Source: Ignavibacteriales bacterium (GTDB lineage: Bacteria; Bacteroidota; Ignavibacteria; UBA10030). Taken from it: a DNA stretch of 42,023 nt. Where the stretch lies: the NCBI GenBank assembly GCA_026390595.1, contig JAPLFQ010000015.1:1-42023 (forward strand), in the 5' to 3' direction. Position numbers and translations under genes: made by a program. The notes below the pieces were generated by a model. It worked only from the letters and a program-made list of their open reading frames with translations, did no database searches and was not told the DNA's origin. This document shows, in pieces, positions 1 to 42,023 of the stretch; position 1 is the stretch's first letter; the number at the start of each line of letters is the position of its first letter.

Positions 1-350
1 ATACCGCGGGTCACGAAGACTTCGGGGTCGGTTGGATTCAGCTGAAGAGCCTTGTCGTAGCAGGTCAGCGCCTCCTCAGAGCGGTAAAGGTTGTTCAAAA
101 TCATCCCTTTACGCTGCCAGGCGTCGCTGCTGAAAGGCTCAAAGGAGAGTAAACGGTCAACGAAATGCAGGGCCTCTTCGAACTGGCCATGTTCGAAGTA
201 GAATTGGATGATTTCCTCGAGGGCCTCGGTGTTGTTGATGTCCTTTTCGCCGTTTTTCAGCTGCTCACGGAAACGGCGAAGATCATCATCCGAACGGTCG
301 TTGGGCCGAGGAAGATGCTCATCGTCATCAAAATTGTCGAGCCCTGCCAT
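1..350 (-). CDS. TPR-repeat protein, N-terminal part (runs off the window)
   Basis: The reverse strand reads an open frame of 116 codons from an ATG at 348-350 to the window edge, so the C-terminus is missing. The first 25 or so residues are acidic and hydrophilic (MAGLDNFDDDEHLPR). Helical repeats follow with the TPR pattern, for example FEEALHFVDRLLSFEP and SEEALTCYDKALQLNPTDPE. There is no signal peptide, so the protein is probably a cytoplasmic protein-protein interaction scaffold. A GGAGG lies about nine bases before the ATG. The gene is divergent from yggS across a 193-base gap. The partner and function cannot be deduced from this fragment. Confidence 0.8.
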   Translation of the reverse strand, partial: MAGLDNFDDDEHLPRPNDRSDDDLRRFREQLKNGEKDINNTEALEEIIQFYFEHGQFEEALHFVDRLLSFEPFSSDAWQRKGMILNNLYRSEEALTCYDKALQLNPTDPEVFVTRG

Positions 351-493
351 CGCGGGAGCGCCTCCAGCCTATTCTTGCCAATTAGAAATGAAATCCTTGG
401 ATCAATTAAGCGAAAATTGGAGTGGCAGTCAAGGAGTGCACAATGAATGCGCTTGGCGTTTTAGCGAACTCAAGCCTAGAGAGCTTTTTCCGA

Positions 494-522
494 TTGATTT
501 TCGTACGTTCTTGGGGTATATT
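494..522 (+). promoter_or_regulatory. Sigma70-type promoter for yggS
   Basis: TTGATT (494-499) and TATATT (517-522) are separated by exactly 17 bases. The expected start of transcription near 529 gives a leader of about 15 bases before the yggS ATG at 544. No strong Shine-Dalgarno sequence is visible in that leader. Confidence 0.55.
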
Positions 523-543
523 TAGCTCCTCAAAAGTGGTAAA

Positions 544-1239
544 ATGCTAACGGAGAACGCAGAAATTGTGAGGAATCGCATACGGGAAGTCTGTTCCCGC
601 TGCGGACGCAAACCCGAAGACGTTCTCCTTCTGGCAGTCTCCAAGACGTTTGGAATCGACCGCATCAGCGAGGCAATCAATGCGGGTCTTTTCGATTTCG
701 GCGAGAATTACGCTCAGGAATTTGTGGAAAAATGCTCGCAGGTCAATGATGAGCGCGTCCGGTGGCATTTCATAGGCCACCTTCAAAGCAACAAAGTCAA
801 ATACATAGCCGACCACGTCCATCTTATTCATTCGCTGGACAACGACCGGCTCGCAGAAGAGCTTCAGAAAAGAGCTGAGAAGTCGGGACGCCCTTTCGAC
901 GTTCTCGTGGAAGTGCATACCACTGACGAGGCAACGAAATTCGGTATTCCGCCTCGCGAGACACTGGATCTCGTCAAGCGAATTGCCAGATTCGGCCACG
1001 TGAGAGTTCAGGGATTGATGACGATGGGGCCGTTTTCTGACGACCCCGGCGATTCCCGCCCCTCGTTTCAACAACTCCGAGAGCTTCGGGACAGGATCGG
1101 GCGTGAAGGGATCGAAAACGTCTCCATGCGCCATCTCTCAATGGGCATGACTCACGACTATGAAGTTGCGATCGAAGAAGGTTCAACCATCGTGCGGATC
1201 GGGACGGCGATTTTCGGGGAGCGGACGTACGCGGTCTGA
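544..1239 (+). CDS. yggS: YggS/PLPBP family pyridoxal phosphate homeostasis protein
   Basis: The 231-residue length is normal for the PLP-binding YggS/YlmE/PROSC family, a fold-type III alanine-racemase-like barrel that buffers cellular PLP and has no known catalytic activity. Visible hallmarks are the PLP lysine in LLAVSKTFG (K34), FGENYAQEF, HFIGHLQSNKVKYI, GLMTMGPF and the C-terminal SMGMTHDYEVAIEEGSTIVRIG phosphate-binding region. The N-terminus begins directly with the expected first helix. In Firmicutes the orthologue (ylmE) stands in the division-gene cluster just upstream of divIVA, which is also what follows here. Confidence 0.95.
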   Translation: MLTENAEIVRNRIREVCSRCGRKPEDVLLLAVSKTFGIDRISEAINAGLFDFGENYAQEFVEKCSQVNDERVRWHFIGHLQSNKVKYIADHVHLIHSLDNDRLAEELQKRAEKSGRPFDVLVEVHTTDEATKFGIPPRETLDLVKRIARFGHVRVQGLMTMGPFSDDPGDSRPSFQQLRELRDRIGREGIENVSMRHLSMGMTHDYEVAIEEGSTIVRIGTAIFGERTYAV

Positions 1240-1393
1240 ACAATCCGGCGAGTTCAACAACTGACGCAGGCCAGTCACCACTCGTTTCCGGAAGAAATGA
1301 TCTGGCTCGATTGTCAGGGTCATTGACTTTCGTTGACAGTTTTGGCGGTATTGCTTGCCCTGATGTATTCGGGGCTTTGCCTGAACGCTTCTT

Positions 1394-1424
1394 TTGACCG
1401 GGGCGGATGGCCTGTTCTTACTAT
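1394..1424 (+). promoter_or_regulatory. Possible promoter upstream of divIVA
   Basis: TTGACC (1394-1399) and TACTAT (1419-1424) are 19 bases apart, longer than optimal. Transcription would start near 1431, 47 bases before divIVA. Nothing else is recognisable in the 238-base gap after yggS, and no yggT/ylmG-like gene, which often sits here in other bacteria, can be seen. Confidence 0.35.
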
Positions 1425-1477
1425 GCGCTGCTTCGGCTACAGAACCACCATCTCTCACTCTATGAAAGGTCGAGAGA

Positions 1478-2005
1478 ATGAAGATTACACCGCTTGACAT
1501 CAAAAGGCAGCAGTTCAAAAAGGTGATGCGGGGATATGACCCTGTTGAAGTGGATACCTTTCTCGACATGCTCTCGCACGAGCTCGAAGATGTTGTTGGC
1601 CGGAACAAAGAGTTCAGGGACAAGCTGATCGAGTTGGAGACGCAGCTCAAAGGTTACAAGGATATGGAAAGGACCCTGCAGCAGACTCTTCGGCAGGCCC
1701 AGGAGACGAGCGGCAAGGAGATAGAGAATTCGCGCAAAGAAGCCACGCTGATTGTGCAGGAAGCCGAACTCAAGGCGTCTCAGATTGTCGACAAGGCGCG
1801 GACGGATTTCGGCCGCATGAAGGAAGAGATCGCGAACCTCAAGGCGCGCAAAGAGAGCATCCTCAGCAGACTGAAAGTGCTTCTCAGATCAGAGATCGAT
1901 CTCATCAAGGCTCTGGAAATCGATGACGATCCTTCGCAGCAGGATTCTTCCAGAGGAACCGGCAAAGAGAACCTTGAGATTGATGAGATACTGAAGAAAC
2001 TCTGA
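1478..2005 (+). CDS. divIVA: DivIVA/GpsB-type coiled-coil protein
   Basis: The protein has 175 residues. Residues 1-35 (MKITPLDIKRQQFKKVMRGYDPVEVDTFL) are the diagnostic DivIVA N-terminal lipid-binding domain, with the RGYDPVEVD turn. Residues 35-140 form a long charged coiled coil, and the tail is acidic and hydrophilic. DivIVA proteins recognise curved membrane and recruit division or pole factors; the exact role in Gram-negative FCB bacteria is not established. An AAAGG stands about 12 bases before the ATG. The stop is followed three bases later by the next gene, so the two are probably co-transcribed. Confidence 0.88.
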   Translation: MKITPLDIKRQQFKKVMRGYDPVEVDTFLDMLSHELEDVVGRNKEFRDKLIELETQLKGYKDMERTLQQTLRQAQETSGKEIENSRKEATLIVQEAELKASQIVDKARTDFGRMKEEIANLKARKESILSRLKVLLRSEIDLIKALEIDDDPSQQDSSRGTGKENLEIDEILKKL

Positions 2006-2008
2006 CCC

Positions 2009-2833
2009 ATGCCCAGCGAGCTTCGCACACATATTGACGAAACGGTCCAATTCATCCGGACGAAGACTGCATCGACTCCAAGCATCGGCATTATTCTGGG
2101 GACCGGCCTCGGAGCCCTTGTCCAGGAGATTGAAAAAGAGACCGTCATCGACTACGGCGACATACCGCATTTCCCTGTCTCAACAGTCGAATCGCATCAC
2201 GGCAAACTGATTTTCGGAACCCTCGCCGGCAAGAAGGTCGTCGCAATGCAGGGACGCTTTCACTACTACGAGGGATACGCGATGTCCCGGATTACGTTTC
2301 CGGTCCGCGTGATGAAATTCCTCGGCGTGGAGACGGTGCTCATCTCGAATGCTGCCGGTGCGCTCAACCCGGCCTACGTGCGCGGTGATGTGATGCTGAT
2401 GTCCGATCACATCAATCTGCTCGGTGACAACCCGCTGATCGGTCCCAACGACGATTCGCTCGGCCCCCGGTTCCCTGATATGTCGGAACCGTACAGCTAT
2501 GAGTTGATACACAAGGCGGAGGCGATCGCGGCTGAGCTTGGCATCAAGGTTCAAACAGGCGTGTATGTGGCGATGACGGGCCCGAACCTCGAAACGAGAT
2601 CAGAATATCGCTTCCTTCGCATGATCGGCGCCGACGCCGTCGGTATGTCGACGATCCCTGAGAACATCGTTGCGGTCCATATGGGGATGAGAGTCTTCGG
2701 TGTTTCCATAGTCACGGACGAGTGTTTCCCGGACACACTGAAGCCGATCACGCTCGAAGAGGTCATAGCCGTTGCAAACAAAGCCGAACCAAAGATGACG
2801 GCGATCATGAAGGAGCTGGTGAAAAGGATGTAA
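2009..2833 (+). CDS. punA: Purine nucleoside phosphorylase (trimeric PNP class)
   Basis: This 274-residue enzyme cleaves (deoxy)inosine and (deoxy)guanosine with phosphate to base and (deoxy)ribose-1-phosphate in purine salvage. Signatures of the low-molecular-mass trimeric PNP/MTAP family run through its length: IGIILGTGLGALV (phosphate-binding glycine loop), VESHHGKLIFG, MQGRFHYYEGY, SNAAGALNP, YVAMTGPNLETRSEYR, GADAVGMSTIPE, and VSIVTDEC where a base-contacting Asn or Asp is expected. It starts three bases after divIVA. Its presence between divIVA and ileS interrupts an otherwise Bacillus-like gene order. Confidence 0.93.
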   Translation: MPSELRTHIDETVQFIRTKTASTPSIGIILGTGLGALVQEIEKETVIDYGDIPHFPVSTVESHHGKLIFGTLAGKKVVAMQGRFHYYEGYAMSRITFPVRVMKFLGVETVLISNAAGALNPAYVRGDVMLMSDHINLLGDNPLIGPNDDSLGPRFPDMSEPYSYELIHKAEAIAAELGIKVQTGVYVAMTGPNLETRSEYRFLRMIGADAVGMSTIPENIVAVHMGMRVFGVSIVTDECFPDTLKPITLEEVIAVANKAEPKMTAIMKELVKRM

Positions 2834-2841
2834 CGAGTTAG

Positions 2842-2904
2842 GACTTCGAAGTCTGGAGTTCCAGGTTGGCTGAACCAAACTTGGAACTTGGAACTTGAAA
2901 CTTT
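2842..2904. repeat. Intergenic palindromic and tandem repeat region between punA and ileS
   Basis: GACTTCGAAGTC (2842-2853) is a perfect 12-base palindrome. It is followed by inverted arms GTTCCAGGTTGG (2858-2869) and CCAAACTTGGAAC (2875-2887) around a short loop, then by tandem copies of the word ACTTGGA/ACTTGAA up to about 2902. The hairpin could end the upstream transcript, but there is no clean T-tract. The rest of this 197-base gap shows no T-box or other recognisable leader for ileS. Confidence 0.5.
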
Positions 2905-3030
2905 CTTTGACCTCCCCCGATCCTTGCGAGCCTCGTCTTGAGCGTTCTGCTGAGAAGAATTCTATGGCTCATCCCCGCGGGCGGGAAGAAGTAGTCCATT
3001 TCTGATCACGTATCCAATGCGGTCACTCGA

Positions 3031-6000
3031 ATGCCGTTCAAGCAACTGACAGACAAAATCAATTATCATTCGCTCGAAAGCGAAATACTGAGATTCTGGG
3101 ACGACCGGCGTGTCTTCGAACAGAGTGTCACCTCACGCGAAGGGCAACCGGCCTTCACGTTTTACGAGGGGCCTCCGACCGCCAACGGCCGACCCGGCAT
3201 CCACCATGTCATGAGCCGCACGCTGAAAGATCTGGTGTGCCGCTTCAAGACGATGCAGGGATTCCAGGTACATCGAAAGGCGGGTTGGGACACCCACGGT
3301 CTTCCGGTCGAGATCGAAGTCGAGAAAGCCCTTGGCTTCAAGAACAAAGATCAGATCGTCGAATATGGCATCGCGAAGTTCAACGAGGAATGCAAGAAGT
3401 CCGTCTGGAAATACAAAGTGGATTGGGAAGAGATGACCCGCATGATGGGCTACTGGGTCGATCTCGCTCATCCGTACGTCACGTTCGAAAACAACTATAT
3501 CGAATCGGTTTGGTGGGCGCTCAAACAGTACTTTGACAAGGGACTGATCTACAAAGGATACAAGATCCAGCCGTACTGTCCCCGCTGTGAAACTCCGCTT
3601 TCCTCTCACGAAGTTTCTCTCGGCTACAAGGACGTGAAAGATCCGTCCGTGTATGTGAAAATGAAGGTGAAGGGGGAGCCCGAGGGGGTCTATTTCCTGG
3701 TTTGGACCACTACACCATGGACCCTGATCTCGAATGTCGCCCTCGCCGTTCATGCAGATATCGACTATGTGAAAGTTGAGCACCGCGGCGAAAAACTGAT
3801 TCTCGCCGAAGCGCGGCTGAGTGTGCTTGGGGACGAATACACCGTCCTCGAAAAATTCAAGGGCTCCGCTCTGGCGGGCAAGGAATATGAGCGCCTGTAC
3901 GAATATCACCATCCAAATGAAAAGGGATGGTACGTGATCGAAGGCGAATTTGTCACGACGGAAGATGGTTCGGGCATTGTGCACATCGCACCGGCATATG
4001 GTGAAGATGACTACCAGATAGGCCGGAAGTACGGCCTCCCGACAATCCATCCTGTCGACAAGTCGGGCGAGTTCGGTCCCGAGGTCACTCCCTGGGCGCA
4101 CAAGTTCGTCAAGGATGCAGACCCTGAAATCATCGCCGAGCTCAAGCATCGCGGCCTGCTCTATAAGAAAGAATCGCACCTCCACAGCTATCCGCATTGC
4201 TGGCGGTGCTCCTCGCCGCTCCTCTATTATGCACGTGAATCGTGGTACATCCGCACGACCTCCTACGCACAGAGGATGATCGATCTCAACAACACCATCC
4301 GGTGGATCCCCCCTGAAGTTGGCTCGGGTCGGTTTGGCAATTGGCTCGAGGAAAACAAGGACTGGGCGCTCTCGCGCGACCGGTTCTGGGGAACGCCTCT
4401 CCCGGTCTGGGTCTGCGAAGGATGCGGCAAACAGAAGTGCGTTGGAAGCGTGGAGGAATTGAAGGAAGGAAAGAATGTCCCCGAGCCGTTGGATCTCCAC
4501 AAACCATATGTCGATGGCGTAACGTTCGTCTGCAAGGATTGCGGCGGAACCATGAAGCGCACGCCCGAGCTCATCGACGTCTGGTTCGACTCCGGTTCCA
4601 TGCCGTTTGCCCAGTGGCACTATCCGTTCGAGCACAAAGACGTCTTCGAAAAGAGCTACCCGTCCGACTTCATCTCCGAAGGCATCGATCAGACGCGCGG
4701 CTGGTTCTACACGCTTCATTCGATCGGCACGTTCTTGTTCGACAAACCGGCATACAAGAACGTGCTGGTGAACGAGCTCATTCTGGACAAACAGGGACAG
4801 AAGATGTCCAAGTCCAAGAAGAACTCCGTCGATCCGTTCGAGTTGCTGAAAAAGTACGGCGCAGATGCCACCCGGTGGTATCTTGTCGCCAACAGCCCGG
4901 TCTGGCGGCCGACGCTCTTTGACGAAGAGGGGATCGCAGAGGTTCAACGAAAGTTCTTCAGCACGCTCGTCAACACGTATGCATTTTTCGCCCTCTACGC
5001 GAACGTCGACCAGTTCGAGTTCACGGAAGCGCCGATCCCGCCCTCCGAGCGGGCCGAGATTGACCAGTGGATCCTGTCAGAACTGAATTCGCTGATCAAA
5101 AACTACGTGCAGTGGATGAACGACTACGATGTCACTCGTGCTGCGCGTGCGCTCAGTGACTTCACGATCGATCAGCTTTCCAATTGGTATGTGCGACGCA
5201 ACCGCCGGCGTTTCTGGAAGAGCGAAAAAGGAAAAGACAAGACGGCCGCGTATCAGACACTCTATGAATGTATGTCGGCGGTCTCGAAGCTGATGGCGCC
5301 GTTTGCGCCGTTCCTGGCGGAAGAACTGCACCAGAACCTCAATGCGGTGGCAAAGCAGGGGGCACCCGAATCGGTGCATCTGTGCTCATTGCCTGCGGCT
5401 GATGAGAGCGTTATCAACAGGGTACTCGAGCAGCGAATGGAACGAGCGATCAAGATCGTCGGGCTCGTGCGGGCCATGCGCATGAAGTCCAATCTTAAAG
5501 TACGCCAGCCGCTCAAGAAGATCATCATTCCGGTTTCAAGCGAGCAGGACCGCACAGTCATCCAACAGATGGAAGACGTGATCCTTGAAGAGATCAACGT
5601 GAAGCAGATCGAGTATGTCACCGATGACTCGGGCATCGTCCGCAAGAAATCAAAGCCGAACTTCCGTTCGCTCGGCCAGAAGTTCGGAAAAACAGTTCAA
5701 CCGATTGCCGCACGCATCCGGGAGTTCACGTCGCAGGAGATCAGTCAACTCGAGCGCGAAGGGTCGATGACGCTTCCCGTCAATGGGGTCGAGTACACCA
5801 TTGGCAGGGATGACATCGAAATTCTTCACGAGGACCTCAAAGGATGGATGGTGGAATCCGACGGGTCGATGACTGTTGCCCTCGATACCGAGCTGGACGA
5901 GGAGTTGATCAGTGAAGGGCTGGCTCGCGAGTTCGTCAATCGCGTGCAGAATATGCGCAAAGATGCAGGGTTCGAAGTGACAGACCGCATCAAAATATAC

Positions 6001-6174
6001 TATCGATCGACTGAGCGATTGGCAAACGCCCTGGACCGGCTGTCGGACTACGTGAGGCAGGAAACGCTTGCGACTGTAGTGTCAAATGCCCCGCCCGCTG
6101 CGGTCACGCTTGTAGACGCAGATATCAACGGGGAGGCGGCTTCGATAGGGATTGAGAAGAGTATTGACTCTTAA
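3031..6174 (+). CDS. ileS: Isoleucyl-tRNA synthetase, type 2 with GIHH signature
   Basis: This 1047-residue class I synthetase charges tRNA-Ile and edits mischarged valine. The Rossmann core carries GPPTANGRPGIHH (residues 47-59), where the usual HIGH box reads GIHH. It also has RKAGWDTHGLPVE, and KMSKS at 591-595 followed by KKNSVDP. The CP1 editing insert shows VWTTTPWTLISN and GSGIVHIAPAYGEDD. Cysteine pairs in CPRC, CEGC and CKDC suggest zinc sites in the insertions. The length, KMSKSKKN and the lack of a C-terminal CxxC zinc knuckle put it in the eukaryote-like IleRS2 group used by many FCB bacteria. No T-box leader is visible upstream. Confidence 0.97.
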   Translation: MPFKQLTDKINYHSLESEILRFWDDRRVFEQSVTSREGQPAFTFYEGPPTANGRPGIHHVMSRTLKDLVCRFKTMQGFQVHRKAGWDTHGLPVEIEVEKALGFKNKDQIVEYGIAKFNEECKKSVWKYKVDWEEMTRMMGYWVDLAHPYVTFENNYIESVWWALKQYFDKGLIYKGYKIQPYCPRCETPLSSHEVSLGYKDVKDPSVYVKMKVKGEPEGVYFLVWTTTPWTLISNVALAVHADIDYVKVEHRGEKLILAEARLSVLGDEYTVLEKFKGSALAGKEYERLYEYHHPNEKGWYVIEGEFVTTEDGSGIVHIAPAYGEDDYQIGRKYGLPTIHPVDKSGEFGPEVTPWAHKFVKDADPEIIAELKHRGLLYKKESHLHSYPHCWRCSSPLLYYARESWYIRTTSYAQRMIDLNNTIRWIPPEVGSGRFGNWLEENKDWALSRDRFWGTPLPVWVCEGCGKQKCVGSVEELKEGKNVPEPLDLHKPYVDGVTFVCKDCGGTMKRTPELIDVWFDSGSMPFAQWHYPFEHKDVFEKSYPSDFISEGIDQTRGWFYTLHSIGTFLFDKPAYKNVLVNELILDKQGQKMSKSKKNSVDPFELLKKYGADATRWYLVANSPVWRPTLFDEEGIAEVQRKFFSTLVNTYAFFALYANVDQFEFTEAPIPPSERAEIDQWILSELNSLIKNYVQWMNDYDVTRAARALSDFTIDQLSNWYVRRNRRRFWKSEKGKDKTAAYQTLYECMSAVSKLMAPFAPFLAEELHQNLNAVAKQGAPESVHLCSLPAADESVINRVLEQRMERAIKIVGLVRAMRMKSNLKVRQPLKKIIIPVSSEQDRTVIQQMEDVILEEINVKQIEYVTDDSGIVRKKSKPNFRSLGQKFGKTVQPIAARIREFTSQEISQLEREGSMTLPVNGVEYTIGRDDIEILHEDLKGWMVESDGSMTVALDTELDEELISEGLAREFVNRVQNMRKDAGFEVTDRIKIYYRSTERLANALDRLSDYVRQETLATVVSNAPPAAVTLVDADINGEAASIGIEKSIDS

Positions 6175-6213
6175 GAATTAACTACACAAGTTTGCACGTT
6201 CTACAGTGGCACC

Positions 6214-6251
6214 CTGTTGGTGTTGTCCGCTGTGAAGCAAACAACCAACAG
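6214..6251. promoter_or_regulatory. Hairpin in the leader of the DksA-like gene
   Basis: CTGTTGGTGTTGT (6214-6226) pairs with ACAACCAACAG (6241-6251) with a two-base bulge. It lies between the ileS stop and the ribosome-binding site of the next gene. It could be an attenuating or mRNA-stabilising structure; it is not followed by a T-run and so does not look like a terminator. Confidence 0.35.
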
Positions 6252-6275
6252 CACTCATAACGGAGGAGATCGGAC

Positions 6276-6782
6276 ATGGCGAAGAAAATCACAACCAAGA
6301 AAGCTGCACCAAAGCCAGCGACCAAGAGCAAGGTGAAGGTCGTCGCGAAGGCGAAGCCGCCTGTGAAGCCGAAAGCAAAGCCGGCGCCCGCAAAAGCACC
6401 TGCCGCTCCCCGTGGATTTTCGAAAACTGAATTGGCTCACTTCAAGGGGCTCATTACCGAGAAGCGAAAGGAAATCCTCGAGGAACTTGAGACGCTCAAA
6501 GCGAGCATGATGGATGTTCAGACAGGGGAATACGTGACCGAGAATTCCACCTACTCACTTCACATGGAGCAGGGGACGGACACGATGGAGCGCGAGAAGA
6601 CATTCTTGTTCGCCTCCCGCGAAGGGAAATTTCTAAACTACCTTGACGATGCCCTCAAGAGAATCGAAAAAGGGGATTATGGTTTCTGTCTCGATTGTGC
6701 AAGTTTGATTGACAAGGAGCGGCTTGAAGCGGTCCCTCATGCCCAGCTCTGCATCAAGTGTAAACTCAAACGCGGGCGATAG
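6276..6782 (+). CDS. DksA/TraR-type zinc-finger protein with histone-like basic tail
   Basis: The protein has 168 residues. The first 46 are almost only Lys, Ala and Pro with a few Val and Thr, resembling a histone H1 tail. Residues 50-135 are the helical hairpin of the DksA/TraR/YteA family (MEREKTFLFASREGKFLN). A complete four-cysteine zinc finger follows: C138-LD-C141 and C159-IK-C162. Family members bind RNA polymerase through the secondary channel, although the paired acidic tip residues of E. coli DksA are not obvious here. A strong GGAGGAG lies 8 bases before the ATG. The orthologous place in Bacillus is held by ylyA, between ileS and lspA. Confidence 0.88.
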   Translation: MAKKITTKKAAPKPATKSKVKVVAKAKPPVKPKAKPAPAKAPAAPRGFSKTELAHFKGLITEKRKEILEELETLKASMMDVQTGEYVTENSTYSLHMEQGTDTMEREKTFLFASREGKFLNYLDDALKRIEKGDYGFCLDCASLIDKERLEAVPHAQLCIKCKLKRGR

Positions 6783-6825
6783 TCGGCGGCATTCCCTCAT
6801 CATCAGTTTTTGAAGGCTATCGATA

Positions 6826-7494
6826 ATGCGCGTTTTGTATTTGACGGGAATAGTCGTCCTGCTGGACCAGGTCACCAAACTTCTGATCAAGGGATTCGAT
6901 GTCCCGATTCTCAACCTCTACCATGCCGGCATTGCTCTCGGCGCAAGCTATCCGATATTCGGAGATTTTCTCCGCCTGACGTTCATCGAGAATCCAGGGA
7001 TGGCCTTCGGGATCGATGTTGGCGGAAAGCTGTTCCTCACCATCTTCTCCATTTTCGCGAGCATCGGCATCTTCATCTACCTGTACAAGATTCGCGGCGA
7101 GGCATTGGTCATCCGCCTTGCACTGGCGCTCATTCTCGGCGGAGCGATCGGCAATCTCATCGACCGCGTATTCTACGGTGTTGTCTTCGGTGAAGGGGCC
7201 CTGTTCTACGGCAAGGTCGTCGATTTCATCGATGTCGATTTCTTCAACGTCGACCTGCTCGGATTTCATCTCAACCGGTTCCCTGTCTTCAACCTCGCCG
7301 ATTCATCCGTCTCTGTAGGCGTTGTGATGCTTCTCATGTTCCATCGTCGGTTCACGGAGGCTGAGCAGCCGCAGAAGTCATCGGAAGACCCATCGCCAAA
7401 TCCGGATGCCCCGGCAGGGGTTCCTGTACCCGTCGCCAACGATCCGCACGCCGTGACCAGCAGGAGCGAAGGTTTCCAGAATACTACGTCCTAA
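6826..7494 (+). CDS. lspA: Lipoprotein signal peptidase (signal peptidase II)
   Basis: This inner-membrane aspartic protease removes signal peptides from diacylglyceryl-modified prolipoproteins. Four membrane helices are evident. The catalytic aspartates lie in GAIGNLIDR (D113) and VFNLADSSVSVG (D159), with ENPGMAFGI as the third conserved box. At 222 residues it is longer than the usual 160-170 because of an enlarged loop before the second aspartate and a hydrophilic Pro/Ser-rich tail after residue 180. Its substrates in this window include the lipoproteins at 20593 and 41292. It is one base from the next gene. Confidence 0.95.
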   Translation: MRVLYLTGIVVLLDQVTKLLIKGFDVPILNLYHAGIALGASYPIFGDFLRLTFIENPGMAFGIDVGGKLFLTIFSIFASIGIFIYLYKIRGEALVIRLALALILGGAIGNLIDRVFYGVVFGEGALFYGKVVDFIDVDFFNVDLLGFHLNRFPVFNLADSSVSVGVVMLLMFHRRFTEAEQPQKSSEDPSPNPDAPAGVPVPVANDPHAVTSRSEGFQNTTS

Positions 7495-7495
7495 T

Positions 7496-8503
7496 ATGGC
7501 AGTTTCTGCCAAAACTACTCCCCCTGCATCCTCCGACTCGGAAGAGCTCGAGAAGATTCGCATTGTTGTTCCTGCAAAGCAGTCCAGAGAACGTCTTGAC
7601 GTCTATCTGACGCATCAGATCCAAAATGCCACGCGCAGCAAGGTCAGGAGCGGCATCGATGCCGGATTTGTCCTTGTCAACGGCAAGAAGGTGAAGGCGA
7701 GTCATCCCGTCGCCCCTGGCGAGATTATCGATATTACCCTTCAGCATCCGCCTCGTCCTGAGGCAAAAGCCGAGAACATTCCTCTCACCATTGTCTTTGA
7801 AGATGACCAGCTCCTTATTGTGAACAAGCCGGCCGGTATGGTCACGCATCCCGCTTACAGCAACTACACGGGCACGCTTGTCAATGCGTTGCTCCATCAC
7901 TGCAATTCGCTTTCGACCATCAATACCGAAACACGCCCTGGTATCGTTCATCGATTGGATAAGGACACAACCGGGCTTATGGTTGTGGCGAAGAATGATG
8001 TCGCCCATCACCTGCTTGCGAAGCAGTTCGCGTCCAGGACGATCTCGCGGGAGTATTGGGCAATCGTGTGGGGGATTTTTAAGCAGCCGAAGGGGACGAT
8101 CGAAGCCAGCCTCGGAAGAAGCAAGAAAGATCGTAAGAAGGTTGCTGTTACGGCAGCGGGCAAGCATGCCGTAACGGACTATGAGGTCATCAAGGCATTT
8201 GATTTTCTGTCCCTCATTCGGTTGAAGTTGCGGACGGGGCGCACGCACCAAATCCGTGTTCATTTGGCGCATGTCGGACACCCGGTTTTTGGGGATCCGA
8301 CGTACGGTGGCCGCAGTCATCAGTGGGGTGGACTCGAGGGGAAGAAGGCGCACCATGCGCAGAATTTGCTGAAGCTCATCGGCCGTCAGGCTCTCCATGC
8401 AAAGACCATCGGGTTTATCCATCCCTCAAGCAAGGAACAGGTTGAATTCGATTCCGATGTGCCCGAAGACATGCAAGAGATACTGAAACTGCTCTCGCGT
8501 TGA
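7496..8503 (+). CDS. rluD: RluA/RluD-family 23S rRNA pseudouridine synthase
   Basis: The 335 residues comprise an N-terminal S4 RNA-binding domain (about 25-85: SRERLDVYLTHQI, ..VLVNGKKVKASHPV) and the RluA catalytic domain with GIVHRLDKDTTGLMVVAK, where D155 is the nucleophilic aspartate, plus RTGRTHQIRVHLAHVGHPVFGD. The S4 plus RluA layout is that of RluD, which modifies helix 69 of 23S rRNA, but it is shared by RluC and YlyB, so the exact target sites are inferred. The ATG follows the lspA stop by one base, implying coupling. Neighbour order matches Bacillus lspA-ylyB. Confidence 0.93.
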   Translation: MAVSAKTTPPASSDSEELEKIRIVVPAKQSRERLDVYLTHQIQNATRSKVRSGIDAGFVLVNGKKVKASHPVAPGEIIDITLQHPPRPEAKAENIPLTIVFEDDQLLIVNKPAGMVTHPAYSNYTGTLVNALLHHCNSLSTINTETRPGIVHRLDKDTTGLMVVAKNDVAHHLLAKQFASRTISREYWAIVWGIFKQPKGTIEASLGRSKKDRKKVAVTAAGKHAVTDYEVIKAFDFLSLIRLKLRTGRTHQIRVHLAHVGHPVFGDPTYGGRSHQWGGLEGKKAHHAQNLLKLIGRQALHAKTIGFIHPSSKEQVEFDSDVPEDMQEILKLLSR

Positions 8504-8525
8504 TCTCCAGTCCCCCCGAAAAATA

Positions 8526-8557
8526 GCAACGGCGCCCGATCTTCTGGACGCCGTTGC
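8526..8557 (-). terminator. Intrinsic terminator for the DUF6600 gene (minus strand)
   Basis: GCAACGGCG (8526-8534) and CGCCGTTGC (8549-8557) form a perfect nine-pair stem with a 14-base loop. Read on the minus strand the hairpin is followed by TATTTTTC, so it best serves the minus-strand gene. It may also stop transcription arriving from rluD. Confidence 0.75.
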
Positions 8558-8581
8558 TGCATGATAAAGAGTCCTCTTCAC

Positions 8582-9859
8582 TCAGTCTCTTCTTCTTCCG
8601 CCTTCTCTCCGGTTCTGCTCACTTCCTCTGGGCCTCTCTTCCTTTTTGCCTGGTGCCGGCTGTGGTTCAACACGTGTTCTTGGAGCCGGAGTTTCGTGAC
8701 GCTGTTCGCGCTGTGGCCGCTCTGGTATGACGACTCGTCGTTCCTGCTGTTGTGGAGACTGTTCCCGCCGCAAGGAGGGAGCTCGATCAGCTTTTCGGCT
8801 CTGCAGTTCGCGGCGCTCTACGGTCGGACCTTGCGGCAATTGATTCCTTCGTTCGATGCGGGGCTGTTGTACGGGTTCTTCACGCCGTGGCGGCGTCTCC
8901 GGACGTTGAATGCGTTCTGGCGGAGGCTCGTTCCCTTCTCTCGTCACTGTCCGGCCGCGATCCGGTTCTCGCGGCTCGAATGTCCGACCCGATTCCCGGG
9001 GTGGCCGTTCGATCTTCTGCAGGTCGAGTGAGGACCCGCGGTCAAGTCTGCGCGCTTCGATGCGCTCGGGGGTCCGACCTGTCCCTGATCGATCCGGGCG
9101 ATACACATCGATCCTGTCCTCGTTCCTGCCCCGAACGATTCTCTCACCGATATTATTCGTTTCTCTGACTTCCGTTCTTGCGATGCGGGTATTTCCTCCT
9201 CGCCGCTCCACGATACCCTTATCGATACCTCTATTGATGATGCGGTCGCCGTCAACGTCATACCGTCCGCCTGTTCGAGTGGAACCGATCAGCCGTCTCG
9301 TGTGCTCAATCGGGACTAGCTCACGTGTGACATGCGGAGAACCGAAGTGACGGTACCGGACAAAACTCCAATAGTGGTACGGAGCGAACCAGCGCATCGT
9401 GAACCGGATTCCAGCGTGGAAGCTGAAGCTGGCATACGGAGGTAACGGCGCCCACCCGATGTAATCATCATTGTACCGCCATTCGACCCATGAAGGTCCC
9501 CAGGTCCGATCGGGAATCCATATCCATCCGTAGTAGTCATCATTGTACCAACGCCCATAGTGGAAAACAGCCCAGCCGAAGGGCTCGTCAGAAAGCCAGT
9601 ACCAGCCGTAATCCGTCCAAGCCCAATGGCCGAACATATAAGGTCGCCAGCCATATCGGACGTGAGTTGGCCGCCACGCATAGAAGCCGGCATCCATCTC
9701 GAGCCACTCCCCATACGGTGCAAGATCGCCGTAGAAAGATCCGGCATCACCGAAGGATGCAGAGCCGCGAACAGGGAAATCCTTCGGATTGGGGGATCCG
9801 GCATGTGCCGGTGTCGTGAGTGCTCCGAGAATGAGAAGGGTCATCAATAGGTTTTTCAT
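8582..9859 (-). CDS. Secreted DUF6600 (YXWXP-type) protein with Arg/Pro/Glu-rich tail
   Basis: The chosen start (ATG at 9857-9859) gives 425 residues beginning with a signal peptide, MKNLLMTLLILGALTTPAHA, and has AGGCGAG just upstream; a longer frame to 10045 adds 62 unlikely residues. The mature N-terminal half is the aromatic tandem pattern of DUF6600, with YGWRPYMFGHW, YGWYWLSDEPFGW, YGWIWIPDRTWGPSW and YIGWAPLPP. After about residue 220 the protein becomes low-complexity and rich in Arg, Glu, Pro and Gln, ending in RREGGRRRD. It is presumably periplasmic or exported; no enzymatic motif is visible. Function is unknown. Confidence 0.8.
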   Translation of the reverse strand: MKNLLMTLLILGALTTPAHAGSPNPKDFPVRGSASFGDAGSFYGDLAPYGEWLEMDAGFYAWRPTHVRYGWRPYMFGHWAWTDYGWYWLSDEPFGWAVFHYGRWYNDDYYGWIWIPDRTWGPSWVEWRYNDDYIGWAPLPPYASFSFHAGIRFTMRWFAPYHYWSFVRYRHFGSPHVTRELVPIEHTRRLIGSTRTGGRYDVDGDRIINRGIDKGIVERRGGNTRIARTEVRETNNIGERIVRGRNEDRIDVYRPDRSGTGRTPERIEARRLDRGSSLDLQKIERPPRESGRTFEPREPDRGRTVTREGNEPPPERIQRPETPPRREEPVQQPRIERRNQLPQGPTVERRELQSRKADRAPSLRREQSPQQQERRVVIPERPQREQRHETPAPRTRVEPQPAPGKKEERPRGSEQNRREGGRRRD

Positions 9860-10107
9860 GGCTCGCCTCGCATAGTTTAGTGCTCTTTCCGCCACATTTG
9901 GTTCAAGCTGCGTGCCATCAACGAAATGCGTCTTCGGAGTGTAAAATGGCCATCGATCAACAATTCCTGTCCTAATCACACACCAACCCGTTGGCTGGAC
10001 AGTACACTCTCTTTCGCATTTTCGCCATCTTGAATACTTCGGCAAAATACGTCATCTTCCTCGCACGATCGAAGTTTCCGAGGCAGCAAATCAAGAATGG
10101 ATTTCTG

Positions 10108-10113
10108 AAAAGG
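10108..10113 (+). promoter_or_regulatory. Ribosome-binding site deciding the GH31 start
   Basis: AAAGGA sits six bases before the ATG at 10120, which begins a proper signal peptide. The frame is open back to 9991, but the added N-terminus has no such site and would bury the signal peptide. Confidence 0.6.
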
Positions 10114-10119
10114 ATGATT

Positions 10120-12576
10120 ATGAAATATCCGCTCTTTAGAAGACTTGCTCGTTTGTCCATCTGTGGGTTGATCCTTCTCTCACCGGTGGAAGCCCAATGG
10201 CAGTCGATTGGGGATCTTGACACATTTGTGAGAGAAACAAACGGCGTGATACTCAGAGCCGGACCGACGGTCATTCGTGTGACCGCACTAACGCCGGATC
10301 TCATCCGGATTCGTGTGGCTGCACAAGGGACTTTCGTGCCTGATCAGTCATGGGCAGTCGTGAAGAACGATTGGGGAAGCGTCCGCGTTGACGTGCGAGA
10401 TTCGGGCGATGCGCTCAGTCTGGAAACCGGGGAGGTGGTGGTGCGGATCAGAAAGAAACCGCTGAGGATGACAATCCTTGACCGGAACGGAACCGTTCTC
10501 AACAAAGACGATGATGAACGCGGGATTTCGTGGAGCGGCAAGTCCGTGCGTGTCTGGAAATCCATGCCACAGTCGGAGGAGTACTATGGTCTTGGGGAGA
10601 AGGCCGGCGCGTTCGATCGCAAGTACAGACACGTGACGATGTGGAATACCGACATTCCCGCGTACAAGGCCGACACGGATCCTCTGTACCAATCGATACC
10701 CTTCTTCTATGGCATCAACCGCGGAAAAGCGTACGGGATCTTCTTCGACAACTCATATTGGTCCTCGTTTGACATGGGGAAGGATTCCCCGGATCGGTAC
10801 TCTTTCGGAGCAGAAGGCGGCGAGATGAACTACTATTTCTTTGCCGGACAAACGCCCAGGAAGATCCTCGAACGATTTACGGAACTCGTCGGCCGGATGC
10901 CGCTGCCGCCGCGATGGTCCCTCGGATACCAGCAGTGCCGATGGAGCTACTTTCCGGAAAGCCGCGTGCGCAAACTCGCGGCAGACTTCCGTGAGAAGAA
11001 GATCCCCTGCGACGTGCTCTATCTTGACATCGACTATATGGAAGGGTTCAGGATCTTCACGTGGAGCAAAAAGAACTTTCCTGATCCAAAGAAAATGATC
11101 TCGGATCTCTCCGGCGACGGGTTCAAGGTTGTGACCATTGTTGACCCGGGCATCAAGGTCGACTCGACGTACTCGGCGTTTATCACCGGAAGTGCGGGAG
11201 ACAATTTTCTGAAATACCCTGATGGGAGATTGTATACGGGGAAGGTATGGCCGGGTGTTTGCGCGTTTCCCGATTTCTCGAGCGCTCTGGCGAGGGAGTG
11301 GTGGGGAAAGAACCTCGACGCGCTTGCTGGTGTCGGAGTGCGGGGATTCTGGAATGACATGAACGAGCCCTCGGTGTTTGACGTCCCGACCAAGACGATC
11401 GATCTCGAGGTGATCCATGACGACAACGGTCTACGAACTCCACATTCGAAGAACCACAATCTTTATGGGCTGCAAATGACACAGGCAACATACGATGGGG
11501 CGAAATCGTTGAAGCCAACGGAGCGGCCGTTTGTCCTCACCCGGGCGTCGTACGCCGGCGGACAACGATTCTCGGCAGCGTGGACGGGGGATAACATTGC
11601 TTCGTGGGAGCATCTCCAGATGGCAGTTCCGATGATGCTGGGCCTCAGCATCTCGGGCCAGCCTTTTGTCGGAACTGATATCGGGGGATTCGTGGACAGC
11701 CCGGACGGCGAGCTCTACACGCGCTGGTTGCAGCTGGGGATCTTTTCACCGCTGATGCGGACTCATACGGCCTGGGATACCAAAGACCAGGAGCCATGGT
11801 CCTACGGACCAGAGTTTGAAGCGATCAACAAACGGTCGATCGAGCTCCGATACGAACTCCTTCCCTACATCTACAATGCGATGAAGGAGGCGTCCACATC
11901 GGGTATCCCGCCGCTGCGCCCCCTCGTGTTCGATTATCCTGACGACGGCAACTTCACATTCAATGCGACGGAATTCATGTTTGGCGGCGGGCTTCTCGTT
12001 GCACCTGTCCTCTGGCCCGGCGTTCGCGACCGATCGATAACACTGCCGAAGGGAGAGTGGTACGACTACTGGTCCGGAACGCACTATCAGGGCGGGAGCC
12101 GCGTTGACGTGAAAGCCCAGATGGACAGGATCCCGATATTCGCAAGAGCCGGGGCCGTGATTCCCACGCAGCAGGTTCTTCAGTATTCAGATCAGGCCCC
12201 CATCGATCCTCTGACTCTGAGCGTGTTTCTTGCTGACACAGCGCGGTATGAATACTATGAGGATGACGGTCATACCTTCGAGTATGAGAAGGGAGTCTTC
12301 GCGAAGAGGATGATTCAGCTTACCAGGAAGGAAGGCGCAACGACACTGGTCATGGGTGAAGTGAAGGGAAGCTACCGAATCCCCGATCGATCTCTTGTTG
12401 TGCGGCTCGTAGGCGTTGATGTACAGCCTTCTGTGATGAGATTGTCTGGAGCGACGATTCCGAAGGTTCTGGCTCTTGAGTCGGTTGAGAAGGGGTGGAG
12501 GTACGACGCAGCTGCAAAGTGTGTCTGGTTAAAGATGCCCGAGGTGAGGGCTGAGATGATCATTGTCGTTCAGTAA
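10120..12576 (+). CDS. Secreted glycoside hydrolase family 31 (alpha-glucosidase-like)
   Basis: This 818-residue protein starts with a signal peptide (MKYPLFRRLARLSICGLILL..VEAQ). The N-terminal beta-sandwich includes YGLGEKAGAFDRK and the galactose-mutarotase-like region. The (beta/alpha)8 barrel has DVLYLDIDYMEGFRIFTW, the nucleophile in FWNDMNEPS (D413) and the likely acid/base in WTGDNIASWEHL (D491), then GTDIGGF. C-terminal beta domains follow with ARYEYYEDDGHTFEYEKG. Family members release glucose or xylose from alpha-linked glucans or xyloglucan; alpha-glucosidase is the most likely activity, but the substrate cannot be fixed from sequence. It probably acts in the periplasm or at the surface. 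The gene stands alone, divergent from the DUF6600 gene. Confidence 0.9.
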   Translation: MKYPLFRRLARLSICGLILLSPVEAQWQSIGDLDTFVRETNGVILRAGPTVIRVTALTPDLIRIRVAAQGTFVPDQSWAVVKNDWGSVRVDVRDSGDALSLETGEVVVRIRKKPLRMTILDRNGTVLNKDDDERGISWSGKSVRVWKSMPQSEEYYGLGEKAGAFDRKYRHVTMWNTDIPAYKADTDPLYQSIPFFYGINRGKAYGIFFDNSYWSSFDMGKDSPDRYSFGAEGGEMNYYFFAGQTPRKILERFTELVGRMPLPPRWSLGYQQCRWSYFPESRVRKLAADFREKKIPCDVLYLDIDYMEGFRIFTWSKKNFPDPKKMISDLSGDGFKVVTIVDPGIKVDSTYSAFITGSAGDNFLKYPDGRLYTGKVWPGVCAFPDFSSALAREWWGKNLDALAGVGVRGFWNDMNEPSVFDVPTKTIDLEVIHDDNGLRTPHSKNHNLYGLQMTQATYDGAKSLKPTERPFVLTRASYAGGQRFSAAWTGDNIASWEHLQMAVPMMLGLSISGQPFVGTDIGGFVDSPDGELYTRWLQLGIFSPLMRTHTAWDTKDQEPWSYGPEFEAINKRSIELRYELLPYIYNAMKEASTSGIPPLRPLVFDYPDDGNFTFNATEFMFGGGLLVAPVLWPGVRDRSITLPKGEWYDYWSGTHYQGGSRVDVKAQMDRIPIFARAGAVIPTQQVLQYSDQAPIDPLTLSVFLADTARYEYYEDDGHTFEYEKGVFAKRMIQLTRKEGATTLVMGEVKGSYRIPDRSLVVRLVGVDVQPSVMRLSGATIPKVLALESVEKGWRYDAAAKCVWLKMPEVRAEMIIVVQ

Positions 12577-12662
12577 CAGGTGTGACCAAGCCGCCAAAAC
12601 ACCTGGCCCTTGAATCGCCTGCATGGTCAATCGTTGCCGCGAAGCTGTACCGGCCCTGAACT

Positions 12663-12692
12663 TTTGAATGAACCGGATATTTCCTATATTTG
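12663..12692 (+). promoter_or_regulatory. Promoter abutting the guaA start codon
   Basis: TTTG (12663-12666) and TATATTTG (12685-12692) match the Bacteroidota consensus TTTG/TAnnTTTG with an 18-base spacer. The element ends four bases before the guaA ATG (12696), so transcription would begin at or within the start codon. Read as a classical promoter (TTGAAT then TATATT) the spacer is only 15. Confidence 0.5.
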
Positions 12693-12695
12693 AAT

Positions 12696-14249
12696 ATGAA
12701 GCACTCCGAACTTCTCCTCGTTCTCGATTTTGGATCACAATATACTCAGCTCATCGCACGTCGGGTGCGTGAACTTGGGGTCTATTCCGAAATTCATCCC
12801 TTCAATATCTCCGTTGCGAAGATTCGCAGTCTGCAACCAGTGGGAATCATTCTCTCGGGCGGGCCTTCGAGCGTCTATGAAACCGATGCTCCAAAGCCGT
12901 CCCCCGAAATTCTCGGGCTCGGGATCCCTGTGCTCGGGATTTGCTACGGGTTGCAGCTGATTGCGGAGCAAATGGGAGGCAAGGTCGACCCCTTCGCCAG
13001 GAGAGAATACGGCAAAGCTGTGCTGCATGTTGACAAGGGAGACGATTTGCTGCAGGGACTCGACGATTCTACGCCGGTCTGGATGAGCCACGGTGATTCG
13101 CTCAGCCAAATGCCGGCCGGGTTCGAGCCGATAGCACATTCTGACAACGCTCCGATCTGCGCGATTCGCAACGCGTCCAAGAGGATCTTCGGTGTACAAT
13201 TTCATCCGGAAGTTGCTCACACGCCGCAGGGGAAAAAGGTCCTTGGCAATTTCCTCTTCAATGTCTGCGGTGCGAAGGGAGACTGGACCCCCGCTCACTT
13301 CATCAAACAGTCGGTGCAGGATATACGAGAACGGGTCGGCTCTTCCCGTGTGCTCTGTGCGTTGAGCGGAGGCGTGGATTCCTCGGTCGCCGCCGTGTTG
13401 CTCCATCAGGCAATTGGTGATCGCCTCCACTGCATACACATCAACAATGGTCTGATGCGGAAAGGGGAGAGCGAGCAGGTTGTGGAGACTTTCCAACAGA
13501 CCTATCACATCCAATTGACATATGTTGACGCATCGGAGACTTTCCTCACAAGACTTCTGGGCGTGACCGATCCGGAGAAGAAACGAAAGATCATCGGCAA
13601 TACGTTCATAGAAATCTTCGAGATCGAAGCGAAGAAAATTGCCGGGAGTGGCGCAGGGTTTGAATATCTGGCCCAGGGGACGCTCTACCCGGATGTCATC
13701 GAGTCCACATCGTTCAAAGGCCCGTCGGTGACGATCAAGACTCACCACAATGTGGGTGGATTGCCTGAGAAAATGAATTTCAAGCTTCTCGAACCCTTCC
13801 GGGAACTGTTCAAGGACGAGGTCCGTGAAGTCGGAACGATGCTCGGCTTGCCGGCTCACTTCATCGAGCGGCATCCATTCCCGGGACCGGGACTGGCTGT
13901 ACGTGTCCTGGGTGACATCACCCGGGAGAAGCTGGACCTTCTTCAGAAAGCAGACTTCATTTTCATTGAGGAGATACGAAACGCCGGGCTGTACAACGAC
14001 ATCTGGCAGGCTTTCGTGGTTCTTCTGCCTGTTCGGTCCGTGGGTGTGATGGGGGATGGAAGGACGTACGAGTATACGGCGGCGCTGCGTGCTGTCACGA
14101 GCGTCGACGGCATGACGGCGGACTGGTCGCGCATTCCATCCGACGTCCTGGCGAAGATCTCAAGCCGCATCACCAACGAACTGCGTGGAATCAATCGCGT
14201 CGTGTACGACATCAGCACGAAACCTCCTGCCACCATTGAATGGGAATGA
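12696..14249 (+). CDS. guaA: GMP synthase (glutamine-hydrolysing)
   Basis: This 517-residue enzyme converts XMP to GMP using glutamine and ATP, the last step of de novo guanine nucleotide synthesis. The class I glutamine amidotransferase domain (1-190) has the nucleophile in GICYGLQL (C83) and its partners in QFHPEVAH (H170, E172). The ATP pyrophosphatase domain has the P-loop SGGVDSS (224-230). The C-terminal dimerisation domain carries [16 protein letters not shown] and ends with the invariant KPPATIEWE. The ATG at 12696 fits the family N-terminus ([18 protein letters not shown]); an in-frame TTG two codons upstream is less likely. No Shine-Dalgarno sequence is present. Confidence 0.97.
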
Positions 14250-14323
14250 AGGCGATTCGTCATCAGATGAGTCCGGAGCAGCGGGAACAACTCTCTACCA
14301 CCATCAGTGAGATCCATGATTGA
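14246..14323 (+). CDS. Possible 25-residue small ORF linking guaA and the ABC ATPase gene
   Basis: An ATG overlaps the guaA stop (ATGA at 14246-14249). The frame encodes 25 hydrophilic residues ([19 protein letters not shown].. to HD) and ends with TGA at 14321-14323, overlapping the beginning of the next gene. The double overlap resembles translational coupling, and a GGAG lies inside it. It may only be a coincidence of short spacing; no homology is recognised. Confidence 0.25.
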
Positions 14324-15035
14324 ACTTCGCAATGTGACGAAGAAGTTCGGCAGTTTTACGGCAGTGGACAATATTTCCTTCGTTGTGCCGCCGGGGGAAT
14401 TCTTCGGATTCCTCGGACCGAACGGGGCTGGAAAGACAACCACCATCAAAATGATGGCGGGGCTTTTTACTCCGACCGACGGGCAGATCCTCATCAGCGG
14501 CTATGATGTAGTCAAGGAGCCGATCAAAGCGAAGTCGCACACCTCATACGTTCCGGATCAGCCGTTCCTCTACGACAAGCTGACCGGCAGGGAGTTCCTG
14601 TACTTTATCGGCGGCCTCTACAAGATGGAGAAGAGCGCCATCGCAGAGAAGATCGCAGAGGTCATCGATCACTTCGAGATCGGTGATTGGGTGGACAAAC
14701 GCACGGAGGACTATTCGCAAGGCATGCGTCAAAGGGTGACGATTGCGGCGGCGCTGGTGCATCAGCCCAGGGTCTTGATCATCGATGAGCCGATGGTCGG
14801 GCTGGACCCGCGCAGCGCGAAAATTGTCCGGGAAACCCTCAGGATGATGGCGCGGCAGGGGGTGAGCGTCTTCATGTCGACGCACAGCCTTCCCACCGCG
14901 GAAGAATTGTGCGACCGGGTTGCTTTCATCAAGGACGGGCGTATTGTGTTCATGGGAACGCAGGAAAACCTCCAGACATACAAACAGAAACTGGATGGAA
15001 AGTTCGAATCGGTGTTCCTCGAGTTGACGAAATAG
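14316..15035 (+). CDS. ABC transporter ATP-binding protein (ABC-2 exporter type)
   Basis: This 239-residue nucleotide-binding subunit has Walker A GPNGAGKT (34-41), the signature YSQGMRQRV (133-141), Walker B VLIIDE (153-158), the D-loop GLDP and the switch histidine in STHSLPTAEELCDRV. The start at ATG 14316 gives the standard N-terminus [12 protein letters not shown]; a GTG at 14307 is also in frame. The close match to the CcmA/NatA-like exporter class and the adjacent large membrane gene indicate a two-component exporter. The substrate is unknown. Confidence 0.93.
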   Translation: MIELRNVTKKFGSFTAVDNISFVVPPGEFFGFLGPNGAGKTTTIKMMAGLFTPTDGQILISGYDVVKEPIKAKSHTSYVPDQPFLYDKLTGREFLYFIGGLYKMEKSAIAEKIAEVIDHFEIGDWVDKRTEDYSQGMRQRVTIAAALVHQPRVLIIDEPMVGLDPRSAKIVRETLRMMARQGVSVFMSTHSLPTAEELCDRVAFIKDGRIVFMGTQENLQTYKQKLDGKFESVFLELTK

Positions 15036-15060
15036 CGATGACGAAGACCGCCGCGAGCAC

Positions 15061-16764
15061 ATGAGCACCTTCTTTCACATACTTAAATACAAGTTCCTCT
15101 CATTCATCAAGTCGACGTTTGACCGAAAGCTGGTGACTGCCGTCCGTGGGTTCGGATCGCTTGCCGTCTTTGGAGCGTTTTCAATCGCCGCATATTTTCT
15201 CGCGTTTGCAGTTACGAAGAGCGTTCTCGAGCAGACGCGAATCGGCCTGTTTGTCTACCACCGCTTCATCTCGATGATGTTATTCGTGCTTTTTGTCTCG
15301 GTGAACATGGGAAACATTATTGTTTCCTACGCGACGCTCTATAAGTCTTCCGAGGTCGGATACCTCTTCACAAAACCGGTCTCCTTTACCCAGATCTTCG
15401 TCCTCAAGTTCCTCGACAATTTTCTCTACAGCTCCGCGACGTTCTTCCTCATGGTGTTTATGGCGCTTCTGGGGTACGGCGCGTACTTCGGGTACTCGTG
15501 GCTGACGTTTGTTGCGGTGATGTTCCTTGTTCTTCTGCCGTATCTGTTCCTGTCGGCATGTGTTGCCGCGTTGATTCTGATGTCGCTCATGAAGGTGGCG
15601 AGCAAATGGGGTTTTCGAAAGGTCATGTCTGGTCTGGCTCTTTGCTACGTTGCGATGGTCGCCCTGTTTTTCAAGTACTCGAATCCGATCGAACTCGTTG
15701 AGTTCGGGCGCCGCTTGAACGTTGACACCAGCATATCCACGGCGGGACTGGACACCGGAGTGCTGGCCAATCTTCCCAACGCATGGGTTTCCAATGTTCT
15801 ATTCTACATCGCTCGGGGGAACAGCTCTCTTGCATGGACGCACGGTGCGCAGCTGTTCCTGCTGACAGCGGCGATGTTTGGTGTCGTAGTGTTCGTGGCG
15901 CACCGGTTCTATTACAAGAGCTGGCTCGTCACGTTCGAATTCCAGGCCAGGAGCAACACGATTGAGTCAGGGAAGAGAGTCAAGGTCTTCGATTTCCGGA
16001 GAAAATCCATGTTCTCGCCTCAGCTGGAAGTGCTGTTGAAAAAGGAGTATTTCCAGTTCTTCCGCGAATCGAGCCAATGGATTCACCTTGCCCTGATGAT
16101 CGTGCTTGTCGGTGTCTTTGCGTTGAGCGTCGGGAACGTGAATCTGAAACTGCGTGTAACGGAGATCCAGACTGTCGGTTATCTCATCCTCTATGCGTTC
16201 GGGGGCTTCCTCAGCTGTTCGCTCGCTCTTCGGTTCCTGTTCCCGGCCATCAGCATCGAGGGGAATTCATTCTGGAGCCAGCTCAGCGCGCCGCTGGATC
16301 TGAAGAAGCCGTACTTCATCAAGTTCACCATCGGTTTCATGGTGGTCTTTGTGCTGGCGCTGCTTGTCGCTGTGTTTTCAAATGCGCCGTTTGCTCGTAT
16401 GTCGGAGCGGCGTCCCATCCTGATGTACTTCGGCATCTATAGCGCGTTCTGGGTTTCGCTCACGCTCGTCTCGCTCAATCTTGGCCTTGGCGGATACTTC
16501 GCGAACTTCAAGGAGAAGAACCCGATCCGCCTTGCATCATCGCAGGGAGCGACGCTGACCTTTCTGATGTCTCTTGTCTACCTGATGGCCCTCGTGTCGG
16601 TCATCATCCTCCCGTTGACAGAGTATTTCCAGTCGTTGTTCCAGTTTCTTCCCTTCGAGATCTCCACGATCGTCGCACCCGCCACGACGGTTTACATGCT
16701 CTCTGCTGCGCTCAGCGCGTTTGCACTTTTTGTCGGGCTCCGTTCTCTGCAAAGGGATTTTTGA
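15061..16764 (+). CDS. ABC exporter membrane subunit, about 12 transmembrane segments
   Basis: This 567-residue integral membrane protein has about twelve hydrophobic segments arranged as two groups of six around a cytoplasmic stretch near residues 295-335 (FRRKSMFSPQLEVLLKKEY). The duplicated layout suggests that one chain forms the whole channel, as in the large putative ABC exporter (ABC-2-like) permeases of Bacteroidota and Chlorobiota. It follows the ATPase gene by 25 bases and ends 37 bases before a TPR gene, so they probably share a transcript. Substrate candidates (lipid, glycan, antibiotic) cannot be separated by sequence. Confidence 0.8.
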   Translation: MSTFFHILKYKFLSFIKSTFDRKLVTAVRGFGSLAVFGAFSIAAYFLAFAVTKSVLEQTRIGLFVYHRFISMMLFVLFVSVNMGNIIVSYATLYKSSEVGYLFTKPVSFTQIFVLKFLDNFLYSSATFFLMVFMALLGYGAYFGYSWLTFVAVMFLVLLPYLFLSACVAALILMSLMKVASKWGFRKVMSGLALCYVAMVALFFKYSNPIELVEFGRRLNVDTSISTAGLDTGVLANLPNAWVSNVLFYIARGNSSLAWTHGAQLFLLTAAMFGVVVFVAHRFYYKSWLVTFEFQARSNTIESGKRVKVFDFRRKSMFSPQLEVLLKKEYFQFFRESSQWIHLALMIVLVGVFALSVGNVNLKLRVTEIQTVGYLILYAFGGFLSCSLALRFLFPAISIEGNSFWSQLSAPLDLKKPYFIKFTIGFMVVFVLALLVAVFSNAPFARMSERRPILMYFGIYSAFWVSLTLVSLNLGLGGYFANFKEKNPIRLASSQGATLTFLMSLVYLMALVSVIILPLTEYFQSLFQFLPFEISTIVAPATTVYMLSAALSAFALFVGLRSLQRDF

Positions 16765-16801
16765 TTGCAATTCAGCCCCTCAATCTCTATCTTCTGCCAG
16801 T

Positions 16802-17707
16802 ATGATAGACGAACCAACTCTGTCGCAGTGGCTTGATCAGGCCCGATCGCTGGTTGACGAGCGAAAGCTGCTGCATGCGCTTCAAATGTATCACAGAATA
16901 ACTGCCGCCGCACCGTCTCTCGATACCGCGTGGGTTGAGCTCGCGTATGTTCAGTTTGAACTCAAGCAGTACCCCGCGGCGGAGAAGACTCTTCTTCGAG
17001 CTGTCTCAACAAGTAGCGAACCCGAGGAGATCCTTTTTCTCGTCGGCAACCTGTATCTGAAGCTCAACGAGTACGTCAAAGCGCTGTCGTACTACAAGAA
17101 ACTCCTAGGACACCCTCAGACGCTGAGCAAAGATCTCCGTGCGCATCTGAATTTCAACGCTGCGCTTGCCTACTACTATCGCGATAACATCCGTCTCGCT
17201 GAAATACATTTTCGTGCCGCGCGCCGGATCGATCCGCGTTTCCCGAAGATAAACGAATCGCTCGGCGAGCTGCTCCTGCGGCGGGGAGCGTACGCAGAAG
17301 CGACCGATTGCCTGAAAGAAGCGATTGCGAAGGAACAATCCAGCTGGATCGCGCACTACATGCTCGGCACCGCGTACGCGAAGATGTACGATTGGCGAAA
17401 GGCGCATGCGGAATTCGTGATCGCAGTCGAAATGGATCCGAAAGAGCCGAGGGCGTGGCACATGTGCGGCGAGGCGCTGCTGGCGCTTCACAAGCTTGAC
17501 GAAGCTGAGCGATATCTCCGCAAGGCGCTTGAGCTGAACCCCCAGCTGACCGATGCCGTCGTCGATTTTGGATTTCTCTTCCTCCGCCGCGGTGACTACC
17601 AAAGAGCCCGGGAGCTCTTTGAGCAAGCTCTTCAGGTGGAGCCCCATCACACCCGGGCCCTGCAGGGCACACGTGAACTTAAGCAATCCCAAACTCCGCA
17701 CTCCTGA
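16802..17707 (+). CDS. Tetratricopeptide-repeat protein
   Basis: The protein has 301 residues beginning MIDEPTLSQWLDQ; the frame is open back to 16721, but the upstream part is read through the permease gene end. No signal peptide or membrane segment is present, so it is probably cytoplasmic. At least seven TPR units cover almost the whole chain, including LNEYVKALSYYKKLLG, YRDNIRLAEIHFRAARRIDP, RGAYAEATDCLKEAI, KLDEAERYLRKALELNP and RGDYQRARELFEQALQVEP. The next gene also contains TPR units and is six bases away, hinting at a joint function. No specific partner is known. Confidence 0.85.
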   Translation: MIDEPTLSQWLDQARSLVDERKLLHALQMYHRITAAAPSLDTAWVELAYVQFELKQYPAAEKTLLRAVSTSSEPEEILFLVGNLYLKLNEYVKALSYYKKLLGHPQTLSKDLRAHLNFNAALAYYYRDNIRLAEIHFRAARRIDPRFPKINESLGELLLRRGAYAEATDCLKEAIAKEQSSWIAHYMLGTAYAKMYDWRKAHAEFVIAVEMDPKEPRAWHMCGEALLALHKLDEAERYLRKALELNPQLTDAVVDFGFLFLRRGDYQRARELFEQALQVEPHHTRALQGTRELKQSQTPHS

Positions 17708-17713
17708 TCTGCC

Positions 17714-19735
17714 ATGACGCTGCGCCGACGCTATCTCTTGCTTCTGGCTCTCGCTCTTCTCACCGGGATGATATTCCACGCTGCTTTCAGCCAGATCTCG
17801 GTTCGTGACTCCGTGACATACGTGCCCGCCGTCGAACGAGCGTTCCAGAATGCGATGGGGCAGTTCAAGAATCATCGGTACAGGACTGCACTCGAGGCAT
17901 TTCAGGGCATCGTGAGCATGGCGGAAACCACTCATCGGACGAGCGGTGCGTATTTGATGGGGGCCAAATCGCTCTATCATTTGGGAGAGTACGAATTGTC
18001 TGTCTCGCTCCTGAGAAAGTTCTTCAACGAGTTCAAGAAATCAGAATACAGCGACGACGCGGCGTACACACTTGGACTCGATTTGTACCAGTTGGAACAA
18101 TACAGGCAATCCGCAGAAGCATTTCTTACGGCGTGTGAGGCTTCGGGTGATTCTGTGCTGGCGGCCAGGGCCGAACGAATGCTCAGCATCGTCGCCTCTG
18201 CAAACCTCCAGCCGGTGGATGTCCAGCGGCTCCTCGGGGAAGCGAAACACACGCGTGTCGAGGCCCTGCTGACCATACAACTCGCAGACAAGGTGCTCCG
18301 ATCCGGCGATGCGAGTGAAGCGAGGACGCTGCTGAGGGGCGTGCTCGCACTTCCAAAACCGAATCCGTACTTCAGTGAAGCGCAAGCGGCGCTCGAGCGA
18401 ATCGACCGGAGCGGTGTGCTGCGGATTGGCGTGGTGCTGCCGCTGACCTTCAAGTCCGATCAATCGAGCACCCGCGGCGTCGGTCAGGATCTCCTTGACG
18501 GCATACGCGTGGCGGTCGATGAGCACAATGCGGAAGCGATGCCGAAAGTGAATATTGAAGTGCGGGATTCAGAGCGTGACGCGGGCGTAGCGGCGCGCCA
18601 GGTTTCGGAGCTTACCGCGGATGACCAGATCCTGGCCATTGTGGGGCCGGTGTTCAGCAACGAAGTGTTCTCGAGTGCGGGGCTCGCTGCTCGGAAGGGA
18701 ATCCCGCTCATCACGCCGACGGCAACATCGGTCGGCATCGCGGCGATCGGCGAATCGGTGTTTCAGGCGAACCCGGATTTTGTCGCCCGCGGGCGGGCGA
18801 TGGCGCAATATGCCGCTCTGACTCTCGGCGCCCAGCGGTTTGCCGTTCTCGCGTCATCTGATACGGTCAACAAGCTCATCGTAGACGCGTTCGTCCGCGA
18901 GGTGAACGCTCTCGGAGGTCAACTTGTCGCTGTGCAATGGTACGCACCGGGCGAAACAGATCTTCGGGCTGAGCTCGCGGTATTAAGAAAACGGGGAATG
19001 GAATTGACGGAGCCGAAGGTGGTGAACTTTGGAGTCAAGCTTCGTCCGGTCGATCTCAAGAACATGGTCACCTGGGGTGTGCCGCAGCCCGTCCTCGATT
19101 CATTGTCAGCAGTGGGTGGCGTGGTCGACGTCACCGTGTTGTTCGGAGAGGCGGGAGCACGGATTGCCGATTCCATGAAAATCCCGACGCAGCGCGTCAA
19201 GGCGAAGTATGACAGCCTTGCGTATCCTGTCACCGGTATCGACGCATTGTTCGCGTCAATTGCCGGCTCAGAGGAAATCGGAATTGTCGCGTCGCAGCTG
19301 CGGTATTTCAATTTCCAGACTCAGTTGCTCGGAACCGGCAATTGGAACGACCCGACCGAGCTGGATCAGAACCGGCAGTATGCGAACGGGGTGATTTTTG
19401 CCACGGACGCGTATTGGGAAGAGATCGACCAGCAGTACCAGCTGTTTGCACGCGAATTCAAATTGAAGTACTCCAAAGATCCCTCGTTGAACGCTATGAT
19501 CGGATACGACGCGATGAAGTTGCTCCTGCAGGCTGTCCGGCAGGGGGCGATTCGCCGCGAGGATGTTATCGGGGCGTTGAACACCGGGCGCGTGTTCAGG
19601 GGTGTTCATGCAAAGATCAGTTTCAACAAGGGGAGGGTCAATTCCTTTCTGACGTTGATGCAGTTCAAAGGACGGGTCATCAAGAAGGTTGGTGAGATTG
19701 ACGTAAGCCGGAAGGCCATTACCGGCAACGAGTGA
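17714..19735 (+). CDS. TPR plus periplasmic-binding-fold protein with LpoA-like architecture
   Basis: The 673-residue protein has a signal peptide (about 1-27, ..LALLTGMIFHAAFSQ) without a lipobox cysteine. Residues 30-230 are TPR-like helices (YRTALEAFQGIVSM, YELSVSLLRKFFNEFKKSEYSDDAAYTLG). Residues 235-650 form a type I periplasmic-binding fold of the branched-chain amino acid receptor family: LRIGVVLPLTF, GQDLLDGIRVAVDEHN, ILAIVGPVFSNEV, GIPLITPTATS, and YSKDPSLNAMIGYDAMKLL. TPR followed by this fold is the architecture of LpoA, the penicillin-binding protein activator of E. coli. No branched-chain permease genes are near, so a ligand sensor or cell-wall synthase regulator is more likely than a transporter subunit. 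That role is inferred. Confidence 0.8.
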   Translation: MTLRRRYLLLLALALLTGMIFHAAFSQISVRDSVTYVPAVERAFQNAMGQFKNHRYRTALEAFQGIVSMAETTHRTSGAYLMGAKSLYHLGEYELSVSLLRKFFNEFKKSEYSDDAAYTLGLDLYQLEQYRQSAEAFLTACEASGDSVLAARAERMLSIVASANLQPVDVQRLLGEAKHTRVEALLTIQLADKVLRSGDASEARTLLRGVLALPKPNPYFSEAQAALERIDRSGVLRIGVVLPLTFKSDQSSTRGVGQDLLDGIRVAVDEHNAEAMPKVNIEVRDSERDAGVAARQVSELTADDQILAIVGPVFSNEVFSSAGLAARKGIPLITPTATSVGIAAIGESVFQANPDFVARGRAMAQYAALTLGAQRFAVLASSDTVNKLIVDAFVREVNALGGQLVAVQWYAPGETDLRAELAVLRKRGMELTEPKVVNFGVKLRPVDLKNMVTWGVPQPVLDSLSAVGGVVDVTVLFGEAGARIADSMKIPTQRVKAKYDSLAYPVTGIDALFASIAGSEEIGIVASQLRYFNFQTQLLGTGNWNDPTELDQNRQYANGVIFATDAYWEEIDQQYQLFAREFKLKYSKDPSLNAMIGYDAMKLLLQAVRQGAIRREDVIGALNTGRVFRGVHAKISFNKGRVNSFLTLMQFKGRVIKKVGEIDVSRKAITGNE

Positions 19736-19740
19736 GGACC

Positions 19741-20466
19741 ATGAACTCCCGTGACCAGACAGAGCGAGGAGTCTTCGAACCCTCGTACTATCACACGACG
19801 ATCAAGCAATGGCCGTCGGGGGAGCGTCCGCGGGAGAAGCTGTCGAGGCATGGCCCAGCGTCTCTCTCCGAAGCCGAACTCCTCGCAATTCTCCTGCGCT
19901 CGGGCTCAAAGGGCGTAACTGCAGTCGACCTCGCTAAGAAACTCCTGTCTGATCATCGCACGTTGAGAGACCTGGCTCGCATGTCGGTTCTGGATCTCGG
20001 CCGTCTCGGCATCGGCAGGGTCCGGGCCGCGAGCATTGTTGCGGCGTTCGAACTCCTGCGCCGTCTGCCGGCGAGCGACGGAACGGACCGTCCGGTCCTT
20101 CAGGCTCCCGAGGATGTGGCGCGCATTTTCTCGCCGAAGCTCCGAGATCTCCGGCATGAAGAGTTCTGGGCCCTGTTGCTGACAACTTCGAATCATCTGA
20201 TGCGGGAGTTGCGGATCACCAGTGGAACGCTCAACTCGTCGCTTGTGCATCCACGTGAATGTTTCGCCGAAGCCATCACGGAAAAAGCGGCGAGCGTGAT
20301 TTTCGTGCACAATCACCCAAGCGGGAACCATGAACCGAGTCAGGAAGACGTTGCCATTACAAAGCAACTGGCCGAAGCGGGCAAAATTTTGGGAATTCCG
20401 GTCTATGACCATGTCATCATCGGCGGAGCGCAATTCTCAAGTTTCGCTCAACGCGGTCTGTTGTAA
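19741..20466 (+). CDS. radC: RadC family JAB/MPN+ domain protein
   Basis: This 241-residue protein has the full RadC layout: an N-terminal UPF0758 helical part (GERPREKLSRHGPASLSEAELLAILLRSG), a helix-hairpin-helix (LDLGRLGIGRVRAASIVAAFELLRR) and the C-terminal JAB metalloprotease-like domain with FVHNHPSGNHEPSQED (H190, H192, S194, D203). The metal ligands are intact. Despite its name it is not established as a repair gene; its biochemical function is uncertain. The ATG at 19741 is preceded by GAGGA; a GTG at 19732 would overlap the preceding stop. Confidence 0.93.
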   Translation: MNSRDQTERGVFEPSYYHTTIKQWPSGERPREKLSRHGPASLSEAELLAILLRSGSKGVTAVDLAKKLLSDHRTLRDLARMSVLDLGRLGIGRVRAASIVAAFELLRRLPASDGTDRPVLQAPEDVARIFSPKLRDLRHEEFWALLLTTSNHLMRELRITSGTLNSSLVHPRECFAEAITEKAASVIFVHNHPSGNHEPSQEDVAITKQLAEAGKILGIPVYDHVIIGGAQFSSFAQRGLL

Positions 20467-20503
20467 ACGGTTCACTTAAAAACGTTTAACGGGTTACTTT
20501 TTC

Positions 20504-20532
20504 TTGACTTTTAGGGCTTGAATGTGTATCAT
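20504..20532 (+). promoter_or_regulatory. Sigma70-type promoter of the lipoprotein-LysM unit
   Basis: TTGACT (20504-20509) and TATCAT (20527-20532) are separated by 17 bases. Transcription starting near 20539 would give a leader of about 54 bases before the lipoprotein ATG at 20593. Confidence 0.65.
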
Positions 20533-20592
20533 TCTTCAGAGTTCGCTTTGTGAATACCGGACCGTGCAATTGAACACATAGGAGAAGTTCTC

Positions 20593-20853
20593 ATGAAGAA
20601 ATCATATGCTGGTCTATTTGTTGCGGGCGCGATGTTGGCGGTGTTGGCCAGCGGCTGCACGAGTAAACCAAGTGCGGCAGAGCTGAAGCAGTTGGAGGAC
20701 TTGAAGGCCGAGGTGTCATCCCTGCAGCGAGAAATTTCTGCAAAGGAATCGGAGAAGGCCGCGTTAATGAAGGCAATCGCCGACAAGTCAGCTCAGCTGG
20801 CGCAATGTGAAAAAGACAAGGCGCTCGTGCAAGAGCGTTTAAAGGGAATGTAA
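20593..20853 (+). CDS. Small coiled-coil lipoprotein
   Basis: The protein has 86 residues. A signal peptide ends in the lipobox LASGC, making C22 the lipidated first residue of the mature form. The remaining 64 residues are an uninterrupted charged heptad-like helix (AELKQLEDLKAEVSSLQ.., ..SEKAALMKAIADKSAQL) with no globular domain. Size and layout recall Braun's Lpp, but the C-terminus lacks the terminal Arg/Lys-type cross-linking motif of Lpp (it ends LKGM). It is preceded by GGAGAA and has its own promoter, and its partner is the LysM gene 29 bases downstream. Confidence 0.85.
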   Translation: MKKSYAGLFVAGAMLAVLASGCTSKPSAAELKQLEDLKAEVSSLQREISAKESEKAALMKAIADKSAQLAQCEKDKALVQERLKGM

Positions 20854-20869
20854 TCTAAGGCCCATTACC

Positions 20870-20875
20870 AAGGAG
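20870..20875 (+). promoter_or_regulatory. Ribosome-binding site choosing the LysM gene start
   Basis: AAGGAG is seven bases before the ATG at 20883 but only one base before the in-frame ATG at 20877, so 20883 is the likely initiator. Confidence 0.65.
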
Positions 20876-20882
20876 AATGACC

Positions 20883-21659
20883 ATGAAATTTATGAATCGC
20901 GTAGTCCTCGTGGCGGCCTTAGTGCTCTATGTGTGCTCGTACGCCGCTGCACAGGAAATGACTAAAGAAGATTGGCAGAAGCAGATGACCGAGCTCACTG
21001 CCACGCGGAATGCACTCAAGACCAAGTTGACCGCGTTGCAGGCTGACGTTGACAAGCTGAAGAAGGAAGATGCCGACAAGGCTGCCGCCCTCAAGAAGTG
21101 CAATGACGACATCATGGCTCTGGTCGCTGCTGACGCAGCTGCCGAGCGTGCATTCGCTGCAAAACTCGATGAGGTCGATGGAAAGATCAATGAGCTTTCC
21201 CGTCTCTCCAACCAGGATCTGTGGGCCCGCAAGGCTGAGGTTGACGATGTTCAGAAAATGCTTGACGACGCAAAGAAGAACAAGCTGAGTGCGTTGCCGA
21301 AGTTCTACGACCGGATGAAAGAACAGCAGAATCGGCTTGATGCACTCCGCAAGACTCTGGAAGCCGCGCAGATGGCAATGACCTATACCGTTGGCACGTG
21401 GGCGAAAGACAGGGATTGCCTCTGGAACATTGCGAAGAAACCGAAGATCTATGACAATGCATTCATGTGGCCGAAGATCTGGCAGGGAAACAAGGACAAG
21501 ATTAAGAACCCGGATGTGATCAAGAAGGGTCAGGTCCTGAGCATCCCGGCGAAAGCTGATTTGACGAAGGAAGAAAAGTCCGCTGTCCGGTCATACTGGA
21601 ACAAGAAGAAATCAGCCGAAGAACCCGCGGCAAAACCAGCCGCTCCGGCAAAGAAGTAA
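20883..21659 (+). CDS. Exported coiled-coil protein with C-terminal LysM domain
   Basis: This 258-residue protein starts with a signal peptide (MKFMNRVVLVAALVLYVCSYAAAQ). Residues 25-165 form long coiled coils (TATRNALKTKLTALQADVDKL, VDDVQKMLDDAKKN). Residues 175-235 are a LysM-type module (YTVGTWAKDRDCLWNIAKKP, then MWPKIWQGNKDKIKNPDVIKKGQVLSIP), which usually binds peptidoglycan. The tail is Lys/Ala/Pro-rich. Together with the preceding lipoprotein it makes a two-gene envelope unit with its own promoter and terminator, and may link the outer membrane and cell wall. That link is inferred. Confidence 0.88.
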   Translation: MKFMNRVVLVAALVLYVCSYAAAQEMTKEDWQKQMTELTATRNALKTKLTALQADVDKLKKEDADKAAALKKCNDDIMALVAADAAAERAFAAKLDEVDGKINELSRLSNQDLWARKAEVDDVQKMLDDAKKNKLSALPKFYDRMKEQQNRLDALRKTLEAAQMAMTYTVGTWAKDRDCLWNIAKKPKIYDNAFMWPKIWQGNKDKIKNPDVIKKGQVLSIPAKADLTKEEKSAVRSYWNKKKSAEEPAAKPAAPAKK

Positions 21660-21709
21660 GGGAGTACTACTTCCGTCGATTTGTTGAACGCACAAACGTA
21701 TACGTCTTC

Positions 21710-21760
21710 GAAACGCCCTCTCCGCACCGCTGTGCGGGTGTGAGGGCGTTTCGCTTTTTT
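21710..21760 (+). terminator. Strong intrinsic terminator after the LysM gene
   Basis: GAAACGCCCTC (21710-21720) pairs perfectly with GAGGGCGTTTC, with an inner hairpin CCGCAC/GTGCGG, and is followed by GCTTTTTT. It separates the envelope unit from phoH. Confidence 0.9.
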
Positions 21761-21774
21761 GAGGCGGCACACTC

Positions 21775-21780
21775 GGGAGG
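21775..21780 (+). promoter_or_regulatory. Ribosome-binding site supporting the TTG start of phoH
   Basis: GGGAGG stands nine bases before the TTG at 21790. The next in-frame ATG (21829) has no such site and would remove the conserved beginning of the protein. Confidence 0.6.
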
Positions 21781-21789
21781 CATATCGGA

Positions 21790-22818
21790 TTGGCTGAAAG
21801 GAAAGTTCTGCTTGCCGGCGTCGACACCATGCAGCTGCTCGGATTCAACGACGCCAACCTCCAGCTCATAGAGGATCGCTTCGATGCGGCGATTACAGTC
21901 AGGGGCGATCAACTGACGGTGCGGGGTTCGGAGGGGGAAATTGCCAAGGTCGCGAAGATATTCAAAGAACTGATCTACATCCTCAACAAGAACGGAAACC
22001 TCGCTCCCAATGACGTGGACACCGTCATTGACCTCGTCACTGTCAACGGTTCCATTCCTGAAGCGCACCACGAAGGTGCTTCCGAAGATTCCGACTATTC
22101 GATTCTCTACACGAAAGTCGGCATCATCAAACCGCGTACGCCCGGACAGAAAACGTACATCCAGCAGATCAGGAAAAACGATATCGTTTTCGGCATTGGT
22201 CCGGCAGGAACGGGCAAGACCTATCTTGCCGTGGCGATGGCCGTCGCCGCGCTCAAGAACAGGGACGTGACAAAAGTTGTTCTCGCCCGGCCCGCCGTGG
22301 AAGCGGGGGAGAACCTCGGCTTTCTTCCCGGCGATCTCCAGCAGAAGGTCGATCCGTACCTGCGACCGCTCTACGATGCGCTTGATGACATGCTTTCGGC
22401 GGAGAGGTTCCAGAGTTACATGGAGAAGCGCATCATCGAGATCGTGCCGCTCGCCTATATGCGCGGGCGAACCCTGCACAATGCCTTCGTCATCCTCGAC
22501 GAAGCTCAGAACGCGACCGCAATGCAGATGAAAATGTTCCTGACGCGGCTGGGAGCCCACTCACGTGCCGTGATCACGGGGGATGTCACGCAGATTGATC
22601 TTCCGCACACTGCGGTCTCAGGACTCGTCCAGATACAGGATATTCTGAAGTCGATTCAAGGGGTGGGATTCGCGTATTTCGACAGGAATGATGTCGTCCG
22701 GCACCGCCTGGTGAAGGACATCATCGATGCCTATGACCGGTTCGACAAAACGGGTGATGGTACAAAGAAGAATGGCGACCGGACACCCCAGAAGGCCGGG
22801 GAGCAGCGCTTACCGTAG
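21790..22818 (+). CDS. phoH: PhoH-like ATPase
   Basis: This 342-residue protein begins at a TTG codon. The N-terminal KH-like part (10-65: GVDTMQLLGFNDANLQLIED, ITVRGDQLTVRGSEGEI) precedes a P-loop ATPase with GPAGTGKT (137-144), VVLARPAVEAGENLGFLPGD, Walker B FVILDEAQN (233-241) and the sensor-like VITGDVTQIDLP. PhoH proteins are thought to act in RNA metabolism, often beside ybeY; no ybeY follows here. The gene ends head to head with mazG, their stop codons overlapping by nine bases. Confidence 0.93.
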   Translation: MAERKVLLAGVDTMQLLGFNDANLQLIEDRFDAAITVRGDQLTVRGSEGEIAKVAKIFKELIYILNKNGNLAPNDVDTVIDLVTVNGSIPEAHHEGASEDSDYSILYTKVGIIKPRTPGQKTYIQQIRKNDIVFGIGPAGTGKTYLAVAMAVAALKNRDVTKVVLARPAVEAGENLGFLPGDLQQKVDPYLRPLYDALDDMLSAERFQSYMEKRIIEIVPLAYMRGRTLHNAFVILDEAQNATAMQMKMFLTRLGAHSRAVITGDVTQIDLPHTAVSGLVQIQDILKSIQGVGFAYFDRNDVVRHRLVKDIIDAYDRFDKTGDGTKKNGDRTPQKAGEQRLP

Positions 22819-23631
22819 CTGCGATTTCTTTTCCAGTTTCTTCCCTTCATTCCAGATCGCGTCCATTTCCTCCAGCGTGGAGTGTTCCAGCTTCTTCCCG
22901 CGCTTTCGGATTTCTTCCTCGATCCGCTGAAAACGCTTCGTGAATTTCCCGGTCGATTTGCTGAGGGCGCTTTCAGGATTGACCTTCAGGAAGCGCGCGT
23001 AGTTCACAAGGGCAAACATGAGGTCTCCGAATTCCTCTTCCAGGTGATCATGTGAGCGTTTCTTCTCTGCGCCGTGCAGTTCGCCTATCTCCTCGACAAC
23101 TTTTTCCCATACATCTTCTTTCCGTTTCCAGTCGAAGCCGACTTTCGAGGCCTTCTCCTGCAGGCGGTGTGCGCGGAGGAGGGAGGGCATTTTCTTCGGA
23201 ACCCCGTCCATTAGCGACTTCCGTCCTTCAGAGAGTTTGATCTTTTCCCAGTTGTTCAACACATCCTTCGAATCACGGACCTTCGTAGTTCCGAACACGT
23301 GCGGATGACGCCGGATCAGCTTGGCGCTTGATTCAGCGACGACGTTCTCGATCGTGAATGCCGACTCTTCCTCAGCCATGATAGAATGAAGAACCACGTG
23401 CAGGAGCAGGTCCCCGAGCTCAAGCTTCAGGTCGTCAAGGTCCTTGTGGTCGATCGCTTCAACCACTTCGTACGCTTCCTCGATGAGGCTGTGGCGGATG
23501 GATTGGTGCGTCTGTTCGCGGTCCCACGGGCACTCCTTCCGCAGCCTGCGAACAACCTTGACATAATCAGCGAAAAGTGATTCGATGGTCTTTTTCTTCT
23601 TCAAAGGGGCCTCCTTCTTGGGTTGAATCAT
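22810..23631 (-). CDS. mazG: Nucleoside triphosphate pyrophosphohydrolase MazG
   Basis: The 273-residue enzyme hydrolyses NTPs to NMP and pyrophosphate, acting in house-cleaning and in lowering ppGpp stress signals in E. coli. The N-terminal MazG domain shows the hallmark CPWDREQTHQSIRHSLIEEA with EEAYEVVEA and LELGDLLLHVV, giving the E-x-x-E plus E-x-x-D metal site (E51, E52, E55, E71, D74). The second domain has LEEEFGDLMFALVNYARF. Tandem domains match the E. coli form. ATG 23629-23631 was chosen because the family starts near there; the frame is open to 23847, but that extension has no similarity. No clear ribosome-binding site. Confidence 0.93.
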   Translation of the reverse strand: MIQPKKEAPLKKKKTIESLFADYVKVVRRLRKECPWDREQTHQSIRHSLIEEAYEVVEAIDHKDLDDLKLELGDLLLHVVLHSIMAEEESAFTIENVVAESSAKLIRRHPHVFGTTKVRDSKDVLNNWEKIKLSEGRKSLMDGVPKKMPSLLRAHRLQEKASKVGFDWKRKEDVWEKVVEEIGELHGAEKKRSHDHLEEEFGDLMFALVNYARFLKVNPESALSKSTGKFTKRFQRIEEEIRKRGKKLEHSTLEEMDAIWNEGKKLEKKSQLR

Positions 23632-23698
23632 AAGGAAAATGGGGGGGAGAATCAAACGGAGAGATGCCAAAGTGCAAACGTGGGGCAAAACTTGATAG

Positions 23699-23727
23699 TT
23701 GAATTCACCCTGCAAAACGCGTAGATT
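23699..23727 (+). promoter_or_regulatory. Sigma70-type promoter of the restriction-modification gene
   Basis: TTGAAT (23699-23704) and TAGATT (23722-23727) are 17 bases apart. The predicted start near 23734 leaves a 40-base leader before the ATG at 23774. It lies in the divergent gap with mazG. Confidence 0.5.
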
Positions 23728-23773
23728 AATTGGACTCCATGGAGCAACACCGCCACTCCTGCAATCATCGTGA

Positions 23774-26700
23774 ATGAGTATGAGCAACCAGCGATCGGCT
23801 TCAAAGTCCTCGATTGAGAAACTCGTCCGGTTCTTCGAGCAGAACATCTATCAGCTTAAGTCCCCGGCCTTCAACGAGACGCAGGCACGCCAACAACTCA
23901 TTGATCCTTTCTTCGAGGCGCTTGGCTGGGATGTCCACAATCGAAAGATGAATCCACTCTATCTGCAGGATGTGATTCCTGAGGGACGGGTGAAGACGAA
24001 CGTGGGCAAAGAGGTCAAAGAGCAGGAAGTGTTATTTGAAAAGAAAGGCACACTGGGGAAGGCGCACAGAGAATACGCTTCAATTCTTGACTACATAGCG
24101 GAAGACAATTATAAGGCAAGCTGGAAAGAGGCGATCAAGAAGCCGGATTACCGTTTCCGTATCAAAGGGCAGACGAAATTCTTCGTTGAGGCAAAAAAGC
24201 CGTTCGTTGATCTCTCGAAGAGCAACGAGGCAATTTTCCAGGTCAAACGATACGGTTTCTCCGGAAGGGTCCCCGTCTCCATTTTAACGGATTTTGAGCA
24301 ATTCAGGACGTTCGATTGTACGCACAGGCCGCAATTTGATAAACCGAAGCTCGGCGCTATCAAAGAGCTCGATCTCACCTACGGCCAATACCTCGATCAG
24401 TTCGACCAGATCTATGATACGTTTTCGCATGAAGCCATCGAAGGCGGATCGCTTGACACGCTGACACGCAAGCTTCTCCAGAAGAAGACAGGTGACTTCG
24501 CGCTCGATAAGCATTTCCTCGAAGACCTTTCTGCTTGGCGCGAGGAACTGGCCCGGGACATCGCAAAGCACCCGAAAAACCGGCGCCGCCTCACCGACTA
24601 CACTCTGAACGAGTCGGTTCAGAGAATACTCGACCGGATTGTGTTCTTCCGTGTCTGTGAGGACCGTGAGATCGAAGTGGAGAACACACTCCTCGCCATT
24701 CTTCGCCTTTGGCAAAGCAGACCCGGCGTGGCCCTCTATTCACTCCTCAATGACCTCTTCAAACAACGGCGATCACTCTATAATGGCTTGCTGTTCGCCT
24801 CGCACGAATGTGAGGAACTTGAGGTAGGGGACGACGTGCTGCTCAAGATACTCCAGGGCCTCAACTATCCCTTTTCTCCCTACTACTTCAATGAGATCGG
24901 GGTCGAGATTCTTGGCAGTATCTATGAGAAATTCCTCGGCAAGACGATTCATCTCACGCCCAAGACCGTCCGCGTGGAGGAAAAGCCGGAGGTGCGAAAA
25001 GCCGGTGGTGTTTACTACACGCCGCAGTATATCGTGAATTACATTGTTGACAACACCCTGGGCAAGCTGCTCTATGACGATGTGGACGGAAACGGAGGGA
25101 AACGGAAGCTCAAGCTCTCTCCCAAACAGGTTTCGAAACTCAAGATCATTGACATCGCGTGCGGGAGCGGATCGTTTCTTCTTGGTGCATTCCAGAAGCT
25201 GACTGATTATCATTTGGAATGGTACCGCGAACACCCGAAGGAAGTCGAGACAGTTCACAACGTACCCGATGCTTATGGCGACGCCAACGGCAATTTGCGC
25301 CTTTCGTCGCGCAAGAAGCGGGACATACTGCTCAACAACATCTATGGCGTGGACATTGACCGGCAGGCGGTTGAAGTGACGCAGATGTCGCTCTATCTCA
25401 AAGTGCTCGAAGGAGAAAACGCTGAGACGCTCAACCCGCAAATGATGCTCGCACTCAGGGAGGCATACCTTCCATCGCTGGGAAACAACATCAAGTGTGG
25501 AAACTCTTTGATTGGGACAGACATTTCGGCTCAGTCGGATCTTTTTGATACTGAGTCCACTCAGAAGATCAATCCGTTTGATTGGGAAACCGAGTTTTCA
25601 GAAATCATGAAACGAGGAGGATTTGACTGTGTCATAGGCAATCCGCCGTACTTGGCTGGCAGGGAATGGACGGAAGACCTGTGGAATCAACGAGATTACT
25701 TGAAGCAGAGATTCAGTTGTATGACTGATCAGTACGATCTCTATGCTCTGTTCTTGCAGAAAGGCGTCGATCTATTGCACGATGGGGGCTATCTTGGATT
25801 CATCACTCCGACAACCTGGTTGAACAATGACCATTACGAGAGCTTGCGCCGGTGGATTGTTTCCAAGACAGAAGTAGAGAATCTGGCAGACTACCGTGAT
25901 GTCGACGTTTTTCCCAATGCTACCGTCCTGCCAGTGGTATTCGTCGGAACAAGGAAGAAACGACCCGACAAAAAGAAGGTCTGCGTAATCAAGAAGTTCA
26001 GTGATCCCAATGCATATACAACTGCATCGTCTTCGGTGTCGGTGTGGGATGAGTTTCCGAGCTTGATCTTCAATCTTTCTCTCACCGATGCTGATGTTCC
26101 AGTAATGAAGAAGGTTGAGCGGTCTGCAAAACAAATTGGTGAGCTTTGCCAAGTTCGTTTCGGAGTGAAGGTCTATCAACGAGGCAAAGGAAGACCTCCT
26201 CAGACTGGAAAGGAGGCAGAGGTGGGGCTGTTCGAGTCGGATAAGAAGAAGGGAAAAGACTACTTCCCTTATGCTTGGGGAAGACATGTTACAAGTTGGC
26301 ACATTGAAGCGAGGCTTCCTTGGTTGAAATATGGGCCGCACCTCGCTGAACCCCGGGATTTCGATTTATTCACTGGTCCGAGAGTCTTGGTGAGACGGAT
26401 CGTCGGCGAGCGATTGATTGTCGCTCCGACAGAGCAAACGTTGATTGCTGACCAATTGCTACACACGGTGAAACCCAAGACAGGCTTAACCGACATTAGG
26501 TATTTGGCGGCTGTTTTGTGCAGCCAGACCATTGCATACTACTTTCGCAAACGATTTAACCGGACTGAAAAGACCTTCCCTGAGATCCGAGTTGGAGAAC
26601 TGGAACAACTTCCTATGCGTACCATCGATTTCACAAATCCGATTGACAAGAGAGGGTATGACAATCTCGTCGCTTCGGTAAGCAAGATTGTCGAGTTGCA

Positions 26701-26851
26701 CGAGCAGCTTCAAAAATCCACGTTCGACAGCGAAAAAGAGCCCATACTGCGTCAAATTGCCGCGACGGACAAGAAGATCGACAAGCTTGTGTACGAGTTG
26801 TATGGATTGACGGAAGATGAGATCAAGATTGTAGAGGGGGGGAGCGAATGA
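23774..26851 (+). CDS. Single-chain type IIG-like restriction-modification enzyme
   Basis: This 1025-residue fusion joins nuclease, methyltransferase and specificity functions. The N-terminal part holds a PD-(D/E)xK site, KPDYRF with D125 followed by FFVEAKK with E139 and K141. A helical linker precedes an N6-adenine methyltransferase domain with motif I DIACGSGSFLLG (from D460), NNIYGVDIDRQAVEVTQMSL, and motif IV VIGNPPY (N623-Y626). The C-terminal third (GVKVYQRGKG.., KTFPEIRVGELEQLPMRTID) resembles the TaqI/Eco57I-type target-recognition domain. Such enzymes methylate host DNA and cut unmodified DNA. Sampled lines of the second half are near 42-47% GC against 50-65% in the first half. A second ATG lies at 23780; neither start has a clear ribosome-binding site. 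Confidence 0.88.
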   Translation: MSMSNQRSASKSSIEKLVRFFEQNIYQLKSPAFNETQARQQLIDPFFEALGWDVHNRKMNPLYLQDVIPEGRVKTNVGKEVKEQEVLFEKKGTLGKAHREYASILDYIAEDNYKASWKEAIKKPDYRFRIKGQTKFFVEAKKPFVDLSKSNEAIFQVKRYGFSGRVPVSILTDFEQFRTFDCTHRPQFDKPKLGAIKELDLTYGQYLDQFDQIYDTFSHEAIEGGSLDTLTRKLLQKKTGDFALDKHFLEDLSAWREELARDIAKHPKNRRRLTDYTLNESVQRILDRIVFFRVCEDREIEVENTLLAILRLWQSRPGVALYSLLNDLFKQRRSLYNGLLFASHECEELEVGDDVLLKILQGLNYPFSPYYFNEIGVEILGSIYEKFLGKTIHLTPKTVRVEEKPEVRKAGGVYYTPQYIVNYIVDNTLGKLLYDDVDGNGGKRKLKLSPKQVSKLKIIDIACGSGSFLLGAFQKLTDYHLEWYREHPKEVETVHNVPDAYGDANGNLRLSSRKKRDILLNNIYGVDIDRQAVEVTQMSLYLKVLEGENAETLNPQMMLALREAYLPSLGNNIKCGNSLIGTDISAQSDLFDTESTQKINPFDWETEFSEIMKRGGFDCVIGNPPYLAGREWTEDLWNQRDYLKQRFSCMTDQYDLYALFLQKGVDLLHDGGYLGFITPTTWLNNDHYESLRRWIVSKTEVENLADYRDVDVFPNATVLPVVFVGTRKKRPDKKKVCVIKKFSDPNAYTTASSSVSVWDEFPSLIFNLSLTDADVPVMKKVERSAKQIGELCQVRFGVKVYQRGKGRPPQTGKEAEVGLFESDKKKGKDYFPYAWGRHVTSWHIEARLPWLKYGPHLAEPRDFDLFTGPRVLVRRIVGERLIVAPTEQTLIADQLLHTVKPKTGLTDIRYLAAVLCSQTIAYYFRKRFNRTEKTFPEIRVGELEQLPMRTIDFTNPIDKRGYDNLVASVSKIVELHEQLQKSTFDSEKEPILRQIAATDKKIDKLVYELYGLTEDEIKIVEGGSE

Positions 26852-26881
26852 AGATGTTAGTCGAGGAATCTGGAGAATCCG

Positions 26882-27610
26882 ATGTTTCTTTTCCTTGATG
26901 AAAGCGGTGATCACGGACTTGTCAATGTCGATCCGCAGTTTCCGGTCTTCGTTCTGTGCGGGATTCTGGTTTCCGATACGGCGTATGAAGCCATCGACAG
27001 GGACGTGCGAGAACTGAAAAAGAAGTTCTGGGGAGAAAAGAAGGTCATTCTGCATTCTCGTGATATACGGAAGTGCGAGAATGAATTCCAGATTCTTTTC
27101 GACGGAGATCTCAAGAAAGCGTTCTATACGGAAATCAACAAGCTTGTTTCCGAATCAGCATACACGATTATCGCTTCCGCCATCAACAAAGAAAATCACA
27201 TCAAGCAGTATGGCAAGCTGGCAAGTGACGTATACGAAATCTCGCTTTCATTCATCATCGAACGATCGGTGTTTTTTTTGGACGATCTGCAATCCGGAAA
27301 CCGTCAGCTACGCATTGTTATCGAGAGAAGAGGCAAGAGGGAGGATGGACGGCTGCAGGAACACTTCCAGCGGCTTTGTTCACGGGGAACAGGGTATGTC
27401 ACTCCTGACAGGATCCGTTCATACGGCATGGACATCGAGTTTCGATCGAAATCAGATGATGTGAATGGTCTGCAATTGGCCGATCTCGTCGCTTACCCGA
27501 TGGCAAGGTATGTCCTGGATCCTAAACGGGCCAATCCCGCATTCGAGGTCCTTGAACCAAAAATCTATGAAAAAAGCGGGAGGCGGTATGGGTTGAAAGT
27601 GTTCCCATAA
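26882..27610 (+). CDS. DUF3800 domain protein
   Basis: This 242-residue protein opens with the DUF3800 signature FLFLDESGDHG and includes VLCGILVSD, KKVILHSRDIRK, a central FIIERSVFFLDDL and the C-terminal QLADLVAYPMARYV. The acidic residues in DESGD, the internal IVIERRGKREDG and the LADLVA aspartate fit an RNase H-like metal-dependent fold, so a nuclease role is possible but unproven. These proteins recur in phage-defence and mobile regions. It starts 31 bases after the restriction-modification gene with GGAGA upstream, suggesting co-expression. One sampled line is about 42% GC, lower than the housekeeping genes. Confidence 0.85.
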   Translation: MFLFLDESGDHGLVNVDPQFPVFVLCGILVSDTAYEAIDRDVRELKKKFWGEKKVILHSRDIRKCENEFQILFDGDLKKAFYTEINKLVSESAYTIIASAINKENHIKQYGKLASDVYEISLSFIIERSVFFLDDLQSGNRQLRIVIERRGKREDGRLQEHFQRLCSRGTGYVTPDRIRSYGMDIEFRSKSDDVNGLQLADLVAYPMARYVLDPKRANPAFEVLEPKIYEKSGRRYGLKVFP

Positions 27611-27710
27611 AAGCAACAAGCCCGCCGAAGCGGGCTTGAGTGCCGACCGGGGACACCCCGATCCAAGATCCTGATGAGAGCCAACGACCGCTAGAGCAAT
27701 CATTGAATCC
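27608..27710 (-). ncRNA. Candidate small RNA with own promoter and terminator
   Basis: On the minus strand a promoter (27717-27745) precedes about 100 bases without a convincing reading frame. The transcript would contain an 8-pair hairpin GAUCGGGG-UGU-CCCCGGUC with one G-U pair. A terminator follows, whose stem is CAAGCCCGC/GCGGGCTTG around a four-base loop, then TTGCTTTT. No known RNA family (tRNA, SRP RNA, 6S, tmRNA, RNase P) is recognised. It faces the 3' end of the DUF3800 gene, so the two transcripts converge and share the terminator. Confidence 0.5.
27617..27638 (-). terminator. Terminator shared by the DUF3800 gene and the small RNA candidate
   Basis: CAAGCCCGC (27617-27625) and GCGGGCTTG (27630-27638) form a perfect nine-pair stem. 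On the minus strand the loop is TTCG and the stem is followed by TTGCTTTT; on the plus strand there is no T-tract. Confidence 0.75.
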
Positions 27711-27716
27711 AACCAT

Positions 27717-27745
27717 ATAATAGCATTCTTTTGGCACCCGGTCAA
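27717..27745 (-). promoter_or_regulatory. Sigma70-type promoter of the small RNA candidate (minus strand)
   Basis: Read on the minus strand, TTGACC (27745-27740) and TATTAT (27722-27717) are exactly 17 bases apart, among the best promoter matches in the window. It points away from the receiver-domain gene toward the DUF3800 gene, and no protein-coding frame follows. Confidence 0.65.
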
Positions 27746-27884
27746 GAAAAAAGCAGTTGTGGTTCGATTGTGCCAAGCGATGTGAATTCAAGAATGTTTA
27801 GACGTCAGCCACAGAGGATTGTATGTGCAGTCTTCTGCGATTTCTTCAGCATTCCTTCAATAATGCAAGTAATAGGGAATTACC

Positions 27885-28259
27885 ATGGACAAAACCATCC
27901 TTGTCGTAGACGACGAAATGGCGATCCGCATGATACTCGAGACTCTTTTGGGGCAGCGATTTGACGTTGTGTGCCTCGAAAACGGCGAACAGGCGCTCGA
28001 TTGGCTGAAGGAGAACAAGCTCCCGGATTGTATGATACTCGACCTTTCGATGCCCGGAATTGACGGCTTCGAGGTAATTCGCCGGATGCGCGAGGACCGG
28101 TCCCTTGCCCAGGTGCCGGTCATCGTCCTGTCATCCAAAGATAGCACAGCAGACAGGATCCGCTGCTCGACTCTCGGAGCGCACGAGTACGTGGTGAAAC
28201 CGTTCCATCCGGCGGACTTAGAAGCCCGGATCGACAGTCTCTTCCGACGCCGTGGTTAG
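27885..28259 (+). CDS. Single-domain response regulator (receiver domain only)
   Basis: This 124-residue protein is a complete CheY-like receiver and nothing else. It has the acidic pocket VVDDE (D9, D10), the phospho-acceptor in MILDLSMPG (D53), the switch region VIVLSSKD and the conserved lysine in YVVKPFHP. There is no output domain and no kinase gene nearby, so it must work through protein-protein contact in a phosphorelay or motility-type system; the partner is unknown. It lies downstream of the DUF3800/small RNA locus, and its composition resembles the housekeeping genes. Confidence 0.93.
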   Translation: MDKTILVVDDEMAIRMILETLLGQRFDVVCLENGEQALDWLKENKLPDCMILDLSMPGIDGFEVIRRMREDRSLAQVPVIVLSSKDSTADRIRCSTLGAHEYVVKPFHPADLEARIDSLFRRRG

Positions 28260-28272
28260 ACCGCGTTTCTCG

Positions 28273-28301
28273 TTGTTTTTTTCTCAGTTTCTGAGTACAT
28301 T
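28273..28301 (+). promoter_or_regulatory. Possible promoter of tRNA-Ala
   Basis: TTGTTT (28273-28278) and TACATT (28296-28301) have a 17-base spacer. The expected start near 28308 precedes the tRNA by about 40 bases. Confidence 0.4.
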
Positions 28302-28347
28302 TTCATTGCCCATTGGCCGTTGACCATTCACAATTGGCCATTGCTAG

Positions 28348-28421
28348 GGGGCTGTAGCTCAGCTTGGGAGAGCGCTTCGTTCGCAACGAAGAGGTCGTCG
28401 GTTCGAGCCCGATCAGCTCCA
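28348..28421 (+). tRNA. tRNA-Ala (anticodon CGC)
   Basis: The 74-base cloverleaf is complete. The acceptor stem GGGGCTG/CAGCTCC contains the G3-U70 pair that identifies alanine tRNAs. D-stem GCTC/GAGC, anticodon stem CTTCG/CGAAG with loop TTCGCAA (anticodon CGC, codon GCG), a five-base variable loop, T-stem GTCGG/CCGAT with loop TTCGAGC, and discriminator A are all present. The 3' CCA is not encoded. Confidence 0.95.
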
Positions 28422-28428
28422 CGATGTA

Positions 28429-28517
28429 GTTAATTAGTGAATAGTTAATTTGTTAATTGGTGGATGGTGAGAAATGCCGTCGAATTCCGCTAACCAATTA
28501 ACCAATCACTAATTAAC
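28429..28517. repeat. Long AT-rich inverted repeat between tRNA-Ala and SRP RNA
   Basis: The left arm (28429-28455) and right arm (28491-28517) are 27 bases each and pair at 24 positions around a 35-base loop. The right arm contains the complement of GGTTAATTGGTTA, a 13-base word found again at 41868-41880. No gene is seen in this stretch. Confidence 0.65.
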
Positions 28518-28566
28518 CAGCTTTTCATCCATCTCGGAGAGTTTCTTTGGTTTTTCTTACTTCATT

Positions 28567-28668
28567 GAGGTCAAGTCCTGTGCAACAAGACGTTGCTCAA
28601 CCCCGCCAGGTCCGGAAGGAAGCAACGGTCGGCAAAGAGTTTTGTGTGACACAGGGTCGCTTGACCTC
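28567..28668 (+). ncRNA. ffs: Signal recognition particle RNA (4.5S type)
   Basis: This hairpin RNA of about 102 bases is the RNA core of the signal recognition particle, which works with Ffh to target nascent membrane proteins. The terminal stem is GAGGTCAAG (28567-28575) with CTTGACCTC (28660-28668). The apical domain carries the invariant GCCAGGTCCGGAAGGAAGCA sequence with the GGAA tetraloop. It is the small bacterial form without an Alu domain. A T-rich run (TTTTTATTTG) follows directly and should end transcription. Confidence 0.95.
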
Positions 28669-28680
28669 TTTTTATTTGTC

Positions 28681-29069
28681 GCAGTCAGGTGATCTGGCTG
28701 CTTCAGCCCGTAAAGCCCGCCCCGTTGGCTGTTCACTGCTCTGCGTGAGTGAATAAAAACCAGGCACATAACTCATGGTACTACTCATCTCTTTACTCAT
28801 CATCTCACTTCTCACCACCAGTCTTACGCTTATGTGGACTGTGCCCTGCTACGCCTACCGGCGGACCGGGGTCATCATCCCGATCCCTTCCCGATATACG
28901 CGGCGTGAGGAGATCTGGTTGGCCCAACGCGAAGGTCGATCTGGACGGTTCTTTACACGAATTTCTCCCTGCGGCCGTTCGCCGCGCCAAATGGGGGTTC
29001 GTCCATTTTCGTCTGCTGCGATGAGTCTCATTCCCATACAGTGGAGTCTGAGGTGGATCGGATTCCCGC
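28681..29069 (+). other. Stretch without a confident gene; possible small membrane ORF from 28775
   Basis: Between SRP RNA and rng, an ATG at 28775 opens a frame of 117 codons that overlaps the start of rng and ends at 29128. Its first 28 residues (MVLLISLLIISLLTTSLTLM..) would be one membrane helix or a signal peptide. The rest is Arg-rich and becomes unconvincing after about residue 60. No homology is recognised, and a second frame from 28749 is equally weak. Confidence 0.25.
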
Positions 29070-30704
29070 ATGAAAAAGGAAATTGTTATCAATTCCACGG
29101 CGAACGAACATCGTATCGCCATTCTTGAAGATGGAAAACTCGCTGAGCTTTTTGTAGAGACACCCGGTAAGGAGCGCATGGTGGGGGATATTCATCTTGG
29201 CAAGGTTGCCAAGGTAATGCCCGGCATTCGTGCGGCCTTCATCGACATCGGCCTTCAGCAAGACGCATTCCTTCATTTCTCCGACATCGGTTCCTCGATA
29301 TCCGAATACAACGCCCTGTTCGAAGACGACGATGATGATGATCACGAGCCGTCTTCCGCTGCTCCCGCGACCGCTCCAGGCGAATCTCCCTCGACAAACG
29401 TTCCCCCGCCGTCCCACGACTCACGTAGATCCGGCCAGACGAATGGCGACAGCCAACGTCATCACCGGACTGACCGGGAAGTGAGTATTCAGAAGGGGCA
29501 GGACATTCTGGTGCAAATCACGAAAGAACCTGTCGGCAAGAAGGGTGTGCGGGTGACATCCGAAATCTCCCTTCCGGGCCGGTTCCTGGTGCTGCTTCCG
29601 TTTGACGGCAAAGTCGGAGTCTCGAAGAAACTTGCCGACTTCAAAGAAAAGAGAAGGCTGCGGAGAATCGTACGCCCGATCCTTCCACCGGGCTTTGGAG
29701 CAATTATCCGGACTGTCGCCGAAGGGAAGGAAGACAACCTGATCAAACAGGACCTTGAAGAATTGCTCAGGGTCTGGTCGAACATCGAAAAGGCGGTCAA
29801 GACCGAGAACCCGCCGGCATTGGTCTACAAAGACATGAGCACGACTTCGAGCGTGATCCGCGATCTCTTCGGGGACCGGGTTGAACGCGTTGGTGTGGAT
29901 GACAAGAAGCTGTTCAAGGAGATCAAGGCGTACGTCCAGTGGATGTCCCCTGACATGCTCGACCGGCTGGAATTCTACAAGGGGAAGGAACCGATCTTCG
30001 ACAAGTACGGGGTGGAGAAGGATATCCAGACGCTTATGAGCAAGAAGGTGTGGCTCAAGAGCGGCGGATACATCTTCATCGAGAAGACGGAAGCGATGAC
30101 TGTGATCGATGTCAACAGCGGCAGGTACGCGGCGAAGAGAGAGCAGGAACTGAATTCGCTCAGGACCGACCTCGAGGCCGCGCGCGAAATGACGCGCCAG
30201 CTTCGTCTCCGGGATATCGGCGGTATCATCGTGATCGATTTCATCGACCTCGACGATGACAAGAACAGAAAGAAAGTGTATGATGAGGTGAAGAAGGAGC
30301 TCAAGCGCGACCGCGCCAAGACAACGGTGCTGCCGATGACCGAATTCGGTCTTATGCAGATCACCCGGCAGCGGATTCGTCAGAACGTGCAGATGAGTCT
30401 CAGCGACGCGTGCCCCACCTGCGGCGGAACGGGCCTCGTGCAATCGAAGACATCGACGCTGAACCAGATCGAGCGGTGGATCCGGAGGTTCAAATCGGAA
30501 TCCCGCGAGTTCCGCCTCCAGCTTCACGCCAATCCGAACACTGCGGGCTATCTCACCCAGGGGACCATCAGTCGCATGACGAAAATCATGTTCAAGTTCT
30601 TCGTCAAGGTGAAGGTCGTTGAGGACCCGGCGCTTGCGATGGATGATTTCCGGTTCTTCTCGGTGAAACAGAATAAAGATATCACGGAGCAGTATAAGAT
30701 GTAG
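29070..30704 (+). CDS. rng: Ribonuclease G/E family endoribonuclease
   Basis: This 544-residue enzyme processes rRNA precursors and mRNA at single-stranded AU-rich sites. The N-terminal S1 domain (about 35-170: MVGDIHLGKVAKVMPGIRAAFIDIG) is split by a low-complexity acidic and Ser/Pro/His-rich insert (about residues 85-135) that E. coli RNase G lacks. The RNase H-like and DNase I-like catalytic parts have GGYIFIEKTEAMTVIDVNSG (D347) and IIVIDFIDL (D390). The zinc-link CPTCGGTG (C448, C451) allows dimerisation. It ends shortly after, with no RNase E-type scaffold tail, so RNase G is the better name. GAGGTGGATC precedes the ATG. Confidence 0.93.
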   Translation: MKKEIVINSTANEHRIAILEDGKLAELFVETPGKERMVGDIHLGKVAKVMPGIRAAFIDIGLQQDAFLHFSDIGSSISEYNALFEDDDDDDHEPSSAAPATAPGESPSTNVPPPSHDSRRSGQTNGDSQRHHRTDREVSIQKGQDILVQITKEPVGKKGVRVTSEISLPGRFLVLLPFDGKVGVSKKLADFKEKRRLRRIVRPILPPGFGAIIRTVAEGKEDNLIKQDLEELLRVWSNIEKAVKTENPPALVYKDMSTTSSVIRDLFGDRVERVGVDDKKLFKEIKAYVQWMSPDMLDRLEFYKGKEPIFDKYGVEKDIQTLMSKKVWLKSGGYIFIEKTEAMTVIDVNSGRYAAKREQELNSLRTDLEAAREMTRQLRLRDIGGIIVIDFIDLDDDKNRKKVYDEVKKELKRDRAKTTVLPMTEFGLMQITRQRIRQNVQMSLSDACPTCGGTGLVQSKTSTLNQIERWIRRFKSESREFRLQLHANPNTAGYLTQGTISRMTKIMFKFFVKVKVVEDPALAMDDFRFFSVKQNKDITEQYKM

Positions 30705-30807
30705 GTCCAGGCACGGAATTCGAAACCCCAAACAAATCCGGCGCGCGAAACAAGGCAAACCAAGCCTGCTTTCCAGATTTGAATTTTGGATTTCCTTCGA
30801 ATTTCCT

Positions 30808-30821
30808 GCCTGCCGGCAGGC
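30808..30821. repeat. GC-rich palindrome in the rng-transaldolase gap
   Basis: GCCTGCCGGCAGGC is a perfect 14-base palindrome, preceded by an extra CCT half-copy. It sits in a 174-base gap that also contains the imperfect inverted words GGAATTCGAAA (from about 30715) and TTCGAATTTCC (about 30797-30807). It is possibly a REP-like element or a terminator remnant; no T-tract follows. Confidence 0.5.
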
Positions 30822-30878
30822 GATAGTAGGATTTCGTATGTATCCCTGAGGTAACGGCATTATTTGGAGGAATCGCTC

Positions 30879-31526
30879 ATGAAGTTCTTCATCGACACCG
30901 CGAACATAGCAGAGATCAGGGAAGCAGCGAGCATGGGAGTGCTGGATGGTGTCACCACCAATCCGAGCCTTGTCGCAAAAGAGGGGAAGGATTTTCGAAA
31001 GCTGCTGGAGGAGATCTGCAGCATCGTCGACGGGCCGATCAGTGCAGAGGTGGTCTCGACAGATTTTGACGGAATGATGAAGGAAGGGCGTGATCTCTCC
31101 AAGATTCACAAGAATATCGTTGTGAAGGTGCCCCTGATTAAGGACGGGATCAAGGCAGTCAAGGCCTTAAAGGGCGAAGGTATCCGGACGAATGTGACTC
31201 TTTGTTTCTCTCCGACGCAGGCGCTTGTCGCAGCAAAAGCCGGGGCATATTTCATAAGCCCTTTTATAGGTCGCCTTGACGATATCAGTCACAACGGGAT
31301 GGACCTCATCCGTCAGATCGTGACAATTTATCGCAACTATCACTTTGAAACGCAAGTGCTCGTCGCGAGCGTGCGCCATCCGCTTCACGTTGTCGAAGCG
31401 GCAATGATCGGAGCGGACATTTGCACGATTCCGTTCAAAGTCATCGAGCAACTCATCAAACATCCCCTCACGGACTCCGGACTCCAGAAGTTCCTGGAGG
31501 ATTGGAACAAGAGCCAGAAGAAATAG
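30879..31526 (+). CDS. tal: Transaldolase (short, fructose-6-phosphate aldolase-like subfamily)
   Basis: The 215-residue length and sequence match the short decameric TalC/MipB subfamily, which transfers a dihydroxyacetone unit between sugar phosphates in the pentose phosphate pathway. [30 protein letters not shown], the Schiff-base lysine in IVVKVPL (K83), [12 protein letters not shown], and [10 protein letters not shown] are visible. Most members act as transaldolase, a few as fructose-6-phosphate aldolase; sequence alone does not settle this. GGAGG stands before the ATG at 30879, which is preferred over an in-frame ATG at 30864. Two bases separate its stop from gcvT. Confidence 0.93.
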
Positions 31527-31528
31527 CC

Positions 31529-32611
31529 ATGAAGAAGACTGCTTTTACAGATATCCACCGGTCGCTCGGCGCGAAATTGGTCGACTTTGCCGGGTTTGAA
31601 ATGCCCGTACAGTACAGCGGCATCATCGATGAACACCTTGCGGTACGGAACAATGTCGGCATCTTTGATGTCACACATATGGGTGAATTCATTGTCCGCG
31701 GCAAGGACGCGGCTGCCTTCCTGCAGCGGATGACAATCAACGATGTCTCGAAGCTCTTTGAAGGACGCGTCCAGTATTCGGCGCTTTGTTACGACGATGG
31801 CGGAATCGTCGACGATCTGCTGGTCTATCACTGTGGTGATCACTACATGCTTGTGGTGAACGCCTCCAACACGCAGAAGGACTTTGACTGGTTGAAGTCG
31901 CATCTGAGTGGCGATGTCGATCTGCAGGACCGCAGCGCATCGTTTTCTCTGCTGGCTGTCCAGGGACCGCACTCGCTCACGACACTGCAGAAACTTACGG
32001 GCGTCAACCTCTCGCCCATTGAATACTATCATTTCGTACGCGGCACGCTGGCCGGCGTCGACATGATAATTTCTAGGACGGGCTACACGGGTGAGCTTGG
32101 CTTCGAGCTCTACTTTGACTCTGATTTTGCCGTCGGGAAAAAAGTCTGGGATGCAGTATTCGAGGCGGGGAAAGAGTTTGGTATCAAGCCGATTGGCCTC
32201 GGTGCGCGCGATACATTGCGGTTGGAAATGGGATATTGTCTATACGGCAACGACATCGATCAGACCACGAATCCCCTGGAAGCCGGACTGGGATGGATCA
32301 CCAAACTGAGCAAGGGAGACTTCGTGGGAAAGCCGGCGATCGCGAAGGTGAAACAGGAAGGGTTGAAACGATCACTCGTCGGATTCAATCTCTCCGAAAA
32401 AGCGGTTGCCCGGCACGGCTATCCGCTCTCATCAAGCGGCGTCGAGATTGGACATGTCACGAGCGGCACGTTCTCTCCTACTCTCGAGCGAGCGATCGGG
32501 CTTGGGTACGTTGCCGCAGGATCCGGCAATCCGGGGAACTCCATAGCGGTGCTCATACGCGGCAAGGAAGTCGGGGCATCGATCGTGACTCTGCCGTTTA
32601 TCCAAAAGTAA
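31529..32611 (+). CDS. gcvT: Aminomethyltransferase, T-protein of the glycine cleavage system
   Basis: This 360-residue protein transfers the methylene group from the lipoyl-bound aminomethyl carrier (H-protein) to tetrahydrofolate, releasing ammonia. It begins MKKTAFTDIHRSLGAKLVDF and has GFEMPVQYSGIIDEHLAVR, VGIFDVTHMGEF (conserved Asp near the folate site), ARDTLRLEMGYCLYGNDID and GHVTSGTFSPTLERAIGLGYV. Length is standard. The other glycine cleavage genes (gcvH, gcvP) are not in the window, and no glycine riboswitch is visible upstream. The start follows the transaldolase stop by two bases, so the two are coupled. Confidence 0.95.
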   Translation: MKKTAFTDIHRSLGAKLVDFAGFEMPVQYSGIIDEHLAVRNNVGIFDVTHMGEFIVRGKDAAAFLQRMTINDVSKLFEGRVQYSALCYDDGGIVDDLLVYHCGDHYMLVVNASNTQKDFDWLKSHLSGDVDLQDRSASFSLLAVQGPHSLTTLQKLTGVNLSPIEYYHFVRGTLAGVDMIISRTGYTGELGFELYFDSDFAVGKKVWDAVFEAGKEFGIKPIGLGARDTLRLEMGYCLYGNDIDQTTNPLEAGLGWITKLSKGDFVGKPAIAKVKQEGLKRSLVGFNLSEKAVARHGYPLSSSGVEIGHVTSGTFSPTLERAIGLGYVAAGSGNPGNSIAVLIRGKEVGASIVTLPFIQK

Positions 32612-32632
32612 AATCAGACAGGTTGTTATCGC

Positions 32633-33421
32633 ATGAGACTAGACGTTCGATTTGATCCTTTTGAGCTTGACGAACTGGAGCTTCGGGGAAAAAACATCAT
32701 CGTGATTGATGTGCTGCGTTCAAGCACCACGATCGCGGTGGCACTAAACAACGGCGCCCGGGAGATCATCCCGGTCGAGAGTATCGAAAACGCCGTCAAG
32801 ATTTCGGGGAGCCTTTTTGGGGATGTGACACTGCGCGGGGGCGAACGGAATGGGAAGACCATCCAGGGCTTCAACCTCGGAAACTCTCCTCTCGAGTATA
32901 CCGAAGCGACCGTGAAAGGGAAGTCCATCATTTTCTGCACGACGAACGGGTCGGTGGCGATGTATAAGAGCCGGTTCGCCCAGAACCTGGCCATCGGGAC
33001 GTTCGTGAATATCTCCAAAGTGATCGACTTCATCAAGGAAATCAAGCAGGATTTTGTTCTCATCTGCGCCGGGCGGGCAAATGCGTTCAGCAATTTCAGC
33101 CTGGAGGATGCCGTCTGTGCGGGAATGATTGTACACAAGCTTGCCGCGGCCAAGGAACTGGCGGTGGAACTGACGGATTCCGCTCTTGCTTCCCAATCGC
33201 TCTACAAGACCTATGGCCGGTCGCTGCTTAAGATGATGAAGAACACCGAACACGGCCGGTATCTCACAGAAATCGGCTTCCTGGAAGACATCAAGATCGC
33301 TGCTGCCGTTGACTCGTATGCGATTCTTCCGATTCTCAGCGGGAACGTGATCAAACTCAAGCGCGAGGAACCGCGCCACGCCGACGGTGAGAACCCGGCA
33401 AACGCTAAACCGGGCTCGTGA
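32633..33421 (+). CDS. comB: ComB-like 2-phosphosulfolactate phosphatase family protein
   Basis: The 262-residue protein has the ComB family boxes: VIDVLRSSTTIAVALNNGA, TLRGGERNGKTIQGFNLGNS with SPLEY, IIFCTTNGSVA and DFVLICAGRANAFSNFSLED. In methanogens ComB dephosphorylates 2-phosphosulfolactate during coenzyme M synthesis. Homologues are scattered in bacteria that make no coenzyme M, where sulfolactate metabolism or another phosphatase role is possible. No comA or comC homologue lies nearby, so the substrate here is open. It is placed between gcvT and ftsK, with 21- and 16-base gaps. Confidence 0.85.
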   Translation: MRLDVRFDPFELDELELRGKNIIVIDVLRSSTTIAVALNNGAREIIPVESIENAVKISGSLFGDVTLRGGERNGKTIQGFNLGNSPLEYTEATVKGKSIIFCTTNGSVAMYKSRFAQNLAIGTFVNISKVIDFIKEIKQDFVLICAGRANAFSNFSLEDAVCAGMIVHKLAAAKELAVELTDSALASQSLYKTYGRSLLKMMKNTEHGRYLTEIGFLEDIKIAAAVDSYAILPILSGNVIKLKREEPRHADGENPANAKPGS

Positions 33422-33437
33422 GCTGCATCTGAACACT

Positions 33438-35867
33438 ATGGCCGAACCAACCAACCAACCCAAAGACGCACAGAAGAAAAAGAACCCCGATCGGCGACGA
33501 CAGATCTGGTCGTTCCTCGGGATTCTCTTTTCCTTCATGCTTTTGCTGAGCCTTGTGTCGTACACTCCCGCCGATCAGTCCAACGGGCAGGTGCGTATCG
33601 TGGACCTTTGGAAAGTGCTGACTCCGGACGAGGCGCTCCAGGCGAAGGCCGACAGGACGCAGAATCTCCTTGGCTTGCTCGGTGCTATACTCTCGAACTG
33701 GTTCATCAACTCAACTATCGGGTACGGCATCATCGCGCTCCCGTTCCTCGGGCTGGCGTGGTCATGGTATTTGCTGCGGAAGAAGGAGCTGCACAAACTC
33801 ATCCTCGCCACCAACTACGTTGTTGCCATTGCGCTTCTGTTTTCAGCCCTGATGGGCTCGATGCGGCTCATCGGCGATGTCCCGATACTCGCGATGGAAT
33901 GGAGCGGTACTGTCGGGGACTTTGCCGCGAATACGCTGTATAAGCTGATCGGCTTGGTGGGAAGCTTCTTGCTTCTTCTGGGACTTCTCGCCGTCGTCTT
34001 GACCCTTCTGGTTGATCTTGATATCCAGCAAACCTATGAACGATTGCAGGAATTGCTGGCCCGGTTGATGGCGTGGATCCGCAGGAAGAGGTCAGAGTCG
34101 AAGCTCGAAGCGGCGAAAGAAGCAGAATCCCCGGCCCCTCGACGATCCGTCGAAATCAAACGCGATGCTCAGGAACATGTGCCGCCCCCGCCGATCATGC
34201 GGAAACCCCCGGTGAGGGAAGAGCGGCCGGAAGTTCAGCCTCCCGTTCTCCACGAGGAAGCGGACGAAGATCCGGCACCGCGTGAGCCCGAAGGCGACTT
34301 GCCTCTGGATATCAACGCGCCGGTGAAGGAAGAAGAAGTGAACTTCGATGAGCGGCCGGCTGCAGAAGACGTCGAAGAAGAAGAGATAGACTACATATTC
34401 CCCTCAGTCGAGCTGCTCGATATCGCACGAACGTCAGAAGAAGTGGACGAAGAAGAGCTGAAGGCGAATGCAGAGCTCCTGCGGTCAAAGCTGGCGGATT
34501 TTGGTGTCGAAATCGAAAGCGTCTCTGTGACGCCCGGCCCGGTGGTGACGCTCTATGAAATCGTGCCTGCGACCGGAGTCAAGATCAGCAGAATCGAAAG
34601 CCTCCAGGACGACATCGCCCTCGCTCTCAAAGCCCGAGGCATCCGCATCATCGCTCCGATCCCTGGAAAGGGGACTGTGGGTGTTGAGATTCCGAACCAC
34701 AATCCCGCACTGGTAACGCTCCGCGGGATCATCAATTCCTCCAAGTTCCGGGATTTCAAAGGCGCTCTGCCGCTCGCGCTCGGGAAGACGATCACCGGCG
34801 AAGCCTGCGTGGACGATCTGGCCAAGATGCCTCACCTCCTCATCGCCGGAGCGACGGGATCGGGAAAGAGCGTCGGTATCAACACGATTATCACGAGCCT
34901 GATCTACAGGCTCCATCCGAGCGACGTCAAGTTCATTATCATCGATCCGAAGAAGATCGAGCTGTCGCAATATGGAAAGTTGAACAAGCATTTTCTCGCT
35001 GTGTGCCCCGATATCGATGAAGAAATCGTTACCACCCCGGGGAACGCGGTGCTCGTGCTCAAGAGCGTCGAAATCGAGATGGAGAACCGGTATGACCGCC
35101 TCGCTGCGGCCGGCGTGCGGAATATCGCGGACTACAACGAAAGGCTGAAATCGGGCCGTCTGCATGACACCGAAACCATCAAGCACAGGAAGCTTCCGTA
35201 CCTCGTAATTGTGGTTGACGAACTTGCCGACCTGATGATCACGGCGGCAAAAGAAGTTGAAGAGCCGATCGCGCGCCTCGCGCAGCTTGCGCGGGCTGTC
35301 GGTATCCATCTCGTCCTGGCCACCCAGAGACCATCGGTGGACGTCATCACCGGCGTGATCAAGGCGAATTTCTCTGCGCGCGTCGCATACCAGGTGGCGT
35401 CGAAAATCGATTCCCGCACCATTCTCGACATGAATGGGGCGGATCAGCTGCTTGGGAACGGCGACATGCTGTACCTCGCCGCCGGGAGCCCGAAACCAAT
35501 TCGAGTGCAGAACGCGTTCATCTCCGCTGACGAAGTGGAGAGGGTCGTTCAGCACATCTCGAAACAAAAGGGATACAGTCATCCAACCATGCTTCCTTCC
35601 GTCTTCGAGAAGAAGAAGGCGAGCAGTGCAGCTGGCGGTGGATCGACCGATGAGTTGTTTGAAGAAGCCGCGAAGATCATCGTGCGGCATCAGCAGGGAT
35701 CGGTCTCACTTTTGCAGCGGCGGCTGAAGGTCGGCTATTCGCGGGCCGCCCGGCTCATCGACGAACTGGAAGCGGCGGGCATCGTCGGACCGTTCGACGG
35801 CAGCAAGGCGCGCGAGGTGCTCGTGGAGACTGATGCTGAACTGGATATTATTTTGAGGAGTCTGTGA
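33438..35867 (+). CDS. ftsK: DNA translocase FtsK/SpoIIIE
   Basis: This 809-residue septal ATPase pumps chromosome ends across the closing division site and coordinates dimer resolution. The N-terminus has about four membrane helices (about 25-200: IWSFLGILFSFMLLLSLVSY, IGLVGSFLLLLGLLAVVLTL). A charged Pro/Glu-rich linker (about 210-330) follows, then the alpha/beta motor with Walker A GATGSGKS (471-478) and Walker B YLVIVVDELADLM, RLAQLARAVGIHLVLATQRPS, and the gamma winged-helix DNA-orienting domain (SVSLLQRRLKVGYSRAARLI). The ATG at 33438 was chosen; an earlier frame start lies inside comB. lolA follows with a TGATG overlap, as ftsK and lolA are neighbours in E. coli. Confidence 0.96.
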   Translation: MAEPTNQPKDAQKKKNPDRRRQIWSFLGILFSFMLLLSLVSYTPADQSNGQVRIVDLWKVLTPDEALQAKADRTQNLLGLLGAILSNWFINSTIGYGIIALPFLGLAWSWYLLRKKELHKLILATNYVVAIALLFSALMGSMRLIGDVPILAMEWSGTVGDFAANTLYKLIGLVGSFLLLLGLLAVVLTLLVDLDIQQTYERLQELLARLMAWIRRKRSESKLEAAKEAESPAPRRSVEIKRDAQEHVPPPPIMRKPPVREERPEVQPPVLHEEADEDPAPREPEGDLPLDINAPVKEEEVNFDERPAAEDVEEEEIDYIFPSVELLDIARTSEEVDEEELKANAELLRSKLADFGVEIESVSVTPGPVVTLYEIVPATGVKISRIESLQDDIALALKARGIRIIAPIPGKGTVGVEIPNHNPALVTLRGIINSSKFRDFKGALPLALGKTITGEACVDDLAKMPHLLIAGATGSGKSVGINTIITSLIYRLHPSDVKFIIIDPKKIELSQYGKLNKHFLAVCPDIDEEIVTTPGNAVLVLKSVEIEMENRYDRLAAAGVRNIADYNERLKSGRLHDTETIKHRKLPYLVIVVDELADLMITAAKEVEEPIARLAQLARAVGIHLVLATQRPSVDVITGVIKANFSARVAYQVASKIDSRTILDMNGADQLLGNGDMLYLAAGSPKPIRVQNAFISADEVERVVQHISKQKGYSHPTMLPSVFEKKKASSAAGGGSTDELFEEAAKIIVRHQQGSVSLLQRRLKVGYSRAARLIDELEAAGIVGPFDGSKAREVLVETDAELDIILRSL

Positions 35868-36502
35868 TGCGAAGTGTTGTGTTTGGGCTGTTGGTGTTCA
35901 GCGGAATTGCCCTGGGTCAGCAGAAGGAATACACCGTCAAAGAAGTCACCGACCGGATGCAGAAGAAATACGAGTCGATACAGGACGCGACTGCCCGGTT
36001 CACTCAGCACGTGAAATTCGGGTTCTCGAAGATCGAGCAGAGCTTTTCGGGAACGCTCAAGATGAAGAAGCCGCACCGGTACCGCGTCGAAACAGAGTAC
36101 CAGACGCTCGTCACCGACGGCACGACGGTGTGGTCGTTCTCGCCGGTCAACAAGCAGGTCCTCATCGACCGGTACAAAGAAACAGGCGACTCGTTCACGC
36201 CCGAACAGTTTCTTCTGAATCTTCCGTCGAATTATTACGTGACCCTTGTTCAGCCCGAGGCCGGTTCAGAGAAGTCGACGATCATGCTGAAGCTTGTTCC
36301 GAAGGACGATCAGTCCTTCATCAAGTCGATGAAGGTCTGGGTGGACGAAGGTTCGTGGGTTGTCAAGAAAGTCGAAATGCTCGACGTCAATGACACGGAA
36401 AAGATCTACACGGTCCAGGAAATCAAGATCAATACGAACCTGAAGGACACCACGTTCGCGTTCACAGCCCCGCAGGGCACAGAAGTCGTCGACTTGCGTT
36501 AA
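35867..36502 (+). CDS. lolA: Outer-membrane lipoprotein carrier protein LolA
   Basis: This 211-residue periplasmic chaperone carries lipoproteins from LolCDE to the outer membrane. A signal peptide (MRSVVFGLLVFSGIALGQ) is followed by the LolA beta-barrel pattern: VTDRMQKKYESIQDATARFTQ, FSGTLKMKKPHRYRVE, LVTDGTTVWSFSPVNKQVLI, KSMKVWVDEGSWVVKKVEM and FAFTAPQGTEVVDLR. GAGGAG six bases before ATG 35867 fixes the start; a GTG at 35864 is in frame. The TGATG overlap with ftsK implies translational coupling. Confidence 0.92.
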   Translation: MRSVVFGLLVFSGIALGQQKEYTVKEVTDRMQKKYESIQDATARFTQHVKFGFSKIEQSFSGTLKMKKPHRYRVETEYQTLVTDGTTVWSFSPVNKQVLIDRYKETGDSFTPEQFLLNLPSNYYVTLVQPEAGSEKSTIMLKLVPKDDQSFIKSMKVWVDEGSWVVKKVEMLDVNDTEKIYTVQEIKINTNLKDTTFAFTAPQGTEVVDLR

Positions 36503-36518
36503 CCATCCATCATCCCTC

Positions 36519-37550
36519 ATGCCATCACGACTCAAGAAAGTCCTTCAGACTGCCCTGGGGTTTCTCCTCGCCGGCCTCTTTCTGTTCCTCGCGTTTCGCG
36601 GTGTGAGTATCAAGGAGTTATGGGCCTCTCTCCAGGACGTCGATTATGTCTGGGTTGCGCTCCTCGTTCCTATTGTGGTCATCAGTCACTGGTTGCGGGC
36701 GGTGCGCTGGGCGTACCTCCTTGCCCCGATCAAGGAGAACATCCCGACCCGGAACCTGTTTTCAGCCGTCATGATCGGTTTCATGGTGAATAACCTGCTT
36801 CCCCGCGTCGGCGAGGTGACGCGCCCGTTTGCGATCGGCAAGTCTGAAAATATCTCGAAAAGTTCAGCGTTCGGGACTGTCGTGATCGAACGAATCATCG
36901 ACATGGTCGTTTTTCTCTTCATCCTCTGCCTGATGCTTTTCCTGTATCCTGGTTCTCTGGATCCATTCTTCAGCAACGTGAATGCCGTCAGGCCGTTTTT
37001 CTTCATCGGATCCATCGGATTCCTGGTCTTCTTCGTTGTTCTCTTCTTCAAGGCAGAATCGCTCTTCCGGCTTCTGAGCTTTCTCAAACGATTCATTCCG
37101 AAGCGGCTGGAGGCCAAATACCAGTCGCTCCTTGATTCGTTTCTCAGCGGGTTTGCGGTTTCCAAGATGCGGAAACAATACCCCATGATCGTGGTGCTAA
37201 GTCTCCTGATCTACTTTTTCTATGCGCTGAGTCTCTACGTTCCCTTCTATGCATTCCACACCATGGCAGGACACAACCTGGACTTCGGCGCTTCCGTTAT
37301 TCTGCTGACGATTTCCACGATCGCCTTCGCGTTCCCTGCCCCCGGGGCTCTGGGGACGTATCATCAATTTCTTTCTTTTGCCTTGGTCCGCCTCTACGGT
37401 GTCGACAATGTAACGGCGCTCAGCTATTCGATTATTACTCACGAAATGGGGTACATCATCACGACGGTGGTGGGACTCTACTACTTCTTCAAAGACCACC
37501 TGCACATTTCCGAGGTGGTCAACGGAACTTCCGACAACGAGATGGTTTGA
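36519..37550 (+). CDS. UPF0104/LPG-synthase-TM family membrane protein
   Basis: This 343-residue protein has about eight membrane helices and the UPF0104 pattern: ALLVPIVVISHWLRAVRWAYLL, VMIGFMVNNLLPRVGEVTRPF, FGTVVIERIIDMVVFLFILC, and FPAPGALGTYHQFLSFAL. The family is the membrane half of MprF and includes AglD-like glycosylation proteins, so lipid or lipid-linked sugar transport is likely. There is no aminoacyl-transferase domain, so it is not a full MprF. It follows lolA by 16 bases and precedes an oxidoreductase often found in surface-glycan loci, which fits an envelope role. Confidence 0.85.
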   Translation: MPSRLKKVLQTALGFLLAGLFLFLAFRGVSIKELWASLQDVDYVWVALLVPIVVISHWLRAVRWAYLLAPIKENIPTRNLFSAVMIGFMVNNLLPRVGEVTRPFAIGKSENISKSSAFGTVVIERIIDMVVFLFILCLMLFLYPGSLDPFFSNVNAVRPFFFIGSIGFLVFFVVLFFKAESLFRLLSFLKRFIPKRLEAKYQSLLDSFLSGFAVSKMRKQYPMIVVLSLLIYFFYALSLYVPFYAFHTMAGHNLDFGASVILLTISTIAFAFPAPGALGTYHQFLSFALVRLYGVDNVTALSYSIITHEMGYIITTVVGLYYFFKDHLHISEVVNGTSDNEMV

Positions 37551-37552
37551 AT

Positions 37553-39748
37553 ATGAAACAAGTGACGCAACACAACAAAACAGGCGATGTGCGTGTGGAG
37601 GAGGTGCCGATTCCGGCATTGAAGCCCGGTTTCGTGCTTGTCAGAACGCACTGTTCGCTCATCAGCGCCGGAACGGAACGGGCGGGCATCAACCAACGCA
37701 AGGCCTCGCTGCTCCAAAGGGCGAAAGCGCAGCCCGAACTCGTCCGGTTGGTTCTGGATCAGGTGAGGCAATACGGACTCATCAGCACGTATCGCCGGGT
37801 GCAGACCAAACTTGAATCGACTGCACCGATCGGCTACAGCGTCGCGGGTGAGGTTGTTGCCGCAGGGGGGAAGGAGTTGCCGGTGAAAGCGGGTGACTTT
37901 GTCGCGTGTGCCGGGGCGAACTACGCGAACCATGCCGAGTACGTGGTAGTCCCGATGCATTTGTGCGCCAGGATCCCGAAGGGAGTTAAACTTGACGATG
38001 CGGCATACACGACTCTCGGGTCGATCGCCCTCCAGGGAATCCGGCAGGTCAATCCGACGCTCGGGGAAACCGTTGTGGTCATCGGTCTTGGCCTTCTTGG
38101 CCAGTTGACGATTCAGATGCTGAAAGCAAATGGATGTATTGTGGTCGGAATCGACCTGGACGATACCTCGGTCAAACTCGCCAGGCTGAGTGGTGCTGAT
38201 GTCGCAGTTCGTCGTGATACCGGCGATGTGAAGAATGTCGTCCGATCGGCCACCAAGGGGCTGGGAGCTGACGCGGTGATTATCACCGCGGCGACGCAAA
38301 GCAATGACACCGTGGAATTGGCCGGTGAACTGTGCCGGGAGAAGGGGCGGGTCGTGTTGGTGGGAGATGTGGGGTTGACACTTCCCAGGGCTCCGTACTA
38401 CATGAAAGAGCTTGATTTCAGATTGTCGCGGTCGCTCGGCCCTGGCCGATATGATCCCGAATACGAAGAGCGAGGGAAAGACTATCCGGCGTCATACGTG
38501 CGGTGGAGCGAAAACCGCAACATGCTCGAATTCCTCCGGCTTCTCTCGACTGGTCAGGTCGATCTTCACCACCTGACGACACACCGGTTCCCGCTTGACG
38601 AAGCCCAGGCCGCATATGCGTTGATTACGAGCGTATCGTCGAAGAAGCATGAACACTTCATCGGTGTCCTGCTCGACTATGAAAAATCAGACGCGGAAGT
38701 CTTCGAGCAGCTGCCCCGCTCAGTGAAGGTTTCAACAAAAAAGGCCGAAGTGGGTCCCAAGGTGAGTCGTGTGGGATTCATCGGAGCCGGAAGTTTCGCA
38801 CAAGGCTTCCTCCTCCCGCACATCGGACGATCGCAGACGACGTCGCTCGTGACAGTCTGCAACGGGAATGGTCTCAATGCCACGAACGTTGCGCGGACGT
38901 TTGGTTTCGAAAACGCCACCAGTGACCCCTCTGAAGTGTTCAAGAATGAATCGATTAATACGGTCTTTATCGCGACACGCCACAACCTGCACGCGTCGCT
39001 CACGGTGGATGCACTCAAGTCGGGGAAGAGCGTCTTTGTGGAAAAACCCCTCGCGTTGAATGCCTCCGAACTCAGGGAAATCCAGAATGCTTGCGAATCG
39101 GCCTCCGCTGCCGGCAAGGAGCCGTTGCTGATGGTCGGCTTCAACCGCAGATTTGCCCCTCAGGTGGTGCACGCCAGGAGGTTTTTCGAAAACGCAGTGG
39201 GCCCGTATGTGATGCAGTACCGGGTGAGCGCCGGATTCGTTCCGAAGAGTCATTGGACGCGGGATTCGGCTGAAGGGGGCGGAAGGATCATCGGCGAAGT
39301 CTGCCATTTTGTCGATTTGATGCAGTACATCACATCATCTCAGCCCGTCAAGGTTTTTGCGGAATCGCTCTCCGCGGCATCCGGCGGTGCGTCGGATGAT
39401 GATTCAGTACTCATCACGGTCAAATTCCAGGACGGCTCCGTCGGAACCATCACCTATCTGGCAAACGGGGATGCTTCTCTCCCGAAGGAGCGATTGGAAA
39501 TCTCGTCGACCGGAAGGACTGCCGTGATCGATAATTTCCAGCGCCTTTCGCTTTATCAAAACGGGAAGAAGCGTGAGTTCAAGCTCTCCAGTGTCGACAA
39601 AGGTCATCGCGCTGAAGTGCGCGAGTTCTTGACGGCAATCGAGGAGGGAAAGCCTTCGCCAATTCCACTGCAGAGTCTCATTGCGACGACGCAGGCGACA
39701 TTCAAGATTATGGAATCGCTGCAAGTCGGAGTGCCGGTTTCCCTGTGA
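37553..39748 (+). CDS. Bi-domain oxidoreductase (zinc-ADH-like plus Gfo/Idh/MocA)
   Basis: This 731-residue fusion has a medium-chain dehydrogenase in its first half (SLISAGTERAG, GYSVAGEVVAAG, and the NAD-binding VVVIGLGLLGQLTIQML) and a Gfo/Idh/MocA sugar dehydrogenase in its second (VSRVGFIGAGSFAQGFLLPH, TVFIATRHNLHA, GKSVFVEKPLALN, GGRIIGEVCHFVDLMQY). The EKP lysine and the later GEVCHFVD histidine/aspartate are the family's catalytic positions. Such fusions usually occur in capsule, O-antigen or exopolysaccharide loci and are thought to modify nucleotide sugars. The ATG at 37553 is used; an in-frame TTG lies six bases upstream. No heparinase or glycosyltransferase gene is next to it. Confidence 0.88.
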   Translation: MKQVTQHNKTGDVRVEEVPIPALKPGFVLVRTHCSLISAGTERAGINQRKASLLQRAKAQPELVRLVLDQVRQYGLISTYRRVQTKLESTAPIGYSVAGEVVAAGGKELPVKAGDFVACAGANYANHAEYVVVPMHLCARIPKGVKLDDAAYTTLGSIALQGIRQVNPTLGETVVVIGLGLLGQLTIQMLKANGCIVVGIDLDDTSVKLARLSGADVAVRRDTGDVKNVVRSATKGLGADAVIITAATQSNDTVELAGELCREKGRVVLVGDVGLTLPRAPYYMKELDFRLSRSLGPGRYDPEYEERGKDYPASYVRWSENRNMLEFLRLLSTGQVDLHHLTTHRFPLDEAQAAYALITSVSSKKHEHFIGVLLDYEKSDAEVFEQLPRSVKVSTKKAEVGPKVSRVGFIGAGSFAQGFLLPHIGRSQTTSLVTVCNGNGLNATNVARTFGFENATSDPSEVFKNESINTVFIATRHNLHASLTVDALKSGKSVFVEKPLALNASELREIQNACESASAAGKEPLLMVGFNRRFAPQVVHARRFFENAVGPYVMQYRVSAGFVPKSHWTRDSAEGGGRIIGEVCHFVDLMQYITSSQPVKVFAESLSAASGGASDDDSVLITVKFQDGSVGTITYLANGDASLPKERLEISSTGRTAVIDNFQRLSLYQNGKKREFKLSSVDKGHRAEVREFLTAIEEGKPSPIPLQSLIATTQATFKIMESLQVGVPVSL

Positions 39749-40455
39749 GACCAGGGAAGGTTTCAGCCGGATACGCCTTCGTGCTGTTCTTCGGCGGTTT
39801 TCTTCAGTCATCGAGCGCACAACAGTCGCCGCTTCAGAATGCCAATCGGTTCTTCGATGTCACCGCAGGGCTCGGCATCGCCGTTCATTCGACTCCGCTG
39901 CTTGCCAACTACATCAATGCTCTGGCGCAGCCGCCACTCGATCAGAGGGTTGATCAGTTCAATTCGGCCGCTGAATTCTATGTGATTCCCGAGCTCCAGG
40001 TCTCGCGTGATTGGAGTGTTGGAATCGAATACAGCATGCTTCTAAAGTCGTACTCCATCGACAGTCGATCGGCGTATGCGCGGACGGAGATTGCGTATGA
40101 AGTCCATATGCCTTCGGTGCTTCTCCACTACCTGGTGTTCGGTGACGGGTTCAGGCTGAAGTTCGGGGGCGGCGCCGGCTACCATTTCGCGAAGTTCGAT
40201 CAGTCATTCCCGCTGATCGGTGCAGGTGAGACGTTTCGCATCAGCGGGCCCGGTTTCAAGATCGACGCCGTCGGGAATACGAAATTCGATGATACATTCT
40301 ATGGGAGCATCGGGATTGATCTGCGGTGGGATTTTCTTGGCGCGTTGTCGCGCAGTGCCGGGGCATCCCAGGTTGCGCGGAGTGGTCCGGATCTTCCGAA
40401 GATGAATTTTTTCAATGCCGGAGTGAAATTCGGCGTCACGTTTCAACTCTTTTAA
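39745..40455 (+). CDS. Outer-membrane beta-barrel protein
   Basis: This 236-residue protein begins at a GTG overlapping the stop of the oxidoreductase gene (GTGA). A signal peptide (..SAGYAFVLFFGGFLQSSSAQQ) is followed by alternating aromatic/hydrophobic beta strands typical of small barrels: FFDVTAGLGIAVHSTP, DWSVGIEYSMLLKSY, RLKFGGGAGYHFAKF, SIGIDLRWDFLG, and a terminal FNAGVKFGVTFQLF ending in phenylalanine, the usual barrel-assembly signal. No known family is recognised beyond a porin-like or OmpW/OmpA-like barrel. The overlap suggests co-translation with the upstream sugar-modifying enzyme. Confidence 0.75.
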   Translation: MRPGKVSAGYAFVLFFGGFLQSSSAQQSPLQNANRFFDVTAGLGIAVHSTPLLANYINALAQPPLDQRVDQFNSAAEFYVIPELQVSRDWSVGIEYSMLLKSYSIDSRSAYARTEIAYEVHMPSVLLHYLVFGDGFRLKFGGGAGYHFAKFDQSFPLIGAGETFRISGPGFKIDAVGNTKFDDTFYGSIGIDLRWDFLGALSRSAGASQVARSGPDLPKMNFFNAGVKFGVTFQLF

Positions 40456-40469
40456 ACTATCGTTCGCCA

Positions 40470-41282
40470 ATGTCCATTTTGCAGGCTGCCATACTTGGAT
40501 TGCTTCAGGGTCTCACAGAGTTCCTCCCTGTGAGCAGTTCTGGCCATCTGGTATTCTTCAAGCAGCTCCTCAACGTCAGCAATCCGGAGATGCTTTCGTT
40601 TGACGTCTTCGTGCATTTCGGAACGCTCATTTCAGTGTGCATCATTTTCCGAAAGGACATCGGTCACATTTTCAGGTCGTTCTTGGAAGCTGCCCGGACA
40701 CAGACCTGGAAGGCGGCGTATGCGACGAACGAGTACTTCCGCCTGGGCACGGCAATCATCATCGCTTCGGTGCCGGCGGCGGTTGTCGGGTTGATATTCC
40801 ACGATCAGATTGCTGAGGCGTTTCGCGATCCGAAGCTGGTGTCGGTCAACCTCGTCGTGACGGGTTTGTTCTTGTTCCTGACCCGGTTTCCGGTGGCACT
40901 CGAGGGTAAGCGCGTGGGAGCCGTGTCTGGATTTATTATTGGTATCGCGCAATCGGTGGCGATCCTGCCCGGAATATCACGTTCAGGATCGACGATCAGC
41001 ACCGCATTGTTCCTTCACATTCCCCCCGCGCTTGCCGCACGATTTTCTTTTCTCCTTTCTGTTCCCGTTATTGCGGGGGCGGCATTGCTGGAAACGAAGA
41101 CAATCGTCCACCAGGGGGCCGAAATCGGATTTGGCCCGTTCATCGTGGGAGTTGTTGCCGCAGCAATCATGGGATATGTCTCGATCAAGCTCCTGCTTCG
41201 CATCATCGAGCGGGGCCGATTCAGCTGGTTCGCGTTCTATTGCTTTGTCGCCGGCATCGCAGGCATTCTTTTCATTTCGTGA
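40470..41282 (+). CDS. uppP: Undecaprenyl-diphosphatase
   Basis: This 270-residue membrane enzyme (UppP/BacA) recycles undecaprenyl diphosphate to the monophosphate carrier used in peptidoglycan and glycan synthesis. It has the two family motifs: LTEFLPVSSSGH (E17 to H26) and the later GISRSGSTISTALFL. About eight helices are evident. The ATG at 40470 starts the standard MSILQAAILGLLQGLTE; a longer frame begins inside the barrel gene and is rejected. High expression in other bacteria gives bacitracin tolerance. Neighbouring genes with envelope functions are consistent. Confidence 0.95.
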   Translation: MSILQAAILGLLQGLTEFLPVSSSGHLVFFKQLLNVSNPEMLSFDVFVHFGTLISVCIIFRKDIGHIFRSFLEAARTQTWKAAYATNEYFRLGTAIIIASVPAAVVGLIFHDQIAEAFRDPKLVSVNLVVTGLFLFLTRFPVALEGKRVGAVSGFIIGIAQSVAILPGISRSGSTISTALFLHIPPALAARFSFLLSVPVIAGAALLETKTIVHQGAEIGFGPFIVGVVAAAIMGYVSIKLLLRIIERGRFSWFAFYCFVAGIAGILFIS

Positions 41283-41291
41283 AAGGAATCA

Positions 41292-41858
41292 ATGAAACGA
41301 TCACTTATAGTGCTGCTCATTCTTTTTCTCATAATCATAACTGAAGGGTGCCAGAAGAAAACCGTGAATGCCACACTTGAGACCTCGAAGGGGACGATTG
41401 AAATCGAACTGTTTCAATCAGACGCCCCAAAGACCGTAGCCAATTTCACTGGCCTTGCCGAGAAGGGTTACTTCAACGGGATTATTTTCCACCGGATTTC
41501 CAAAGGGTTCGTCATCCAGGGGGGTGACCCAACCGGAACGGGGACTGGAGGGAAGAGTATCTACGGGAAGGAATTCGAGGATGAATTGAATCCTTCGACG
41601 CCCTCCTATCAGGCCGGGTATGTCCGCGGAACGCTCGCTATGGCCAACCGCGGCCCCAACACGAATACGAGCCAGTTTTTTATCATGCTGCGCGACATTC
41701 CTGGTATGCCGAAGAACTATACGATTTTCGGGAAAGTCACGAAGGGGTTGGACGTCGTCGATTCCATCGCCGCTGTCGAGATCACTCCGCAGATGGGTCC
41801 GAATGACGGAAAGCCGAAAGTGGATGTGGTGATGAAGAAAGTGACCATTGTGAAGTAA
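41292..41858 (+). CDS. Lipoprotein cyclophilin-type peptidyl-prolyl isomerase
   Basis: The 188-residue protein has a lipoprotein signal peptide ending at ITEGC, so C20 should be lipidated, followed by a complete small bacterial cyclophilin: FHRISKGFVIQGGDPTGTGTGG, YVRGTLAMANRGPNTNTSQFFIM and NYTIFGKVTKGLDVVD. The FHR and QFFI residues of the active site are present. It would catalyse proline isomerisation during folding of exported proteins at the inner or outer membrane. It begins nine bases after uppP. Confidence 0.93.
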   Translation: MKRSLIVLLILFLIIITEGCQKKTVNATLETSKGTIEIELFQSDAPKTVANFTGLAEKGYFNGIIFHRISKGFVIQGGDPTGTGTGGKSIYGKEFEDELNPSTPSYQAGYVRGTLAMANRGPNTNTSQFFIMLRDIPGMPKNYTIFGKVTKGLDVVDSIAAVEITPQMGPNDGKPKVDVVMKKVTIVK

Positions 41859-41875
41859 ATGGCATTTGGTTAATT

Positions 41876-41925
41876 GGTTAAATGGTGATTGGTTCAACAA
41901 CCATCGAACCACTCACCAATGAACC
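41876..41925. repeat. Inverted repeat after the cyclophilin gene (repeat family member)
   Basis: Arms of 20 bases (41876-41895 and 41906-41925) pair at 17 positions around a ten-base loop, followed by GTGGAGTTTTTCG. It could act as a terminator before holA. It shares GGTTAATTGGTTA (41868-41880) and GTGATTGGTT (41885-41894) with the repeat at 28429-28517. Confidence 0.6.
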
Positions 41926-41948
41926 GTGGAGTTTTTCGAAGAACCTTG

Positions 41949-42023
41949 ATGACCTACGCTGAATTCCTACAATCGTTCAAGTCGGACCACTTTGCGCCGA
42001 TCTATCTCTTTCATGGAGAAGAA
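41949..42023 (+). CDS. holA: DNA polymerase III delta subunit, N-terminal fragment
   Basis: The last 75 bases encode 25 codons: MTYAEFLQSFKSDHFAPIY followed by LFHGEE, after which the window ends. The PIYLFHGEE segment matches the first strand and nucleotide-site region of HolA, the clamp-loader delta subunit (usually PIYLLYGEE). With so short a fragment the call rests on that motif. The ATG follows a T-rich stretch, with only a weak GAAGAA-type ribosome-binding site. Confidence 0.7.
   Translation, partial: MTYAEFLQSFKSDHFAPIYLFHGEE

Follow-up and report, generated by a model that had tools for sequence, protein, structure and literature searches.

Behind a DUF3800 gene of an Ignavibacteriales bacterium lies a short stretch of DNA that raises two questions: whether its opposite strand carries a small RNA gene in its own right, and what such an RNA would do to the protein gene that it faces. 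The window, which is the whole stretch of DNA analysed here, spans 42,023 nucleotides. An initial annotation had proposed, at 27608-27745 on the minus strand, an independent small RNA gene of no family known to it, with a possible regulatory or antisense role towards the DUF3800 mRNA. Our analysis confirmed that the gene is real, and the finding proved larger than first described.

A small RNA gene convergent to DUF3800

The promoter, the GC-rich eight-pair hairpin and the terminator stem with its U-tract were all located where the initial annotation had placed them, and the RNA gene indeed converges on a DUF3800 gene that lies downstream of a type IIG restriction-modification enzyme (Table 1). 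The predicted fold comprises three hairpins in the order leader, core and terminator, the first of which was absent from the earlier list. Folding of 27608-27712 on the minus strand gave -50.9 kcal/mol with a z of -5.46, and 0 of 200 shuffles folded equally well. The promoter match by itself is not above chance, with one found against 3.0 expected in 4 kb; the gene was accepted as real because promoter, core and terminator recur in relatives, which together with the fold z bears out its reading as an independent gene. The statement that no coding frame occurs here stood in part, because two ORFs that start with TTG (97 and 89 aa) cross the region, but the leader varies in sequence and length among relatives. 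The T-rich tail of the terminator overlaps the stop codon of the DUF3800 gene, and on the DUF3800 strand a T-run is absent after the terminator stem. The element is single-copy in its own genome.

Table 1. Positions of the features around the small RNA gene in the window.
Feature	Position	Strand	Details
Block between mazG and tRNA-Ala that three congeners lack	23656..28347	.	Restriction-modification enzyme, DUF3800, RNA and response regulator inside
Type IIG restriction-modification enzyme, 1025 aa	23774..26851	+	PADLOC REase_MTase_IIG, E 2.5e-180
DUF3800 protein, 242 aa, convergent partner gene	26882..27610	+	PF12686
Predicted small RNA, ~100 nt	27608..27710	-	Start inferred from -10 box
Terminator hairpin	27612..27644	-	9-pair stem 27617-27638, T-rich tail
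Core motif GGATCGGGGTGTCCCCGGTCGG	27643..27664	-	8-pair hairpin 27645-27663, UGU loop
Variable 5' leader hairpin	27677..27710	-	From the fold
Sigma70-type promoter TTGACC-17-TATTAT	27717..27745	-	-35 TTGACC 27745-27740, 17 nt, -10 TATTAT 27722-27717; 10/12 consensus matches
tRNA-Ala	28348-28424		Adjoins the inserted block, which ends at the tRNA
Small SRP RNA	28569-28669		Near the inserted block

Rfam 15 over the window returned only tRNA and SRP RNA. The covariance search that the initial annotation had proposed, with the small RNA region against all 4227 Rfam models at E <= 10, gave low-scoring matches, none of which reached its gathering score; the near-matches isrB and rsmX at the element were rejected on this ground.

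The window protein matches PF12686 as its only Pfam family (E 1.2e-21, 78.4 bits against a gathering cut-off of 21), and the residues D6, E7, E148 and D201 are invariant in 63 DUF3800 sequences. Structure comparison (VIA) of the protein model, which has a pLDDT of 95.3, revealed RNase HII (1eke) as the best match, with a Z of 11.6 and 3.6 Å over 167 aligned residues, and the top 18 rows were all type 2 RNases H. Foldseek gave RNase HII (E 4.7e-4, TM 0.50) as the sole match under 0.001. The predicted fold of DUF3800 resembles that of RNase HII. Activity does not follow from a common fold, and on the basis of the model the protein is likely a nuclease. The model of a phage DUF3800 protein compares with that of the window protein at a TM of 0.89.

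In three of five congeners (G002, G003 and G005), homology to the window ends at 23655 and resumes at the tRNA-Ala gene (28348), and in the other two (G001 and G004) each flank is on a separate contig; G003 carries its own DUF3800-RNA pair on another contig. Elsewhere, the cassette often lies within type I systems, with the methylase/specificity genes on one side and the restriction genes on the other, as at L040, L042, L053 and L071 (assigned by size and motif). Among 127 upstream and 111 downstream neighbouring ORFs, 66 and 46 on the same strand were chosen by hand for Pfam, and these hand-chosen sets contained 11 N6_Mtase, 11 Methylase_S, 10 HsdM_N and 8 Eco57I upstream, and 16 HSDR_N downstream. 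Many other DUF3800-RNA loci have neighbours unrelated to restriction.

Distribution and conservation among DUF3800 loci

A DNA search of 61 genomes, the own genome included, found the 3' part of the small RNA in three other genomes. The loci L002 and L003 possess a promoter (TTGACA..TATATT) positioned as in the window, a differing leader hairpin, the core and the terminator at the same place beside a DUF3800 gene, and at L004 the core and terminator adjoin a Bro-N gene. The fold z is -6.09, -5.18 and -4.28 for L002, L003 and L004, respectively, and the minimum-energy fold of the whole stretch at L004 is without the core hairpin. An RNA model termed R1 was built from nine training sequences; it matches 27610-27667 of the window, itself a training sequence, at 72.9 bits.

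Of 294 genomes of the class, 20 gave a match in a protein search for DUF3800; in all, 24 DUF3800 loci were read, including two further ones from the family search. By eye, all 24 have a promoter-like, hairpin-forming stretch of one of several sequence types on the convergent strand, with that stretch reaching the frame end and thus only partly visible at L008, L015 and L027, and with L009 of no clear type. From their sequences, the types seem to follow the protein group. R1 matches eight of the 24 loci, all of which are training sequences.

Scanning genome contigs with six DUF3800 sequences retrieved 287 relatives, of which the best 80 were kept. Their record titles name Bacteroidota, Ignavibacteria, Planctomycetota, Nitrospirae, Deltaproteobacteria, Omnitrophota, Obscuribacterales and candidate-phylum bacteria, many of them metagenome bins that may be misplaced. 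At 79 of these best 80 loci, R1 has a convergent match at the 3' end of DUF3800 (E <= 1e-5), or at 76 of 77 apart from L029, L030 and L064, which look like training loci under other names. The sole miss, L090, is on a contig that ends inside the DUF3800 gene with no stop codon, and none of the 79 loci of this subfamily with a readable 3' end is without the RNA. A model made from relatives, as had been suggested, therefore finds further family members, and the element does travel with DUF3800, the cassette often lying in restriction loci.

Nine named plasmid and phage DUF3800 loci were taken from 67 records with matches. R1 matches four plasmid loci of alpha- and betaproteobacteria well (L184-L187, E 5e-11 to 9e-9) and the Paracoccus phage locus L190 weakly (E 4e-4), and finds no match at L188, L189, L191 and L192. 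Inspection by eye revealed hairpins of different sequence beside DUF3800 at L189 and L191, and no convergent RNA beside DUF3800 at L188 and L192, both from Lactobacillales.

Several other RNAs were observed beside DUF3800 genes. One convergent type with the arrangement AATCCAGTT..CTGGAGGTGGAAGG..CCTTTGCCCCG terminator, and variants of it, occurs by eye at L010, L011, L018, L019 and L021-L028, where the RNA sites have no Rfam match. A third type has a GGGAACTGCGTAGCGGG-like core (L008, L015 and L016) and reaches the gene 3' end at L008 and L015, and a GGGGTTTGCGCTAAGCAGCAAGCCGACA-like or similar long hairpin is found beside distant DUF3800 genes (L179-L182 and L189). BjrC68 (RF02353), a Bradyrhizobiaceae small RNA, was rejected as a match at L013 (E 0.0057) and L020 (E 0.085), both below its gathering score. 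Second or tandem copies of the core are present at L032:7010-7069 (-) and L075:2387-2405 (-).

Further analysis of the 79 upstream stretches revealed a Bacteroidetes-type -7 box in 48 (shuffle mean 8.6), a TTGAC-type promoter in 11 (shuffle mean 1.0) and either type in 56. Leaders are measurable behind the -7 box in 31 cases, and 16 of these fold at least as well as 90% of 50 shuffles. They vary greatly in length, some being very short, and by eye are similar in near relatives (L051/L055/L059 and L002/L003).

The core has the consensus GGAYYGGGGUGUCCCCRRUCGG. Among the 79 distinct rows of 82 R1 matches, GA on the 5' side and UC on the 3' side occur in all 79, and the outer pairs, G-C and A-U, are invariant, as is one inner G-C pair. 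The pair 7-22 is U-G in 47 rows, C-A in 15, C-G in 8, U-A in 8 and A-A in 1; it is non-standard in 16 of 79 rows (the 15 C-A and the A-A), a pattern that could reflect a wobble-like geometry. Classical covariation over the 79 distinct rows is not above shuffles because the core is conserved in sequence, and its structure is supported mainly by energy and position. The core is more conserved than the terminator, the reverse of what the initial annotation had named as grounds for abandoning the gene, namely conservation of the terminator with the rest diverging freely.

The core hairpin apart from DUF3800

Searched with R1, the same 294 genomes of the class yielded 16 matches, spread over 15 genomes. 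Seven lie beside DUF3800 genes of the protein search, three beside possible last codons of DUF3800 (L112, L118 and L119, by eye) and four beside other genes; these are Bro-N (L115) and, as identified by eye, a HEXXH protein (L120), pheS (L121) and an AbiEii-like gene (L124). The remaining two matches are weak. In 395 phylum genomes, R1 gave 34 matches in 29 genomes, of which 12 are beside DUF3800 by coordinates. The remaining ones comprise a 94-aa DUF3800 remnant (L159), HsdS, HsdR and Abi_2-like neighbours (by eye), and weak matches. The matches L122, L123, L151 and L165-L168 look weak or false and were discarded. By eye, the core stands beside an Abi_2-like or AbiEii-like gene with DUF3800 not adjacent at L147, L148 and L124.

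Scans of IMG/VR for the exact core gave 14, 5 and 14 contigs, that is, 33 viral contigs, with near-duplicates in L126/L136, L127/L130, L129/L137 and L195/L201. The loop-changed and flank-swapped control patterns were found in 0 viral contigs each, and so was a fixed-loop variant of the core, GGGACTGGGAATNCCCGGTCGG. The pattern of another RNA type occurred in one viral contig, where long ORFs cross the match, which was taken as chance. Phage genes (portal, tape measure, virion, tail, terminase) are present in L128, L130, L133, L135, L202 and L203, among the contigs tested. A DUF3800 gene was detected by tblastn in three of the 33 exact-core contigs (L125, L131 and L194); in the other 30, tblastn found none within the 2.3 to 15 kb examined per contig. 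A DUF3800 protein scan of the viral contigs returned none and is insensitive, since L125, L131 and L194 encode DUF3800. Phage DUF3800 genes lie near a CI-like repressor (L190) or between repressor and integrase (L192).

The phage copies take three forms. In form (a), the core is held within an outer stem, the sequence of which differs between L126/L136/L138, L128/L132 and L139/L141/L142/L143. In form (b), the core lies near tRNA genes: in L133, it precedes the first tRNA gene by 78 bases, in a locus with 16 such genes, and L139 and L141-L143 also have it near tRNA genes. The cultured Flavobacterium phage immuto has the core between tRNA-Glu and tRNA-Gln, enclosed by a stem of its own. Immuto was reached by blast of the L126 and L142 regions against INPHARED (E 10), in which the L137 region found no match and the L130 region two weak ones; the match is trusted because 20 of 21 core letters agree, R1 gives an E of 2.6e-6 and the genome was recovered as an exact-core match (L199). 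A metallophosphoesterase or calcineurin-like phosphoesterase gene was seen near the phage core RNA in L126, L137 and immuto (L183).

In form (c), the core lies between halves that resemble, by eye, a tRNA D-arm (L193, L195, L200, L201, L204, L205 and L206), so that in seven contigs it seems to be inserted in the D-loop of a tRNA-like gene; with L195 and L201 near-identical, the independent cases are fewer than seven. All seven acceptor pairs form in L195, L200, L201 and L205, with 0, 8, 1 and 1 of 100 shuffles as good, respectively, so that the control is middling for L200. L206 and L196 have six of seven, with 32 and 52 of 100 shuffles as good, which makes these controls weak, and L193 fails with four of seven (99 of 100 as good). 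No graft is claimed for L133, where six of seven pairs form and 53 of 100 shuffles do as well. With the core left out, ARAGORN found a tRNA across the junction in L206 (62 of 90 deletions) and L204 (13 of 90), and none across the junction in the other 32 of 34 loci, including L195, L200, L201 and L205. These four have long variable regions, and their tRNA-like reading comes from D-arm, T-arm and acceptor pairing; in L204, the T-arm was not found by pattern. The tRNA covariance model matched at none of the grafted sites. The viral contigs L195 and L201 carry GOLLD RNA, tmRNA and tRNA genes together with the tRNA-grafted core.

Function and relation to known systems

We favour, with a probability of roughly 0.57, the reading that a trans-acting small RNA and the convergent DUF3800 gene make up one two-gene module in which the RNA is inhibitory, and that phages carry decoys of it. 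The core hairpin would be bound by DUF3800, a putative metal-dependent nuclease, and would keep it inactive, acting as an antitoxin or as a licensing RNA. The nuclease might then be freed or redirected upon infection or when the adjacent restriction system is lost. In phages, the core would serve as a decoy or as a mimic of the antitoxin, and tRNA scaffolds and tRNA arrays may be used for its expression and stability. The protein always accompanied by the RNA at readable loci of the subfamily, and the RNA often without the protein, is what one would expect of an effector that is controlled by an RNA. The solitary phage cores and their position among tRNA genes argue for a counter-defence role, as judged from sequence.

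The suggested antisense role on the DUF3800 mRNA, or an element that does no more than shape its 3' ends as a terminator, would agree with the convergent arrangement and the overlap with the stop codon. That overlap comprises only the terminator tail, however, and conservation is highest in a hairpin that is complete in itself and lies outside the gene, where it exceeds the needs of a terminator; together with the missing T-run on the DUF3800 strand and the occurrence of the core apart from DUF3800 in viral contigs, this led us to set such a cis role aside as very improbable. Since the core is also found in viral contigs whose examined DNA has no DUF3800, the RNA would be trans-acting and probably protein-binding. 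A chance pairing of promoter and terminator, for which the commonness of promoter-like matches might speak, is contradicted by conservation (79 of the best 80 of 287 loci), the fold z and the 0 matches of the control patterns, and we regard its probability as negligible.

The main rival to an inhibitory RNA is an activating cofactor or guide, with DUF3800 cutting only with the RNA, like Cas nucleases with crRNA, and the phage copies serving as empty decoys. An obligate RNA partner at DUF3800 loci, a variable 5' leader adjoining a constant core and the phage copies all fit this idea, and the available text of one source suggests a role for a TPR-DUF3800 protein of Cas12a2 loci in interference or crRNA handling (PMC10910872). 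The leaders are very uneven in length, however, and their similarity in near relatives, judged by eye, does not show guide-like turnover, so we consider this explanation rather unlikely. The choice between inhibitor and cofactor rests on the asymmetry of RNA and protein, which faster decay of DUF3800 than of the RNA would also produce (compare L159, and L112, L118 and L119). Alternatively, the RNA may originally have been a phage or mobile-element RNA with a function of its own, which DUF3800 recognises and of which the cellular copies were captured. Such an origin would suit the cores of viral contigs, whose flanks are unrelated and several of which lie close to tRNA genes or next to head genes, but the sites differ between phages, the RNA is present at every readable DUF3800 locus of the subfamily (best 80 of 287), as expected from a cellular source, and it would be strange for a host to express what triggers its own effector; this origin appears improbable.

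More broadly than the inhibitory two-gene module, DUF3800 and its RNA may constitute an unrecognised RNA-controlled nuclease defence module, often in restriction-modification loci and in many phyla, which phages would defeat by stand-alone core RNAs, cloverleaf-like RNAs in tRNA arrays and D-loop grafts that would act as tRNA-scaffolded decoys; we put this forward tentatively, at somewhat less than even odds.

DUF3800-linked RNA motifs are known as a kind, RF02969 (DUF3800-I) and RF02968 (DUF3800-IX) being described in the accessible parts of PMC11701678 (Table 2) and PMC10910872. Like the present RNA, they are structured and linked to DUF3800 genes, and a structured RNA beside the DUF3800 gene was found here at 79 of 80 loci (best 80 of 287). 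Their models have no match to the present RNA, whether in the window region with all Rfam models at E <= 10 or at the other loci, and RF02969 gave 0 matches in 100 class genomes and 0 in control genomes too. The initial remark that no family fits holds for the exact family, which has no Rfam match, but not for the kind.

From its arrangement, the module can be inferred to resemble type III toxin-antitoxin or AbiF systems. In AbiF/RCd22, according to the portion of PMC12373285 available, a non-coding RNA likewise lies beside an effector gene, that of a toxic protein, which the RNA binds directly and so neutralises, both in cis and in trans. That effector is Abi_2, whereas the only Pfam family of the present protein is DUF3800; AbiF/RCd22 is the tested analogue, and the defence reading of the present module is by analogy. 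Type III systems have a repetitive antitoxin RNA co-transcribed with the toxin, as stated in the available passages of PMC5772629 and PMC8860590. ToxIN with pseudo-ToxI shares with the present module an RNA partner of a (here putative) nuclease and phage-borne RNA copies, but ToxI is repetitive and co-transcribed with its toxin (PMC3475682, in part), whereas the present RNA is single and encoded opposite to its partner gene, with a promoter and a terminator of its own. The fold of DUF3800, predicted as RNase HII-like, is a further difference.

Phage mimicry of host RNAs is illustrated by pseudo-ToxI and by Racrs, the RNA anti-CRISPRs, in the sections available of PMC3475682 and PMC10651486. 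Racrs are, as here, solitary phage copies of a host RNA element (PMC10651486); the difference is that the core found here belongs to an RNA linked to DUF3800 and in part is grafted into tRNA-like genes. The accessible part of PMC11555353 reports that tRNAs of phages evade retrons as well as other defences; these too are tRNA-region RNAs in counter-defence, a role that the present cores would share. Unlike them, the present tRNA-like genes bear an extra hairpin that matches the RNA of a host module. Although RNAs linked to DUF3800 are already known as a kind, the present RNA family and the copies of it in phages appear new: we found no description of this family, its restriction-operon setting, or phage copies or DUF3800 decoys in the literature searched, to which preprints and most subscription papers did not belong and of which the sources were partial.

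In the portions of the literature found, DUF3800 has no assigned function, although RNAs near some members are known. The fixed convergent RNA, the RNase HII-like predicted fold, the restriction operons and the phage cores together offer a testable pair of defence and counter-defence. The cultured phage immuto, with its named host Flavobacterium sp. LMO8, is at hand for the question of decoys. If the phage copies are decoys, the hairpin-grafted tRNA-like genes would represent a new form of counter-defence.
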